From Candidatus Woesearchaeota archaeon (GTDB taxonomy: Archaea; Nanobdellota; Nanobdellia; SCGC-AAA011-G17; JAGVZY01), in contig JAGVZY010000013.1 of the NCBI GenBank assembly GCA_018302225.1, forward strand, positions 1-59,716: a stretch of 59,716 nt of DNA, read 5' to 3'. Made by a program: the position numbers and the translations under genes. The notes under the pieces are model-generated. The model saw only the letters and a list, made by a program, of their open reading frames with translations. It did no database searches and had not been told where the DNA came from. Every line of letters starts with the position of its first letter. Position 1 is the stretch's first letter. Below are positions 1 through 59,716 of the stretch, piece after piece.

Positions 1-45
1 TTATATTTAAGACAAGAAAAATGTTTCCCAAAAACTACGAAGGAG

Positions 46-93
46 GTCGAAATTCCACTACAGACTAAAGTCTGTTAAGAGTTTCCTTTCGAC
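46..93. other. Nested inverted repeat upstream of endA
   Basis: A 7-base arm (GTCGAAA, 46-52) is exactly complementary to TTTCGAC at 87-93. The enclosed segment holds a second perfect hairpin, CAGACT/AGTCTG at 61-74. A GGAGG-like string (42-46) precedes it. The two-tier stem could be a small structured RNA, the end of an upstream transcript, or chance in AT-rich DNA. No coding frame was found here. Confidence 0.3.
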
Positions 94-118
94 AAGAATC
101 AAAAAAACCTAAGAAATG

Positions 119-127
119 TTTATAAAG
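119..127 (+). promoter_or_regulatory. TATA box for endA
   Basis: TTTATAAAG lies 21-30 nt before the endA ATG at 149. That spacing puts the transcription start almost on the start codon, so a leaderless mRNA is likely, in keeping with the absence of a Shine-Dalgarno site. Confidence 0.5.
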
Positions 128-148
128 CATATACTTCATTTTTAAATT

Positions 149-661
149 ATGAAAGGAGAATTAATCAAAGAAATAGTATTTATAGAATCTTCAGATGAAG
201 CTAGAGAATTATATAATCAAGGTAGATTTGGAGAATTAGTAGACAACAAATATCATTATTCTTTAGTTGAAGCCTTATACATGTTAGAAAGAAAAAAATT
301 AGAAATTACTCAAAAATCAAAAGAATTAACTTACGAAACTTTTCTAAAATTATGTAAAAAAATAGATCCAAACTTTTGGATACGATATTGTGTTTATAGG
401 GATTTAAGAAAAAGAGGATATATAGTTAAAACTGCATTAAAATTTGGTGCAGATTTTAGAGTATATGATAGGGGAATTAAACCTGGTGAAGACCATGCAA
501 AATGGATTGTTTATCCAGTTCACGAAAGCACAGCTTTAACATGGTATGATTTTGCAGCAAAAAATAGAGTTGCACATTCAACAAAAAAAAGATTATTAAT
601 TGGAATTGTTGATGAAGAGTCAGATGTAACTTATTACGAAATCAATTGGAAAAGACCTTAG
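149..661 (+). CDS. endA: tRNA-splicing endonuclease EndA
   Basis: Cuts pre-tRNA introns at bulge-helix-bulge motifs. The 170-aa length fits the single-unit archaeal form that assembles as a homotetramer. The C-terminal nuclease domain is clear: YIVKTALKFGADFRVYD (about 91-107) supplies the catalytic tyrosine (Y106), EDHAKWIVYPV supplies the histidine (H116), and STKKRLLIGIVD supplies the lysine (K146/K147). The N-terminal third is the usual small mixed domain. Two substrates are visible in the same window: the interrupted tRNA-Ala at 5924-6014 and tRNA-Phe at 44465-44568, the latter with an intron at an unusual position. A TATA box just upstream suggests a leaderless transcript. Family assignment is very secure; the oligomer type is inferred from length alone. 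Confidence 0.93.
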   Translation: MKGELIKEIVFIESSDEARELYNQGRFGELVDNKYHYSLVEALYMLERKKLEITQKSKELTYETFLKLCKKIDPNFWIRYCVYRDLRKRGYIVKTALKFGADFRVYDRGIKPGEDHAKWIVYPVHESTALTWYDFAAKNRVAHSTKKRLLIGIVDEESDVTYYEINWKRP

Positions 662-757
662 TTTATAAATAAAATATTTAAACCTAGTTTTAAAAGGCAA
701 AAAACAAAAAACTATTTAAATAAGAAATCAATTTATAAATAAAAAGAGGATGATACA

Positions 758-1114
758 GTGAACAAAGGATTAATATTATTAACATTAGTAATAACTTCTA
801 TTAGTTTGTTTGGTATCTTGACAGTAAGTCAATTAGGTTCTGTTACAGGTATGGTTGTAGGAGATTTAGAACCTACAGATTCAAACATTTTAGTTATAGC
901 TTTAATCTTGGGTGGTTTATTAGGTTCGGTATATGCTGGTAATTATGTTTATAGTTTAATGTCTACAGACGAATTAGACGAACAATTAGATATTTATACT
1001 TCTCAAGCATTAGATAGTGGTTATTCCAAAGAATTCGTTACTTTTAAACTCTTAAACGCTGGTTGGCCTAAAGAAAAAATAAGTAACTCTTTCAAAAGAG
1101 TAAAACTTTTATAG
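758..1114 (+). CDS. Small membrane protein with UBA-like C-terminal helix
   Basis: A 118-aa protein not assignable to a named family. It starts at GTG 758, chosen because a Shine-Dalgarno-like GAGGATGAT lies just before it. An N-terminal hydrophobic helix (about 4-34, possibly a signal anchor) and a second helix (about 44-67) flank a short loop, so it probably spans the membrane twice. The last 45 residues form a soluble helical segment with LLNAGWPKEKI, a pattern resembling the UBA/CUE-like 'LL..GW....I' helix. The same pattern occurs in another small membrane protein at 44675-45070. The function is unknown; a peptide-binding membrane adaptor is only a guess. Confidence 0.7.
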   Translation: MNKGLILLTLVITSISLFGILTVSQLGSVTGMVVGDLEPTDSNILVIALILGGLLGSVYAGNYVYSLMSTDELDEQLDIYTSQALDSGYSKEFVTFKLLNAGWPKEKISNSFKRVKLL

Positions 1115-1136
1115 TCTTAACTTCTTGAATTTTAAT

Positions 1137-2360
1137 ATGATTATTAGTACTACTCCTAAAATTAAACCAGAAAGTATGGGTAATAAAAGAGATAGATTAT
1201 TAGAATATATAAAAAGAACTGGCCCTATTTTACCTATGCAAGCTGCAAATGAAATAGGTGTTAATTCTGTTTTTGCAGGTGCAATGCTTTCAGAACTATC
1301 TCAAACAGGAAAATTAAAAATAACTACAGTAAAAAAAGGCGGCTCACCTTTTTATTATGCTCCTGGAGACGAGCAAAAATTAATTCCTCTTTCTCAATAT
1401 CTAAATGAAAAAGATAAAGTTGTTTTTGAAAATCTAAAAGTAAAAAAAGTAATGTTTGATTCTGCACTAACGCCCTTAGAAAGAGTTTCACTAAGACAAA
1501 TGAAAGACTATGCAGTTCCAATTCCAATAGAAGATAAATTATTTTGGAGATTTTATTTAGTTGAAGAACAAGAAGCATTAAAATCTATTCAAGAGTTGTC
1601 TAACTTAGCAGACAAGGTTCTTCCAAAATTACCTTCTTCAGGCGTAATAAGTGTTAATTCCTTAGGTATAGAAGTAAAATCCCCAGAACCAAAACTTTCA
1701 GACAGAGAACAATTCTTAGAACAATTTAAAGAAAAATATGATGAACATGTTAAAAATTCAACAACTAAAATAACACAAGAACTCGAAGATTTAAAAAAAT
1801 CTGAAAAAATAACCCTTCCAAAACATCAAGAAAAAGAAAGATCTTTAGAAAGAGAAAAAACAATTGCAGACAAAGAAAGAGAATTAGCAGAAAAAGAAAG
1901 AAAAATTGCTGAAAAAGAAAGACTTCTTGCAGAAGCAGAAAAACCAAAAGAAGAACACATTACAAAAAAGCCGGGCAGAAAAAAGAAAGTTATTATAACT
2001 CCTGATCAAACTTCTTTTATAGAAACTCCAGAGGATAAAATTATACTCCATCCTACCATTGATAATAAAGATTTAAGAGATTTTTTAACACAAAACAAAG
2101 TTCAAGTATTTAACAAAACTATTGTTTCAGACAAAGAAATTGATGTAGAAGCAAAAATACCTTTAGAATTAGGTATGATGAGCTTTTTTATCAAATATCT
2201 AAACAAATCAAAGATTAGTGAAACTGACTTAAGTTTAGCATGGTCTCAAGCAATATCTAAATCCATGCCTTTGCTTTTAATAAGTCATGGAACCCTTGCT
2301 AAAAAAGCTGAAAATCTGCTAGAAACTAGATTTAAAGGGACAATATTTAAAAAGCTTTGA
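1137..2360 (+). CDS. Winged-helix / coiled-coil protein of unknown function
   Basis: About 407 aa from ATG 1137; an upstream in-frame TTG at 1125 is less likely. Residues about 16-65 look like a winged helix (KRDRLLEYIKRTGPILPMQ, then a recognition helix and a beta wing with GGSPFYY). A middle region (about 70-160) is mixed. Residues about 180-270 are a highly charged coiled coil rich in Lys/Glu heptads (REKTIADKERELAEKERK). A globular C-terminal domain follows (about 300-407). No signal peptide is seen. Such wHTH-coiled-coil proteins recur in DPANN genomes without assigned function. It overlaps or abuts the downstream methylase gene, suggesting co-transcription. Confidence 0.75.
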   Translation: MIISTTPKIKPESMGNKRDRLLEYIKRTGPILPMQAANEIGVNSVFAGAMLSELSQTGKLKITTVKKGGSPFYYAPGDEQKLIPLSQYLNEKDKVVFENLKVKKVMFDSALTPLERVSLRQMKDYAVPIPIEDKLFWRFYLVEEQEALKSIQELSNLADKVLPKLPSSGVISVNSLGIEVKSPEPKLSDREQFLEQFKEKYDEHVKNSTTKITQELEDLKKSEKITLPKHQEKERSLEREKTIADKERELAEKERKIAEKERLLAEAEKPKEEHITKKPGRKKKVIITPDQTSFIETPEDKIILHPTIDNKDLRDFLTQNKVQVFNKTIVSDKEIDVEAKIPLELGMMSFFIKYLNKSKISETDLSLAWSQAISKSMPLLLISHGTLAKKAENLLETRFKGTIFKKL

Positions 2361-2374
2361 CTTTATTTCTTAGT

Positions 2375-3475
2375 ATGCTTAAAAGATACCTATTTATTTT
2401 AGGAAGAGATTCAGAATTATCTAAATTAGAACTATTTGCTTTACTTAATAGACTAAATATAAAATTCTCAATAAATCAAAATTCAAAAGAATTTGTTGTT
2501 TTTGACATAGACAATTTTAATTCACAACAATTCATAAATTATTCTGGCGGAATAGTTAAAATAGCAGAAAAAATAGACTTAAAAAATTATTTTTATGAAG
2601 GAACTGAAAAAAATATTAATTATGGTATTAGTATTTTAGGAAATCCTGGAGAAGAATTTATAAACAAAACTATTTCAATTTTAAAAAATAAATATCATGA
2701 AGAAAAACTAAAAGCCTCAATAAAAACTCCTAAATTTAGATTATTTACTCCTTTAGATATAAAAACAAAATCCTTAGAAGATTTTATTATTTTAAACAAA
2801 GAAATTTACAAAACTAAAACTATTTCAGAACCTTATTTATACAAAGAACGTGATGATAAAAGACCTGAAAAAAACTTTGTTGTTCAAACAAGTATAAGAC
2901 TAGCAAAGATTTTAGTAAATATTTCTAATGCAAAAACAAACCTATTAGACCCTTTCTGTGGTTATGGGACCATTTTACAAGAAGCAATGTTAAATAATCT
3001 TGATGTTTATGGTTTTGAGTTAGACGAAAAAGTTTCTAAAGCCTGTATAAAAAATCTTGAATGGATTAAATCTAAATATAAACTAAATTCGAAATTTAAT
3101 ATTTATAATTTCCCAAACTCAAGAGTTAAAAGATATTTAAATCCAAAATCAATAGACGCAGTAGTTACAGAGCCAAACATGGGCCCTTATTTTGTTAAAG
3201 TTCCCTCTCAATCAAAAGCAATAAGTGTTATGCAAGAACTTGAAAGATCTTATTCCATTTTGTTTGACTCTTTGCCTTTTATCTTAAAAAAAGACTCTTT
3301 AGTAGTTATTCTTATTCCAGAGTTACGTTCCAAAGCGGGTAAAATTCGATTAAACATAAAATCGATTATTAAATCTAGTTTTATACCTCTTTCTGAAAAA
3401 TATGGTGTTAAATTGCCTTTAAGAATAAAAGGGCAGGTTTTTGATAGATATCTTTACATATTAAAACCTATTTAA
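2375..3475 (+). CDS. Trm11/TrmG10-like RNA methyltransferase
   Basis: A Rossmann-fold methyltransferase of the archaeal THUMP/Trm11 (COG1041) group, expected to methylate a guanine N2 in tRNA. ATG 2375 is preferred over an upstream TTG that overlaps the previous stop. The N-terminal half (1-150) starts with YLFILGRDSELSKLE, typical of this group. The SAM-binding motif LLDPFCGYGTILQEA sits at about 190-204. The catalytic region reads TEPNMGPYF (about 265-273) instead of the usual (N/D)PP(Y/F), so the key Asp/Asn and first Pro are altered to Glu-Pro-Asn. Substrate and activity are therefore less certain than the family assignment. Confidence 0.75.
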   Translation: MLKRYLFILGRDSELSKLELFALLNRLNIKFSINQNSKEFVVFDIDNFNSQQFINYSGGIVKIAEKIDLKNYFYEGTEKNINYGISILGNPGEEFINKTISILKNKYHEEKLKASIKTPKFRLFTPLDIKTKSLEDFIILNKEIYKTKTISEPYLYKERDDKRPEKNFVVQTSIRLAKILVNISNAKTNLLDPFCGYGTILQEAMLNNLDVYGFELDEKVSKACIKNLEWIKSKYKLNSKFNIYNFPNSRVKRYLNPKSIDAVVTEPNMGPYFVKVPSQSKAISVMQELERSYSILFDSLPFILKKDSLVVILIPELRSKAGKIRLNIKSIIKSSFIPLSEKYGVKLPLRIKGQVFDRYLYILKPI

Positions 3476-3501
3476 AGAAACTAAGCCGACCAAAGCGTAA
3501 T

Positions 3502-3511
3502 GTTTATATAC
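3502..3511 (+). promoter_or_regulatory. TATA box for rps17e
   Basis: GTTTATATAC lies 25-34 nt before ATG 3536, the archaeal TATA-to-start distance of a leaderless gene. An upstream in-frame ATG at 3500 sits on this box, so it cannot be the real start. Confidence 0.55.
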
Positions 3512-3535
3512 TTGTTTTATGGGTTTTTAACTTAT

Positions 3536-3733
3536 ATGGGTAGAATTAAAACAATGCTTGTAAAACGTGTATCTAATGAGGTTTTGGCTAGATATAAAGA
3601 CAAACTTACTTCTGAATTTAGTCATAATAAATCTAAACTGCCTGATTTAGTAGATGTTAAAAATAAGAAACTTAGAAATATACTTGCTGGCTATTTAACT
3701 AAAAAAATTAAAAAAGCAAACAAAGCAAAGTAA
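3536..3733 (+). CDS. rps17e: Ribosomal protein S17e
   Basis: A 65-aa archaeal/eukaryotic small-subunit protein. The sequence runs MGRIKTMLVKRVSNEVL, then LTSEFSHNKSKLPDLVD and KLRNILAGYLTKKIKK, matching S17e throughout. The start is set at ATG 3536, where family homology begins; the twelve residues encoded upstream are hydrophobic, unlike the family, and lie over the promoter. Alba follows on the same strand with its own Shine-Dalgarno site. Confidence 0.9.
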   Translation: MGRIKTMLVKRVSNEVLARYKDKLTSEFSHNKSKLPDLVDVKNKKLRNILAGYLTKKIKKANKAK

Positions 3734-3800
3734 TATTAAGAAGTATAACCTTAAAATTTAAAGAATACATTGACTTTATAGACTTAAGTAGGAGGCAAAA

Positions 3801-4085
3801 ATGACAGAAGACAACCATGTAGTATATATTGGTGGAAAGCCATTTATGAATTACGTGACTGGAGTTGTAATGCAATTCACAACTCAAGGTGCAGATGAAG
3901 TTGTAGTAAAAGCACGTGGAAGATTTATTAGTAGAGCAGTAGATGTGGCAGAAGTTGCAACAAAAAGATTTCTAGACGGACAAGTTGTGGTAAAAAATGT
4001 TGCAATAAATTCAGAAGAATTTGAAAATAAAGAAAAAAAGAAAGTAAGAGTTAGTACAGTTGAAATATTTTTGAATAGAAAATAA
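3801..4085 (+). CDS. albA: Alba DNA/RNA-binding chromatin protein
   Basis: A 94-aa Alba-fold protein that coats DNA and RNA as a dimer. Recognisable segments are VYIGGKPFMNYVTGVVMQF (the N-terminal Lys/Gly strand-loop), VVVKARGRFISRAVDVAEVA (about 35-53) and a C-terminal beta hairpin ending STVEIFLNRK. The nucleic-acid-binding lysine region is KPFMNYV. A strong Shine-Dalgarno (AGGAGGC, 3791-3797) fixes the start. With the histone at 51084 the window encodes two chromatin protein families. Confidence 0.92.
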   Translation: MTEDNHVVYIGGKPFMNYVTGVVMQFTTQGADEVVVKARGRFISRAVDVAEVATKRFLDGQVVVKNVAINSEEFENKEKKKVRVSTVEIFLNRK

Positions 4086-4106
4086 ATTCTTTTTATTTTT
4101 GCATTT

Positions 4107-4991
4107 TTAAATTACTCTAAATGAATAAAACTTTTCAAATGGATTTAAAGGATTTTTACTTCCAAAAATTCCATCTTCAACTAATAAATCAATTAATTTT
4201 CCACAATTGAAATTCATTCTTGGCAAATTTGTACCCCCATAATAAAGATTAACTTTTTGATATTCTTTCCCAATATGTTTTTTAGCAATTTGTTGGGGGA
4301 TAAAATTATTATTATTTTTTATCTTGTTAAACATAATAATTGCTTTTTCATAATAGTTATAGTTATTCCTGTTATTAACTCTGGTAGTTCTTGTGTCCCA
4401 ATTGTCTATTTTGCCCAATAGCCTAGATAAAACCTCAATTTCAGGAGTAGACCCATTTATTCCATAAGGATAAGATTTCGGCTGATAAAGATGGTGTCTC
4501 AATGCAATTTCTGCAGAAGTTTCGTTTATACTTTTTATAATATCTCTTGACTTTTCTACATGTCCCCTAAGTAAAATAATCTCTTCCTCAGTAAGATCGG
4601 TTTTTGTGATAAGTTCTGGAAATTCTCTTTTCCCTACATCATGCAATAAACTTGCAATATAAAATATTTGTTGATACTTTTTGAAATTACTATCCGTATA
4701 ATTTTTTATCTGTCCTATAAACACCACGGGTTCTATCTTTTTTAAATAATCTGTAATCTTAAGAGCATAGCATCCGCATCTAAGCGAATGAAGATAATGG
4801 GTTGGATAGTTTTCAAGTTGAATAATTTCACTTTTAAGTCTCCCTCCTAGTTCACTTTCTATGTCTAAATAAGAATTTATTTCTAAAAAATTTCTCATTT
4901 CAAGTTCATCTTTAAGAATAAGTCCTTTTTTACCATAGATTTTCTCTAATTCTGCTCTTCTCAAATCTAAGTTCCTAATATTCTCGACCAT
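4107..4991 (-). CDS. HD-GYP-like phosphohydrolase domain protein
   Basis: A 294-aa protein with a metal-dependent HD domain. Motifs in order: H68 (YLHSLRCG), LLHDVGK (H117/D118), RGHVEKSRDII (H144), LRHH (H166/H167), then PKSYPYGINGSTPEIEVLSR and DNWDTRTTR. This order resembles HD-GYP proteins, where 'HHE..dG.GYP.g..g' follows the HD pair, but the signature is degenerate here (HHLYQPKSYPYG). HD-GYP enzymes classically hydrolyse cyclic dinucleotides; whether this one does is unknown. A general nucleotide phosphohydrolase is the alternative. No membrane or sensor domain is visible. It is convergent with alba. Confidence 0.7.
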   Translation of the reverse strand: MVENIRNLDLRRAELEKIYGKKGLILKDELEMRNFLEINSYLDIESELGGRLKSEIIQLENYPTHYLHSLRCGCYALKITDYLKKIEPVVFIGQIKNYTDSNFKKYQQIFYIASLLHDVGKREFPELITKTDLTEEEIILLRGHVEKSRDIIKSINETSAEIALRHHLYQPKSYPYGINGSTPEIEVLSRLLGKIDNWDTRTTRVNNRNNYNYYEKAIIMFNKIKNNNNFIPQQIAKKHIGKEYQKVNLYYGGTNLPRMNFNCGKLIDLLVEDGIFGSKNPLNPFEKFYSFRVI

Positions 4992-5050
4992 ATTCGAGCT
5001 TTGTTTTTAAAGCCTTAAAAATCCTTTCTTTTATTTATAAGCAAAGAGAA

Positions 5051-5121
5051 TGCCACTGGAGAGAGTTGAACTCCCGTTACGGGCTCATGAGACCCGAGTT
5101 CTACCGTTAAACCACAGTGGC
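5051..5121 (-). tRNA. tRNA with CAT anticodon (elongator Met or Ile2)
   Basis: The cloverleaf folds fully on the minus strand: acceptor GCCACTG/CAGTGGC (7 bp), D stem GTTT/GAAC, anticodon stem CGGGT/GCCCG with loop CTCATGA, a 4-nt variable loop, T stem GGGAG/CTCTC with loop TTCAACT, discriminator A. The anticodon is CAT. The first pair is G1-C72, unlike the A1-U72 of archaeal initiator tRNA, so this is elongator Met or the agmatidine-modified Ile2 tRNA; sequence alone does not decide. No intron. CCA is not encoded. Confidence 0.9.
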
Positions 5122-5265
5122 TTATATCTTAAAAGTAAAGTTAGATGTAGGGTTTTTAAAGATTATCCTTAAATTTTAAGAAAACGTTACATTTTAAAAA
5201 ATAAAAACCCACCCACCTAATACCCTGACAGACCATTTTCAACAACAAAACATATCAGTTTAGTT

Positions 5266-5430
5266 TTATTGTTCTGAGCTTCCTTCAGATTTTTCATCTT
5301 TAGGAGTTTCAGTTTTTTCATCCTTTTGCTCAGTTGAACTTTCATCGTTATTTTGTTCTGATGAATCTTCAGCAGGGGTTGAATCTGCTGGTTGTTCAGT
5401 CGAAGCATCTTTTTGTTCTTCTTCGCTCAT
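5266..5430 (-). CDS. Small acidic low-complexity protein
   Basis: A 54-aa frame starting MSEEEQKDASTEQPAD and ending SEGSSEQ, composed almost only of Glu, Asp, Ser, Thr, Gln and Lys. It sits between the HIT gene and the tRNA on the same strand. An overlapping minus-strand frame at 5217-5408 is also open, but its Lys/Leu/Asn mix looks like a shadow. Intrinsically disordered acidic tails of this kind are common in this window. Function unknown; it may be a real peptide or a decayed C-terminus. Confidence 0.45.
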   Translation of the reverse strand: MSEEEQKDASTEQPADSTPAEDSSEQNNDESSTEQKDEKTETPKDEKSEGSSEQ

Positions 5431-5489
5431 TGTAATAACATTAAGAATTAAAATCTTTATAAAATTTTTGTCACTATCATATAAAGTAC

Positions 5490-5909
5490 TTATCGGATAC
5501 TATCCATTCTTTTACTTAAACTCACAACATAATTCTTCATATCTTTCTCATCTGCATAGAATGTAGTTTTCCAATCATATTTATGCCCATCAGTGCTATA
5601 CCTGGGGATTACATGAAAGTGAATATGATTTACTATCTGCCCACTTGCTTTTCCATTATTTTGAGTAATTGTTACTCCATCACAAGTTTGTTTCAATGCC
5701 TTTGCAGTTTTCTGAACTACAGAAATTAATTTTTTTAATCTATCTTCAGAAATTTCAAATAGATTCTCATAATGTTCTTTTGTAATAACTAAACAATGTC
5801 CTTTATTTACAGGTTTAATGTCTAACATAACTAAACAAAAATCATCTTCATAAATAATTGCTGCAGGAACTTCTTTTTTTACAATTTTGCAAAATATACA
5901 ATCTATCAT
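5490..5909 (-). CDS. HIT-family nucleotide hydrolase
   Basis: A 139-aa histidine-triad protein that hydrolyses nucleoside phosphoramidates or dinucleotide-type substrates. The N-terminus CIFCKIVKKEVPAAIIYEDD is the HINT-like opening with two Cys; the catalytic triad is NHIHFHVIP (H95, H97, H99). The open frame extends upstream to 5960, but that part lies inside the tRNA-Ala gene, so ATG 5909 is taken as the start, supported by GAGG about 10 nt before it. It is the first protein gene after the tRNA on the same strand. Confidence 0.92.
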   Translation of the reverse strand: MIDCIFCKIVKKEVPAAIIYEDDFCLVMLDIKPVNKGHCLVITKEHYENLFEISEDRLKKLISVVQKTAKALKQTCDGVTITQNNGKASGQIVNHIHFHVIPRYSTDGHKYDWKTTFYADEKDMKNYVVSLSKRMDSIR

Positions 5910-5923
5910 TTGTTTTTCCTCTA

Positions 5924-6014
5924 TGGACTGACCGAGATTTGAACCCGGAAACTCTTCCATTATGGTTTTTTATTGCCATGGAAGTGTGATAAAACCCGAT
6001 TTCACTATCAGCCC
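5924..6014 (-). tRNA. tRNA-Ala(GGC) with 14-nt intron
   Basis: The minus-strand cloverleaf has acceptor GGGCTGA/TCAGTCC containing the G3-U70 pair that marks alanine tRNAs, D stem GTGA/TCAC, anticodon stem CTTCC/GGAAG, variable AGTTT, T stem CCGGG/CTCGG with loop TTCAAAT, and discriminator A. The anticodon loop is interrupted; after removing 14 nt it reads ATGGCAT with anticodon GGC. The acceptor 5' strand GGGCTGA also contains the TGA stop codon of the upstream GlyRS gene, a 7-nt overlap (6008-6014). Processing of the tRNA 5' end would cut the GlyRS message at its stop. Confidence 0.9.
5960..5973 (-). other. Intron in tRNA-Ala at position 37/38
   Basis: The loop sequence can pair ATGG (nt 32-35) with CCAT near the intron 3' end. 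This leaves CA|A and AA|T as 3-nt bulges, a bulge-helix arrangement that places cleavage after nt 37 and before nt 38. The inner part is only a short A-rich loop, so it is a relaxed rather than full bulge-helix-bulge. Confidence 0.75.
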
Positions 6015-7528
6015 TTATTTACAAGTTTTCCAGCATGCTCGAACTGAATTTCCCTATTAAACAACTTATGGATCACAGACTTAAGCTGACCTTCATCAAC
6101 CCTAATTTGTTTTTCAGTATTTCTATCTCTGATAGTTACTCCAGCATCAAAATCAATTGTGATACAAAATGGAATTCCATAAGTGGTGCTTCTCAAATAT
6201 CTTCTGCCTATACTTCCAGTTTCATCATATATAACTATAAATTCATCTTCAAGCTCTTTTTTAATTTTTTTAGCTTTTGCAATTAATTCGTCTTTTTTAA
6301 TTAAAGGATAAATAGCAATATCTATTGGTGCAGTTTGATAAGGAATCTTAAACATAGTTTTTCCTTCTTCTTTTTCCATTTTTTCATAAAATAAATCTAA
6401 CAAAGCATAAGTTGGCCTATCAGTTCCAAAAGCAATTTCTAAAACGTGTGGAATAAATTTTTCACCATTTTCTCTTTCTGCTTCTAAAGTTTGTTTAGAG
6501 AATTTTGCATGCTGCTTTAAATCATAATCAGTTCTATCATGTATACCGCAACATTCAGTCCAACCAAGACTATTAAGATTTATTTCTAAATCCCAAGCAT
6601 CATCAGCGTAGAATGCTCTTTCATCAGGATGATGTTGTCTCAATCTTATCCTGTCTTCAGGAACACCCAATTCTTTAAATTGAGTATAAGCCAGATGTAA
6701 ACACCAAGCATAAGCTTGATTTTTAAGAGTTTTATCTTTAATTGCATCGCCTAATGAAATAGGTTTTAAATCTTTTTTAGAATCTTGTAATTGATAACTC
6801 CACAAAGGAAGTTTTTCTTTTTTAACATCTTCAAATTTTTCCCATTTATTTTTTTGTATTGGATCAACATATAACTGTCCTTCTGCTTGTGTAAACTCCC
6901 TTCCTCTAATTACACTTTGTCTCGGAGAAATTTCATTTCTATATGCCTTTCCAATCTGAAAAACGCCTAATGGCATTTTCTTTCTTAAAAACATATAATA
7001 TCTTTTAAATGGTAAATAAGTTACAGTGGCAGTTTCAGGTCTTAATCCTGCATCTTTTCCAGCAACTCTTGTAAGCATCATCAAACTCTGTTTTGAAACT
7101 TCATTTCTAAATTCTGAATCACATGAAGGGCACAAAATCTTATTTTTCTTAATCTCTTTTAGCATTAGTTCATCAGACAAATGCACAGAAGACTTTCCAG
7201 TTGCTTCTTCAATTAATTTATCTGCTCTAAATTCTTTGTTACATTTACTACAAATTACAACTTTGTCAATAAAATTACCTAAATGTCCTGATGCTTCCCA
7301 AACAATATTTGGTAAAACTGTTGGACCTTCCAATTCCCAAAAATCACTTGCTTTGAATACTTTTCTAATATTATTTTCAACTTTATTCTTTAATAATTTA
7401 CCTAAAGGACCATAAGTATAAAATCCTGCTAAACCTCCGTATATTTCAGGTTCAGGACCCCATATAAAACCCTGTTCTTGTATAAAACTAGTAAATTCCC
7501 TAGTAAACTCTTCTTGTTTTTTATTCAT
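6008..7528 (-). CDS. glyS: Glycyl-tRNA synthetase
   Basis: Class II alpha2-type GlyRS, about 506 aa. The N-terminus EFTSFIQEQGFIWGPEPEIYGG and GFYTYGPLGKLLKNK is the family opening. A zinc-like pair of CxxC motifs (CSKC about 100, CPSC about 140) follows. Class II motif 2 lies in YRNEISPRQSVIRGREFTQ and motif 3 in EIAFGTDRPTYALL. The C-terminal anticodon-binding domain includes YDETGSIGRRYLRS and IDFDAGVTIRDR. ATG 7528 is chosen because GGAG sits just upstream; a further ATG at 7546 lacks a site. The start overlaps the Dph2 stop by 8 nt and the stop lies in the tRNA-Ala acceptor stem. Confidence 0.95.
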   Translation of the reverse strand: MNKKQEEFTREFTSFIQEQGFIWGPEPEIYGGLAGFYTYGPLGKLLKNKVENNIRKVFKASDFWELEGPTVLPNIVWEASGHLGNFIDKVVICSKCNKEFRADKLIEEATGKSSVHLSDELMLKEIKKNKILCPSCDSEFRNEVSKQSLMMLTRVAGKDAGLRPETATVTYLPFKRYYMFLRKKMPLGVFQIGKAYRNEISPRQSVIRGREFTQAEGQLYVDPIQKNKWEKFEDVKKEKLPLWSYQLQDSKKDLKPISLGDAIKDKTLKNQAYAWCLHLAYTQFKELGVPEDRIRLRQHHPDERAFYADDAWDLEINLNSLGWTECCGIHDRTDYDLKQHAKFSKQTLEAERENGEKFIPHVLEIAFGTDRPTYALLDLFYEKMEKEEGKTMFKIPYQTAPIDIAIYPLIKKDELIAKAKKIKKELEDEFIVIYDETGSIGRRYLRSTTYGIPFCITIDFDAGVTIRDRNTEKQIRVDEGQLKSVIHKLFNREIQFEHAGKLVNKG

Positions 7529-8150
7529 AAGAACTCTCCAAATCATCTAGGTTTATAATATTTTTGCCTTCAATTCTAGGACAAGCAGTATTTATCCACA
7601 TATCTATGCCTATAAAATCTTCTAAATTTTTAATTTCATCTCCAATAAAAAAATAATATTCCTTATCAAAAGAATTTAATATTCGTTTAATCCTTTTTAT
7701 TTCATCAAATTTACTTTGTCCAGGTTTTACACTAAATATAACTCCTACTTTTTTTGAAAGCAAAAACTTAGAAATTTTACCTCTCCTAACTTTCTCAAGA
7801 GCCTCAACATCTTTAAGTTCAACAGTAGTAACAGAATTATTCTCTGGATTTGCAATAAATATTTTTTTATTAAATTTTATTAAAGCACCAGGATGAAATT
7901 CTCCTGTTCCAACATATAAAAAGGCATTCACTTTCCTACATACTTTCTCAGCAGATCCAGAATCACAACCTAATATTTGTCCACCAAACAAAATATTTTT
8001 CAGTTTATTTTTTTTAATGTATTCTTGAACTTCCTTAAGATATTGTATTGTAGTAAATATGGCCAATTTTGGCTGTTTTTGACTAAAGAAATTGTCTAAA
8101 ACATTTTTAACAGAAAAATTAGCTACTGCAGGGATAAATATCTTTTTCAT
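7521..8150 (-). CDS. dph2: N-terminally short Dph2-like diphthamide protein
   Basis: Resembles the C-terminal two domains of archaeal Dph2, the [4Fe-4S] radical enzyme for the first step of diphthamide on EF-2. Cluster cysteines two and three are present in LGCDSGSAEKV (C62) and NTACPRIE (C190), and GEFHPGAL is a family motif. At 209 aa it is far below the usual 330 or so, and the domain carrying the first cysteine is absent. The upstream region codes for ZPR1 in another frame, so the missing part is not hidden there. It may be an incomplete enzyme, half of a split pair, or a repurposed protein. It sits in the ZPR1-Dph2-GlyRS operon. Confidence 0.75.
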   Translation of the reverse strand: MKKIFIPAVANFSVKNVLDNFFSQKQPKLAIFTTIQYLKEVQEYIKKNKLKNILFGGQILGCDSGSAEKVCRKVNAFLYVGTGEFHPGALIKFNKKIFIANPENNSVTTVELKDVEALEKVRRGKISKFLLSKKVGVIFSVKPGQSKFDEIKRIKRILNSFDKEYYFFIGDEIKNLEDFIGIDMWINTACPRIEGKNIINLDDLESSYE

Positions 8151-8151
8151 T

Positions 8152-8631
8152 TTAAACTATTGCAGAATTACCTTCTTTATCTTCAATTATAAGCGTAATA
8201 TTTCCATTATTTTCTTTAGCTGCATCCAATTCATCTAAAAGCTTTTCAGATTTTTTATATTCATTAGAAGAAATCTCATTTGTTTCCTGAATATATTTTA
8301 TTAAATTATCAATAAATTCTTGAACGGTAGTAATATCTCCAACAGAATTTTCAGTAGGTTTAATTGAAATTTTTAACTCAGGTATTTTTATAATTGCACT
8401 CGAAGATTTAATTATTTGTTTTTTTAAATCATTTTGATTCTTAACTTTAAATTCAACTTTTGGTTTTTTATTACCCTCAATTTCAACTTCTTGAGTATTT
8501 ATACCACAAGCATCACACTTAAGTTTTAGAATAAACACTTTCCCAACTTCTTTAATATTTTTTTCATCTTCAGACAAAGTCGCACTATTCTTAAGACAAA
8601 ACGGGCATTTTTGATTTTTTATTGAATCCAT
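8152..8631 (-). CDS. ZPR1-type zinc finger protein
   Basis: A 159-aa single-module ZPR1 protein. A C4 zinc finger is visible: CPFC (9-12) and CDAC (39-42). The beta domain that follows has the diagnostic IIKSSSAIIKIPELKISI run and VGDITTVQEFIDNL. Eukaryotic ZPR1 binds EF-1A and has two such modules; archaeal proteins have one and are poorly characterised. The C-terminal 50 residues are helical and charged. Only 1 nt separates it from the Dph2-like gene, so the two are almost surely co-transcribed, which would place both next to elongation-factor biology. Confidence 0.85.
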   Translation of the reverse strand: MDSIKNQKCPFCLKNSATLSEDEKNIKEVGKVFILKLKCDACGINTQEVEIEGNKKPKVEFKVKNQNDLKKQIIKSSSAIIKIPELKISIKPTENSVGDITTVQEFIDNLIKYIQETNEISSNEYKKSEKLLDELDAAKENNGNITLIIEDKEGNSAIV

Positions 8632-8681
8632 AAAAAGAAATTAGAAAAAAGAATATAAAAAGGTTTCTAAAAAACCTTTAA

Positions 8682-9077
8682 TTAAATTTGTTCAGCACTA
8701 GCAGATTCTAAGCCTTGTCTAAAAATTCTTGCAAAAGAAGGTGTTATAACAACCCAGTCTTCACCAAAACCTGCAATATCTCCGTCTAATGCTTGACAAG
8801 TCTTCTTTATTTTGTTAAGAGACCTTTTCAATTCATGAATATCTTTTTCCCTTAAGGGAGCAATATTAAGCAAACCGATAATATTTCCATCTCTAAGTGC
8901 GTCTAATGGTTCTTTAATATCTGCAAAATCTTGTATAGTAAACGGTTTAACCAAAATTTTATTTGCTTGATCTTCACTTTTATTCATGTCTATTTCAACA
9001 TAATCTTCACCAGTCTCTTCTAGAATGTCATCTCCACTCAATCCTTTTAGCACCTTGTTAAGAAAGGTATTTTTCAT
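8682..9077 (-). CDS. sepF: Cell division protein SepF
   Basis: A 131-aa archaeal SepF, the membrane anchor of FtsZ. The N-terminus MKNTFLNKVLKGLSG is an amphipathic helix suited to membrane binding. The core has ILVKPFTIQDFADIKEPLD, then DGNIIGLLNIAPL, and ends with LDGDIAGFGEDWVVITPSF, all typical. A Shine-Dalgarno GGAGGA-like element precedes the start. Its partner FtsZ is encoded at 11791-12891 on the same strand, so this window carries the core of the FtsZ-SepF division system. Confidence 0.92.
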   Translation of the reverse strand: MKNTFLNKVLKGLSGDDILEETGEDYVEIDMNKSEDQANKILVKPFTIQDFADIKEPLDALRDGNIIGLLNIAPLREKDIHELKRSLNKIKKTCQALDGDIAGFGEDWVVITPSFARIFRQGLESASAEQI

Positions 9078-9151
9078 TTTCTCCTCCCCAATTTACTTTT
9101 TTTCACAAAATATAATGTGTTTTATTTGATTAACCACATATATAAATATTT

Positions 9152-9397
9152 CTATTTTACTGACTCTAAAATGCTAACAATATTCCATATCTGTATTCTT
9201 ACATAATCTGGAGTGTTAGAATCGTCAGAAATGTCATCAAGGCGTTCTAGAGCCTGATTTATCCTCATAGCAATATTATCATCATTTTCTAATAATGCGC
9301 TTTTTATATCTTCTAATCTAGTCTTCAAACCTTTAGGTATATTTAAATCATTTTCAATTCTACTAAATAATTCTAAAATCGGTTCCATTTCATTCAT
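9152..9397 (-). CDS. UPF0147 family protein
   Basis: An 81-aa all-helical archaeal protein of unknown function. The C-terminal motif IAMRINQALERLDDISDD followed by NTPDYVRIQIWNIVSILE matches the UPF0147 family pattern. It overlaps the prefoldin beta stop by 4 nt (ATGA), which indicates translational coupling. This neighbourhood with prefoldin and RpoP is commonly conserved in archaea. Confidence 0.88.
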   Translation of the reverse strand: MNEMEPILELFSRIENDLNIPKGLKTRLEDIKSALLENDDNIAMRINQALERLDDISDDSNTPDYVRIQIWNIVSILESVK

Positions 9398-9732
9398 TTT
9401 TTACTTCTCTCTTTACTTATTTGACTAAGAACATTACTTTGTTTTTTCATTGCCTTTTCTTTAAGGATTTCCTCTTGTTTTTCAATGTTTTTTATCCTAA
9501 TGTTTAACATTTCATCTTTGGATTTTAAATCTTTTTTAATATCTTCTGCGTCTGATTTAATCATAAGATTTCCAACAATTTTGTAAACAACTGAGCCAGG
9601 TTTTAATTCTTCCATTGCTTTTTCGTTTTCAAGAAGTTGTGTTTGAAAATTTTGTTTTTGTAGAAGAAGATTTTGTAAATTTTGTTCTATTAATTGAAGT
9701 TCCTCTATATTTAGATTATTTTCACTGCTCAT
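9394..9732 (-). CDS. pfdB: Prefoldin beta subunit
   Basis: A 112-aa chaperone subunit. Two coiled-coil helices (about 8-45 and 68-108) flank the beta hairpin ELKPGSVVYKIVGNLMIKSD, the hallmark of beta-class prefoldin. Prefoldin hexamers (two alpha, four beta) pass unfolded proteins to the thermosome; the alpha subunit is not in this window. It is placed between RpoP and UPF0147 on one strand. Confidence 0.93.
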   Translation of the reverse strand: MSSENNLNIEELQLIEQNLQNLLLQKQNFQTQLLENEKAMEELKPGSVVYKIVGNLMIKSDAEDIKKDLKSKDEMLNIRIKNIEKQEEILKEKAMKKQSNVLSQISKERSKK

Positions 9733-9749
9733 CTTTTAGTTTTAAATTT

Positions 9750-9887
9750 TTATATCGCTTTTAATTCTGTTGTAGTGGTTCTTGCTTTGTAAAGTATTTT
9801 AGATCCACAATAGGGACATCTTATTCTTTTTTTAAGATATTCTTCTTTGATATTTTTTCCACATGAAAAACAGTTATATTTAGTCAT
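9750..9887 (-). CDS. rpoP: RNA polymerase subunit P (Rpb12-like)
   Basis: A 45-aa zinc-ribbon protein. It starts MTKYNCFSCGKNI and continues RIRCPYCGSKILYKAR, giving the expected CxxC...CxxC zinc site, and ends TTTTELKAI. Length and motifs match the smallest archaeal RNA polymerase subunit. It lies 18 nt after L37Ae and 17 nt before prefoldin beta, the usual archaeal order. Confidence 0.93.
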   Translation of the reverse strand: MTKYNCFSCGKNIKEEYLKKRIRCPYCGSKILYKARTTTTELKAI

Positions 9888-9905
9888 TTTAAATTTATTC
9901 AAAAA

Positions 9906-10115
9906 TTAAATTGAATATGCCCCCCCTGTAAATTTCTTTCCACACTTTTTGCATAACCAAATTCCAGCATTAACTCTTTTCAATTGATTCTTAAAACAGA
10001 AAGGACATTTCTTTGTTTCACTTCTTCTTTTATCAATCTCTTGAATTCTTCTTCTAATTCTTAATCCGTATCTTGCTCCGTATCTTCCACTTGAGCCAAC
10101 TTTTTTTGTTCTCAT
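9906..10115 (-). CDS. rpl37ae: Ribosomal protein L37Ae
   Basis: A 69-aa zinc-ribbon large-subunit protein. It begins MRTKKVGSSGRYGARYGLR, followed by CPFC...WLCKKCGKKFTGGAY, which gives the four zinc cysteines. Length is slightly below the usual 80-90 aa. First gene of the L37Ae-RpoP-prefoldin-UPF0147 run. Confidence 0.94.
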   Translation of the reverse strand: MRTKKVGSSGRYGARYGLRIRRRIQEIDKRRSETKKCPFCFKNQLKRVNAGIWLCKKCGKKFTGGAYSI

Positions 10116-10150
10116 TTGAATCTCTGATTTTAATTATAAACTTTATCTCA

Positions 10151-10224
10151 TGGGGCTATCCGGATTTGAACCGGAATCGCAAGGTCCCAAACCTCGAAGG
10201 CTAACCAGGTTACCCCATAACCCC
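10151..10224 (-). tRNA. tRNA-Pro(TGG)
   Basis: The minus-strand fold gives acceptor GGGGTTA/TAGCCCC (one G-U pair), D stem GGGT/GCCT with loop AACCTGGTTA, anticodon stem CGAGG/CCTTG with loop TTTGGGA (anticodon TGG), T stem TCCGG/CCGGA with loop TTCAAAT, and discriminator A. No intron. It lies 48 nt downstream of L11, so it may be co-transcribed or have its own promoter. Confidence 0.92.
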
Positions 10225-10272
10225 ATAAGCTTTTTTTAAATTCAGCTTATTTTTAAATGTTGTGAATAAGGG

Positions 10273-11037
10273 TTACTTCTTTGTAGGTTTAGCTTCAGGT
10301 TTTTTAGCTTCTTCAGGTTTACCTGCTGCAGGCTTTGCACCAGCAGCCGTTTTAGCACCAGGTGCTACAGCTGTTGCAGGAGCTTCTCCTGGAGCTGTAG
10401 TTGTAGCTGTTGCTGCAACCTCTTCATCTTTCTTAGGTTTAGTTCCTGCTTCTTCTTCTGCTTCTTTCTCTGCAGCCAATTTAGCAGCTAACTTATTGAA
10501 ATCATCTAATTGTTGTGCTAGTTCTTTTATTCTTTCAGGAGTGATATCTATTTTTTGTGCCTGAATTTCATGATTATATTTTCCAGCTTCAATTTCTTTA
10601 TTTATATCGCTTGAAATTTTTCCTTCAACTAAAATTCCCATTGAATTTAATGAACCAATAACAGTTTTTAATTTTCTTTTAAAATTATCTCCAAGCATAC
10701 CCTCTTCTTTCATTTTTGTAAGTTTGATTGCTTGTTCGATTCCAACATTTTTTATTTTTTCAAGATTTGGTTTTCCAGAACCTTTTTCTAATCCCAATTC
10801 CTTTTTTACAAGTTCTGTTGTTGGAGGACTTCCAACTTCAATTTCAAAATCTTTTGAAACAGTATCTACAATTATTTTTACAGGAACTTTCATCCCTTTG
10901 AATACTGCAGTTTTATCATTAACTGATTTTAGAATTAATTGAATATTAACTCCTAAAGGACCAAGTGATTGTCCCATCTGTGCACCAGCTACAGCCTTTC
11001 CACCTTCAATCATTAAATCAATAGTTTCTTTACTCAT
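10273..11037 (-). CDS. rpl11: Ribosomal protein L11 with long Ala/Pro/Lys tail
   Basis: uL11 forms the GTPase-associated centre on 23S rRNA. The family core is clear: MSKETIDLMIEGGKAVAG, GQSLGPLGVNIQLILKSVN, GSPPTTELVKKELGLEKGSG and a C-terminal RNA-binding domain to about residue 160. ATG 11037 has GAGGAG just upstream and is preferred to an in-frame ATG at 11052. The protein is about 254 aa, roughly 90 longer than usual. The extra part is a charged helix, then an Ala/Pro/Thr-rich stretch ending in Lys/Pro repeats, probably disordered. It overlaps the Spt5 stop by 8 nt. Confidence 0.93.
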   Translation of the reverse strand: MSKETIDLMIEGGKAVAGAQMGQSLGPLGVNIQLILKSVNDKTAVFKGMKVPVKIIVDTVSKDFEIEVGSPPTTELVKKELGLEKGSGKPNLEKIKNVGIEQAIKLTKMKEEGMLGDNFKRKLKTVIGSLNSMGILVEGKISSDINKEIEAGKYNHEIQAQKIDITPERIKELAQQLDDFNKLAAKLAAEKEAEEEAGTKPKKDEEVAATATTTAPGEAPATAVAPGAKTAAGAKPAAGKPEEAKKPEAKPTKK

Positions 11038-11506
11038 TTTGTTGCTCCTCATCTTCCTCTTTATCTCTTCTAATTACACGTACACCATCAAGTTTCATCG
11101 TCATTGGAATTGGAACTGCTGCTTCCAATAATTCTATAACCACTTCTTCTTTTTGTTTGTCTATTCTAGTTACTTTTGCTTTTTCTCTTTTGAATGGACC
11201 TGAAATAATTTCAACAATATCATTTTTTTCAATATTATATTGAACTTTAACTTGTTCTAACATTGGTTCAATTTCATGATAATCAACCGGAACTGCTAAA
11301 ATTCCTTTTGCATAAGGAACACCTTGCGTTGCTTTTTCTGCAGATTCTTTATCTTTAGCTTCTACAAAAATATATCCTCTCATACCATGAGGTCTTATTA
11401 CACAATATACATCTATTCCTTTTTTTTCAACATGCCCAGTTATAAAATCCATAACTTGATCTTCTCTATTAGCAGTTGTTTTAATAATATAAATTTGGCT
11501 TTCCAT
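11030..11506 (-). CDS. spt5: Transcription elongation factor Spt5 (NusG-like)
   Basis: A 158-aa archaeal Spt5. The NGN domain (1-85) opens with IYIIKTTANREDQVMDF and has RGYIFVEAKDKESAE. The KOW domain (about 95-150) has IVEIISGPFKREKAKVTRID. It clamps RNA polymerase and couples to ribosomes. A short acidic tail (DKEEDEEQQNE) ends the protein and overlaps the L11 start. It sits in the conserved FtsZ-SecE-Spt5-L11 order. Confidence 0.95.
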   Translation of the reverse strand: MESQIYIIKTTANREDQVMDFITGHVEKKGIDVYCVIRPHGMRGYIFVEAKDKESAEKATQGVPYAKGILAVPVDYHEIEPMLEQVKVQYNIEKNDIVEIISGPFKREKAKVTRIDKQKEEVVIELLEAAVPIPMTMKLDGVRVIRRDKEEDEEQQNE

Positions 11507-11561
11507 TTGACAATTTTTTTGGTTTAATTCGAATTATTGGCCTTAGCTTTTTAAATACTAT

Positions 11562-11732
11562 CTATTTTATAAGCTGCCACAACATCTGTACTAGAAATCC
11601 TATAAGACCTATTACTAGTATTCCTATACCAGACACCTTTACTATAGCTTTAAACTCATCCATACTGGGTTTTTTAGTTACTTGAAACACCCTTTTACAT
11701 TCAATTATAAAACTTCTTAGTTTAGTTAACAT
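11562..11732 (-). CDS. secE: Preprotein translocase subunit SecE (Sec61 gamma)
   Basis: A 56-aa protein, MLTKLRSFIIECKRVFQVTK followed by KPSMDEFKAIVKVSGIGIL, with one C-terminal transmembrane helix (about 32-55). The amphipathic helix with the KP..DEF motif before the membrane span is the SecE signature. It lies between FtsZ and Spt5, its standard archaeal position. Confidence 0.92.
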   Translation of the reverse strand: MLTKLRSFIIECKRVFQVTKKPSMDEFKAIVKVSGIGILVIGLIGFLVQMLWQLIK

Positions 11733-11790
11733 ATATTAAAAAGAAAAAACTAATGGTTTAAAAACATTTTGTTTCAAAACCAAATTAATA

Positions 11791-12891
11791 CTATTTATCA
11801 ATAAAATCTATGCCTAATTCATTCTCCATCTCTGACTTACTTTTGGCTCCAGCAGCAGCTTTTCTAGCACCAAATATCTGTGGAGAACTTACTCCAGTAA
11901 CAATTAAGAGTGTTTTTATGGTATTTCCTAAATCTTCTGAAATTTGGGCACCCCAAATTATTCTTGCATCTTCATCAAGTTTCTCAGAAACCATTTCAAC
12001 AACTCTTCTTGCTTCATCAAGAGTCATACTAGGTCCACCACATACATTAATTAATGCACCAGCTGCACCAGCAATATCCACATCAAGTAAAGGATTTTGC
12101 ATTGCTTTTTCAACAGCTTCAACAGCTCTATTTTCAGAATCAGATTCTCCAACTCCAATCATAGAAACTCCACCTTCACTCATTACAGCTTTTACATCTG
12201 CAAAATCTAGATTGACTAATCCTGCTTTTGTTACTAATTCAGCAATTCCTTTTACAGCATTAGTTAAAATTTCATCTGCAACTTTGAATGCAGTATGTAA
12301 TGGTAAATCTGGAGCTAATTCTAACAATTTATCATTTGGAATAACAATTAAAGTATCTGCTGCCTTTTCTAATTTTTCTAAACCAATCACAGCATTTTCA
12401 TATCTTCTATGTCCTTCCATTGAAAAAGGAATAGTTACAATTGCAACAACTAAACTTCCATTTTTTTTGGCAATCTCTGCAACAACAGGAGCTGAACCAG
12501 TTCCAGTTCCTCCGCCCATTCCACAAGTAATGAAAACCATATCTGCGCCTTGTAATTTTTGCCTAATATCATGTTCACTTTCTTTTGCAGCATCTTCACC
12601 AACTTTCGGAATGCTTCCAGCACCCAAACCACCTGTTAATTCTTTTCCAATTAAAATTTTATTATCTGCATTTGTATAAAGTAAATCTTGAGCATCAGTG
12701 TTTATAGCGATAGTTTCAGAACCAGCAATTCCAACTTCTGTAATTCTATTAATAGTGTTATTACCTCCACCGCCACAGCCTATAACTTTTATTTTTGCTC
12801 TTTGTTTAGAAAGCAAGTCTTCTAATTCAGTATCAATAGGATTAGTCTTTAGCTGTTTATACCCTTCCCCATTAGAAAAATTCATAACCAT
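11791..12891 (-). CDS. ftsZ: Cell division GTPase FtsZ
   Basis: A tubulin-family GTPase forming the division ring. Motifs: [15 protein letters not shown] (nucleotide-binding glycines), [18 protein letters not shown] (tubulin signature), NDKLLELAP, and the T7-loop region [19 protein letters not shown]. The C-terminal domain ends with IDFIDK, a short tail that could meet SepF. About 366 aa. ATG 12891 is preferred because GGAGGG lies just upstream; a GTG at 12903 would place that site inside the gene. A TATA-like TTTATAAAT precedes it. Start of the FtsZ-SecE-Spt5-L11 run. Confidence 0.95.
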
Positions 12892-12975
12892 TTTACCCTC
12901 CACTTTTTAATTTATAAACTAAAATTTTTTAATAAATGCCAAAAAAAGAAGAGTCTATCTTATATTTAAAGGTTG

Positions 12976-13683
12976 TTATTCTAGAGTAGATGTTTTAATT
13001 TCTTTTATTTCAGGGATTAATTCCTTTAATTTCATCTCTATAAATTTAATAATATTTTTATTTAATTTATTTTTAATTTCAAGAATATTATTTTCATATT
13101 TTATTTCAGGCTTATTTATAAAACCTTTAAGAATCGCTTCGGCTTTAGCCTTTACATCAGTAACAGATTTAATTATATTAATCTCATATTTAATATCTTT
13201 ACCTGATAAAGGATGATTAAAATCAACAACAACCCTCCCACCACTAACAGTTCTTACTAAACCCATCATACCATCTAAATTTATTTGTAATCCTGGATAA
13301 GGATAAATATTCTGCTTTTTAAAATTAGACATAGAAACAAGTTGCAATAACTTTGGATCCTTTTTTCCAAACGCGTTTTCAGCAATTAACTCAACACTTC
13401 TCTTTCCCAAGCCATTCTTTTCAATATCTTCTTCTAAACCCTTGATAAGGAAACCATTGCCCATACAAATAACTCTTGGGCCATATTTAGTCTCTTTTGA
13501 ATAAATATTGGCCTTTTTAGCTATTTCTTCATGGGTTGTGTCAAAAACAAGATTATTTTCTTTTAATACTCCAGTATATTCAACTTCTATAAAATCATTC
13601 TTTTTGAATTTTTGAGCTGTTTTAGATTCTTTAACCTCAGAATTAATTGGTTTCTCTTTTTTTACTGTTGGTTGTACTGCCAT
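12976..13683 (-). CDS. FKBP-type peptidyl-prolyl isomerase
   Basis: A 235-aa archaeal long-type FKBP/SlyD-like foldase. The FKBP core is interrupted by the chaperone insert-in-flap domain: KKNDFIEVEYTGVLKENN and the MGNGFLIKGLEEDI segment flank it, then IAENAFGKKDPKLL and the flap with GGRVVVDFNHPLSGKDIKYE. A C-terminal helical/beta extension (about 165-235) is also found in archaeal long FKBPs. A 25-residue charged N-terminal leader precedes the core. It is divergent from the VR2 target gene with about 100 nt between. Confidence 0.88.
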   Translation of the reverse strand: MAVQPTVKKEKPINSEVKESKTAQKFKKNDFIEVEYTGVLKENNLVFDTTHEEIAKKANIYSKETKYGPRVICMGNGFLIKGLEEDIEKNGLGKRSVELIAENAFGKKDPKLLQLVSMSNFKKQNIYPYPGLQINLDGMMGLVRTVSGGRVVVDFNHPLSGKDIKYEINIIKSVTDVKAKAEAILKGFINKPEIKYENNILEIKNKLNKNIIKFIEMKLKELIPEIKEIKTSTLE

Positions 13684-13786
13684 TATTCAAATAGACTTTA
13701 ATGCATACTTTATAAAACTTACTTTATTTTTTTCTGCTAATTGATGTTAAGATAGTTTTATTAAGTTTACAAACTAAATTCAGATT

Positions 13787-14533
13787 ATGCCAGAACCATC
13801 AAACTTACCCTTTAAAAGATTGCCTAAAAAAGGGTATTTTATTGATTTTAATCCAAGTAATAATTCAAAATTTAATTCAGAAGATTTAATTATTCTTGAA
13901 GGAAAGCAGCACAAAAACTCTGCAGGAATTGTAAAATATGAATATCCTGATGAAAATATTTCTATCAATAGATTCTTTTTTGAACAAGATTGGATTAATC
14001 AACATGTTTTATCACAAAAACAAAATTTAGCAATGCTTACTATTAGGGAATTTTTAGATTTTCTAAAATTATTAAAATCAGAAGAAAAAGTTTATTATTC
14101 AAATGGAAAAAGAGTCCCAAGGTTAAAAGTTACTCAGCTTTATAATACAATAACTACACAAAAAGAGCCTTGGAGATCAGAATATCTTGATGCAGATTTT
14201 AGAGTAATAAATAAAATTTTACATATAAATTATGAACATAGATTAAATTTTAAAACAGGAAAATTAGAACCTAAATATTCTCAACCTTTAGAAGAATGTC
14301 TAATGCAAAATACTCCAATTAGTTTAAATTTATTATTAGAAAATGCAAACTATCAAGGTTTACCTGCTAAAAATATTAAATCTAGAGATTTAGATTATTT
14401 TGCCCCACTTAAAGATGATAATTCTGTCGCGTGGTTCAGTGCGGGTTCCGATAGGGTCAGCCTTAATTGCAATTGGGTTCCTTCTGACTCGAATTCCTCG
14501 CTCGGGGTACGTGCAAAACAAGTAAGGCCATAA
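13787..14533 (+). CDS. DGR variable protein 2 (remote target)
   Basis: A 248-aa protein whose last 36 residues are encoded by a diversity-generating variable repeat. Residues 1-212 show no named domain, but they align with the VR1 gene product at 56555: both have a (T/S)(I/P).EF segment near 100 and a 'LE.CLM' segment near 180, and both reach the VR at residue 213 with the identical DNSVAWF. The variable end, AWFSAGSDRVSLNCN to SSLGV, fits the C-type-lectin-like end of DGR targets (family knowledge; the fold is inferred). No signal peptide or membrane span is seen. It stands between the FKBP gene and L1, far from the reverse transcriptase at 57705. Confidence 0.85.
   Translation: MPEPSNLPFKRLPKKGYFIDFNPSNNSKFNSEDLIILEGKQHKNSAGIVKYEYPDENISINRFFFEQDWINQHVLSQKQNLAMLTIREFLDFLKLLKSEEKVYYSNGKRVPRLKVTQLYNTITTQKEPWRSEYLDADFRVINKILHINYEHRLNFKTGKLEPKYSQPLEECLMQNTPISLNLLLENANYQGLPAKNIKSRDLDYFAPLKDDNSVAWFSAGSDRVSLNCNWVPSDSNSSLGVRAKQVRP
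14423..14509 (+). repeat. DGR variable repeat VR2
   Basis: 87 nt matching the template repeat at 57556-57663 once a 21-nt TR segment is skipped. I count 11 substitutions (9 in the body, 2 at the 3' tail), all at TR adenines: 4 A-to-T and 7 A-to-G. All C, G and T positions of the TR are conserved. Altered codons include AGG to TGG, AAT to AGT, GAT to GGT, AAT to GTT and ACT to TCT. The shared 3' end TTCCTCGCTCGG is the likely initiation-of-mutagenic-homing site. Confidence 0.93.
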
Positions 14534-14611
14534 AATTCCAAAATCTTTATAAACCTAAGCTAAATTCTATTCACATACCCACAAAAACTACCTAGTGTAG
14601 GAGGGAATTTA

Positions 14612-15292
14612 ATGGAAAAAAGTCAAATAATCACAAAAATTTCTGAACTCAAAGCAAGTTCTAAGAAACGTAATTTTAATCAAACTTTGGACTTAATTGT
14701 AAATTTAAAAGATTTTAATTTAAAGACAGAGAAACTTGAAACTTATGTTCAATTACCTTACGATTTAGGTAAAAAAATAAAGATCTGTGCTTTTGTAGAC
14801 TCAGAATTAATTACTTCTGCAAGAGAAAAGTGTGATAAAATAATCACAAAAGATGAATTTAGTGAATGGAAAAATCCAAAATTAGTTTCAAAATTAGCAA
14901 AAGAATATGATATTTTCATTTCTCAAGCAAACTTAATGAAAGATGTTGCTATGATTTTTGGTAGAGTTTTAGGACCATTAGGAAAAATGCCTAACCCAAA
15001 ATTTGGTGCAGTTATTCTTCCAAAAGATAATTTAAAACAAACCGTTGAAAAATTTAGAAAGAGTGTAAAACTTGTAGTTGGTAAAGAAGCAATTCTAAAA
15101 ATTCCAATTGGAAAAGAAAATTCTTCTGAAGAACACGTAGCTGAAAATATAAGGATTATTATAGAAACTTTAGAACACACACTTTCAAAAGGAAAGCACA
15201 ACATAAAAAATATTTTAATTAAATTCACAATGAGTAACCCAATTATTTTATTTGCACATTCAAAGAAAGAAGAAGCTGAGGAAAAAGAATGA
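14612..15292 (+). CDS. rpl1: Ribosomal protein L1
   Basis: 226-aa uL1 of the ribosomal L1 stalk. Family motifs: FNQTLDLIVNLKDFNLKTEK near the N-terminus, VLGPLGKMPNPKFGAVI (about 130-146) and the C-terminal NIKNILIKFTMSNPI. A strong GGAGGG sets the ATG. The 5' leader holds a small hairpin (CTAC...GTAG, about 14590-14602); L1 often regulates its own mRNA in archaea, but no specific site can be claimed here. First gene of L1-L10-L12, which is separated from L11 in this genome. Confidence 0.94.
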   Translation: MEKSQIITKISELKASSKKRNFNQTLDLIVNLKDFNLKTEKLETYVQLPYDLGKKIKICAFVDSELITSAREKCDKIITKDEFSEWKNPKLVSKLAKEYDIFISQANLMKDVAMIFGRVLGPLGKMPNPKFGAVILPKDNLKQTVEKFRKSVKLVVGKEAILKIPIGKENSSEEHVAENIRIIIETLEHTLSKGKHNIKNILIKFTMSNPIILFAHSKKEEAEEKE

Positions 15293-16143
15293 AAAAAGTT
15301 TCGCACATACCTGATTTGAAAAAGAAAATGGTAAGGGATTTAGAAGAGTTAGCTCTAAAATATCCTGTTGTGGCTTTAGTTGATTTAACAAATATGCCTT
15401 CTCCTCAACTTCAAAAAATGAGACAATCCTTAAGAAAAAATGTTTTTATTTATGTTGTTAAAAAAAGAATGATTGGATTTGCTCTTAAAAATATTTCATC
15501 TGAAAAACAGGGGATTGAAAAGTTATATAATTTAACTCAAAACACTATTCCTGCCTTATTATTCACTTCTAATAATCCTTTTAAATTGTTTAAAGATCTT
15601 AAAAAGAGCAAGACTGTAGCAGCTGCAAAGCCTGGGCAAATTGCTCCAAAAGATATTGTTATTCCTGAAGGTCCAACACCATTTGCTCCAGGTCCAATAA
15701 TTGGAGAGCTTGGACAATTCGGAATTAAGACTGCAGTCGAAGCAGGAAAAATCGCAGTTAAACAAGAGAAAATAATTGTTAAAGAAGGTGAAGTAATTAA
15801 GGATGCTGTTGCTGCATTAATGGGAAAATTTAATATGAAACCAATTGAGATTGGTTTGAATTTAGTTGCAGCTTATGAAGAAGGAATTATTTATGATAAA
15901 AAAACATTAGACGTTGATGAAACTGCATATTTAAATATGCTAACAAGTGCACACTTAGATTCAGTAAAATTAGCATACGCAACAGGTTATCCAACACCTG
16001 AAACATTAAAATTATTAGTTTCAAAACTACATAGAGAATCATTAACCTTGTCAATTGAACTTAACATAACAAATGATGCAACAATCAAATTTTTGCTTGC
16101 AAAAGCAGAGATTGAAGCAGGTTCATTGCCACAAACTGAATAA
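15289..16143 (+). CDS. rpl10: Ribosomal stalk protein L10 (uL10/P0)
   Basis: 284 aa. The rRNA-binding N-terminal domain has IPDLKKKMVRDLEELALKY and KKRMIGFALKN; the archaeal insertion domain follows with TPFAPGPIIGELGQFGIKT. The C-terminal helical spine (about 215-284) binds L12 dimers. Start overlaps the L1 stop by 4 nt (ATGA), so translation is coupled. The usual acidic P-stalk tail is missing: the protein ends GSLPQTE. Confidence 0.93.
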   Translation: MKKVSHIPDLKKKMVRDLEELALKYPVVALVDLTNMPSPQLQKMRQSLRKNVFIYVVKKRMIGFALKNISSEKQGIEKLYNLTQNTIPALLFTSNNPFKLFKDLKKSKTVAAAKPGQIAPKDIVIPEGPTPFAPGPIIGELGQFGIKTAVEAGKIAVKQEKIIVKEGEVIKDAVAALMGKFNMKPIEIGLNLVAAYEEGIIYDKKTLDVDETAYLNMLTSAHLDSVKLAYATGYPTPETLKLLVSKLHRESLTLSIELNITNDATIKFLLAKAEIEAGSLPQTE

Positions 16144-16162
16144 TTATTAGGAGGTAACAACC

Positions 16163-16468
16163 ATGGAATATGTCTATGCAGCTATGTTATTGCATAAAGC
16201 TGGAAAAAAAGTTGAAGAAGCACATGTTAAAAAAGTGCTTGAAGCTGCCGGAATTACAGTAAACGAAGCAAAAGTTAAAGCTCTTGTATCAGCTCTAAAT
16301 GGTGTTGATATAGATAAAGCTATCTCAGAAGCTTCACTTCCAACTGCTGTATCAGCACAGTCTGCTGTTGCAAGTACTGCAAAGCCAACTGAAAAGAAGG
16401 AGGAGAAGAAAGAGGAAAAGAAGAGCGAAGAAGAAGCTGCAGCTGGTTTAGGTGCACTTTTCGGATAA
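16163..16468 (+). CDS. rpl12: Ribosomal stalk protein L12 (P1)
   Basis: 101 aa. MEYVYAAMLLHKAGKKVEEA is the archaeal P1/L12 opening, followed by a helical dimer domain to about 60, an Ala-rich hinge, a Lys/Glu run and the C-terminal AAAGLGALFG that binds translation factors. Shine-Dalgarno AGGAGGT precedes the ATG. Last gene of the L1-L10-L12 operon. Confidence 0.94.
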   Translation: MEYVYAAMLLHKAGKKVEEAHVKKVLEAAGITVNEAKVKALVSALNGVDIDKAISEASLPTAVSAQSAVASTAKPTEKKEEKKEEKKSEEEAAAGLGALFG

Positions 16469-16493
16469 AACCTCTTTACTCAACAACTAAATA

Positions 16494-17417
16494 ATGCAGA
16501 AAGATGAGACAATATCTGACAAAAATAAGGATGTTTTAGTTAGTGATAAAAATAAATCACTTTCTAAAAATCCCCAATTTCTTCCTAAAGAAATATCAGA
16601 TTTAAGAAGAAAACTCAATACTATTGATGAGAGCAAAGAAAATTGGTTCTCAAAAAAAGAGAGTTTAAAAAAACAAATTTCTTCACTTGTAAAAGAATTA
16701 AAAGATATTAAATTTAAAAAAGATGAATTAAATAAAAAAGTCCATGAGTTAAAAAAACAGCGAGAAGCACAGAATTTAATTGTCAAAGAGAAAATAGCCC
16801 AACTCAAAGAAAAAAGATCTTCAATGCCTTATTCTAGAGATGATAAAACTTATAATTATACTTTTTTGAAAAAGAAAATAGAAGAATTAGATATGAAAAT
16901 TATAACTGAAGCTCTTTCACCTTCACAAGAAAAGAAAGTTATGGATGAAATAAAACTTCTAAAGCGAAATCTAAGAGAAGTAGAAACATTACATCTTGAA
17001 AAATCCGTCTCAAGGAGCTTATCTACAGAGATAAATGAAGCCAAAAAGAAAGCAGAAGAATTACATCAGCAAGTTCAACAGGTAGCAAAAGAAAGTCAAG
17101 AATATCATTTAAAGTTTATAGAATTCACAAAAAAGATTAATGAATTAAGAAAAACACAAGAAGAAGCATTTAAAACTTTCATCTCTCAAAAAGACGAATT
17201 TACTTCAACAGCAAAACTTCTTGAAGATAAATTACAAGAAAGTACAAAATTCAAAAGAGAAGTAGAAAAGAAAAGAACAAATAAAAAACAAGAAGAAAAT
17301 AAAAAAACAAAATTATTCTTAAACCAAAAAATCCAAGAAGTTAATGAAAAAATGAAGAGAGGAGAAAAATTAACAAAGGATGATTTGTTAATATTGCAGG
17401 CAGATGCAAATTCTTAA
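16494..17417 (+). CDS. Archaeal coiled-coil protein (COG1340-like)
   Basis: A 307-aa protein that is almost entirely coiled coil (about 30-285), rich in Lys and Glu. The C-terminal NEKMKRGEKLTKDDLLILQ is the conserved ending of the COG1340 family of long archaeal coiled-coil proteins. No membrane segment. Function unknown; presence next to ribosomal-stalk genes is suggestive only. The end overlaps the DedA start by 14 nt. Confidence 0.75.
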   Translation: MQKDETISDKNKDVLVSDKNKSLSKNPQFLPKEISDLRRKLNTIDESKENWFSKKESLKKQISSLVKELKDIKFKKDELNKKVHELKKQREAQNLIVKEKIAQLKEKRSSMPYSRDDKTYNYTFLKKKIEELDMKIITEALSPSQEKKVMDEIKLLKRNLREVETLHLEKSVSRSLSTEINEAKKKAEELHQQVQQVAKESQEYHLKFIEFTKKINELRKTQEEAFKTFISQKDEFTSTAKLLEDKLQESTKFKREVEKKRTNKKQEENKKTKLFLNQKIQEVNEKMKRGEKLTKDDLLILQADANS

Positions 17418-17997
17418 TTCATTGATAGAATGGACTAAAAATACTTTTGTGCCACTTGGGGCATGGGGATTATTCATCTTAGCTTTTATGGAAAGCTCAT
17501 TTTTCCCAATACCTCCTGATGTCTTACTAATTGTTCTAACTCTAGCAAAACCTGAATATGCTTTATTTTATGCATTAATTTGTACAGTCGGTTCAGTATT
17601 AGGAGCGTTGTTAGGATATTGGATTGGGAGAGTGGGTGGACAACCTTTAATAAAAAAATTATTTAAAGAATCAACAGTAGAAAAAGTACATAATCTATTC
17701 CAAAAATATGAAGCTTGGGCAATAGGTATAGCCGGTTTTACTCCTATCCCTTACAAAGTGTTTACTATTCTTGGAGGGGTTTTTTATATTAATATTCCAA
17801 AATTCATAATTGCTTCAGTGATAAGTAGAGGTTTAAGATTTTTAATTGTCGCTCTCTTAGTGGGGTGGTTTGGACAGTCTGCAATTGATTTTATTAATAA
17901 CAATTTTGAAATTGCAACAATACTGCTTGTTTTAATTATTATAGGATGTTATATTCTTTATAAAAGATATTCAGAAAAAGTTAAAAGTTGGTTTTAA
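17404..17997 (+). CDS. DedA-family membrane protein
   Basis: A 197-aa VTT/DedA-domain protein, a family linked to lipid scrambling and envelope homeostasis. The re-entrant motif FMESSFFPIPPDVLLI (about 28-43) and the later GFTPIPYKVFTILGG (about 115-129) are diagnostic; GYWIGRVGGQPLIKK separates them. Four to five hydrophobic segments follow the usual pattern. It overlaps the coiled-coil gene upstream, and its stop overlaps the convergent downstream gene by 4 nt. Confidence 0.88.
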   Translation: MQILNSLIEWTKNTFVPLGAWGLFILAFMESSFFPIPPDVLLIVLTLAKPEYALFYALICTVGSVLGALLGYWIGRVGGQPLIKKLFKESTVEKVHNLFQKYEAWAIGIAGFTPIPYKVFTILGGVFYINIPKFIIASVISRGLRFLIVALLVGWFGQSAIDFINNNFEIATILLVLIIIGCYILYKRYSEKVKSWF

Positions 17998-18884
17998 ATC
18001 TCACCGCGATCTTTCAAACTATAAACATAGTTTCTTGCTTCAGATTCACCAATATTCATACTATTTGCTTTTCTAAGAACTTCATCCATTTTTACTGGTT
18101 GTCCATTACTCGCTCTTTTTAATCCAACAACTAAATTCTTTATTTTCTCTCTGTTGGTTACTACAGGATTAGAACTCGTTTGAGCACCTTGAGAACTCAT
18201 TCCAAGACTTTTTTGAGGTTGTGAACTCAATCTCAAACCATAAGGATTATCATCATTTGAACTTGAAAATGATCTGGATGCAGATGAGCTAACAGGTTTT
18301 CTTGCACCATCAGACATGGACAAAGCACCCATATCTACAGTTGCAGGTCTTTGATATTTTGGTAATGCTGATTGACCTGATCTAGATTCGTAATTAGTAA
18401 TAGATGTTTTTCTCATATTTGAAGGCAAAGAAATATCCACTTTTTGACTTATCATTTGAGGTTGTTGTACTTGTGGTTGTGCAGGTTGCTGATAAGAATT
18501 ATCTATACTATTAGGATAAGCTTCCATTTTAGGCACTTCTTGAACCATTAGTTGTACTGGCTGAGATTCAGGAGAACTTATCATCCTTTTAATTTCAGGT
18601 ATAATACTTCTTATATCTTCAATTTCAACATTTGGATTTTGAGAAGTATTAATTTCAGCACTTTTTATTACAGAATTCTCAGTTTCCATAGAAATAGGTT
18701 TATTTTCAACCTGTTCAGATATAGTTTCAAATATTTGATTTTTAATCTCAGGTAAATTAGTCTTAATATCCTGAACTTTTGTTTCAAAAGCAGAATTTCG
18801 TTTGTTTAAACTTTTGTTAATAATCTCTAGAATACCCTTCAAATCTTCAACACTTTCTGTTTCAGTATCAAAGCTTATTTTCAT
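17994..18884 (-). CDS. Hypothetical protein with Ser/Gln-rich linker and C-terminal wHTH
   Basis: 296 aa, not assigned. The N-terminus (1-45) is charged and helical; a central region (about 110-235) is rich in Ser, Gln and Pro and likely disordered. The last 60 residues (KNLVVGLKRASNGQPVKMDE through ARNYVYSLKDRGEI) look like a winged-helix domain similar in style to those at the end of archaeal replication and repair proteins. No transmembrane helix. It is a single minus-strand gene convergent with DedA. A DNA- or RNA-binding role is an inference. Confidence 0.6.
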   Translation of the reverse strand: MKISFDTETESVEDLKGILEIINKSLNKRNSAFETKVQDIKTNLPEIKNQIFETISEQVENKPISMETENSVIKSAEINTSQNPNVEIEDIRSIIPEIKRMISSPESQPVQLMVQEVPKMEAYPNSIDNSYQQPAQPQVQQPQMISQKVDISLPSNMRKTSITNYESRSGQSALPKYQRPATVDMGALSMSDGARKPVSSSASRSFSSSNDDNPYGLRLSSQPQKSLGMSSQGAQTSSNPVVTNREKIKNLVVGLKRASNGQPVKMDEVLRKANSMNIGESEARNYVYSLKDRGEI

Positions 18885-18924
18885 TTTTTAAATTTTCTAT
18901 CCTAGAGTAGGTATATTTTAGGAT

Positions 18925-19440
18925 TTATTTAAATAGTTTTATATTCTGGATAAGATACTTTAAATCTGAGTATATTGGCGTATTATTCACTTTATAGCGC
19001 TTTATTAACAATATCCATACTAAAGCAACAAACAAAGTAGCGATTACTTTCCAAATTAACAGATGCCAAAAATCAAAGAATTTCTCATTAATCTCTAAGA
19101 TACTTATTAAAAATGTTAATCTTAATAAATTTGCAACAAATATTGCTCCAAAACCAAAACTTAACATCTTAATTATATTTTTTAAAGATATATCCTTAGT
19201 TAAAATAACTAAAATAAAAATTAAATAATATGCAGAAACTGCGGCACAAGCATTATTAAAAGTTAAAAAATTATTTTCAATTATTATTTGATTTCCGGTT
19301 AATAGACTTTGATTATAAAATATTCTTAATATAAAATAAAAAACATATTTGGTTATTGGAGTAATTATATAACTAAAAAGACTATAAGAAAATATCACAA
19401 GTGCAACCATTCTTAATATTAACTTTTGATAGTAATTCAT
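18925..19440 (-). CDS. Archaeosortase/exosortase-family membrane protease
   Basis: 171 aa with five or so hydrophobic helices. The catalytic trio of the exosortase/archaeosortase family is in place: Cys65 (FNNACAAVSAYY), Arg107 (VANLLRLTF) and His126 (FDFWHLLIW). These enzymes cut a C-terminal sorting signal and are thought to join surface proteins to lipid. The protein is compact, close to the smallest members. Neighbours are a PAP2 phosphatase, a dolichol-kinase-like protein and a large surface protein, consistent with envelope assembly. No obvious C-terminal sorting motif was found in the surface proteins here. Confidence 0.75.
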   Translation of the reverse strand: MNYYQKLILRMVALVIFSYSLFSYIITPITKYVFYFILRIFYNQSLLTGNQIIIENNFLTFNNACAAVSAYYLIFILVILTKDISLKNIIKMLSFGFGAIFVANLLRLTFLISILEINEKFFDFWHLLIWKVIATLFVALVWILLIKRYKVNNTPIYSDLKYLIQNIKLFK

Positions 19441-19525
19441 AATTAGACAATTATTCCTTTATTTTAATATAAACTTTTGTATTCAGTTACATAAAATTTT
19501 TAAACTGCCTATATTATCTAGTATT

Positions 19526-20140
19526 ATGGACTCATTTCATGAACTAAAACTAAATCCTGCATATATCTATTTGATTTTAGCTACATGTTTAATTATAAGT
19601 TTTATATTTGACACAAAAATAGTTTATTTTTTTTATGAATTAAGAAATCTGAGCATAATTTTATTGCCTTTGATGACTTTTTTAAGTAGCCCTATTCTGA
19701 TTGGATTAATAATATTTTACATACTCTTTCTAGATTTAAAAAGTAAAAATTATGTTTCTGCATTCGCCTTAGCCTTTTCATTCAGTCTAGCTGCATTATC
19801 TAGTCTTCTAATAAAGAACTTAACTTTACGCCAAAGACCTTACTCAAAATTTAATTTTAATACAACTGAACCAAGAAATAGTTATTCTTTTCCAAGTAAT
19901 CATACTGCTTCAGTATATTCTACTTTAAAATTTTTCCCAAAAAACTCTCTAAAATGGATTTTTTATATTTTGTTAATACTCATTCCAATATCAAGATTAT
20001 ACTTAGAAGTACACTATTTAAGTGATCTTTTTATGGGTGTAATCGTGGGTTTATTAGCTTCAGACATAATAGTTTATCTTGAGAAGAATCACAAATTAAT
20101 TTCAAAATTAGTGGCTCTTTTAAAATTAGACAGAGTTTAA
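19526..20140 (+). CDS. PAP2-family lipid phosphatase
   Basis: A 204-aa membrane phosphatase. All three PAP2 motifs are present: KNLTLRQRP (97-105), PSNHTA (123-128, the PSGH block) and SRLYLEVHYLSD (156-167, SRxxxxxHxxxD). About six transmembrane helices. Likely substrate is a polyprenyl pyrophosphate or phosphatidate. It lies 1 nt before the dolichol-kinase-like gene, so they probably act on the same isoprenoid lipid pool. Confidence 0.9.
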   Translation: MDSFHELKLNPAYIYLILATCLIISFIFDTKIVYFFYELRNLSIILLPLMTFLSSPILIGLIIFYILFLDLKSKNYVSAFALAFSFSLAALSSLLIKNLTLRQRPYSKFNFNTTEPRNSYSFPSNHTASVYSTLKFFPKNSLKWIFYILLILIPISRLYLEVHYLSDLFMGVIVGLLASDIIVYLEKNHKLISKLVALLKLDRV

Positions 20141-20141
20141 T

Positions 20142-20753
20142 ATGGCGCATAAAAATGAAACAAAAAGACAGTTATTTCATCTAATCTTTGGTTTAGTTTT
20201 ATTTTTCTTGTATTACTTTAATTTTTTAAATTCAATTCATTTCTTTATTTTATTCCTAATTTCTTTAATGGGTTCAGCAATTTATTTATATTATCAACCT
20301 AAAATAATAAAATGGTTCATAGAGAAATTTGATAGAGACTCAAAAATTCCTGCAGAAGGAGTATTCTTTCTTTTTTTAGGTTTTGCAGTCTCAACATTTT
20401 TCTTTGAAAAACAAATAGCAATAATAGGATTATTAACCCTAATAATTGGAGATTCAATTTCACCTCTAATTGGGATAAATTTTGGGAAAATTAAAAACCC
20501 ATTAAACAAAAAAAGAAACATAGAGGGTTTAATCACAGGTTACTTAGCAACTTTAGTCTTTATCTCATGGCTAACAAATCTTACCTTCTTAATCAGCATA
20601 ATTGTCTTAGTAGGTATGGTAATTGAAAGTCTAGAACTAAAAAGATATTCTTACGCTTTTGATGATAATACCTTTATACCTTTAATCACTTGTTTATTAT
20701 TAGTAATATTAAATGGCTTTCCCTCCTCTTGGCCTTTAAACTTATTTTATTGA
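20142..20753 (+). CDS. Dolichol-kinase-like / CTP-transferase membrane protein
   Basis: 203 aa with about six hydrophobic helices. It starts ETKRQLFHLIFGLVL and has SKIPAEGVFFLFLG, LIIGDSISPLIG and FGKIKNPLNKKRNIEGLI, the pattern of the SEC59 dolichol kinase / phosphatidate cytidylyltransferase group, which use CTP. The pairing with PAP2 suggests recycling of polyprenyl phosphate for glycan assembly. Exact substrate not decided by sequence. Confidence 0.8.
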   Translation: MAHKNETKRQLFHLIFGLVLFFLYYFNFLNSIHFFILFLISLMGSAIYLYYQPKIIKWFIEKFDRDSKIPAEGVFFLFLGFAVSTFFFEKQIAIIGLLTLIIGDSISPLIGINFGKIKNPLNKKRNIEGLITGYLATLVFISWLTNLTFLISIIVLVGMVIESLELKRYSYAFDDNTFIPLITCLLLVILNGFPSSWPLNLFY

Positions 20754-20820
20754 TTTTAAAGACCTTTAACTCTCATCCTATAACTACTTTAAAATAGCGA
20801 AAGTTTTAAAAAAGCCACCC

Positions 20821-20832
20821 CCTATATTTAAG
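20821..20832 (+). promoter_or_regulatory. TATA-like box for surface protein gene
   Basis: CCTATATTTAAG lies about 50-60 nt before the ATG at 20881, leaving room for a 5' leader with the palindrome at 20855-20868 and the Shine-Dalgarno AGGGGG. Unusual in a window where many genes seem leaderless. Confidence 0.4.
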
Positions 20833-20847
20833 CTAATTATACTTAAA

Positions 20848-20868
20848 AAGCGCTTAAAACTAGTTTTA
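20848..20868 (+). promoter_or_regulatory. Tandem palindromes in leader of surface protein gene
   Basis: AAGCGCTT (20848-20855) is followed directly by the 14-bp palindrome TAAAACTAGTTTTA (20855-20868), then the Shine-Dalgarno TAGGGGG before ATG 20881. Either an operator for a dimeric regulator or an mRNA hairpin that stabilises or gates a highly expressed message. Confidence 0.4.
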
Positions 20869-20880
20869 GGGGGTAAAACT

Positions 20881-23568
20881 ATGAAAAATAAATTTTTGTT
20901 TAGTATTTTAGCAACATTAGTTCTTGGCATATTCTTAGTTTCTGCTGCTACAGTAGGAGATATAAGAATAAGTCAAGCTTCAACTTCAATAACTGCAAAT
21001 TCAGGTGAAACATATTCATCTAGTTTCGTATTATCTACAAACAATGCAATAGAAAGAATTCCAAAAATATTCTATGCCACATTTGATAATTCTTTAACAA
21101 GTGATAGTGGAACACCTCTCTCTGGATTTGCAACAATAACTGGTTATTCAGATGCACAATTTGCCCAAGCTGCAAATTTAAGTGTAGGTTCAAAATTAGC
21201 ATATGCAACTGCAAATAATTTAAATGAAAGTGCAGGAACAATAGAATTCTGGTTCAAACCTGAATTTAATAAAGCAGATGGAAAAAATCATATATTCTTC
21301 TTCTTAGAAGGTTCAACTCCCAATACAATTGGTGTTTCAAATTCATTAGTCATCTTTAAAGATTCTTTAGGAAGATTGATGTTCAGAAATCAAGGTTCAC
21401 CAGATTATAGAACTGCAGACACAACTGATTTTACAATAGATAATTCATGGCATTATCTTGTAGCAACTTATGATTCAAGTTCAATGAAATTATATTATGA
21501 TGGTGTTAAAAAAGTAGAGTGGGCACAAGCTCCAGTTTTAGCAATAACTGCAACCAAATTTATGATTGGTTCAGATTATAATGGTGCAAATACTGCAGAT
21601 TCTTTAATAGATGATTTCAGAATAAGTAAAAGAGCACTAACTGCTACAGAAGTTTCAGAAATTTATACATCAAAAGCAGTTCATACAGATGCAGATTATA
21701 CTTTAACATATAATGCAAAATTAGCAAATGTAACTTTAACTTCAATAGATTTAACATCTACTACAGACTCAACTAAAAAAGTAAATTCCTCATTAGTTAC
21801 ATTTACTACAAATAATTTAGATATATTCTATGGAGATTCAACAACAGTAAATTACCAAATTGCAATACCCCCATATCAAGCCACTGGTACTTATACAGGA
21901 ACAATCTCCGCAAAATCACAAGACAATGCAAATGAAGCAACTTATGCCGTTTCATTAACTATACCAGAATCAAAAGGATTAACAGTTGACGGAACAACTT
22001 TAATTGTTACACCTGCAGATTCAACAAAGTCAACTTCATTTACAATAAAAAACACAGGTAATATTGATTTAAGTGCAATAACTGCAACTTATAATCAAAG
22101 CCTTTTAACTGATAGATTAAACAAGACAATAACTTTAACATTCAGTAAACCCAGTTTCAATCTTATCTCTGGAGAATCAACTGGATTAGATGTTACAGCA
22201 AATCTACCTTCAGGATTAGAATTTGGTAAATATGTAACTCAAATTACATTTGGAAACTCAGTAACTTCAAAAGTTTTAGACTTTACAATTAGAGTAGAGC
22301 CTGACATGTGTGAAGATGGAGAAGTTGGAAGTTATGTTAAAATAGTAGACATAAACGAGCCAGATGCTGGTGACAGTTTCAAACCAGGTCAAGAAATTTC
22401 AGTTGAAGTAGAGGCAAGAAATGACGACCTAGATGATAAAAAAGATATTACTGTTGAAGCTTTCTTATTTAATGTAGACACTATGGAAGATGACGAAGAT
22501 TATCTTTCAACTGCAAAAGTTACAAATGAACTTAAAAAAGAAACTTCAAAAACAGTTACATTAAAATTAATCATGCCTTATGAAGATTTAGATGAAGATG
22601 ATCATTATATGGTTATTGTAAAAGCATACGATGATGATAAAGAAGATGAGCAATGTATACAAAAAAGTGTTGCTATCGAAGCATCAACTGAATCAAGAGA
22701 TATCTATATAAAATCAGTAGACTTATCAGGAACAAATAAAGCAGTTTGTGGTTCTACAAATTATCTTGCAGTAACTTTAGTTAATAATGGTGAGAAAGAT
22801 GATGAGAAGCAATATGTTCAAATTAAAAACACCGCTTTAAATCTTAATGAGTATTCCACAAAACAAGATATTGATTCTGAAGATTCAGCAGATTATAAGA
22901 TACCGTTTGTTATTCCAGAAACTGCGAAAGCAGGAATTTACTCAATAGAAGTTATAGCTTTCTACAATGATGGTAAAGACTCAAAAAGTAGGTTCATAGA
23001 TTTAGTTTTAGATTGTGCAGGAACTTCAACAATTGTAAAACCTTCAAGTGTAGAATTAAAAACAGTAACAACTGCTCTTGATTTTTCACAAGAAGACAAC
23101 AGATTGCATTTATTAATTACAAATAACAATGACAAAGATATAGAAGCCTATCTAAGTGTAACATCTGTTGGAGACTGGTTTAGTGCAATTGACACAAGAT
23201 CTGAAACATTACATGCTGGAGATAATAATATTTACATTGATATAACTCCAAAAGGAAACTTAACAACTTCTGAAAAGACTGCAATAGTTACATTAAAAGC
23301 AAGAGGAACAAGTTCATTTGATCCAATAGAGAAAACTCTATCTGTTTCAGTTACTCCTGCTGCACAAAAAGTAAACAAGCTTAAAGAATGGTATAGCTCC
23401 GCAAGTTCAAAACAAACAGGAATCATGTGGATTTTAATAGACGCTGTGCTTATATTATTTGCAATATTCCTTGTAAAATCCATTTACAGTGGGGTAAGAA
23501 GCAAAAAAGCAGATTATTCAGAAAAAGAGTTAAGAAGAATGGATAAGCAACAGAAAAAGCTTATCTAA
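20881..23568 (+). CDS. Large LamG-domain surface (S-layer-like) protein
   Basis: 895 aa. A signal peptide (MKNKFLFSILATLVLGIFLV, then SAA) starts it. A concanavalin/LamG-like domain spans about 60-265 (FDNSLTSDSG, GTIEFWFKPEF, NSWHYLVATYDSSSMKLYYDG, LIDDFRISKRALT). Several Ig-like beta modules follow to about 835, with an acidic Asp/Glu-rich stretch near 500-600. One transmembrane helix (about 848-870) and a short Lys-rich cytoplasmic tail end it. This layout is that of DPANN 'putative S-layer' proteins; high expression would fit its own leader. Attachment is by the C-terminal helix, so the archaeosortase need not process it. Confidence 0.75.
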   Translation: MKNKFLFSILATLVLGIFLVSAATVGDIRISQASTSITANSGETYSSSFVLSTNNAIERIPKIFYATFDNSLTSDSGTPLSGFATITGYSDAQFAQAANLSVGSKLAYATANNLNESAGTIEFWFKPEFNKADGKNHIFFFLEGSTPNTIGVSNSLVIFKDSLGRLMFRNQGSPDYRTADTTDFTIDNSWHYLVATYDSSSMKLYYDGVKKVEWAQAPVLAITATKFMIGSDYNGANTADSLIDDFRISKRALTATEVSEIYTSKAVHTDADYTLTYNAKLANVTLTSIDLTSTTDSTKKVNSSLVTFTTNNLDIFYGDSTTVNYQIAIPPYQATGTYTGTISAKSQDNANEATYAVSLTIPESKGLTVDGTTLIVTPADSTKSTSFTIKNTGNIDLSAITATYNQSLLTDRLNKTITLTFSKPSFNLISGESTGLDVTANLPSGLEFGKYVTQITFGNSVTSKVLDFTIRVEPDMCEDGEVGSYVKIVDINEPDAGDSFKPGQEISVEVEARNDDLDDKKDITVEAFLFNVDTMEDDEDYLSTAKVTNELKKETSKTVTLKLIMPYEDLDEDDHYMVIVKAYDDDKEDEQCIQKSVAIEASTESRDIYIKSVDLSGTNKAVCGSTNYLAVTLVNNGEKDDEKQYVQIKNTALNLNEYSTKQDIDSEDSADYKIPFVIPETAKAGIYSIEVIAFYNDGKDSKSRFIDLVLDCAGTSTIVKPSSVELKTVTTALDFSQEDNRLHLLITNNNDKDIEAYLSVTSVGDWFSAIDTRSETLHAGDNNIYIDITPKGNLTTSEKTAIVTLKARGTSSFDPIEKTLSVSVTPAAQKVNKLKEWYSSASSKQTGIMWILIDAVLILFAIFLVKSIYSGVRSKKADYSEKELRRMDKQQKKLI

Positions 23569-23602
23569 AACTTTTTAAACTTCTTTCTTTTTTATTTTAT
23601 TT

Positions 23603-24517
23603 ATGCCTAATTTATTTAAAACAGAAGCAGATTGGAATAAATTCATAAAAACTCTTACTAAACCTAAAAAACCCCTTACTTCTAAAAAAGAAATAATACC
23701 TCAATTATACTATCTATCTGAAAAAGTTATTTTAGAGCAATATAACAAATCTAAAAAACCCCTAGGAGTTTTATTTTCTGGTGGAATAGATAGCACTTTT
23801 ATAGCCTGGATTTTAAAAAAGAATAATTGTGATTTCATTTGTTTTAGTGTTGGAACAAAAAGATCAAAGGATTTAGAATGGGCTGAAAGAATATCTCAAG
23901 AATTAAATTTTAAACTAGTTAAAAAAGTTTATTCCTTAGAAGAGTTTGAAACAACTTTAAAGAAAGTTGCGCCTCTTTTCAAAACTGAATTAAAAAATGA
24001 AGAAATTGCTGGATATGTTAAATTAAGTGTAGGTTGTGTAGTTTATGCAGGACTAGAACTTGCAAAAACTTTTAATATTTCAGATATTTATACTGGTTTA
24101 GGCAGTGAAGAAATTTTTGCAGGTTATCACAAACACAAAAAGAAATTTCTTGGCACCCTAGCTTCAAAAGATCTTAATAAAGAATGTTGGGATGAATTAA
24201 AGTTAGTTTATAACAAGGATATAAAGAGAGATACAAAAATTGCAAATCTATTCAAAATAACTCTTTTATGCCCTTACCTATCAAAAGAATTAATAGAGTA
24301 TGCTTATTCTATTCCTTTAAAATTTAAAATCAGCAAAACTGAAAGAAAAATAATCTTAAGAGAATGTGCTTTAAAATCCGAACTTCCAGAAGAATTTGCA
24401 TTTAGAAAAAAAATTGCAGCTCAATACGGAAGTTATTTTGATAAAACTATTAAGAAACTAGCGAGACAAAATAAATTTAAATATAAAAGAGACTATCTCC
24501 AAAAAATAATAAACTAA
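23603..24517 (+). CDS. Asparagine-synthase-like ATP-pyrophosphatase
   Basis: 304 aa, equal to the synthetase half of asparagine synthase. The PP-loop LGVLFSGGIDSTFIAW (about 54-69) binds ATP; GLGSEEIFAGYHKHK matches the AsnB GxGgDElFgGY motif. The N-terminal glutamine amidotransferase domain is missing, so ammonia or another amine donor would be needed. In archaea such stand-alone PP-loop proteins are often uncharacterised. It lies downstream of the surface protein but in its own unit. Confidence 0.8.
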   Translation: MPNLFKTEADWNKFIKTLTKPKKPLTSKKEIIPQLYYLSEKVILEQYNKSKKPLGVLFSGGIDSTFIAWILKKNNCDFICFSVGTKRSKDLEWAERISQELNFKLVKKVYSLEEFETTLKKVAPLFKTELKNEEIAGYVKLSVGCVVYAGLELAKTFNISDIYTGLGSEEIFAGYHKHKKKFLGTLASKDLNKECWDELKLVYNKDIKRDTKIANLFKITLLCPYLSKELIEYAYSIPLKFKISKTERKIILRECALKSELPEEFAFRKKIAAQYGSYFDKTIKKLARQNKFKYKRDYLQKIIN

Positions 24518-24520
24518 TTT

Positions 24521-25036
24521 TTATTGTATTCCTCTAAATTTATACAAATTCAAGAAAGATTTAACTTCGCCCATAAACTCATACATTTCAGTTTGAATAT
24601 CCTCTTTATAATCTTTTATTGTTTCTTTGTTAATATATTTATCATAAATTCCTCTAAAGAATTTTGTTAATGGTTTGCTTTCCCATGTATCTTCATAATC
24701 AGTTTTTAAATAAGAAGTAAACCTCATATCTATGGCTCCTTTGTTGGTTTTTCTTTTTATATTATCAACATTAACTTCAACATCAACCATCGCAATAACC
24801 ATAAATTTAATTTCAATATAAGCTTTTACATAATCATTTATTTTTTTTATACAAGTCCATGCAATTTCAAGATTTTTAGTTTCTCCAGAAATCTTTTCTA
24901 CATATTCATCTTCTATAAAATCAGAATAATTGTGTTGTTTAGCCCATCTATACATGAGTTTATATAACTCACCCATGTCAAATATGCTCTCTTGTTTAAG
25001 CTTTAAATCCTTTTGAATGCTTACTTTTTCAGCCAT
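24521..25036 (-). CDS. Conserved hypothetical protein
   Basis: 171 aa, no family recognised. Predicted mixed alpha/beta with KINDYVKAYIEIKFMVIAMVD as a central hydrophobic strand and many aromatic residues (FDMGELYKLMYRWAKQHNY near the N-terminus; YEFMGEVKSFLNLYKFRGIQ at the end). No signal peptide or clear membrane helix. Its start region (MAEKVSIQKDLKLKQ) is well formed. It leads a minus-strand group of hypothetical genes without tight overlap. Confidence 0.65.
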   Translation of the reverse strand: MAEKVSIQKDLKLKQESIFDMGELYKLMYRWAKQHNYSDFIEDEYVEKISGETKNLEIAWTCIKKINDYVKAYIEIKFMVIAMVDVEVNVDNIKRKTNKGAIDMRFTSYLKTDYEDTWESKPLTKFFRGIYDKYINKETIKDYKEDIQTEMYEFMGEVKSFLNLYKFRGIQ

Positions 25037-25115
25037 TTTAATTTAAATTCTCTAAAAACTTATTTAATTATAAAGGTTTCTATGTTTTTTAAGAACAAAT
25101 CAAAAATAAATCCGC

Positions 25116-25520
25116 TTATAAACTATTCATTTTAGCTTTAATACTTTCTAATTCAACATCAAGTTTATCTAAATGGACTGGTTTTTTACTAACTTTTGGA
25201 ATATTACTAATCTTTCTTTCAGAAACTTCAGTTTTACTCTCAGGTTTTTCAGATTTTATCTCTTTTTCATGATGATGTTTCTCTTCTTTTATCTTAAATC
25301 CTTTTATACCTGGAAGCTGTTTATCTATTAATAAATGCATCTCAGAATTAACATTGTCCAGCAAGGTTTGAAGCTCAGATTCAAGTTTCCTTTTTTCTTG
25401 TCTAAGTGATTTAATCGCATCATATCCTTTTAAAATTTTAACTGAGGAGATTGCAGACTCTAATACCGCTCTCCTCAAATTAAGAGGATTTCTTACCTTT
25501 GCGTGAACTGCTTCAACCAT
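25116..25520 (-). CDS. Coiled-coil hypothetical protein
   Basis: 134 aa. Residues 1-65 are helical (LRRAVLESAISSVKILKGYD then a Lys/Glu coiled coil); a His/Glu/Lys-rich linker with EKHHHEKEIK follows, and a short C-terminal helix (LDKLDVELESIKAKMNSL) ends it. Four nt separate it from the upstream gene at 25525-25968, so they form a two-gene unit. A scaffold-like role is plausible, but nothing specific is supported. Confidence 0.6.
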   Translation of the reverse strand: MVEAVHAKVRNPLNLRRAVLESAISSVKILKGYDAIKSLRQEKRKLESELQTLLDNVNSEMHLLIDKQLPGIKGFKIKEEKHHHEKEIKSEKPESKTEVSERKISNIPKVSKKPVHLDKLDVELESIKAKMNSL

Positions 25521-25524
25521 CTAT

Positions 25525-25968
25525 TTATGCCTCAAAAAGATTCTGATCTACATACAACAATTTTTGTTTTATTTCGCTGATGCTAGATTTCCAATCATTG
25601 AATTCTTTTTCTTCCTTTTCACGGACTTCCTCAAGTTTTTCAATTATAGTTTCAGACTGTCTTAATTTTATTTTTATTTTTTCTATAGTTTCAAGAGCAT
25701 CTCTATATTTATCTATTTTTACAAAAATTTCTTGAGCATGATCTTTTGTAAAAGTTTCGGGCTGTGAATTTGGACTTTGAAAATCAAAATCTTCATTTGA
25801 AAGTGCAGCATTTTTTATTGCAGAACTATCTTCTCTAGTTGGTTGCTCTAAAGGTTCATAACTTGGAAAGTCTGGAATGTCTAATTTATTACTTGAAGGA
25901 AATATTGGTGGTTCGAAATTTGGCTTTGATGGAAAACTCGAACTTTTCTTTTTGCTAAATAAACCCAT
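25525..25968 (-). CDS. Hypothetical protein with Ser/Pro N-terminus and coiled coil
   Basis: 147 aa from ATG 25968, chosen because GGAGGTG stands 7 nt before it; a GTG three codons upstream overlaps that site. The N-terminus MGLFSKKKSSSFPSKPNF is basic and could bind membranes or nucleic acid; residues 15-70 are Pro/Ser-rich, and 75-145 are a coiled coil. Paired with the downstream coiled-coil gene, suggesting a complex. No homologue recognised. Confidence 0.6.
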   Translation of the reverse strand: MGLFSKKKSSSFPSKPNFEPPIFPSSNKLDIPDFPSYEPLEQPTREDSSAIKNAALSNEDFDFQSPNSQPETFTKDHAQEIFVKIDKYRDALETIEKIKIKLRQSETIIEKLEEVREKEEKEFNDWKSSISEIKQKLLYVDQNLFEA

Positions 25969-26106
25969 GATAGGCACCTCCGTTGGTTAAACTAATTAAA
26001 TTTTTTAGTATTAAAATACTTTCTCATTCTTTAAAAGTGATAAAATCTATCCAATTTACCGAAATGTTTTTAAACTACTCAATCTCCAAACAAAATAGGT
26101 GTTTAA

Positions 26107-26982
26107 ATGCGTCTTTCCAACAAATTATTATCTGAATTAATTTCAAATATAGCCGGAGAAGATACTATTCTTTTAGTTAATTTAATAAAAGATAAGTCAA
26201 ATGTGAGTGAGTTTAAAATTGCAGAAAAGATGAAAATATCTGTTAATGAAGTAAGAAACAAACTCTATAAACTTCAATCTCAAAACTTAGTTTCATTTAC
26301 AAGAAAGAAAGACAAAATTAAAGGTTGGTATATTTATTATTGGTCTTTTAATTATAAACGTGCAAAAGAACTTTCAGAATCCCTTAGATTAAAAAGTTTA
26401 GAATTATTAAGAAATAGGTTAGATAGAGAAACAAAAGGAAATTTCTTTATTTGTAAAGATGAATGTATAAGATTAGAACAAGAGCAAGCAATGGAGTATG
26501 GTTTCAAATGTCCTGAGTGCGGGCAACTTCTTGAAAGAGAAGATAATTCAAGAAAAATAGAGGATATAAAAAAAGAGATTATAGAACTTGAAGCTCAAGA
26601 AGTTGAAGCAGCCAAACAAAAAAAATCATCAAAACCTCAAATTAAAAAACAAAAACAAATAAAACTGTCTAAACAAAAAGCAAAGCCTTTCCAAAAGAAA
26701 CAATACTCTAAAAAACCGTTTATTAAATCTAAATTTATCAAACAAATTCCACAAAAACTAGCTCAAAAGAAAGAACAAATAAAACCACAATCAAAACCTC
26801 AACCTAAAACTAAACAAATTCAAAAACCTTCAGAAAAAAAACCTCAACCCGAAAAAAAGCTAACAGAAAAACCTACCGAAAAGCCAGACTTAACAAAAAT
26901 AAAATCAAGGGTTTCACAGGCAAAATCAAGCTCTTTAAGAAATCTTCTAAAAACCTCAATCAAAAAGCTTTATAAGAACTAA
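26107..26982 (+). CDS. tfe: Transcription factor TFE alpha with Lys/Gln-rich tail
   Basis: 291 aa. Residues 1-100 form the winged helix of TFE (EDTILLVNLIKDKSNVSEFK and KMKISVNEVRNKLYKLQ), which stabilises the open promoter complex. A zinc ribbon follows at about 115-143 with CKDEC and CPEC; the first knuckle is CxxxC rather than the usual CxxC. The remaining 130 residues are a Lys/Gln/Pro-rich disordered tail, unusual for TFE (normally about 170-190 aa), and may contact nucleic acid. The core assignment is firm. Confidence 0.88.
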   Translation: MRLSNKLLSELISNIAGEDTILLVNLIKDKSNVSEFKIAEKMKISVNEVRNKLYKLQSQNLVSFTRKKDKIKGWYIYYWSFNYKRAKELSESLRLKSLELLRNRLDRETKGNFFICKDECIRLEQEQAMEYGFKCPECGQLLEREDNSRKIEDIKKEIIELEAQEVEAAKQKKSSKPQIKKQKQIKLSKQKAKPFQKKQYSKKPFIKSKFIKQIPQKLAQKKEQIKPQSKPQPKTKQIQKPSEKKPQPEKKLTEKPTEKPDLTKIKSRVSQAKSSSLRNLLKTSIKKLYKN

Positions 26983-27002
26983 TTTTTAATATTTTTTAAA
27001 AT

Positions 27003-27131
27003 TTAAGAAGCAATCTTTGGCTTTTTTCTATTAAAATATTCTTCAACTTCTCTTTTTCTTAGTTCCTTGTCGAATTCAGCCATATCTTCATAATCATCAA
27101 ACAAGAAATCATCGAAGTCGTCAAATTCCAT
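27003..27131 (-). CDS. Small acidic protein
   Basis: 42 aa, MEFDDFDDFLFDDYEDMAEF followed by a Lys/Arg/Glu helix ending RKKPKIAS. The strong acidic-aromatic start and basic end are non-random in an AT-rich gap between convergent TFE and the Nre promoter. No homologue recognised. It may be a small regulator or a DNA-mimic-type peptide. Confidence 0.45.
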   Translation of the reverse strand: MEFDDFDDFLFDDYEDMAEFDKELRKREVEEYFNRKKPKIAS

Positions 27132-27289
27132 TGTAATTTTTTATGTAATTGGAATTTATAAACGTTTCGATACAACCTTTATATACCCCTTTAAATTGTT
27201 TTTATAAAATTTTATTTAAAAACTGTTACTTTCTGACATTGTGACATCTATGCGTATTATTTAAATATTAAATTAACTATTTTAGTTTA
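27132..27289. other. Intergenic region before nre
   Basis: 158 nt without a gene. It contains T-rich stretches, TTATTTAAATATTAAA about 25-30 nt before the Nre ATG (a likely TATA element, near 27256-27271), and no repeats. Confidence 0.3.
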
Positions 27290-28573
27290 ATGTTTGATAA
27301 AAGATGTATAACTTGTAAAGGGGCATTAGCTTGTGGACTAGATTATTGTCCTATTTATTCTCAAAAAAGTATTTTTAAAATAAAAGATATTAATTCTGAT
27401 GAGTTTTTTGGTGCAACTCCTCCAAGTGTTTTTGTGGGAAGTAAATTAGCCTACCCAAAAATGAATGTAGGAATTTTAAATCTTCCAGAATTAGATCAAA
27501 ACGAAATTATTTCTCAAGATTGGAGTACATCAACATCATTTCTAGAGTCACCAAGAATTTGGGCTTCACAGAATATTTCTCAAGAAGGTTTATTTCAAAC
27601 AAGATCAAGTTTAGTAAATTCAAGATTTCAAACAAATGCACAAGATGCACGTTCAAATTTCTCATTAAATAAAAAATTTATAGAAATTGCACAATTAATT
27701 TCTATGTCTTCAAAACCTTTAGATACAGAAGTTCAATTAAATAAAAAAATAAAACTTTCAGTTAATTTTGATAAAGTTACTTTGCCTTCTGGACCAAAAG
27801 CAGAATTAAAAAAAATAACTTTAACAGATAATCCTAAAATTCCTACTTATGTAGATAAAGTTGTTTCAGATTCTGATTTGAAAGCAGTTGACGCAATCAA
27901 AATTTTACATTCAAAAGGGCATGAAGAATCAGATATGTCTAAATTATTATCTATAGGGACTTTAGGGTTAGCAAAAAATAGAAAGTTTGTTTCAACAAGA
28001 TGGTCTATAACCGCTGTAGACGATATAGTAGGTAAATCATTAATACATCAAGTAAAAGGTTATGAAACAATAGACAAGTATGAATTTTATTATGCTACTT
28101 TTTTTGGAAATCATTATTTTATTCTTTTAATGCCACGTATTTGGAGTTATGAACTATTTGAAGGTTTCTTACCTGGTTCTATATGGAATTTTACAGGAAA
28201 AATCGAAATCTCAACAGACTACGAATCTTATAAAGGAAGAACAACCTATGCAGAGCATTGTGTAGGTGGTTACTATGCTGCAAGGCTTCCAATATTAGAA
28301 TACTTAATACAAAGAAGAAGACAAGCAGGAGTATTAATTTTTAGAGTTGAAACTCCTGAATATAAGTATCCTATGGGTGTTTGGGTTTGTAGAGAAACTT
28401 CAAGAAAATCAATCTCTTCACCGCCTTCTATTTTTGAAGATTTAAATTCCTCTTTAAATTTCTTTAGAGATTATGTTATGAAAATACTTCACTATGATTT
28501 ACAAGATATTTTTTCTAAGAGTCTATTAATAAAAGAAACTAAAACACAGAAAAGTTTGATGAGTTATTTTTAA
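27290..28573 (+). CDS. nreA: DNA repair protein Nre with PCNA-binding tail
   Basis: 427 aa archaeal Nre family, implicated in DNA damage response with PCNA. The N-terminal zinc-like motif CITCKGALACGLDYCPIY (6-23) is followed by FFGATPPSVFVGSKLAYP, then STRWSITAVDDIVGKSL (about 236-252), all family hallmarks. The C-terminus QKSLMSYF (420-427) is a PIP box (QxxLxxYF) for the sliding clamp. A leaderless start fits the TATA-like sequence upstream. Confidence 0.92.
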   Translation: MFDKRCITCKGALACGLDYCPIYSQKSIFKIKDINSDEFFGATPPSVFVGSKLAYPKMNVGILNLPELDQNEIISQDWSTSTSFLESPRIWASQNISQEGLFQTRSSLVNSRFQTNAQDARSNFSLNKKFIEIAQLISMSSKPLDTEVQLNKKIKLSVNFDKVTLPSGPKAELKKITLTDNPKIPTYVDKVVSDSDLKAVDAIKILHSKGHEESDMSKLLSIGTLGLAKNRKFVSTRWSITAVDDIVGKSLIHQVKGYETIDKYEFYYATFFGNHYFILLMPRIWSYELFEGFLPGSIWNFTGKIEISTDYESYKGRTTYAEHCVGGYYAARLPILEYLIQRRRQAGVLIFRVETPEYKYPMGVWVCRETSRKSISSPPSIFEDLNSSLNFFRDYVMKILHYDLQDIFSKSLLIKETKTQKSLMSYF

Positions 28574-28584
28574 GAATATAATTT

Positions 28585-29262
28585 TTATTTAATTCTTCCT
28601 TCTAAAATGGCCTTGCAATAGTTATTAACTTTTCTAAAAACTTTTTTAGCTCCAGCTTCTCTAAGGGTTTTACCCCAACCTTTATATTTTTGTGGAGGTA
28701 TAATACCATAAGCTTTAACATTTGAAAGAGTATTAGCTTCTTTTAAAGGTGAAGGTCGATCATCACAAAATAAAATTTGTGGGGGCGAAAATCTTTCAAT
28801 TACTTTTTCTAAACCATCTTTTTTTCCATTACATTCATGCATACCCCAAATTTCATTAAAAAAACATCTAGCATAATTTTTTTTCAAAGTAAACTCTATT
28901 TCCTCACGTGGTGCACCACTAACAATAACCATTTCATAACGCTTGGAAAGTTTATATAAAAGTATATTTTCAATTAGCCAAGGTTCATCATTAATATATC
29001 CTGTAAAATCTCTTTTCTTTCCTAAGTATAAATCTTGAAAATGTTCCTTCACTTCATCAAATTTGATATTTATTCCTCTTTGATTAAGAATATTATAAGT
29101 TCTTTGCCAGTCATCGTTACTCTCTTTCATAGAGTCAATTAATTCTTCTTCTGAAGGATAGTTGTCACTAAAATCAAAAACTGTTTGAGAGATAGCTTTT
29201 TGATAAGATTTAGATTCATCCCTTAAAACGCCATCATTATCAAATACTAGTATAGTTCGCAT
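28585..29262 (-). CDS. HAD-superfamily phosphatase
   Basis: 225 aa. HAD motif I is FDNDGVLRDE (7-16), with a helical cap (about 20-95), motif II VIVSGAPREE (Ser114 region) and motif IV LFCDDRPSPLKEA. A lysine between motifs II and IV (KKDGLEKVIERF) completes the site. Similar to subfamily IA. Substrate unknown. It is convergent with Nre and divergent from GatB. Confidence 0.85.
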   Translation of the reverse strand: MRTILVFDNDGVLRDESKSYQKAISQTVFDFSDNYPSEEELIDSMKESNDDWQRTYNILNQRGINIKFDEVKEHFQDLYLGKKRDFTGYINDEPWLIENILLYKLSKRYEMVIVSGAPREEIEFTLKKNYARCFFNEIWGMHECNGKKDGLEKVIERFSPPQILFCDDRPSPLKEANTLSNVKAYGIIPPQKYKGWGKTLREAGAKKVFRKVNNYCKAILEGRIK

Positions 29263-29345
29263 AATTTAAAATTTAATGTTAAACTTAAAAAACTTTATAT
29301 TCTAACAAGATAAAGATTATAAATACTAAATTAATAATAACAACC

Positions 29346-30728
29346 ATGGTAAAAATAGGTCTTGAAGTTCATATACCCTTAAATAAGCTTCAAACAAAGC
29401 TTTTCTGTAGCTGTAAACTTCCAAAAATAGATTCAGAACCTAATTCTCATTGTTGCCATGTTTGTTTAGGACATCCAGGTTCAAAACCTGTTCTAAATAA
29501 AACTGCAGTTGAAAATGCTCTAAAATTAGCACTTTCATTAGGTTTTGAAATTGCAGATGAAGCAATATTCTCAAGAAAAACTTATTTTTATCCAGATATG
29601 ACTAAAAATTATCAGATCACTCAATACGAAATTCCACTAGGACAAAAAGGCTCTTTAGTTTTAGATTCAGGTAAAAAAGTAAATCTAAAAAGAATTCATC
29701 TAGAAGAGGACCCAGGAGCTTTAATTCATCCATCAGGAATGCAATCTTCTCAGTACGTTTTAATTGATTATAATAGGGCAGGAATTCCTTTAGTAGAAGT
29801 TGTTTCAGATCCAGATATGACTTCACCCGAAGAAGCAAGAGAATTCTTAAATAAATTAATACAAAGAGTAAATTATCTAAATATCTATGATTCAAAAGAT
29901 GCAACAATAAAAGCAGATGCAAATATTTCAGTAGAGGGCGGGGCAAGAATAGAAATAAAAAATATTTCAGGATTTAAAGAAATAAGTAAGGCTCTAACTT
30001 ATGAATTAGAAGTGCAAAAAAAAGAAAAATCAAAAGAGCAGCAGACAAAAGCATGGGATCCTGAACAAGAATTAACTTTTAAACTAAGAAGTAAAGAAAC
30101 AGAAGAAGATTATGGTTATATATTTGATCCAGATTTGTCAATCATAGAATTACAACCTTTAATTAAAAAAGTAGAAAAAGAAATTCCAGAATTAGCGCAT
30201 CAAAAAGTTCAGAGATATATTAAAATCTATAAAATTCCAAAAGAAGATGCAGAAACTATTGCTTCAGAATTGTTTCTAGCAGAATTATTTGAAAAAATTG
30301 CAACTAAAATAGACCCTATTCTTGCAGCTAAATGGCTTAGAAGAGAACTTTTAAGAGTTTTAAACTATAATAAAAAAGAGCTTTCAGAAATGGAAATTGA
30401 CGGGCAACATTTAATTGATTTACTTACTTTAGTAAAAGAAAAGAAAATCACAGAACAAACAGCACAAAAGATTATGGAAAAATTAATTGAAAAACCTTTT
30501 GATATTAAATCTTATGTTGAAAAAAACAAACTTGCATTAGTTTCTTCAGAAAATGAACTCGAAGTTATTTGTAAAAAAATTCTAAAAGGAAATGAGAAAG
30601 TTCTTCAAGATTATAAAAATGGAGAAGAAAAAGCATTTAACTATTTAGTTGGACAAGTAATGAAAGAAACAAGAGGAAGAGCATCACCACAAGTAGTAAA
30701 TGCTTTGATGAAAAAGCTTATAAAGTAA
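29346..30728 (+). CDS. gatB: Glu/Asp-tRNA amidotransferase subunit B
   Basis: 460 aa GatB of the GatCAB complex that converts Glu-tRNA(Gln) or Asp-tRNA(Asn). MVKIGLEVHIPLNKLQTKLF and the zinc cysteines (CSCK, CCHVC) open it; YPDMTKNYQITQYE and HLEEDPGALIH form the kinase-like active site. The YqeY-like C-terminal domain (about 310-460) ends with TRGRASPQVVNALMKKLI. Lacks the AspRS-like insert of archaeal GatE, so it is GatB proper. GatA and GatC are not in this window. Confidence 0.94.
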   Translation: MVKIGLEVHIPLNKLQTKLFCSCKLPKIDSEPNSHCCHVCLGHPGSKPVLNKTAVENALKLALSLGFEIADEAIFSRKTYFYPDMTKNYQITQYEIPLGQKGSLVLDSGKKVNLKRIHLEEDPGALIHPSGMQSSQYVLIDYNRAGIPLVEVVSDPDMTSPEEAREFLNKLIQRVNYLNIYDSKDATIKADANISVEGGARIEIKNISGFKEISKALTYELEVQKKEKSKEQQTKAWDPEQELTFKLRSKETEEDYGYIFDPDLSIIELQPLIKKVEKEIPELAHQKVQRYIKIYKIPKEDAETIASELFLAELFEKIATKIDPILAAKWLRRELLRVLNYNKKELSEMEIDGQHLIDLLTLVKEKKITEQTAQKIMEKLIEKPFDIKSYVEKNKLALVSSENELEVICKKILKGNEKVLQDYKNGEEKAFNYLVGQVMKETRGRASPQVVNALMKKLIK

Positions 30729-30746
30729 ATAACTAAATTCTAGAGA

Positions 30747-31244
30747 ATGCCTTACGCAGTAACACATATACTCACAGCATTAGTTTCAGCAGAGTTTATT
30801 AGAGACTATCTCTATAAAGATGGAATAAAACGATATCATGTTCTAATTGCAGGTATAGCTGGCTTACTTCCAGATTTAGATTTTGCTTTATTCTGGATTT
30901 TAAAACTATTTTTTAATAATAATATAAACTTAAATAGTGTTCATAGAGTTTATACTCACACATTTATGATACCTTTATTTTTAGTACTTCTTGTTTTAAT
31001 AATAAAGAAGTGGAGACTACCTTTACTTGCAATTGCATTTGGTTTTAGTGTCCATTTAGTATTAGATGCAATCTTAGCAGGTTATATTTATCCTATTTAT
31101 CCTTTTAGTGCTGTAGGTATTGGTTGGGACTTAATAAAAGATGAAAAAGTTATGGTTCAGGTATTTGCATCAATAGATTCAATACTTTTAGTATTATGGT
31201 TATTACACGAAGAATTTAAACATAAAATATCTAGTTACTTTTAA
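30747..31244 (+). CDS. Membrane-bound metal-dependent hydrolase (DUF457/YdjM-like)
   Basis: 165 aa with about four hydrophobic helices. The putative metal-binding His/Asp residues are PYAVTHILTA near the start, GLLPDLDFALFW, HRVYTHTF and VHLVLDAIL, the pattern of the YdjM/DUF457 group of inner-membrane hydrolases. It follows GatB by 18 nt and overlaps the convergent radical SAM gene by 14 nt. Function unproven for the family. Confidence 0.8.
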   Translation: MPYAVTHILTALVSAEFIRDYLYKDGIKRYHVLIAGIAGLLPDLDFALFWILKLFFNNNINLNSVHRVYTHTFMIPLFLVLLVLIIKKWRLPLLAIAFGFSVHLVLDAILAGYIYPIYPFSAVGIGWDLIKDEKVMVQVFASIDSILLVLWLLHEEFKHKISSYF

Positions 31245-32214
31245 TTAATTCGCCAATAAACAAATTGTTCTTATCTTCTACTATTTTAATTCTAACTTTA
31301 TCACCAATATTATTTGAACAGTTTCTAATAGTTATAGAAGCAGCTTTATACTTTGCAACTTTTTGATCATTCAACCACCCCTGCATAACTATCTCAACAT
31401 TTAGTTTATCACCTTTTTTAATATCTATTGGATACCTTGGCCTTTTTTCAATTCCAAACTCTTTAGGATTTAAAACTAATTTTATTTTATACTTTTGTTC
31501 AAATTCTTTTAATTTTTTATAAAAATGATACCATCTTTCTTGTTTAGCTTCTTTTACTTTTCTAGAATAAGGATATATTTCATATTTTTGTATTCCTAAT
31601 TTAATTTCATTATCCTTGCAATACTTAACAATTTCCTCTATATCTTTATCATTTACACCTGGAATTAAAACCGGTGCAATTAGAACCTCTATTTTAGTTT
31701 TTTTAAGCTCATTTATACTTTCAAGTAAGTTTTTAATATTAAATTTTAGAACTCCGGCAATATAACAAGCATTTTTTTCATCTAAACTATTTATAGACAA
31801 ATTTATTCTATTTAATCCAGCGTCATCTAATTCTTTAATTAATTTTTTATTAAGTAACTGTCCATTACTTTGCATAGATATAATTTTAACATTTTCTAAT
31901 TTTCTAATTTCTTTAATTAGTTCAATAATAGGGAGGTACATCAAAGGTTCACCAACACTATCCAAATGAACTTCAACACCTTCACCTTTGAACTCAACCA
32001 TTTTTTTAACCCAATTAAGTAAATAATCTAATTTAACTTCAAAGACAGACTTATGAAGCTTAGAATTAACTCCAGAATCAACACTGCAATAAATACAATT
32101 CAAATTACATCGTGTAGTTGCTCTAACTTGCAGTACATTAGTTCCTCTGTCAATTATACCAAAGAAAATGTTACCTATTAGAGGTACTTTTGAGTCTATA
32201 ACTATCTTTTCCAT
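31231..32214 (-). CDS. Radical SAM protein with C-terminal TRAM domain
   Basis: About 327 aa from ATG 32214 (MEKIVIDSKVPLIGNIFFG). The [4Fe-4S] motif CNLNCIYC uses C36, C40 and C43. HLDSVGEPLMYLP is the SAM-binding GEP motif. The radical barrel runs to about 255; residues about 270-327 form a TRAM-like OB domain (KGDKLNVEIV, GDKVRIKIVED), which points to an RNA substrate such as tRNA. The longer frame to 32259 would leave almost no promoter against divergent HerA, so it is not used. The modification catalysed is unknown. Confidence 0.85.
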   Translation of the reverse strand: MEKIVIDSKVPLIGNIFFGIIDRGTNVLQVRATTRCNLNCIYCSVDSGVNSKLHKSVFEVKLDYLLNWVKKMVEFKGEGVEVHLDSVGEPLMYLPIIELIKEIRKLENVKIISMQSNGQLLNKKLIKELDDAGLNRINLSINSLDEKNACYIAGVLKFNIKNLLESINELKKTKIEVLIAPVLIPGVNDKDIEEIVKYCKDNEIKLGIQKYEIYPYSRKVKEAKQERWYHFYKKLKEFEQKYKIKLVLNPKEFGIEKRPRYPIDIKKGDKLNVEIVMQGWLNDQKVAKYKAASITIRNCSNNIGDKVRIKIVEDKNNLFIGELIKSN

Positions 32215-32267
32215 TTGTTTAAAAACAAATAACAATCTTAATAAATCTTTCCAGCACAAATAAACCT

Positions 32268-34256
32268 ATGCTTTTAGGAAAAATTATAGGAAAAACCTCA
32301 ACAAACTACTTTCAATTTAAATTAGATCAAGAAGCAAAGAAATTTGACTATCTTAAAGTTGAATCTCCAGAAGGCATAGTTTTGTGTCAAATTATAGAAC
32401 TTAAAAGAGATGTTAATGAGACTATTGCAGATTGTTTGATTGTTGGTTTAAGAAAAGAAGGAAAACTATCTCCTATTAGGACACCTTTTTCTCCAGGTTT
32501 AGAAGTTAATTCAGCAGATGATGAATTTATTAAAGAAATATTGGGCTTAGAAAAAAATAATAATGGTGTTTATTTAGGTAGAATTGAAAATAGATCTTTA
32601 AATGTTTTTTTAGATATTAATAGATTACTAACTAAGCATATTTCAGTTTTAGCAAAATCAGGTTCTGGAAAATCTTACACAGTTGGAGTTATTTTAGAAG
32701 AAATAATTGACAAAAAAATACCTGTAGTTATTATAGATCCACATGGAGAATATATTGCATTAAAAAATCCTAATTTTGAAGAAAAAGAAAAATTAAAAAC
32801 TTTTAATTTAGAACCAAAGTCTTATTTAAATAATATAATTGAATATGCTCCAGACACAGAATCAAATCCAGAAGCTATTCCTTTAAAATTGTCTGTTGCA
32901 AATCTTTCTCCAACAACCTTAATTCAACTCTTACCTGCAAAACTAAATAATCAACAAATAGGAATATTATATTCTGCTTTAAAAAATATGAATAATTTTG
33001 ATATGCAAGAAATTATTCTTTCATTAGAAACAGAAGAAAGTAATGCTAAATGGGTTTTAATTAGCATATTAGAATATATAAAAAAATTAAACATTTTCTC
33101 AGATAATCCAGTATCTATGAAAGATATTGTACAGCCTAATAAGGCTTCCATAATCAATTTAAAAGGCATACCGCCAGAATTGCAAGAAGCAATAGTTTAC
33201 AAATTAGCTTATGATTTATTCGATGAAAGAAAAAAAGGAAATATCCCCCCTTTCTTATTAGTAGTTGAAGAAGCACATAATTTTATTCCAGAAAGAAATT
33301 ATAAAGAAGCAAAATCTTCAAGTATATTAAGACAAATCGCAGCAGAAGGAAGAAAGTTTGGTTTAGGTCTATGTTTAATTACTCAAAGACCTTCAAGAAT
33401 AGAAAAAAATGCGCTTTCTCAAGTTAGCACACAAATTATACTTAAAATTACAAATCCAAATGATCTAAGAGCAGTTGTTTCTTCAGTAGAAGGTATAACT
33501 AATGAATCTGCAGAAGAAATAAAAAATCTTCCAATAGGTACAGCTTTAGTCGTAGGTGCAGTTAATGTTCCAATTTTTGTAAACATAAGAACAAGAAAAT
33601 CTAAACATGGTGGAGAAGCAGTAGATATTATGGAAACTATTTCTAGTTTAGTAAATTCAACACAAGATGCAGATTTAATGCCTATAATAAAACAAAAATT
33701 ATCTTTGCAAGATATTCAAATAATAAAAGGAAATAAAGATATTAAAATAAAATTAATTCCTTGCATATTCTTAAAATGCAAATCTAAACTTCCAAGTAAA
33801 ACTCAAACTCTTTCAGATTTCAGTTTATTAATTAATTTGAATAATGGGCAAATAATAAACAATATAGAAACTGCTTCTGGATTCAAAATACCTGAAATAA
33901 ATTCACTTCCAGAAAGTCAAATGAAAATGCTCAAACTAGCCATTATACTGGGAGAATTCACCCCTTCAGAAGCCTTTGCAAAGTCAGGAATGCAATTCTC
34001 AGAAGTTTACGATATTGTTAATACTTTAGCAAACAAAGGATTTTTAATAAGAGATACAAAATTCTCACTTTCAAATTCATTAAAACCTTTGCATGATTTA
34101 TCTAAATTTGCAGTTTATGAAAAAGTAAATTTCATGAAAGTAGACAATGCAGAGAAATTAAACAAACAAGCAGAACCTGAAAAAATAAAAGCAACAATTT
34201 CGAATTTTACCAATATTTTAGATACAAAAGAATGTTATTTAATTGTTTATACCTAA
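32268..34256 (+). CDS. herA: HerA-like DNA-translocating ATPase
   Basis: 662 aa. N-terminal HAS barrel (1-100, LGKIIGKTSTNYFQFKL), Walker A AKSGSGKSYT (about 128-137), DPHGEY, Walker B PFLLVVEEAHNFIPER (about 328-343) and the sensor ITQRPSRIEKNALSQ. The translocase core ends near 460 with SKHGGEAV. The last 200 residues form an extension with a possible winged helix (EFTPSEAFAKSG). HerA hexamers normally pair with NurA and Mre11-Rad50; none is seen here, so it may be a separate HerA paralogue. Confidence 0.9.
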   Translation: MLLGKIIGKTSTNYFQFKLDQEAKKFDYLKVESPEGIVLCQIIELKRDVNETIADCLIVGLRKEGKLSPIRTPFSPGLEVNSADDEFIKEILGLEKNNNGVYLGRIENRSLNVFLDINRLLTKHISVLAKSGSGKSYTVGVILEEIIDKKIPVVIIDPHGEYIALKNPNFEEKEKLKTFNLEPKSYLNNIIEYAPDTESNPEAIPLKLSVANLSPTTLIQLLPAKLNNQQIGILYSALKNMNNFDMQEIILSLETEESNAKWVLISILEYIKKLNIFSDNPVSMKDIVQPNKASIINLKGIPPELQEAIVYKLAYDLFDERKKGNIPPFLLVVEEAHNFIPERNYKEAKSSSILRQIAAEGRKFGLGLCLITQRPSRIEKNALSQVSTQIILKITNPNDLRAVVSSVEGITNESAEEIKNLPIGTALVVGAVNVPIFVNIRTRKSKHGGEAVDIMETISSLVNSTQDADLMPIIKQKLSLQDIQIIKGNKDIKIKLIPCIFLKCKSKLPSKTQTLSDFSLLINLNNGQIINNIETASGFKIPEINSLPESQMKMLKLAIILGEFTPSEAFAKSGMQFSEVYDIVNTLANKGFLIRDTKFSLSNSLKPLHDLSKFAVYEKVNFMKVDNAEKLNKQAEPEKIKATISNFTNILDTKECYLIVYT

Positions 34257-35195
34257 TTATCTATAAGTTCCAAGCTTCATAAACACCTTACCATTCTTTG
34301 CAACACAACTTCTGGAATTCTTAATCTTTGCAGCATCTAACCTTGCAGTTCCAATAGAAACTAATTCGTCTTTTAATGTAAATATCGCAATAGTTTCATC
34401 TTTTTTAATTGCATCTTCAAGGGCGGAAATCCCACCAGAATATAAATCAGAACCATTACATAAATTTTCAACCGCAGAATCCAATACCCAAATTTTCTTT
34501 AAAAAGGAAACAGCTTCTTCAATTGGAATTATATTTTTTCTTAATCCACTTTCATCTTTTTTAGTTTTCCAAAACTCATAATTATCTTTAATCTCAGTTA
34601 TTGTAGTAATATTATCTTCATTAAATGGTCCAACTCTAGTTCTTCTAAGTTCTTGCATATGCGCTCCACCAATTAATACACCAATATCAGAACATAATTT
34701 TCTTATATAAGTTCCAGCTTGGCAACTAACTCTAAATAAAACAAATTTATCTTTTCTTTCAAGAATTTCTATTTTGTATATTTCTCTTTCTCTTAATTGA
34801 CGTTTAACTGCTGATCTTACAGGCGGTAATTGTTGTATCTTACCTCTAAACTTGTCAAACACTTTATTTAGAATTTTATCATCAATCTCTTTGTGTAGCC
34901 TCATTAAACATACATATTCTTTACCGGTTTTAAGAAATATTTCCATTATTCTTGTTGCCTTGTCAAATGCAACTGGTAGCACCCCACTTACACCAGGGTC
35001 TAAAGTTCCTGAATGTCCACCCTTACTAGCTCCAACTATCTTAGAAACATTTGCAGTTACTAAATGGGATGTAGGTCCTGCAGGTTTATCTATATTTACA
35101 ATCCCATACTCAATTAGTTCTCTAATCTCACGCATTTCAGGATATTTACCTTTATTAGGATTAGTTATACTTTCTTTTATAATTATTTTAGTCAT
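34257..35195 (-). CDS. cbf5: Pseudouridine synthase Cbf5 (H/ACA and tRNA psi55)
   Basis: 312 aa. The TruB-type catalytic motif GGHSGTLDPGVSGVLPV has Asp66. YGIVNIDKPAGPTSH, then QLPPVRSAVKRQLR and CQAGTYIRKLCSDIG are family motifs. The C-terminal PUA domain (about 235-312) carries LVSIGTARLDAAKI. It works in H/ACA RNP with L7Ae, Gar1 and Nop10, none encoded here. It follows the S19e-L39e-L31e cluster on the same strand. A slightly later Met21 is an alternative start. Confidence 0.93.
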   Translation of the reverse strand: MTKIIIKESITNPNKGKYPEMREIRELIEYGIVNIDKPAGPTSHLVTANVSKIVGASKGGHSGTLDPGVSGVLPVAFDKATRIMEIFLKTGKEYVCLMRLHKEIDDKILNKVFDKFRGKIQQLPPVRSAVKRQLREREIYKIEILERKDKFVLFRVSCQAGTYIRKLCSDIGVLIGGAHMQELRRTRVGPFNEDNITTITEIKDNYEFWKTKKDESGLRKNIIPIEEAVSFLKKIWVLDSAVENLCNGSDLYSGGISALEDAIKKDETIAIFTLKDELVSIGTARLDAAKIKNSRSCVAKNGKVFMKLGTYR

Positions 35196-35227
35196 ATTCA
35201 GAATTAATAAGTTAAGATTTAAATAAC

Positions 35228-35647
35228 TTAGTGCCCAACTTTAGCCTTTACTTCTTTCTTCGGTACTGCAATTGGCTTCTCTTCAGTTTGTTCAACTTTA
35301 ACTTTTTCAGTTTTCTTTTCTTCTTTTACTTCTGGTTTAGTCTCTTCTGCTTTGACTTCTTTTTTCTTTTCCACTTTTTCTTCTTTCTTTGCTCTAGGAG
35401 CATCAAATAATTCTGCAGTCATGCTTTCTTTATCTTCCTCTATTCTTACTTTTACTTTTCCTGGAGGCATTTTATGCCCTTGACTCCAAATAGCATGATT
35501 AAGATATTTTCCTATTCTCACATCTCTTTTAAGATGTCTACTTAGATATTCTCTTAAAGCACCAACAGCTCTTTTACTTCTTTTATACTTTGGAGCTCTA
35601 AGCCATCTGCTTCTCAATGGAATGATATATGTTTTTTCTTCAGCCAT
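35228..35647 (-). CDS. rpl31e: Ribosomal protein L31e with Lys/Glu tail
   Basis: 139 aa. The L31e core (1-85) has YIIPLRSRWLRAPKYKRSKR and IGKYLNHAIWSQG. Residues 85-139 are an added Lys/Glu/Val/Pro-rich segment, disordered; normal L31e has about 90 residues. It lies 8 nt after L39e on the minus strand. Confidence 0.92.
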   Translation of the reverse strand: MAEEKTYIIPLRSRWLRAPKYKRSKRAVGALREYLSRHLKRDVRIGKYLNHAIWSQGHKMPPGKVKVRIEEDKESMTAELFDAPRAKKEEKVEKKKEVKAEETKPEVKEEKKTEKVKVEQTEEKPIAVPKKEVKAKVGH

Positions 35648-35655
35648 TTTAAAAA

Positions 35656-35829
35656 TTAAAGTTTAAGTTTTACTCTCCTCCAGCTTCTTTTAACTGCAGT
35701 GATTCTACCTGGATGAACTTTCTTTCCAGCACCATACTTTTTTGGAACTGCCCAAAACGGAGCCCATCTAGTTTGTCTTCCTTTTTTAATCAGTCTTTTC
35801 TTTCTTGAAATATGTTTGTATCTTGCCAT
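35656..35829 (-). CDS. rpl39e: Ribosomal protein L39e
   Basis: 57 aa: MARYKHISRKKRLIKKGRQT, then WAPFWAVPKKYGAGKKVHP and a basic end. RWAPFW is typical of L39e in the peptide exit tunnel. It lies between S19e (1 nt) and L31e (8 nt). Confidence 0.92.
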   Translation of the reverse strand: MARYKHISRKKRLIKKGRQTRWAPFWAVPKKYGAGKKVHPGRITAVKRSWRRVKLKL

Positions 35830-35830
35830 T

Positions 35831-36244
35831 TTAGTCTTTAGCCAATTTATCTAAAAATGATTTTCCTTTAGCAGTAATTATTCTTCCTTTCTTGGTTTTT
35901 TTACTTTCTTCGATTAATCCTGCTTTTTGTAATTGTTGCAACATTTTTCTAATATGATTTCCAGATGCAGGATAGAAATTTTCAGGTTTTACACCTCTAT
36001 TTTTTCTAGAACCAAATTTTACTCTTAATTTTGAAACTCCAATAGGGCTGTATAAATAAATTTTTCTTAATATGGCTGCAGTTCTCTTATACCACCAATC
36101 AGGCTCTGTCGGAGGTCTTTCTTTAGCTCTTCCTGTTCTTACAAAGCTAGCCCAGTCAGGAGATTTAATCTCTTTTACTGATTTTAAAGCTTCTGCTGCC
36201 TTGTTTATTAATTTTGATGCACTATAATCGAATATTGTCCCCAT
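35831..36244 (-). CDS. rps19e: Ribosomal protein S19e
   Basis: 137 aa. Core motifs are PDWASFVRTGRAKERPP, DWWYKRTAAILRKIYLYSPI and GVSKLRVKFGSRKNRGVKPE, ending with a winged-helix-like C-terminus (KMLQQLQKAGLIEES...GRIITAKGKSFLDKL). First gene of S19e-L39e-L31e-Cbf5; upstream is a 105-nt AT-rich gap with a likely promoter. Confidence 0.95.
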   Translation of the reverse strand: MGTIFDYSASKLINKAAEALKSVKEIKSPDWASFVRTGRAKERPPTEPDWWYKRTAAILRKIYLYSPIGVSKLRVKFGSRKNRGVKPENFYPASGNHIRKMLQQLQKAGLIEESKKTKKGRIITAKGKSFLDKLAKD

Positions 36245-36349
36245 TTTAACCTTTTTTTCCTTATTTTTTATTTTTAAGCTTATTTTCGCTTTTTCAAGCT
36301 TTTAATTCAAAGCAATATATGGTTTAAAAATCTTTCTTTATTAAGAATT

Positions 36350-37843
36350 TTAAGCATTCCCACATTGTCCATCATCACAACAAACTAAAGTTACACCATC
36401 AGGAGCATCAGCAGGCTTATGATTCGAACAAAATAAATCTTTACTAGTATATTGTGTTACATCCTCATTACATCCTAAACCTTCTCTTAGCGTTCCTGCA
36501 AAATTAGGTTTTCCATATTTAACACTACATTTTGAAGGATTAGTTACAGGTTCACATAAACATTGACATTTTCCAAGTATACAACCGGGTGTTGCAGTAA
36601 ACCCTGATTTACATTCACAATCTGCAGTAAACCTATCGGCAGAACAATCACTAACAGATTCACATAATAACAATTCAAGAGGATTATTTGGCTTTTTAAT
36701 TACTACTTTTTTATCTATTCCTGTTTCTTTTAAATAAGTAATCTCAAAATCAACTTTATATTTTCCCACAAAATTATTCGCATCAACTTTTATTTGACAA
36801 ATAGTTTTATCACTTAAATCACAGTTTATTTTTTGTAGATAATTTAAAGTATACACTATATTTCCATTATTATCTTTTATTAAGATTCTACAAGAAATGT
36901 CCTGGATTTTACCTTGTGTGCAAACTTTACTTTGGATAGGAGTTGCAATCCACAATTCGCTTGAACTTTGTTTATAATTATTAACAGAATCGCATTTTAA
37001 ATCTCTTGATACCTCGCGATTACAATAAATTGGATCTAAAATAAATAATTCTGCCCTATTTTTACACCAACAAGAATCTTCATTAATACTAGCCTTTTTT
37101 ATACTATCCAAGGGGATATACTTTCCGTTTATTAAGGTCCCATCATCTTCTATATTTTTTGTAGTTGTAATCAAACCACCCAAAAAAGTTGTAGTTTCAA
37201 TTAAATTATTATTTTGAACAGAATAGCTTTTACCTCCTGCATTAATTCCATTTGAAGATGAAATATAAGTTGGATTTTTTGAAGTTCTGTGGTAGTTTGG
37301 ACAATCGGATGACGGAGAAGTAGCACACCATCCATATTTTTTTATTAATTCAATAATATCTAAATCAGCTACATCTCCTTTTTTGGTTTCTACCCATCTT
37401 ACTTTTATATCTGGAAATAAACCTCTATCTAAATACAAAAAATCTTCACCACCTAAATAATAAATTTTCCCTTCGATTTTAACTGTTTTTTCATCTATAA
37501 ATTCTATATCTATTAAATTAAAGAGCTCTCTTAAATCTCGTCCAACAATTTTTATTTCAGAAAGATTGAAATCCTTATCTGAATAAGATGATTTAAGATA
37601 AGGTAATACTATTTGTTCTGTATTTTTAGTTTTATCATTTACACAAGTACAATAACAACTATCTTGAATGCAATTCACACTCCCATTAAATATCTTATTG
37701 CTTTCTTTACAAATTGAAACACACTTGCTAGTCCCATGAAAAATAAGAAACAAGACAATTAAAATCACAATTAAACATAATCCAACGATAAGTAATAAAT
37801 CTCTTCTTTCATTTTTCCTATCTTCTTGTTCTTTAGTAATCAT
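36350..37843 (-). CDS. Cys-rich membrane-anchored surface protein (small)
   Basis: 497 aa, no family recognised. A single hydrophobic helix (LLLIVGLCLIVILIVLFLIF, about 16-35) anchors it with a short charged N-terminus inside. The ectodomain has clustered cysteines at about 41-67 (CVSICKESNKIF to CYCTCVND) and again near the end (CDCECKSGF-like, CQCLCEP, CCDDGQCG). A Walker-type or enzyme motif is not seen. The start overlaps the stop of the 1315-aa gene by 4 nt (ATGA), so the two are coupled. Both share the anchor-plus-Cys design and likely form a disulfide-rich surface complex. Confidence 0.7.
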   Translation of the reverse strand: MITKEQEDRKNERRDLLLIVGLCLIVILIVLFLIFHGTSKCVSICKESNKIFNGSVNCIQDSCYCTCVNDKTKNTEQIVLPYLKSSYSDKDFNLSEIKIVGRDLRELFNLIDIEFIDEKTVKIEGKIYYLGGEDFLYLDRGLFPDIKVRWVETKKGDVADLDIIELIKKYGWCATSPSSDCPNYHRTSKNPTYISSSNGINAGGKSYSVQNNNLIETTTFLGGLITTTKNIEDDGTLINGKYIPLDSIKKASINEDSCWCKNRAELFILDPIYCNREVSRDLKCDSVNNYKQSSSELWIATPIQSKVCTQGKIQDISCRILIKDNNGNIVYTLNYLQKINCDLSDKTICQIKVDANNFVGKYKVDFEITYLKETGIDKKVVIKKPNNPLELLLCESVSDCSADRFTADCECKSGFTATPGCILGKCQCLCEPVTNPSKCSVKYGKPNFAGTLREGLGCNEDVTQYTSKDLFCSNHKPADAPDGVTLVCCDDGQCGNA

Positions 37844-40800
37844 AGTAAGGGTATATATTCTACATCTTTTGGAAGCACAATTGTTTCTACATTTATTTGA
37901 TTTATGTCTAGATCATAACACATTCCTGCAAACTCTTGTTTATTTATAATCTCGCATTTCATATCTTTTTGCATTTGACCTATAAACGGAAGATCTGATA
38001 ATTTTTCTGTTTCTGAAGATAAAATACTAATATAAAAACGCGCTTCATGAGCTGGCATAGGTATTCCACTTTCATCAAAACTAAAACTCCACGAAGCACT
38101 AATCTGATTATTTCCTGCCTCCTTGATAGAAGTAATATAATTGCCTATATTACTCTCAGCATAAGGTCTCCTGACATCACTCCCAATTAATAGGACTTGA
38201 TCTTCTTGCTTGTCACAAGAAACAATAGTACATTTATTTCCATCCAGAGTATATTTAATATTTTTAGGTATAGATACTTTTGTATTAGTTGAAATTTTTA
38301 TTGCTTTCATTTTTGAATAACGCTTTTCAGCACCAAAAGCCAAAGTGCATAATGGGGAATGAAGAGAACATTTTTCATCATGTAATGTAATTTTATCCTT
38401 CGGAGAATTCCAAATAAATCCATCTTTTGCAGTAGTTGGAGTTAAAGTAAATTGTATTTTTTCCCACCCCAATCCTTTCAAATTTTCAAATTCACTTTCA
38501 GAAGGGTATGCTTCAACAATGTCCTCCCACCATATAGTTTGTTTATGGATTTTTAGCATTTCACTAAACTGAGGAATTTTTAAGGCATATTCTTTAATCT
38601 CTTTAGTTTGTATAATATCTTCTGAAATTGCTTCCTGAATTTCACTTTTTGTAATTGTAAATAAGTTTACAGGTTTACTTACAGTCCAAGTACCTCCAGG
38701 AGTTAATGGAGTATATCTTCCCTGGAATGCGACAGTATATTCTCCTTCATTTAACTCATTTTTAGAAATTTTAACCTGACAAAATGCTTTTTCATTAAGA
38801 TAACATGTTCTTTTAGTATAATCTTTTTTTTCAAATAAAGTTTCTCCTATTCCATCTGTACTAGTAACTCTGACACCACTATCATAAACCTTGGTTATGC
38901 CATCTCCACGCAAATAAGTCATAATATCAAAACCACATTTTAAATCAAAATAACCATTCTTACATCTAACATCATCTAATATAAAACCTACCCACATATA
39001 ATCTTGATCTGAATTGTCTAAATTTAAGGTATGTTCTAAGTTTAAATCTTCACAATAATTCGGATTACTTGGATCAATTTCTTTATTACAATAAATAACT
39101 TGATCTATCTTAGGCTCATTTCGAACAGGGCAATTACATTCACAATCTTGTGGGCCACCAGGATATTTTGAAGGATTAGTATCATCGCAATCTAAAACTT
39201 TAGATGTGCATTTTTTTAAAGTAGTATCTATATTTATTGGTTTGTTATTTAATAATTCTTTGAAAAACGAACTTGAAGCATCTAAATTTATAAAAGGTAT
39301 TTTTGGAAGATTAGTTAAATCTGGCCAAACTTCTTCACACTTTTTAGGTTGAGTACAATCATTATCAACACATTTAGGTAAGATGATTATACAATTTAAT
39401 CCTTCACATTTTTTAGGTTCAACACATTCAGTGCCTTCACATTTTGGTGGAGTAACCTTACATTCAACTAATTTTTTAGTAATAATTTCTGTATAGCCTT
39501 CATTATCAGAACCTTTTTTTGATGTAGGAGGATTTTTATTTTCTGGGATTGTAATTCCATTTTTATTAACAGATATTTTTTTTACAGAACTCATTTTATA
39601 TTCTGAAGTTATTGAAGGATAATAGCCACACTGACCAGTTTGCATACAACAATCTATAGAATATTCTGCATCTGAATCTTGCACATCACCCAAACCTTCA
39701 ATTATTTTCCCATAAGTAGGACCAAGACTACCATCCACAAAATAACCTGAAGGTGGAAAGTCTACACATTGACATGAAGACATACAACCTGATCTTTTTG
39801 AATTATATTGATAGGGGTCTGCATCAATTAGATAATAACCTGATTTAAGTGCTTCCGAACTACAGTCAATATTCCATGGAAGATCATAAAACGGCACTAC
39901 CATGCCTTCGGTGGGAATTATTCCGCCCCATAGCCAAGTCCCAGGTGATGGCGGGTTTATATTATATACTGAGAGCCTATTCCCCAAAAATTTAAGATTT
40001 AATACTCTCATACTTGATATTGGTGTATGATAACCCCCTTTTAATCCACCAGATCTATGTTTTATCTCCAATGGTTCTCCAAGATTAACAAAACCAACAC
40101 CAAAACATTTACTTGTAGCTTGATCATTAACATTTTTAGAAATACACTTGCAATAACAACCTCTGTTTCCATAAGCATCATTATTACATTTTGGGAAATC
40201 ATATCCTAATCCATAGTCACTACACACTTCTTCACAACTTTGTTCAAACTTATCATTTGCATAACAATCAATATCTAAAGTACATATAATATTACTAATT
40301 GGCTGAGATGTTTCAATTATTTTATTATTATAATCATCCTTCATTGTAAATCCTACAGTATAATCTTCATAATTCATTTTAGAACCATCCAAATTTAATT
40401 GACAAATTTTAGTTGTGGTAGTTCCAGTACACTCACTATTCAAATTTACTTCTTTTTCTAAAATCAATTCCATATTTTTATCATAAACTTCAATGTCACA
40501 AGATCCAACAGAAACCTCATTTTCACAAATAAATCCTTCTCCTACTGCACCAATCCATAGATTATTAGAAAAGACCACTTTCCCTTTTAATTCAGTATTA
40601 TATTCTTCATGTGGATTACCACAATAATTTTGTGATTGTGTATTTAATTTATCTCTACAATATTTTATTCCTTGAGATTTTAAGGTAACTAATTTATCTC
40701 CAGGATTTTTAGGTATTCTTTCAATAACCTCTTCATAACATTTGTTATTGTCTAAAAGAGTGCCATCTATCAAATTGTTATTGCCTAAATTAAGAGGGTT

Positions 40801-41787
40801 GTCTATTAAATCAGTTACTCTAGACCCAGGAACGCAAACTAGATTAGTTGGATCAGATAAAGTTTCAATAAATGTCTCTTGTGTAAATATAGAACCTAAT
40901 TCAGAACATTCTTTTTCTGTATTTTTTAAGGTGTAATAATCATCTCCATCAGCATCAATACAACAATCTTGTTTTATAGAACATTCAGAATTATCAATCT
41001 TACATTCATTACTACATTTTAAATTTCCACTCTTAAAGTTTCCAAAGTCTCTACAAGTTTTTCCTTTTGGTGCTAAAGTGTCACACTCTTCACCAACATC
41101 AAGCACACCATTACTACATTCGACTTCTTTCTGAGTTATAGAATTACAACCCTGAGTATTAAAATGGCATTCTTCATCACAAACTAGTTTTCCACTAAAA
41201 AACCCTAAATCCGTACAATTATTTATATTGCCCCAATTATAAATATCGCAACTTTCTCCAGAATCTATATTACCGTTACCACAGAATTTTTCACAATTTT
41301 CATCAATATTTCCACCACAATTATTGTCTTTATTATCACAAATTTCTGGTGCACCTAAATAAATAGTCTTATCATTATCATTACAATCTAAACCCTTACA
41401 TCCAGAACCTTCACCATAACCATCACCATCTTTATCTATACAACTCAATCCGCTTTTGCCAAGATTAGGGAAGATTAAACTAAACATATTTTTACCAAAT
41501 GGCTTTCTTGAACTAACCAAACTATAATTTAAATCTCCAACTTCAGTTTTATATTCTTGCCCAACACCTGCTTTGCCTTCACAGACACAGAAACAACCAC
41601 CATCAACACATTTCATCTGTCCAGAAAAAGTATCTCCATTTTTTTCACACACACCTTCACACAATTGAGGGTTACAATCACTATTAGAACCACACCTAAC
41701 TTTACATCCTCTTAATAATAAAAGTATAACTATAATAATTAAAGCGACTATAGCTATTTTTAGTATCTTTTTATCCCTCTTTTCCAC
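37840..41787 (-). CDS. Giant Cys-rich membrane-anchored surface protein
   Basis: 1315 aa. An N-terminal anchor (IAIVALIIIVILLLLRGC, about 11-28) is followed by an extracellular Cys-rich region. Residues about 114-165 contain a MopE-like metal-binding motif (CIDKDGDGYGEGSGC...DCNDND...GAPEICDNKDNNCGG). Two CGNG/CSNG..D.GE.CD units follow (about 170 and 225). Short repeats CEGTEC, CEGLNC and CVDNDC occur near 780-810, and Ig-like regions fill the C-terminal part. Calcium or metal binding is inferred from the Asp/Asn loops. It is the first gene of a two-gene operon with the 497-aa protein. It probably coats or decorates the cell surface. Confidence 0.75.
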   Translation of the reverse strand: MEKRDKKILKIAIVALIIIVILLLLRGCKVRCGSNSDCNPQLCEGVCEKNGDTFSGQMKCVDGGCFCVCEGKAGVGQEYKTEVGDLNYSLVSSRKPFGKNMFSLIFPNLGKSGLSCIDKDGDGYGEGSGCKGLDCNDNDKTIYLGAPEICDNKDNNCGGNIDENCEKFCGNGNIDSGESCDIYNWGNINNCTDLGFFSGKLVCDEECHFNTQGCNSITQKEVECSNGVLDVGEECDTLAPKGKTCRDFGNFKSGNLKCSNECKIDNSECSIKQDCCIDADGDDYYTLKNTEKECSELGSIFTQETFIETLSDPTNLVCVPGSRVTDLIDNPLNLGNNNLIDGTLLDNNKCYEEVIERIPKNPGDKLVTLKSQGIKYCRDKLNTQSQNYCGNPHEEYNTELKGKVVFSNNLWIGAVGEGFICENEVSVGSCDIEVYDKNMELILEKEVNLNSECTGTTTTKICQLNLDGSKMNYEDYTVGFTMKDDYNNKIIETSQPISNIICTLDIDCYANDKFEQSCEEVCSDYGLGYDFPKCNNDAYGNRGCYCKCISKNVNDQATSKCFGVGFVNLGEPLEIKHRSGGLKGGYHTPISSMRVLNLKFLGNRLSVYNINPPSPGTWLWGGIIPTEGMVVPFYDLPWNIDCSSEALKSGYYLIDADPYQYNSKRSGCMSSCQCVDFPPSGYFVDGSLGPTYGKIIEGLGDVQDSDAEYSIDCCMQTGQCGYYPSITSEYKMSSVKKISVNKNGITIPENKNPPTSKKGSDNEGYTEIITKKLVECKVTPPKCEGTECVEPKKCEGLNCIIILPKCVDNDCTQPKKCEEVWPDLTNLPKIPFINLDASSSFFKELLNNKPINIDTTLKKCTSKVLDCDDTNPSKYPGGPQDCECNCPVRNEPKIDQVIYCNKEIDPSNPNYCEDLNLEHTLNLDNSDQDYMWVGFILDDVRCKNGYFDLKCGFDIMTYLRGDGITKVYDSGVRVTSTDGIGETLFEKKDYTKRTCYLNEKAFCQVKISKNELNEGEYTVAFQGRYTPLTPGGTWTVSKPVNLFTITKSEIQEAISEDIIQTKEIKEYALKIPQFSEMLKIHKQTIWWEDIVEAYPSESEFENLKGLGWEKIQFTLTPTTAKDGFIWNSPKDKITLHDEKCSLHSPLCTLAFGAEKRYSKMKAIKISTNTKVSIPKNIKYTLDGNKCTIVSCDKQEDQVLLIGSDVRRPYAESNIGNYITSIKEAGNNQISASWSFSFDESGIPMPAHEARFYISILSSETEKLSDLPFIGQMQKDMKCEIINKQEFAGMCYDLDINQINVETIVLPKDVEYIPLL

Positions 41788-41830
41788 AAATAGAAGTTAT
41801 TTCAAGTTATTTAAATAATTTACTCAGAAT

Positions 41831-43168
41831 TTAGCTAATTTGTTTGATTTTTACTCCTTCAGAAGAGTCTTCAAGTAAAAATCCTCTCTTTTGAATTTTA
41901 TTTCTTAATTGGTCTGCTTTTTTGAAATCTTTATTTTTTCTTGCCTTTTCTCTTTCTTCTGCAAGTTTTTTTATTTCTGCAGGAATTTTGTCTTTAGTTG
42001 TTTTCATAATTCCTAAAACAGAATCTATTTTTACAAAAGCATCAAAAGCAATCTTTCCACCTTTTTCTTCTTTATTTAATTCTTTAATAAAATTGAATAT
42101 TATTGCAATTGCCTTAGGAGTATCAAAATCTTTTTTCATTGCATTTTCAAAGTCTTTTAAGAAGTTATCAACACTTTTTTTGTCTGCATCTTTTCGGGAT
42201 TTACATTCTTCTAAAAATCTATCAATTTTCTCAAGACTATTTTTTGAATTAATTAAATTTTCTTCACTAAAATTAATAGGGCTTCTATAGTGAGTCCCAA
42301 TTAAAAAAAATCTTATAACTCTATAATTATATTTCTTAAGAATGTCTCTTATTGTAAAAAAGTTTCCAAGTGATTTAGACATCTTTGTGTCATCAACCTT
42401 GACCATATTATTATGCATCCAATACCTTGCTAAAGGCTTACCATTTGCAGCTTCACTTTGAGCAATTTCATTCTCATGATGTGGAAATATTAAATCAGAA
42501 CCACCGCCATGTATATCTATAGTTTCCCCAAGATGTTTTAAAATCATAGCACTACATTCTATATGCCATCCGGGTCTTCCTTTTCCCCATGGAGAATTCC
42601 ATGCAGGCTCATTCGGTTTCTGTTTTTTCCACAATGCAAAATCTTGAGCATCTTTTTTATCTTCTCCACTTTTATCTTTAGATTTTTTAGCATCTTTTTT
42701 ATTTAACTTTATTAATCGCCCATATTTCTTGAATTTCCTAACTTCAAAATAAACTCCATCTGATGTTTCATAAGTATAACCTTTTTCTTGTAATTTTTTA
42801 ATTATTTTAATTATATAATCAATAGTTTCTGTAGCTTTAATCATTTTATCAGGATACAGAACATTTAATTCTTTCATATCCTCAAAATAATATTTTGTAA
42901 ATTTTTCTGCAAGTTCTTTAACAGTTGTTTTTTCTTTATTTGCTCTTTGAATCATTTTATCATCAATATCCGTTACATTCATTGCATAATTCACTTTGTA
43001 TTCTAAATAAATCAGAAATTTCCTTATTATATCAAAAGCAATAGCACTTCTTGCATGCCCTAAATGTCCATAATCATAAACTGTAGGACCGCAGACATAT
43101 ATTTTTACAGAATTATTTTTAACTTTAAACTCTTCTTCTTTTTTAGTTAAATCATTAAAAACAAACAT
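41831..43168 (-). CDS. cysS: Cysteinyl-tRNA synthetase
   Basis: 445 aa class I synthetase. VCGPTVYDYGHLGHARS holds the zinc Cys and the HIGH-type signature (GHLGHARS), IECSAMILKHLGETIDIHGGGSDL holds further zinc ligands (C, then HHENE), and KMSKSLGNF is the KMSKS loop. The C-terminal helical anticodon domain is short, ending KIQKRGFLLEDSSEGVKIKQI. Neighbours are a pilin-like gene and the Cys-rich proteins, which may matter for cysteine demand but proves nothing. Confidence 0.95.
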   Translation of the reverse strand: MFVFNDLTKKEEEFKVKNNSVKIYVCGPTVYDYGHLGHARSAIAFDIIRKFLIYLEYKVNYAMNVTDIDDKMIQRANKEKTTVKELAEKFTKYYFEDMKELNVLYPDKMIKATETIDYIIKIIKKLQEKGYTYETSDGVYFEVRKFKKYGRLIKLNKKDAKKSKDKSGEDKKDAQDFALWKKQKPNEPAWNSPWGKGRPGWHIECSAMILKHLGETIDIHGGGSDLIFPHHENEIAQSEAANGKPLARYWMHNNMVKVDDTKMSKSLGNFFTIRDILKKYNYRVIRFFLIGTHYRSPINFSEENLINSKNSLEKIDRFLEECKSRKDADKKSVDNFLKDFENAMKKDFDTPKAIAIIFNFIKELNKEEKGGKIAFDAFVKIDSVLGIMKTTKDKIPAEIKKLAEEREKARKNKDFKKADQLRNKIQKRGFLLEDSSEGVKIKQIS

Positions 43169-43214
43169 AAAAAGAAAAAAGAATAAAGGTATATAAAATT
43201 ATTCTTATTCTACC

Positions 43215-43727
43215 TTATTTTGCAACTACATTAACTATTAAAGTAGGATTATTAATTCCATCCAAATCACAATCTCCACTTAAATCTAACTCAAACTCAT
43301 AATCTCCTACTTGAGTTCCTTTTTGAACATTAAGCTGGATATTATTCTTTGTAAATTTAGCTCCACTTAAAACCTTTGCAGTACCCTTTCCACCAACAAA
43401 TGCAATATTCTTATCTGTGGTACCTATAGATTTGATATTGTATTCTAACTCACAATCCTTACCTTCATTAACAAATCCTATTCCAAAAGTCTTTCTAGAA
43501 TTTATTCCAGTTTCAATACTCATAGGTCTAATAAATGCAGTTTCACCACTTTCAAAAGCATCGTTTAATGCAGAATCCATTTGACTTGTAGATTTATCTA
43601 TAGCTCCTGTTAATGATAGCCTTACTTTATTAACAAAAAACAATCCCAAACCAAGCATAGCAATACCTATAATTACTATAATAATAGTATTCATAGAAAG
43701 CTCAATCGCACCTTTCTTTGATTTCAT
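43215..43727 (-). CDS. Archaeal type IV pilin-like protein
   Basis: 170 aa from ATG 43727 (MKSKKGAIELSMNTIIIVII), picked because GGTGAT lies just before it. The start KSKKG|AIELSMNTIIIVIIGIAML is a class III (prepilin-peptidase) signal: basic residues, Gly before the cut, Glu a few residues on, then a hydrophobic helix. The rest is a beta-rich extracellular domain. A pilin or a minor surface filament protein is likely; archaellin is less likely given the sequence after the helix. Peptidase and assembly ATPase are not in this window. Confidence 0.75.
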   Translation of the reverse strand: MKSKKGAIELSMNTIIIVIIGIAMLGLGLFFVNKVRLSLTGAIDKSTSQMDSALNDAFESGETAFIRPMSIETGINSRKTFGIGFVNEGKDCELEYNIKSIGTTDKNIAFVGGKGTAKVLSGAKFTKNNIQLNVQKGTQVGDYEFELDLSGDCDLDGINNPTLIVNVVAK

Positions 43728-43814
43728 AAACATCACCTTAGCAAAACTAAATTATCTTGATATATAAATATTGCTCTTTTAGCCCACCCTGACAAGATGA
43801 CAGCTATGCGTGAA

Positions 43815-43824
43815 GTATATAAAC
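43815..43824 (+). promoter_or_regulatory. TATA box for the LAGLIDADG gene
   Basis: GTATATAAAC lies 21-30 nt upstream of ATG 43845, the normal distance for a leaderless archaeal gene. It lies inside the longer open frame that begins at 43797, which argues against that start. Confidence 0.5.
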
Positions 43825-43844
43825 TAAAATGGTTATTCTTTATT

Positions 43845-44483
43845 ATGCAACTAACTTCTGAATTAGCCGAGATAATAGGTGCTTTAATAGGGGATGGTTA
43901 TATTTACAATAAAAATCATAAGTATCAAATAGGTTTTGTAGGCCACCCAAATAATGATAATCTATATTATAAAAAATTAAAAAAATTAATCTTTCGTGTT
44001 TGGATGAAAAATCCAAAAATAAGGATACGTGAAAGAGGATTAAGAATGGTAATAAACTCCAAAGAAATTGTTTCCACCTTATCTAATTCATTTAATATAC
44101 CTTGCGGCATAAATAAATGTTTTAATGTAGTTATACCTTCCCAGATATATTTTCGTTGGGATTTACTGAAATTTACTTTACGCGGGATAGTAGATACAGA
44201 TGGTTCTGTATTTGTTTCTAAAAAACCCGGCGTATTAAATTATCCTTCAATAGAAATCACCACCTCAAGTCTTAATTTAGCAAATCAAATAAAATTGGCT
44301 TTAATTAAAAAGGGATTTAAAGTCCCCAAGATTTGGAGCTATAAATCAAAAAATTTAACCTACAAAGTCGCTTTAAACGGACAAAAAAATTTAGAAAAAT
44401 GGGTTAATGAGATAGGCTTTTCAAATCCTTATAAATTAAATAGGGCGAAAAAATATTTAAAATATGGGAAGAGGGGGAGTTGA
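43845..44483 (+). CDS. LAGLIDADG homing endonuclease
   Basis: 212 aa from ATG 43845. Two dodecapeptide motifs are present, LAEIIGALIGDGYI (about 7-20) and LRGIVDTDGSVFV (about 112-124), each with an acidic residue for metal binding, as in monomeric two-motif enzymes. The gene is free-standing, not inside an intron. Its stop codon TGA (44481-44483) is the complement of the T-loop TTCAA of the tRNA-Phe gene on the other strand, so the two genes overlap by 19 nt. A selfish gene parked against a tRNA gene is the simplest view; a former tRNA-intron association is possible. Confidence 0.85.
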   Translation: MQLTSELAEIIGALIGDGYIYNKNHKYQIGFVGHPNNDNLYYKKLKKLIFRVWMKNPKIRIRERGLRMVINSKEIVSTLSNSFNIPCGINKCFNVVIPSQIYFRWDLLKFTLRGIVDTDGSVFVSKKPGVLNYPSIEITTSSLNLANQIKLALIKKGFKVPKIWSYKSKNLTYKVALNGQKNLEKWVNEIGFSNPYKLNRAKKYLKYGKRGS

Positions 44484-44568
44484 ACCCCCGACCCCACGGT
44501 CTTCAGCCGTCTGAGCTTCCTAAACCCGAAGTTTTAAGAATGTGCTCTCCCAGCTGAGCTACCTTCCC
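44465..44568 (-). tRNA. tRNA-Phe(GAA) with non-canonical 31-nt intron
   Basis: Minus strand. Acceptor GGGAAGG/TCTTCCC, D stem GCTC/GAGC, T stem GGGGG/CCCCC with loop TTCAACT, discriminator A. The anticodon loop CTGAAGA (anticodon GAA) is intact and uninterrupted. The stem 5' strand is cut between nt 27 and 28 by 31 nt. Removal gives anticodon stem CACGG/CCGTG with five perfect pairs. Its 3' end overlaps the LAGLIDADG gene on the plus strand. Confidence 0.9.
44511..44541 (-). other. Intron in tRNA-Phe at position 27/28
   Basis: A textbook bulge-helix-bulge: GAGC (D-stem 3' strand, nt 22-25) pairs with GCTC in the intron, flanked by 3-nt bulges AC|A and AG|A and an inner hairpin (TTCTT...AGGAA, loop region TTCGG). 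Cleavage after the second bulge nucleotide on each side leaves exactly the mature anticodon stem. Position 27/28 is rare compared with 37/38. Confidence 0.82.
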
Positions 44569-44674
44569 ATACAAGCCTATAAATTAAACTTTCATTTTTA
44601 AAGCTTTCCATAAATTCCTACGAAGAGTATATATAATAAAACACATTCTAATCCTAAATCTATAAAAAATTAAA

Positions 44675-45070
44675 ATGCCTAAACAACAATTATCTGATTA
44701 TGTGAAAGAACAATTTAGTAAAAATATACCTGTTCATATTATAAGAGATGCACTTCTTGAAAAAGGTTGGAATATAATTGATGTAGATGAAGCTATAACT
44801 GATGCAAGAAATGAAATTAGCCTAACTAAAACAAAATCAACTTTGAAAGAATCAGAGAAAGATGAAATTAAACAATTAGTTGCAAAAAAATTAATAATTC
44901 CTCCAGCTGAAAAAGAAAATCCTTTTATACGACCAAAAATTGCCCCAATAAGAAGAAGTAAAATACCTCTAAAACCTTATTTCATCGTTTTCATTTTGTG
45001 TTTAATGCTTGCTTTATTATTTTTATTTCTAAGAAGTATTATATCAAGAAATACTTCGTTCTTTGGATAA
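44675..45070 (+). CDS. Small protein with UBA-like helix and C-terminal membrane anchor
   Basis: 131 aa. The N-terminus MPKQQLSDYVKEQFSKNI continues into IRDALLEKGWNIIDVDEAI, a UBA-like three-helix pattern close to that in the gene at 758. A charged linker (60-95) follows, then one transmembrane helix (about 98-120) and a short tail. No enzymatic motif. It may tether a partner to the membrane; partner unknown. Confidence 0.65.
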   Translation: MPKQQLSDYVKEQFSKNIPVHIIRDALLEKGWNIIDVDEAITDARNEISLTKTKSTLKESEKDEIKQLVAKKLIIPPAEKENPFIRPKIAPIRRSKIPLKPYFIVFILCLMLALLFLFLRSIISRNTSFFG

Positions 45071-45115
45071 ATCCTTAACAAAAGCTTTAAATAGTCATTT
45101 TCTGTGGAATATTTT

Positions 45116-47500
45116 ATGTCAGATTTAGGAGATTACAAACAAGAAATAGAACAAAAGTGGCAAAAATACTGGATAGATAAAAAACTTTACAAATTTGATC
45201 CTAAATCTAAAAAACCTATATATAGTATAGATACTCCACCACCAACAGTTTCTGGAGCAATGCATATAGGGCATGCCTTTTCATATTCTCAGCAAGATTT
45301 TATAGTCAGATACAAAAGAATGAATAATTTTAATATTTTTTATCCTTTTGGAACAGATGACAATGGCCTACCTACAGAAAGAATGGTAGAAAAAATGAAA
45401 TCTGTAAAATCTACAAAAATGTCAAGAAAAGATTTTGTAGAACTATGTAGAAATACTTTAAAAGAAATAAAACAAGATTTCATAAATAATTGGATCTATA
45501 TTGGTATGAGTTGCGATTTTTCAAATCCTTATTCTACAATTGATGCTCACTCAATTAAAACTTCACAAAAATCTTTTATAGAATTATATAAAAAAGGTTT
45601 AGTTTACAAAAAAGCTGCACCTAGTATTTGGTGTGTTAATTGTCAAACTGCAATTGCACAAGCAGAATTAGAAGACAAGGAATTAAGTTCAACTTTTAAT
45701 GAAATAGAATTCAAATTAAAAGATAATAAAACTATTACAATTTCAACAACAAGACCAGAATTACTTCCTGCATGTGTTTGTATTTTTGTTAATCCTTCAG
45801 ATAAGCGTTATAAAAGCTTAATAGGTAAGAAAGCAATAGTTCCAATATTTGAGCAAGAAGTAGAAATATTTGCAGATCCTTCAGCAGATATAAATAAAGG
45901 TACAGGAATTTTAATGATTTGTTCTTATGGTGATAGATTTGATGTTGATGCAATTCAAAAAAAGAATTTAAAACCCAGAGTATGTTTAACTAAAGAAGGA
46001 AAATTAAACTCTTTAGCAAAACAATTTGAAGGTCTTTCAATAAGGGATGCAAGAAAAGTAATTCTTGAAGAGTTAGAAAATAAAAATTTATTAAAATCTA
46101 AAAAACAAATTACTCACAATGTTAATGTTCACGATAAATGTGGAACAGAAATAGAATTTTTAGCAACAGAACAATGGTTCATAAATGTTATTGATAATAA
46201 AGAAAAATTCTTGAAAGTAGGAGATAAAATAAATTGGTATCCAAAATCCATGAAATCTAGATATGATAATTGGGTTAAAAATTTAAATTGGGATTGGTGT
46301 ATTTCAAGACAAAGACATTTCGGTGTTCCATTTCCAGTTTGGTATAAAAAAGACGGTTCTATAGTTTTAGCAGATGAAAAAGAACTTCCAGTAGATCCTT
46401 TATCAGATAAACCTAAAGGACACAAAGAAGAATTAATTCCTGAAAAAGATGTTATGGATACTTGGGCGACTAGTAGCGTTACTCCTCAAATTGCTTTAAA
46501 CTGGGCAAAAGATAAAGGTTTTGAGAATGTTGATTTTGATAAGATGTATCCTCTTTCATTAAGACCTCAAGCGCATGATATAATTAGAACATGGGCATTT
46601 TATACTATTGTAAAAGGTGTTTATCATAATAATAAACAACCTTGGAATGATATAATTATTTCTGGAAATGTCTCAGATCCCTATGGTGAAAAAATGTCCA
46701 AATCCAAAGGTAATGTTGTCTACCCTAATGAAGTTATTAAAAAATATTCTGCAGATGCACTAAGATTTTGGGCAGCAGGTTCAAAGTTAGGAGAAGATTT
46801 AGCTTACCAAGAAAAAGATTTAGTTACAGGACAAAAATTTATAACTAAATTCTGGAATGCTTCAAAGTTTTCTATGATGCATCTTCAAGATTACAAACTT
46901 CAAAAACCTAAGAAATTAGAATTTATGGATAAATATTTACTTTCAAAATTAAATGAATTAATTAAAAATTGTACAGATTCTTTTGATGCTTATGAATATT
47001 CAAAAGTAAAATCAGAAACAGAAAATTTCTTTTGGCATACACTTTGTGATAATTATTTAGAAATAATAAAAGATAGATTATATAATCCAGATAAAAGAGG
47101 AAAAGATGCAAGAATTTCAGCACAATACACTTTATACACTTCTTTACTTTCATGTCTAAAATTAATTGCACCAATAATGCCTCATTTTACAGAAGAAATT
47201 TATCAAAACTATTTTACAAAACAAGAAAAATCAATTTCAGTCCATATTTCACAATGGCCTGAATCAGACAAAAAACTAATTAATAAAGATCTAGAAAAAG
47301 TTGGAGATAGGTTTATAGAAATTCTTTCAGAAGTAAGGCAATTCAAAAATAAACAACAAAAATCACTTAAAACACCAATAAACTTAGTTTTAACTAAACC
47401 TGACGAATCTTTATTAAAAGAAGTTTTGGAGGATTTGAAAGCAGTTACAAGTACTCAAAATTTAAGTTTTGGTAAAGAATTACAAATTTCATTTGCTTAA
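45116..47500 (+). CDS. valS: Valyl-tRNA synthetase
   Basis: About 794 aa class I synthetase. TPPPTVSGAMHIGHAFSY carries the HIGH motif (about 46-50), the editing domain has ISTTRPELLPACVCIFVNP, and KMSKSKGNVVYP is the KMSKS loop (about 526-530). The anticodon-binding domain begins near FWNASKFSMM. ATG 45116 (MSDLGDYKQEIE) is used: a TTTAAATA element (about 45084) stands 25-30 nt before it and a GTG at 45104 has no ribosome site. The C-terminal tRNA-binding arm of bacterial ValRS is absent, as in archaea. Confidence 0.95.
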   Translation: MSDLGDYKQEIEQKWQKYWIDKKLYKFDPKSKKPIYSIDTPPPTVSGAMHIGHAFSYSQQDFIVRYKRMNNFNIFYPFGTDDNGLPTERMVEKMKSVKSTKMSRKDFVELCRNTLKEIKQDFINNWIYIGMSCDFSNPYSTIDAHSIKTSQKSFIELYKKGLVYKKAAPSIWCVNCQTAIAQAELEDKELSSTFNEIEFKLKDNKTITISTTRPELLPACVCIFVNPSDKRYKSLIGKKAIVPIFEQEVEIFADPSADINKGTGILMICSYGDRFDVDAIQKKNLKPRVCLTKEGKLNSLAKQFEGLSIRDARKVILEELENKNLLKSKKQITHNVNVHDKCGTEIEFLATEQWFINVIDNKEKFLKVGDKINWYPKSMKSRYDNWVKNLNWDWCISRQRHFGVPFPVWYKKDGSIVLADEKELPVDPLSDKPKGHKEELIPEKDVMDTWATSSVTPQIALNWAKDKGFENVDFDKMYPLSLRPQAHDIIRTWAFYTIVKGVYHNNKQPWNDIIISGNVSDPYGEKMSKSKGNVVYPNEVIKKYSADALRFWAAGSKLGEDLAYQEKDLVTGQKFITKFWNASKFSMMHLQDYKLQKPKKLEFMDKYLLSKLNELIKNCTDSFDAYEYSKVKSETENFFWHTLCDNYLEIIKDRLYNPDKRGKDARISAQYTLYTSLLSCLKLIAPIMPHFTEEIYQNYFTKQEKSISVHISQWPESDKKLINKDLEKVGDRFIEILSEVRQFKNKQQKSLKTPINLVLTKPDESLLKEVLEDLKAVTSTQNLSFGKELQISFA

Positions 47501-47507
47501 TTTTAAA

Positions 47508-48143
47508 ATGTTAGAAAATATAAAATGGTTAGGAAATTCCGGATTTAAATTAATCTCTAATTCAGGAAAAATAATTTATATAGATCCATTCAAAACTACA
47601 GAAACCGAAAAAGCCGATTTAATTTTAATAACTCACGAACATTATGATCATTGTAGTCCAGAAGATGTAATTAAATTATCTAAGCCAGACACAATTATAG
47701 TTACAGTTCCAGATTGTCAAAGTAAATTAGCTTTAACATTTAATAAAATTAAAAATTTAAAATTGGTTGAGCCAGGAAAAAAATTAGTTATAGAAGATAT
47801 AGAGATAGAAGCAGTCCCCGCATATAATATTGGAAAAAACTTTCATAGAAAAGAAAATGACTGGGTAGGTTTTATAATCAATATGGGCAATAAAAGAATA
47901 TATCATGCAGGAGATACAGATCTAATTCCTGAAATGTCTAATTTAAAAGATATAGATTTAGCCTTAATTCCTATTGGCGGAACATATACTATGAATTCAG
48001 AAGAAGCAGCAAAATGCACCGAAACAATAAAACCTAAAATAGCAATTCCTATGCATTATGGAACTATAGTAGGAACTCTGGAAGATGCAGAGAAGTTCAA
48101 AAAACTTGCAAAATGCGAAGCAAAAATTCTAAGTAAAGCGTGA
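47508..48143 (+). CDS. Metallo-beta-lactamase-fold hydrolase (UlaG-like)
   Basis: 211 aa from ATG 47508 (MLENIKWLGNSGFKLIS). Zinc motif THEHYDHCSPEDV, later GDTDLIPEM and MHYGTIVGT supply the metal ligands. This is the small UlaG/DUF-type metallo-beta-lactamase family, with unknown substrate in archaea. The longer frame starting at 47469 overlaps ValRS by 32 nt and is less likely. Eight nt after ValRS, so co-transcribed. Confidence 0.88.
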   Translation: MLENIKWLGNSGFKLISNSGKIIYIDPFKTTETEKADLILITHEHYDHCSPEDVIKLSKPDTIIVTVPDCQSKLALTFNKIKNLKLVEPGKKLVIEDIEIEAVPAYNIGKNFHRKENDWVGFIINMGNKRIYHAGDTDLIPEMSNLKDIDLALIPIGGTYTMNSEEAAKCTETIKPKIAIPMHYGTIVGTLEDAEKFKKLAKCEAKILSKA

Positions 48144-48211
48144 CTTATTTTTAGAAAGAATTAAAAAACCCTCTTATTTAAATTACTTTTAATCAAGACT
48201 AACAATTTAAC

Positions 48212-49312
48212 ATGAATGCAAAAGAAAAACACGGACTAAAGAAGATAATTAACGAGCTTTCATTAATTAGAGGTAGACACACAGAATTAGTTTCAGTTTA
48301 TATCCCTCAAGAATATGATATTAACAAGGTTATACAACATTTACAGCAAGAACAAGGAACCGCACAAAACATCAAATCTGCCTCAACAAGAACGAATGTT
48401 ATAGATGCTCTCGAAAGAATGATAAGATCATTAAGATTATATAAACAAACCCCCTCAAATGGTTTGGCTATTTTTTCAGGAAATACTTCAGAAAGAGAAG
48501 GAAAAGTGGATTTAAATGTCTGGGCAATCGAACCTCCAAAACCCATTAAAACAAGATTATATCGATGTGACCAAACTTTTGTTTTAGATCCATTAAAAGA
48601 GCAATTAGAATATACTGATTTTTATGCTCTAATTGTTCTAGACAAAAAAGAAGCAACAATTGGATTATTAAAAGGAACATCAATAATCACTATAAAATAT
48701 TTTCATTCTTCAGTCCCAGGAAAATTTAAAACAGGTGGACAGTCTGCAAACAGATTCAGAAATATTAGAGAAAATCTAACCAAAGAATTTTTTATACGTG
48801 TAGCTGATGCAGCAAACACAGAATTTTTACCAATAAAAACAAATATTAAAGGAGTTTTGATTGGTGGACCTGGAATGACTAAAAATGAATTCATAGACTC
48901 AAATTGTTTAAATGATGAATTACAAAGAAAAATTGTCGCAGTTAAAGATTTAACTTATACAGATGAATCAGGTTTGCATCATTTAGTTGAATCTTGTCAA
49001 GATGTGCTTGCAAAAGAAGATATCATTAGGGAAAAGCAGCTTATGAATAGATTCTTTGAAACTTTTGCAAAAGATGAAAACAAAATTGCTTATGGTATTG
49101 CACAAGTTAAAGAAATGCTTGAAATGGGGGTTGTAGATACCTTACTTCTTTCAGACTCGATAGAAGATAAAACTGCAGAAGAGCTAGAAACTATAGCCGA
49201 AAAATATAGCACTAAAACAGAGTATATATCAACAGAAACAAAAGAAGGAATGCAATTAAAAGAATTAGGAAAAGTCGGTGCAATACTTAGATATCCTATT
49301 GTTAGACAATAA
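48212..49312 (+). CDS. prf1: Peptide chain release factor aRF1
   Basis: 366 aa. Domain 1 has NIKS (about 54-57) for stop-codon reading; domain 2 has KTGGQSANRF with the GGQ (about 174-176) that triggers peptide release. Domain 3 (about 270-366) ends with VGAILRYPIVRQ. It is roughly 45 residues shorter than usual, mostly in the domain-3 insertion. Reads all three stops in archaea. Start at ATG 48212 without a strong Shine-Dalgarno. Confidence 0.95.
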   Translation: MNAKEKHGLKKIINELSLIRGRHTELVSVYIPQEYDINKVIQHLQQEQGTAQNIKSASTRTNVIDALERMIRSLRLYKQTPSNGLAIFSGNTSEREGKVDLNVWAIEPPKPIKTRLYRCDQTFVLDPLKEQLEYTDFYALIVLDKKEATIGLLKGTSIITIKYFHSSVPGKFKTGGQSANRFRNIRENLTKEFFIRVADAANTEFLPIKTNIKGVLIGGPGMTKNEFIDSNCLNDELQRKIVAVKDLTYTDESGLHHLVESCQDVLAKEDIIREKQLMNRFFETFAKDENKIAYGIAQVKEMLEMGVVDTLLLSDSIEDKTAEELETIAEKYSTKTEYISTETKEGMQLKELGKVGAILRYPIVRQ

Positions 49313-49324
49313 AAAGGTGTAAAA

Positions 49325-50119
49325 TTGAAATATAAAAAAAGAATTTTTACTTATAATTTACTTGGAAATTGTTTTTACTATTCAGGACTTTTGACTTTTT
49401 ATAATTTACTAAGAAAATTTTCAAAAAGAAAATATTTAATCATCTTAATGTACCATAAAATACAAGAAAATATAGACTCTCATTTGGTTAATGCAACACC
49501 TAAGCAGTTTGAATCCCAATTAAAATACCTTAAAAGATATTATAAAATTATTTCTTTTAATGAGTTAAATAATTTTAAGAATATTAAAAAAGATTCAGTT
49601 ATTATAACTTTTGATGATGGTTATATAAATAATTATGAAGTTGCTTTTCCAATCTTAAAAAGATATAATTCTAAGGCCACAATATTTTTAACAACTTCTT
49701 TAATTAACAAAAAAGATTTCCTAACAAAAAATATAATTAAACAAATGAGCAATTCAGGAATAGAATTTGAGTCTCATACTCTAACACACCCAGATTTAAC
49801 AAAGATAACCCCCCAAGAATTAGATAAAGAGATTTATTCTCCTATTAAACATTTAAAATCTTTAATAAACAAAGAGTCTAAAATATTATGTTATCCTTAT
49901 GGATTATATAACCAAAAAGTTATAGATGCCGCCATCAAAATAGGATATAAATATGCAGTAACAATAGACTTTGGTTTAAATACTTCTAAAACAAATAAAT
50001 ATCAACTTAAAAGAATGATGATGAATCCAGAAGAAAATCTAAATTTTTTTAAATTAAAACTTACACCATTATGGTCTTTATTAAGAAAAATATCTCATGG
50101 AGTAATAAAAGATGATTAA
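49325..50119 (+). CDS. Polysaccharide deacetylase (NodB-type)
   Basis: 264 aa, start TTG 49325 with AGGTG upstream. NodB motifs: VIITFDDGY (about 95-103, catalytic Asp and metal Asp), FESHTLTHPDL (about 153-163, His metal ligands), and CYPYGLYNQKV. An N-terminal hydrophobic patch (LLGNCFYYSGLLTFYNLL) may anchor it to the membrane. It overlaps the following glycosyltransferase by 8 nt, so the pair likely builds or trims a surface glycan. Confidence 0.87.
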   Translation: MKYKKRIFTYNLLGNCFYYSGLLTFYNLLRKFSKRKYLIILMYHKIQENIDSHLVNATPKQFESQLKYLKRYYKIISFNELNNFKNIKKDSVIITFDDGYINNYEVAFPILKRYNSKATIFLTTSLINKKDFLTKNIIKQMSNSGIEFESHTLTHPDLTKITPQELDKEIYSPIKHLKSLINKESKILCYPYGLYNQKVIDAAIKIGYKYAVTIDFGLNTSKTNKYQLKRMMMNPEENLNFFKLKLTPLWSLLRKISHGVIKDD

Positions 50120-51002
50120 ACCCAATCCGAAAATATCTATTGTAATCCTAAATTGGAATAGGAGAAATTTTCTTAAGCAAGCAATAGAAAGTGTGCTTAA
50201 TCAAGATTATAAAAATTATGAAATAATCGTAGCTGATAATAATTCTACTGACGGTTCGTCAGAAATGATTGAAGAGAATTTTAAAGATATTAAACTTTTA
50301 AAATTTAAAGAAAACCTTGGAATAGAAGCAAGAAATATAGCCTTTTCAATTTTAACAGGAGATATAATTTTTTCTTTAGATAATGACGCAAAGTTAGGTA
50401 AAAATGCACTTTCAAAAATAGTCAAAGAATTTGAAAAAAATCCAAAATTGGGTTTAGTGCAATGTAATATTTTAACTTTTGACTCAAAAAATATTAGCAA
50501 TTGGTTTCATGCACTGCCAAGAGAAAAATACTTCAAAAAAGAGTTTTATACTTCATGTTTTGGCGCAGGATGCAGTGCGATAAAATCAGAAGTTCTAAAA
50601 AAGACCGGCAATTATAACCCGCACTTTTTTAGTCGAGGAGAAGAACTAGATTTAGCTTATAAAATCTTAGACAATAAATATCTTATGAAATATTGCCCTA
50701 AAATAATAGTTTATCATGCAATCTGCCAAGAAAACAGATCTAATTCTAAAAATTATTATTTAGATCAAAGAAATATAATCTGGGCATTTTGGTTAAATCT
50801 ACCTTTTCCAGAAGTTATAATCAAAACTTGTCGGTTTTTAATTGGAACTTTATTTAGAATAAGACTGAACTTCATGTTTAGCTATTTCAAAGCTATTTTT
50901 CACGCCTTTTTAGGTCTGCCTTGGGTAATTAAAGAAAGAAAACCAATTAAACATTCAACTCTAAAACTTATAAAACGGATAAATTCTACTGAAAAAGCTT
51001 AA
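50112..51002 (+). CDS. Family 2 glycosyltransferase
   Basis: 296 aa GT-A fold. KISIVILNWNRRNFLKQAIES opens it; VADNNSTDGSSEMI and FSLDNDAKLGKNAL (DxD-like, LDNDA) form the nucleotide-sugar site; SRGEELDLAYKIL is the ED/Q-type catalytic base region. A C-terminal hydrophobic stretch (LPFPEVIIKTCRFLIG to FRIRLNFMFSYF) suggests membrane association. Start overlaps the deacetylase. Confidence 0.88.
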   Translation: MIKPNPKISIVILNWNRRNFLKQAIESVLNQDYKNYEIIVADNNSTDGSSEMIEENFKDIKLLKFKENLGIEARNIAFSILTGDIIFSLDNDAKLGKNALSKIVKEFEKNPKLGLVQCNILTFDSKNISNWFHALPREKYFKKEFYTSCFGAGCSAIKSEVLKKTGNYNPHFFSRGEELDLAYKILDNKYLMKYCPKIIVYHAICQENRSNSKNYYLDQRNIIWAFWLNLPFPEVIIKTCRFLIGTLFRIRLNFMFSYFKAIFHAFLGLPWVIKERKPIKHSTLKLIKRINSTEKA

Positions 51003-51083
51003 AAGAACATTTTTAAGCCTTAAATCAAAAAATTTAAAAAGCTTTATCCTCTTTAAATCTAAAAAACCTATTAGGAGGCTAAA

Positions 51084-51290
51084 ATGTCAGATAAAATATT
51101 ACCTGCTGCTGCAATGGAGAAAATACTTAAAAAAGCTGGTGCTTTAAGAGTAAGCGATGATGCTAAAGAGGAGTTACGTGTAATTCTCGAGGAAATAGCT
51201 TCAGATATCTCAAATCAGGCCATAAGAGCCGCAAAACATGCTGGAAGAAAAACTATAAAAGCATCAGATATCAAAATGGCTTCAAGATAA
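51084..51290 (+). CDS. Archaeal histone
   Basis: 68 aa histone fold: LPAAAMEKILKKAGALRVSD, a long central helix (KEELRVILEEIASDISNQAI), then KHAGRKTIKASDIKMASR, which matches the loop-2 and helix-3 DNA-binding signature. Strong Shine-Dalgarno (AGGAGGC). No tails. It is upstream of ScpB, linking nucleoid packing with chromosome-organising genes. Confidence 0.95.
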   Translation: MSDKILPAAAMEKILKKAGALRVSDDAKEELRVILEEIASDISNQAIRAAKHAGRKTIKASDIKMASR

Positions 51291-51332
51291 ATTGAACCAA
51301 AACTTAAAATTTTAAATTTGATATTTTGAACT

Positions 51333-51983
51333 ATGGAAGACGTAAAAAATAGAATAGAAGCAATACTTTTTGTTTTAAATAAAGGTATAGAACTTCAAAG
51401 GTTGAGTGAACTACTTGGGATTGGCTCAGTAGGTATAGTCCAAAATGCTATTAACGAGTTAGTTAAAGATTATTCTGAAAAGAATTCTGCAATTGAGATT
51501 ATAGAAGAAGAAGGGAAATTTAGAATGAATATTAGACGTCAATATGTTTCTTTAGTCAAAGATTTAATGACTAATACAGAATTAGACAGACCTTTATTAG
51601 AAACTTTATCGGTTATTGCCTGGAAACAACCAATTCTACAGTCAGAAGTTGTAAAAATTAGAGGAACAACAACTTATGAACATATGCAAGCCCTAACTGA
51701 AATGGGATTTGTTACAACTGAAAAATTTGGAACTTCTAAAATTGTAAAATTAACTCAAAAATTCTATGATTATTTTGATACTAATCAAGAAGCAATAAAA
51801 GGAGATTTTACAAAGTATAAAAAGAAAATTGAAGATACTGCGCAAACTGAACAAGCATTAGCTCAAAGATTAGAAGAAATTCAAAAAATAACTGAACATA
51901 ACAAAAAGGTTGAAGAGCAAGAAAAGAGCCCAGAAACCCAAGAAAACTCAATAGAACAAGAACCCTCAAAACAGGAGGTTTAA
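51333..51983 (+). CDS. scpB: SMC-associated protein ScpB
   Basis: 216 aa. Two winged-helix domains: MEDVKNRIEAILFVLNKGIE to about 85, and LLETLSVIAWKQPILQSEVV plus KIRGTTTYEHMQALTEMGFV (about 90-130). The final 45 residues are acidic and Gln-rich. ScpB binds the kleisin ScpA of condensin. A GGAGG inside its end serves FtsY, whose ATG follows directly. Confidence 0.9.
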   Translation: MEDVKNRIEAILFVLNKGIELQRLSELLGIGSVGIVQNAINELVKDYSEKNSAIEIIEEEGKFRMNIRRQYVSLVKDLMTNTELDRPLLETLSVIAWKQPILQSEVVKIRGTTTYEHMQALTEMGFVTTEKFGTSKIVKLTQKFYDYFDTNQEAIKGDFTKYKKKIEDTAQTEQALAQRLEEIQKITEHNKKVEEQEKSPETQENSIEQEPSKQEV

Positions 51984-53129
51984 ATGTTTTCTTTTCTTAA
52001 AAATAAAATTAAGGATGCATTTTCCAAGATTAAAAAAGAAGAAGTAGAAATAGAACAAGAATCGCAAGATAATTCTAAAGAAGAAATTCAAAAAGAAGAA
52101 TTAGAAAAAACAATCAAAGAAGAAAAAAGAGAAACCAAAAAAGAAAAAAAGAAAGAAGAATCTAAAGGAGAACAAAAAGAAAAAATAGACCTTATCGAAG
52201 AAAAAATAGAAACTCTAGAAAAAGAAGTGGATCAAGAAATTAAAGAAGAAAAAAAAGGTTTCTTCAACAAAATAAAAGAAACTATTTCTACAACAAAAAT
52301 CTCAGAATCCAAATTTGAAGAACTATTTTCAATAATAGAAATTGCTTTGCTTGAAAATAATGTTGCTTATGAAGTTGTAGAAAAAGTACGTGAAGACTTA
52401 AAATCCGAACTGGCTGAAAAGGCATTTAAACGTGGAGATTTGGCTAATAAATTCAAGGATTATTTTAAGGAATCTTTAAGTTCAATTTTTGTAGAACCTT
52501 TTGATTTAATTGAAAAAATAAACTCTTCAACATCAAAACCTTTCGTAATTAATTTTATAGGTATAAATGGAACAGGTAAAACAACTACTATTGCAAAAAT
52601 TGTACATCTTTTAAAAAAATATAAAATAAGTTGTATTGTTTCTGCATCAGATACATTTAGAGCTGCATCAATAGAACAGTTACAACACCATGCAGATAAA
52701 CTTGGAGTAAAAATTATTAAGCATGATTATGGTTCTGATCCTGCAGCAGTTGCATATGATGCAATTCAACATGCAAAATCAAAAAATATTCAAGTAGTTT
52801 TAATCGATACAGCAGGAAGAATGCACTCCAACACAAATTTAATTGATGAACTAAAGAAAATAAAAAGAGTTGCAAAACCTGATTTAAATATTTTTATTGG
52901 CGAAAGTATAACTGGAAATGATTGCATAGAACAAGCTAAAGTATTTGATAAAGCAATAGAAATAGACGCCATTATCCTATCTAAAGCAGATATAGACGAA
53001 AAGGGCGGAACTGCATTATCTATTTCATATATTTTAAAAAAGCCAATAATTTATCTTGGAATGGGACAAGATTATGAAAATTTAAAAAAGTTTGATTCAT
53101 CAGAAATAATAAAAAATTTAGGATTATAA
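51984..53129 (+). CDS. ftsY: Signal recognition particle receptor FtsY
   Basis: 381 aa. Residues 1-95 are a highly charged Glu/Lys coiled coil; the N domain (about 95-185) and G domain follow. G1 is INFIGINGTGKTTTIAKI (about 193-203), G3 DTAGRMHSN (about 274-282), G4 LSKADIDEKGGTALSI. The DTF motif SASDTFRAASIEQLQ is present. Usual G3-adjacent 'DA.tG' reads GESITGNDCIEQ, a minor change. Immediately after ScpB and before SRP54, so the two partners of co-translational targeting are made together. Confidence 0.95.
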   Translation: MFSFLKNKIKDAFSKIKKEEVEIEQESQDNSKEEIQKEELEKTIKEEKRETKKEKKKEESKGEQKEKIDLIEEKIETLEKEVDQEIKEEKKGFFNKIKETISTTKISESKFEELFSIIEIALLENNVAYEVVEKVREDLKSELAEKAFKRGDLANKFKDYFKESLSSIFVEPFDLIEKINSSTSKPFVINFIGINGTGKTTTIAKIVHLLKKYKISCIVSASDTFRAASIEQLQHHADKLGVKIIKHDYGSDPAAVAYDAIQHAKSKNIQVVLIDTAGRMHSNTNLIDELKKIKRVAKPDLNIFIGESITGNDCIEQAKVFDKAIEIDAIILSKADIDEKGGTALSISYILKKPIIYLGMGQDYENLKKFDSSEIIKNLGL

Positions 53130-53130
53130 A

Positions 53131-54483
53131 ATGGCCTTAGAAAATTTAAGCAATTCATTGAAAGATAATTTAAAGAAAATTGCAAGAAGCATTTTCATAG
53201 ATGAAACCATTTTAAATGAATTAATTAAAGATATACAAAGAGCATTAATTCAAGCAGATGTAAATGTTTCTTTAGTTTTTGAATTAACTAAAAAAATAAA
53301 AGAACGTGCCTTAAATGAAAAACCTCCTGCAAGTATAACTCAGAGAGAATTTTTAATTAATATTGTTTATGAAGAATTAGTTAATCTTCTAGGAAAAGAA
53401 AAAGTTTCAATCAATATAAAAAATAAACCTTCTAAAATAATGTTTGTGGGTTTATTTGGTTCTGGTAAAACGACTACTATTGTTAAATTTGCTAAATACT
53501 ATTCTAAACGAGGTTATAAAGTCTGTGCTATTGGTTTAGATGTTTATAGACCTGCAGCAGCAAGACAACTTGAACAGGCATGTTCTGCAATAAATACTAA
53601 AACATTTATCTTATCAAACGAAAAAAATCCTTTAAAAATTTACAAGCATTTTGAAAAAGAACTTTCAGATTATAATATTGTATTAATTGATACTGCGGGA
53701 AGAGACGCACTTTCAGAAGACTTAATCAAAGAAATAAAATCTGTTTCAGATGAAATAAATCCTGATGAAACTTTATTAGTTCTATCTGCAGATATTGGAC
53801 AAGCAGCAGAAAAACAAGCAAAAGCTTTCCATGAAAATTGTTATATTACGGGTGTTGTGATTACAAAAATGGACGGAACTGCAAGAGCAGGTGGTGCATT
53901 GTCTGCATGTTCAATTACAAAAACTCCTGTTAAATTTATTGGACTTGGAGAAAAACCTGATGATTTAGAAGAATTTAATCCAAAAGGATTTGTCTCTAGA
54001 TTGCTTGGAATGGGTGATTTAGAAGCTTTATTAGATAAAACAAAAGAAGCTTTTTCAGAAGCAGAAGCAAAAGATCTCACAAAAAAAATGCTTAAAGGAG
54101 ATTATAACTTAATTGATTTATACGATCAAATGGAAGCGATGTCTAATATGGGACCATTAAATAAAATTATGGATTTAATTCCAGGAATGGGTTCATTAAA
54201 TATTCCTAAAGATGTTTTAAATATTCAAGAAGAAAAACTAAAAAAATGGAAATTTATTATGCAATCTATGACTAAGGAAGAACTTGAAAATCCCGATATT
54301 ATTACGCCTCCAAGAATAGAAAGAATTGCAAAAGGTTCCGGATTAAATTCTTCAGAAGTAAGAGATTTATTAAAACAATATGCCCAATCAAAAAAGCTTA
54401 TGAAAATGATGAAAGGTTCACAAAATCCAGAAAAATTAATGAAAAGTTTCAAAGGAAAATTACCCTCAGGTTTTAAACTATAA
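53131..54483 (+). CDS. srp54: Signal recognition particle protein SRP54
   Basis: 450 aa. N domain 1-95; G1 GLFGSGKTTTIVKFA (about 108-122), DTAGRDALSED (about 187), TKMDGTARAGGALSA; GLGEKPDDLEEFNP ends the G domain. The M domain (about 300-450) is Met-rich (MEAMSNMGPLNKIMDLIPGMG, KLMKMMKGSQ) for signal-peptide and 7S RNA binding. Start follows FtsY by 1 nt. 7S RNA was not found here. Confidence 0.96.
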   Translation: MALENLSNSLKDNLKKIARSIFIDETILNELIKDIQRALIQADVNVSLVFELTKKIKERALNEKPPASITQREFLINIVYEELVNLLGKEKVSINIKNKPSKIMFVGLFGSGKTTTIVKFAKYYSKRGYKVCAIGLDVYRPAAARQLEQACSAINTKTFILSNEKNPLKIYKHFEKELSDYNIVLIDTAGRDALSEDLIKEIKSVSDEINPDETLLVLSADIGQAAEKQAKAFHENCYITGVVITKMDGTARAGGALSACSITKTPVKFIGLGEKPDDLEEFNPKGFVSRLLGMGDLEALLDKTKEAFSEAEAKDLTKKMLKGDYNLIDLYDQMEAMSNMGPLNKIMDLIPGMGSLNIPKDVLNIQEEKLKKWKFIMQSMTKEELENPDIITPPRIERIAKGSGLNSSEVRDLLKQYAQSKKLMKMMKGSQNPEKLMKSFKGKLPSGFKL

Positions 54484-54485
54484 AA

Positions 54486-55094
54486 ATGAAAATTCTTAAA
54501 CAAGGTGCAGAAGCTATATTATATCTTACTAAAGCTAATACTATTCTAAAGAAAAGAATTCCAAAATCTTATAGAATTAAAGAATTAGATGATGAAAGAA
54601 GAAAATCCACAATTAGAAGAGAATTAAAACTTCTTGAAAAAGCATCGCAATTAGAAAATGTTCCAAAAATAATTTCATCATCTGAAGAAAACTTTGAAAT
54701 TGAAATAGAAAAAATAGATTCTCCTTTAGTTAAAGATATTATAGATACTGTTGAAGATAAACAAAGAATTTTAATTTCAAGAAAAATTGGAGAAGGAGTA
54801 AAAAAACTCCACAATTTAAGTATAATTCATGGTGACCTAACAACTTCAAATATGTTTTTCTCAAAAAAAGATAAAAAAATTATTTTCATAGATTTTGGTT
54901 TAGGTTTTATTTCAGAAAAATTAGAAGACAAAACAGTTGATTTACATTTATTAAGACAGGCAGTTGATTCAAAACATTACATCCATGCAGAAGAAATATT
55001 CAAAGAAGTTTTAACAGGTTATAAACCTGACAAAGATTTTACAACTCGATTTGAAAAAGTAGAAAAAAGAGGAAGATATAAACATAAGCATTAA
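54486..55094 (+). CDS. bud32: Kae1-associated kinase Bud32
   Basis: 202 aa small kinase of the KEOPS complex that makes t6A on tRNA. N lobe has GAEAILYLTKANTILKKRIP; catalytic loop IIHGDLTTSNMF (about 113-124) and IDFGLGFISEKLEDKTVDLH (metal-binding DFG at 138-140). The C-terminus RGRYKHKH is the usual basic tail. Kae1 is often fused or next to it but is not here. Two nt after SRP54, so part of the same transcript. Confidence 0.93.
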   Translation: MKILKQGAEAILYLTKANTILKKRIPKSYRIKELDDERRKSTIRRELKLLEKASQLENVPKIISSSEENFEIEIEKIDSPLVKDIIDTVEDKQRILISRKIGEGVKKLHNLSIIHGDLTTSNMFFSKKDKKIIFIDFGLGFISEKLEDKTVDLHLLRQAVDSKHYIHAEEIFKEVLTGYKPDKDFTTRFEKVEKRGRYKHKH

Positions 55095-55103
55095 AAACCC
55101 TTG

Positions 55104-55112
55104 TATATAAAA
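55104..55112 (+). promoter_or_regulatory. TATA box of tRNA-Gln
   Basis: TATATAAAA lies 18-26 nt before the first tRNA nucleotide at 55130, a typical archaeal promoter spacing. Confidence 0.5.
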
Positions 55113-55129
55113 TCATAAATAATCTAAAC

Positions 55130-55202
55130 AGCCCCGTAGTCTAGCGGCCAAGGATTCTGCCCTTTGGAGGCAGAGACAGCAGTTCAAATCTGCTCGGGGC
55201 TA
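55130..55202 (+). tRNA. tRNA-Gln(TTG)
   Basis: Acceptor AGCCCCG/CGGGGCT (A1-U72 as is normal for archaeal Gln), D stem GTCT/GGAT, anticodon stem CTGCC/GGCAG with loop CTTTGGA (anticodon TTG), T stem AGCAG/CTGCT with loop TTCAAAT, discriminator A. No intron. The 3' end marks a sharp switch from core genes to the accessory island, so it is a candidate integration site. Consistent with GatB, which would amidate Glu-tRNA(Gln). Confidence 0.92.
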
Positions 55203-55544
55203 TATACAGTTCTGTGACATTAGAGAAACACTCCTTCCAAGATTTTTAGCCTCGAGTCTCATCTAAATTAATCAAAAAATTGCAAATTCGCGTACATTTT
55301 GAATGTGTGCAGAGATTCTATTTCAGTGGCTAAACATTACCTTTACTGAAAAAAGATGCGACACGTTGGCTGTGTGAAGGAATGAATTTTAAGATAAAAT
55401 GGGGAGCAGGATAAATCCAAATTTAATTTGAGTATTACATTATCCGAGTTACCTTTATGTAGAATCTCAGACTTAATACTTCGTGCAAGACCAAACTAAT
55501 TTAGGAAATCCGATTAATGACTTTTTTCTTATAGCCTTGCTTAT
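55203..55544. other. Non-coding gap at the island start
   Basis: 342 nt with no credible gene on either strand. The base order looks like decayed or non-coding DNA. There is an in-frame TGA ten codons before the ATPase start at 55545, so its missing N-terminus is not simply upstream in frame. I found no copy of the tRNA 3' end elsewhere in the window. Confidence 0.4.
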
Positions 55545-56558
55545 ATGGATACAAGAGAATTATTCCAACAAATAAATCCTAATTTTTTAAAAGCCTTGAA
55601 ACAAGGAGGCTATGAAGGTGGTAAGTTCAAAGAACTTACTGATAAAATAAATTATAATCTAATAGTTGTAGATGAACTTCCTAATTGTGTTCCTGCAGTA
55701 AGAGCCCAACTATTTAACTTATTTGATGGTTTTATTGAAATAGATGGAAAACATTATCCTATTGGTGCAAATTATTGTATAGGCCTAGCTACAGGAAATA
55801 TAGGTCAAGAATATACAGAATCTTCAAATGATCTGGGTAGAGCGTTAAAAGATAGAATGCACTTAATCATTGATACAGATTATTTTAGACCAAAACCTAT
55901 AGATACTTTAGACATGTTAGTTGAAAATAGAAATCCTAGAGTAAACTTTCAGCAAGAAACTCAAGATAGGACAAAAGAAATAATTGACAAATATAATCAA
56001 ACTTCTGAAATCGCCGTGCCCATTGAAAAATATTTAATCGCATCTTACTTAGTTCATGGTTTGGATTATTTAGACAACAAATATGGTGGAAGCAAAATGG
56101 GTTTAAAATCTGGCTGGCCAAATAAATTGGAAGGTCACGAAAAGGGTTCTGATGAATCGTTAACATTGCCTATTTCCTCAAGAGCCGCGAAATCAATTGT
56201 TTCACTAAGTCAAGCATTAGATCAAATAACTATAGAAAAAGGTGCAAAAGATTTAGATTATTTTAATTCAATGATGAACGCTTTTAAGTTTGTTTCAGCT
56301 TATTCAGGAATATTAAATGAATCTGCAGTCATGCAAGATTATAATGAAGATCATTATAGTGCAATAGATGCTGTTATCGCCACGACTCAAACACAATTTA
56401 AAGAAAAAGAAGCTCATATTATGGAAGGATTCAACTCAGTAAAACAAGGAGAGAAAGATCAGAACATACTTGGTTTATTTAGAGGAAGATGGTCTTTTAT
56501 GAAAAATATTTTAGAAGCTGAAGCTGAAAGACGAGCGCAATTAAAAAATAAAAAATGA
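55545..56558 (+). CDS. N-terminally truncated MoxR-like AAA ATPase
   Basis: 337 aa. Walker B NYNLIVVDELPNCVPAVRAQ (D43, E44), sensor 1 GLATGN (N85) and the arginine-finger region LGRALKDRMHLI (R104) match MoxR-type AAA+ proteins. The preceding part with Walker A is missing; the protein begins only about 35 residues before Walker B, against roughly 100 in full members. It could not bind ATP normally alone. The C-terminal 220 residues are helical and unlike the standard MoxR lid. Its stop overlaps the VR1 gene start by 4 nt (ATGA), so it is translated with the DGR target; a full-length form may have worked with it. Confidence 0.75.
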   Translation: MDTRELFQQINPNFLKALKQGGYEGGKFKELTDKINYNLIVVDELPNCVPAVRAQLFNLFDGFIEIDGKHYPIGANYCIGLATGNIGQEYTESSNDLGRALKDRMHLIIDTDYFRPKPIDTLDMLVENRNPRVNFQQETQDRTKEIIDKYNQTSEIAVPIEKYLIASYLVHGLDYLDNKYGGSKMGLKSGWPNKLEGHEKGSDESLTLPISSRAAKSIVSLSQALDQITIEKGAKDLDYFNSMMNAFKFVSAYSGILNESAVMQDYNEDHYSAIDAVIATTQTQFKEKEAHIMEGFNSVKQGEKDQNILGLFRGRWSFMKNILEAEAERRAQLKNKK

Positions 56559-57340
56559 CACTAGACATACCAGATAAAATGTTCGGAAAGGATATGAAAG
56601 AAGCACACAAGCAGTATTTAGAAAACTCTAAAAAAATTAAACAAACAACTCCTCAACCAGAAATTCAAAATGAAATAAAAGTTTCAGCAAATATAAATCT
56701 TGCAGATTATGTAAGAATGCCAAATTCAAATATTTTAATTTCAAAAGAACAAATGTTTAATAATTTAGATTTTAAGGATAGTCATTTCAAACTTGCAGAA
56801 AATAATCTTTACATGCCTTCACCTGCTGAATTTATGCCTTATTACTTAAATGTAATTCAAGCAAAACAAGGAAAGCAAATAATTTATGATGGAAATAATA
56901 AACCTCTAGACCCAACTGAAATTGATAGCCTATATCAAAGATTAAGTAAAAATTGTTGGGTTTGGTTAAATGCCGGATTTAAGAAAGATCAAAAAGATAA
57001 TTTCAGTTTAATTAATTATTCAGTTAAAAATAATAGTTTAATTGAAACTCCAAAATCTTTAGAAAAATGTTTAATGAAAGATGGTTTTGCTGATTTAGAT
57101 TTTAATAAGCAAGGTTTAGCAATTAAACCTTCTAAAATTAATGAATATAAAAAAAATAAAAATATTTATTTTTCACACCCAAGAGATAATTCTGTCGCGT
57201 GGTTCAATGCGGTTTCGGGTGGGTCTACCTTGGTTGCTATGGGGATCCTTCTGTCTCGTATTCCTCGCTCGGGGTATATGGATGCGCCGAAGGCGCGTAA
57301 ATGCAAAATTCAACTGTTGCAAACTTGGAAAGTTTATTAA
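56555..57340 (+). CDS. DGR variable protein 1, frame-shifted in its variable end
   Basis: Open to 57340 (261 aa), paralogous to the remote target at 13787. Residues 1-212 include YMPSPAEFMPYYLNVIQ and SLEKCLMKDGF, each with a counterpart in the other gene, and the VR begins at residue 213 in both (DNSVAWF). After NAVSGG the frame is wrong: compared with TR and VR2 one base is missing near 57212-57216. Restoring a base gives GWVYLGCYGDPSVSYSSLGV and an in-frame TAA at 57298-57300. The restored end matches the lectin-like end of VR2. Either the copy was inactivated during retrohoming or a base was lost in assembly. ATGA overlap with the ATPase gene. Confidence 0.85.
   Translation: MTLDIPDKMFGKDMKEAHKQYLENSKKIKQTTPQPEIQNEIKVSANINLADYVRMPNSNILISKEQMFNNLDFKDSHFKLAENNLYMPSPAEFMPYYLNVIQAKQGKQIIYDGNNKPLDPTEIDSLYQRLSKNCWVWLNAGFKKDQKDNFSLINYSVKNNSLIETPKSLEKCLMKDGFADLDFNKQGLAIKPSKINEYKKNKNIYFSHPRDNSVAWFNAVSGGSTLVAMGILLSRIPRSGYMDAPKARKCKIQLLQTWKVY
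57191..57276 (+). repeat. DGR variable repeat VR1
   Basis: 86 nt matching TR 57556-57663 after skipping the 21-nt TR segment. I count 14 substitutions at TR adenines in the body (8 A-to-T, 6 A-to-G) plus 2 A-to-G at the tail. In addition there is one deleted base and one non-adenine change in the TTCCGATAGG block. Its 3' end TTCCTCGCTCGG is identical to TR and VR2. Confidence 0.93.
57284..57296 (+). other. Hairpin downstream of VR1
   Basis: GCGCC-GAA-GGCGC, a perfect 5-bp stem with a 3-nt loop, starts 8 nt after the VR1 end. In phage DGRs a short GC hairpin just past the homing site increases retrohoming. It also covers the stop of the restored frame. VR2 has no matching hairpin. Confidence 0.5.
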
Positions 57341-57555
57341 ATTTATTTAGTTCTAAAATTCACGTCCTAGACTTCCTAGAGATCTTCTATTCCCATAGAA
57401 AATCAATGAAAGGATACAACTTGGGCTACACGCAGTTTTATAGCGCATAATTTTTTATGTCATAAAATTCAATAACAATAATTAGTAGTGATGAAAACCT
57501 TGGGTAAGTTTGAGTGAATATTAAAGTTATGGTGAAACTTAATAAAACTGCTACA
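57341..57555. other. Non-coding spacer before the template repeat
   Basis: 215 nt without a supported gene. It presumably holds the 5' part of the template RNA and its promoter. No Avd-like accessory gene was found here or elsewhere near the DGR. Confidence 0.4.
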
Positions 57556-57663
57556 TCTGTCGCGAGGTTCAATGCGGATTCCGATAGGGTCAACCTTAAT
57601 TGCAATAGGAATCCTACTAACTCGAAATCTTCAAAAAAAGACGAGACTTCCTCGCTCGGAATA
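57556..57663 (+). repeat. DGR template repeat (TR)
   Basis: 108 nt, non-coding, 41 nt before the reverse transcriptase. It matches VR1 and VR2 with adenine-specific differences. Read in the VR frame, adenines fall at first or second codon positions (AGG, AAT, GAT, AAC, AAT, ACT, AAC), maximising amino-acid change. It carries a 21-nt A-rich segment (about 57627-57647, including seven consecutive A) that neither VR has. The 3' end CTCGCTCGG marks the homing site. The apparent 64-aa reading frame over it (57514-57708) is not a gene. Confidence 0.93.
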
Positions 57664-57704
57664 ACCCTTGTTGTCTTTGGACTTAATATCCATTTCAGAT
57701 TACG

Positions 57705-58772
57705 ATGAAATCATACAAAAATTTATATTCAAAAATCTGTTCAATTCAGAATTTAGAATTAGCTTTTAAAAAAGCTAAAAAAGGAAAGTCAAGCCTATTT
57801 TATATTAAAGACTTTCTTAAAAATAAAGATTTAGAGTTGCAAAGATTAAAGAGCGAATTAGAATCTAAAGAATACCTTCCCCGTCACTTAGAAAAATTTA
57901 TTATAAGAGATCCCAAAACTAGAGTTATTCATTCTTCACATTTTAGAGATAGGATAGTTCATCATGCGTTGGTTAATCTCATTGAACCTATTTTTGAAAA
58001 AACTTTTATTTATGATTCTTATGCAAATAGAAAAGGTAAAGGTACATTAAAAGCTATAAAAAGATTTGATGAGTTTAAAAGAATAATAAGCCAAAATGGA
58101 AGAACTCCTAAAAGCGCAAAAGAAGAGTCTATGGTTTTAGGATATATCTTTAAAGCAGATATCAAACATTACTTTGATAGTGTAAATCATCAAATTTTAC
58201 TAAAAATTATTAAGAGAAAAATAAATGACAAAAATACCCTATTCCTCATCGAAAAAATATTAAATAATTTTAATACTAAAATTAAAGAAAAAGGAATGCC
58301 TTTAGGAAACTTAACTTCTCAGTTCTTTGCAAATGTTTATCTTAATGAACTAGATTATTTCATAAAACATAAACTTAAAGCAAAATATTACATAAGATAT
58401 GTTGATGATTTTGTAATCTTACATTCAAATAAAGAACTCTTGGAAGAATACAAAACTAAAATTGGTTATTATCTTAAAAATCTAGATTTAGAATTGCATC
58501 CAGAAAAGTCTAAAATCTTTCCTTTACACAAAGGGGTAAGCTTTTTAGGTTATAGAATCTTCTACTATCATAAACTATTAAGAAAAAGAAATCTTACTCA
58601 ATTTAAAAGAAAATTTGAAAGTTTAAAGCAAGACTTAGAGCAAGGACTAATAGCCCACGAAACCTTTTTAGGGAGTATTGAAGGATGGCTAGGTTATGCA
58701 AGGTGGGCAAATACTTATAAATTTAGAAGACAAATTATAAAAGAAGTAAATAACGTCTCTAATAATCTTTAG
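57705..58772 (+). CDS. DGR reverse transcriptase
   Basis: 355 aa. Reverse transcriptase palm motifs: FKADIKHYFDSV (D152), GMPLGNLTSQFFANVYLNELD (197-217, the DGR-type block), active site YVDD (232-235) and GVSFLGYRI (277-285). There is no endonuclease, maturase or integrase domain, and the C-terminus ends soon after the thumb, as in DGRs and unlike group II introns. The TR lies directly upstream on the same strand, and VR1 upstream of that. It makes adenine-error cDNA from the TR RNA that replaces VRs. Its substrates here are the genes at 56555 and 13787. Confidence 0.95.
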   Translation: MKSYKNLYSKICSIQNLELAFKKAKKGKSSLFYIKDFLKNKDLELQRLKSELESKEYLPRHLEKFIIRDPKTRVIHSSHFRDRIVHHALVNLIEPIFEKTFIYDSYANRKGKGTLKAIKRFDEFKRIISQNGRTPKSAKEESMVLGYIFKADIKHYFDSVNHQILLKIIKRKINDKNTLFLIEKILNNFNTKIKEKGMPLGNLTSQFFANVYLNELDYFIKHKLKAKYYIRYVDDFVILHSNKELLEEYKTKIGYYLKNLDLELHPEKSKIFPLHKGVSFLGYRIFYYHKLLRKRNLTQFKRKFESLKQDLEQGLIAHETFLGSIEGWLGYARWANTYKFRRQIIKEVNNVSNNL

Positions 58773-58952
58773 CCCTCACTAAAAAACTAATTTATTTCTT
58801 AAGTATTACTTTCTCCGACATCCTTTCTTATCTTAGTGTAACCTTATTGTAACTAGAGAACAAACCACCTAATAGTGGTCGATTAGACACTCAAAAATAT
58901 CCTTTTGTCTACGACTCTCTTTATAAATCAAGCCCAGCACAGGACACAAAAA
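58773..58952. other. Spacer between RT and integrase
   Basis: 180 nt without a gene. It contains a hairpin ACCAC...GTGGT (58864-58879) and a TATA box TTTATAAAT (58920-58928) 24-33 nt before the integrase ATG at 58953, so the integrase is transcribed on its own, apparently leaderless. Confidence 0.5.
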
Positions 58953-59716
58953 ATGAAACTAGACCCACACCAACATGAAGCCATGTATAAAGGCTGGCGT
59001 AATAGGGGCTCACAAATTAAAGGGGTAAATCAGCCAAGTTGTGACCTTATTATACATTTTCTTGAAGACATGGAAATCGGAGCTAATGTTTCTCCAGTTT
59101 CAAAAAAAGGCCCACGAGGTTATGGCAGGTTAAGAAACTTAAAATCAAAAATGCATACTCTTACTATAATTTTTCAAGAAGAAATAGGCTTACATTCTTT
59201 AGCAGATTTAGTTAGCAAAGAGAAAGAATTATTAGTTTTAATAAATCGTATGAGAAGAGGAGAAATTTGTTCTGAAAGATATTATCATCAACCTCTCAAA
59301 GCAGTAGGTAATTATGTCCAAATACTTAAGACCTTTTGGCACTGGTATCAAAGAATAAAAAAGAAAGAAGGGATAGAGATTCCAGATATAACATCAGACT
59401 TAGATTGCAAGGATGCAAAACCTAAATTTAATTATTTCACAATAGACCAAGTTAAAAAAATGTGCGATGTTTCAGCTTATGATTATAGAGTTTTGATGAT
59501 GTTTCTATTTGATTCAGGAATAAGAGCGCCAACAGAATTAATGAATGTTAGAGTTTCAGATTTAGAATGGGACTCCAAAGGAAATTATTATATTCTAACT
59601 ATCAGGGAAGAAACAAGTAAAACTTTTGGAAGAAAAATAAGACTTTTACTTTGTTCAGAAATACTTAAAGGCTATTTAAACAAACTACAACTAAAAGATC
59701 ATGAATATATTTTTAC
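58953..59716 (+). CDS. Tyrosine recombinase/integrase (cut by window end)
   Basis: 254 residues visible; the gene runs off the right edge. The N-terminal part (1-160) is a SAM-like, DNA-binding core region. The catalytic domain starts near FTIDQVKKM, with the first catalytic Arg in FDSGIRAPTELMNVRVSDL (R191) and the beta-hairpin Lys in SKTFGRKIRLLL. The HxxR and Tyr motifs lie beyond the window. It would integrate or excise the island. A tRNA-Gln at the other side is a plausible attachment gene. Confidence 0.85.
   Translation, partial: MKLDPHQHEAMYKGWRNRGSQIKGVNQPSCDLIIHFLEDMEIGANVSPVSKKGPRGYGRLRNLKSKMHTLTIIFQEEIGLHSLADLVSKEKELLVLINRMRRGEICSERYYHQPLKAVGNYVQILKTFWHWYQRIKKKEGIEIPDITSDLDCKDAKPKFNYFTIDQVKKMCDVSAYDYRVLMMFLFDSGIRAPTELMNVRVSDLEWDSKGNYYILTIREETSKTFGRKIRLLLCSEILKGYLNKLQLKDHEYIF

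Follow-up and report, generated by a model that had tools for sequence, protein, structure and literature searches.

A putative tRNA-type intron in the template repeat of an archaeal diversity-generating retroelement

In diversity-generating retroelements (DGRs), a template repeat (TR) is copied with its adenines randomised, and the cDNA is established to overwrite variable repeats (VRs). The locus described here raises the question of why 21 nt within its TR are absent from both of its VRs. The window, which is the whole stretch of 59,716 nt that was analysed, is contig C13 of an archaeal assembly of 814 kb in 21 contigs. The RT gene, the repeats, the RNA elements, the target genes and the EndA gene described below lie on its + strand.

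The element and its repeats

The reverse transcriptase (RT) gene occupies positions 57705–58772 at the right end of the window, encodes 355 residues and is the single PF00078 copy of the assembly. The YVDD motif and the LGNLTSQ block are present, as the earlier note had read them (YVDD and GNLTSQFFAN), and the protein matches RVT_1 in Pfam (E = 5e-25) and PHROG 1423, a reverse transcriptase family (E = 5e-115). In a quick tree, it groups with DGR RTs, with an SH-aLRT support of 100 for its separation from the RTs of group II introns and retrons. It falls inside an archaeal clade with a support of 99, beside bacterial and phage DGR RTs for which TR/VR pairs of their own were detected in the same analysis. 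Among PDB chains, the RT profile matches 8ub7 best, with 211 bits, whereas no group II RT scores above 131 bits; the file names 8ub7 only 'Reverse transcriptase', and we take it to be the RT of the BPP-1 DGR. The score against TIGR04416 is 157 bits, below the cut-off of 300. The tree and the PDB match agree that the element is a DGR and not a group II intron or a retron, which is how the earlier note had classed it. As that note also stated, DGRs have already been reported from DPANN archaea (PMC8144416, PMC4372165), so that the presence of a DGR is by itself ordinary.

The description of the element as complete needs qualifying, since the stretch from VR1 to the RT gene contains no recognisable Avd-type accessory protein; it holds the RT-16 RNA described below. 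The sole open reading frame between VR1 and the TR encodes 49 residues with no match in Pfam or NCBIfam. Avd accessory proteins are common in DGRs, and not universal.

The TR spans positions 57556–57663, upstream of the RT gene, and has the 108 nt first attributed to it. VR1 (57191–57276) is adjacent, VR2 (14423–14509) lies 43 kb away, and both align to the TR without 21 of its nucleotides, so that the copied part of the TR amounts to 87 nt. No third VR was found in the 814-kb assembly, where the best match after the TR and the two VRs has an E-value of 0.05. With the 21-nt segment left out of the counts, 15 of the 22 TR adenines and 1 of the 64 other bases are changed in VR1, in addition to the deletion of TR A57586 (Fisher p = 1e-10). 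VR2 differs at 11 of 23 adenines and at none of the 64 others (p = 5e-8). Both VRs pooled, 26 of 45 adenine comparisons are changed versus 1 of 128 others. The substitutions are thus concentrated on TR adenines and not spread over the four bases, as previously noticed, and the one exceptional, indel-linked site can now be described as the 1-nt deletion of VR1 together with the neighbouring substitution C57582G. The same bias is found when the window is pooled with the first relatives, their TR/VR pairs having 808 of 1,494 template adenines changed versus 75 of 3,154 other bases. An IMH/IMH* pair is present at the 3' end, with CGGGGTA in both VRs and CGGAATA in the TR. Both VRs have presumably been rewritten through retrohoming by this DGR.

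VR1 is carried by target gene 1 (56555–57340), an open frame encoding 261 residues, and VR2 by target gene 2 (13787–14533), which encodes a predicted C-type-lectin-like protein of 248 residues. The target proteins have no convincing sequence match in Pfam, PHROG or the PDB. An AlphaFold2 model of the VR2 protein, made with 16 relatives, reaches a pLDDT of 85.5, and its top PDB matches in a fold search are C-type lectins, with a weak E-value of 0.05. Because of the base lost from VR1, the C-terminus of target gene 1 (its last 40 or so residues, within 57191–57340) no longer follows the TR frame. Read in that frame, VR1 would end with ...SSLGVYGCAEGA*, which resembles the relative L058 (...SGLGVFGCAEGA). 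The loss of one A may be either a real event or an assembly error.

The segment absent from the variable repeats

The 21-nt segment (57627–57647) divides the TR into a 5' exon (57556–57626), which differs from both VRs in an adenine-specific manner, and a 3' exon (57648–57663), which ends with IMH*. In archaeal bulge-helix-bulge (BHB) introns, a 4-bp helix pairs the end of the 5' exon with the end of the intron, and 3-nt bulges are found at the cuts (PMC4090602, PMC7714728). The minimum free energy fold of positions 57600–57670 is exactly the structure expected from this description, ((((...((((......)))))))), with an ordinary energy (z = -0.6); a shorter context gives another minimum-energy fold. 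The central helix H consists of an exon strand CUCG (57621–57624) paired with an intron strand CGAG (57642–57645). It is followed by a 5' bulge of three adenines (57625–57627) with the predicted 5' cut site after the second, and by an intron helix h' (UCUU/AAGA) closed by the loop CAAAAA (57628–57641). The predicted 3' cut lies 2 nt downstream of the intron strand. In a canonical BHB, the 3' bulge is bounded by an exon-exon helix; this helix is weak in the window, with 2 bp, as it is in most relatives, and reaches 7–9 bp in L058 and L090. By its position and fold, the segment looks like a tRNA-type (BHB) intron. The spliced TR would read SVARFNADSDRVNLNCNRNPTNSNSSLGI, the junction falling within an AAT codon.

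RT loci were gathered from archaeal relatives, and from bacteria and phages in IMG/VR; an expanded search within the order yielded four new genomes only. The TR/VR pairs were detected with a script blind to changes at TR adenines, followed by gapped alignment. Of the 105 archaeal loci that differ in their TR regions, 23, about a fifth, contain TR-only inserts, 27 in total, which measure 15–45 nt and lie at several positions. The TRs of L081, L090, L099 and L100 contain two inserts each. The contig of L081 is labelled 'bacterium' in spite of its two BHB-type TR introns, and its RT groups with those of Aenigmatarchaeota; the label is probably wrong. None of the 56 bacterial and phage DGR pairs has a BHB insert, a single 13-nt gap at a TR edge being devoid of the 4-bp helix. 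Gaps at the TR edge in L045, L046, L068, L103 and L152, as well as a 13-nt codon-repeat gap in L275, were disregarded as artefacts of the alignment.

The inserts were compared for the BHB register, in which the upstream exon and the intron each contribute a stretch of four bases that stops 2 nt short of the 5' and the 3' boundary, respectively, and these two stretches pair. Such a 4-bp helix, perfectly paired, is found in 26 of 28 inserts, these being the 27 above and that of L269. The latter (33 nt, at -108 from the RT) forms a similar bulged hairpin with boundaries that do not follow the BHB rule, and was counted as a failure. Shifted segments of the same size in the same TRs have the helix in 7.6% of cases, and the corresponding binomial probability of 2e-27 is overstated because the introns at site 1 share ancestry. 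The insert junctions are ambiguous by 1–6 nt. Offsets of 2 and 3 nt fit equally well, and asymmetric ones fit at most five inserts. Sequence alone thus cannot fix the exact position of the putative cuts, 2 or 3 nt past the helix being both suitable.

Depending on the insertion site, the central helix is CUCG/CGAG, CAGG/CCUG, CACG/CGUG, CGUG/CACG, GACG/CGUC, CUUC/GAGG or UGCG/CGCA, which means that the pairing is kept and not the sequence. At a matching site in L081 and L100, the helix is altered on both strands (CACG/CGUG versus CGUG/CACG). The intron helix h' also covaries, the second pair being C-G in 11 of the 18 site-1 introns and U-A in the other 7. The central helix appears in the predicted fold of 20 of 27 introns in the shorter context. 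Many close relatives have no TR insert at all, and the intron state requires at the fewest 10 changes on the RT tree, indicating that introns were gained and lost repeatedly.

Splicing of the template and alternative explanations

Immediately 5' of the TR, positions 57374–57559 match the RT-16 RNA of Rfam (RF03019, E = 2e-14), and strong matches directly 5' of the TR were also found in 18 of the 19 relative loci searched. The Rfam output for RF03019 comes without a stated function; here the RNA appears as the leader of the DGR template RNA, of which it is probably the 5' part in archaea.

Taking the insert and its relatives together, we consider it likely, and hold with good confidence, that the locus is a DPANN-type DGR whose template RNA contains a BHB intron, and that mutagenic reverse transcription would follow the removal of this intron by the tRNA-splicing machinery. 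The template transcript would comprise the RT-16 RNA and the two TR exons, the second with IMH*, separated by the 21-nt intron. EndA, the host endonuclease, would make both cuts 2 nt beyond the 4-bp central helix, and the exons would be joined by RtcB. The DGR RT would then copy the spliced template with randomisation of the adenines, and the cDNA would overwrite VR1 or VR2.

The segment could also stay in the template RNA if the RT jumped across a hairpin during cDNA synthesis. RTs can skip hairpins, and a hairpin is possible in every insert. A jump at the base of the hairpin should drop both strands of the outer stem, however, whereas CUCG is kept and CGAG removed, with equal offsets at both boundaries, in the register observed in 26 of 28 inserts. 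Where a TR has several VRs, their junctions are moreover compatible with a single site. The VR of L037 at -3014 from the RT is also informative. It retains a copy of the intron with A-to-G changes and a 3-nt loss, which adds five residues, GSRDG, in frame. This VR apparently arose from homing of an unspliced template, and its adenine mutations indicate that the RT can read through the hairpin, which disfavours obligatory skipping. Hairpin skipping by the RT is regarded as improbable.

Overall, about 31 of the 32 VRs lack the intron, a count in which one VR, the second of L035, was judged by eye. Adenine mutations are found in VRs on both sides of the missing segment. At the site-1 loci, the 11 nt of the VR that follow the intron position have 0.09 non-adenine mismatches to their own TR versus 3.9 to the TRs of other loci, and 4 of 11 exon-2 adenines are mutated in VRs. 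The match to the own TR and the mutated exon-2 adenines imply that intron-lacking cDNA spanning both exons was made after the lineages split. The window alone, with both VRs devoid of the segment and VR1 frameshifted, would be compatible with a late entry of the segment into the TR after the last retrohoming, the VRs being older and the element now inactive. This is very unlikely, as the same site is occupied in many lineages, the VRs have kept pace, on either side of the segment, with the divergence of the TR at their locus, and random inserts would not all show the BHB geometry. It is equally unlikely that the segment serves the template as a functional RNA element, for instance a hairpin for priming or RT binding, which escapes copying because of the topology: site 1 does lie between the variable part and IMH*, near the expected start of the cDNA, but the mutated exon-2 adenines beyond the segment place it within the span of the cDNA, other inserts lie in the middle of TRs, sometimes two in one TR, and many close relatives have none.

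Of 29 intron lengths, 21 are divisible by three (p = 2e-5 versus one third), a pattern that splicing of the template alone does not predict; the count covers the 27 TR introns of the window and its relatives and those of L031 and L041. A possible reason is that in-frame introns are tolerated, since an unspliced template may occasionally home as in L037.

Host machinery, known systems and neighbouring features

A candidate cutting enzyme is encoded at positions 149–661 of the window. It is a tRNA-splicing endonuclease EndA of 170 residues (PF01974, E = 1e-30; PF02778). Its closest PDB chain is 3iey_A, presumably Nanoarchaeum equitans EndA, as suggested by the NEQ261 partner chain. RtcB is encoded on contig C7 of the assembly, and ARAGORN predicts introns of 17–60 nt in seven tRNA genes of the genome. 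A second EndA subunit was sought in the genome and none was found, a single subunit of 170 residues being detected. EndA enzymes with a single type of subunit (α4) have been described as strict for the canonical BHB (PMC4090602). The lone EndA subunit, together with the 2-bp exon-exon helix, is the weakest point of the proposed mechanism.

The DGR of the Bordetella phage BPP-1 shares with that of the window the adenine-specific mutagenic retrohoming and a related RT (8ub7, taken to be the BPP-1 enzyme). In BPP-1, a self-splicing td intron was reportedly placed experimentally in the TR and lost on homing. The case of the window would be by analogy a natural version of this experiment. It differs from BPP-1 in that no Avd is recognised, and in that the putative intron is natural and of the BHB type instead of group I. 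The TR inserts share with the archaeal BHB introns of tRNA, rRNA and cbf5 mRNA, which are EndA substrates (PMC7714728, PMC2738675), the 4-bp central helix, a predicted 3-nt 5' bulge, the retention of the exon strand and a length of 15–45 nt. They differ by their location in the template RNA of a retroelement and by an exon-exon helix that is often weak.

The closest known elements are the DUSEL4 DGRs of DPANN/Nanoarchaeota (Paul et al. 2015, PMC4372165). They have in common with the window a TR near the RT gene, a GGGGT/GGAAT IMH pair (described as TGGAAT/TGGGGT), a hairpin with a GRA loop after the VR and orphan target genes. In the window, the hairpin GCGCC-GAA-GGCGC, with a GRA-type loop, is found at positions 57284–57296, shortly 3' of VR1. 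No TR intron was found in the passages of that paper that were consulted. No description of a BHB-type intron in a DGR template, and no paper combining DGR and BHB terms, was found in the literature searched. The occurrence of BHB-type template introns across DPANN lineages is likely, though not certain, to be new.

If the proposed splicing is correct, natural introns would here be reported for the first time from DGR templates, judging from the papers searched, and the passage of DGR homing via a processed RNA would have been demonstrated from sequence only. A retroelement RNA would join the short list of EndA substrates, and targeted hypermutation would be tied to tRNA processing. The system would also provide a clean assay, as an intron-less VR would prove passage through spliced RNA. 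A more speculative idea, which we hold to be doubtful, is that template splicing is a working part of the DGR. The element would then need the host tRNA-splicing machinery to arrive at a template that can be used, and the intron would help to shield the TR from being overwritten by its own mutated copies, since it interrupts the homology between the TR DNA and the cDNA.

On the other side of the RT gene, a tyrosine-recombinase-like gene (58905–59716) adjoins the DGR and runs off the end of the contig; its match in NCBIfam is of the XerA type (E = 3e-4) and does not reach the cut-off.
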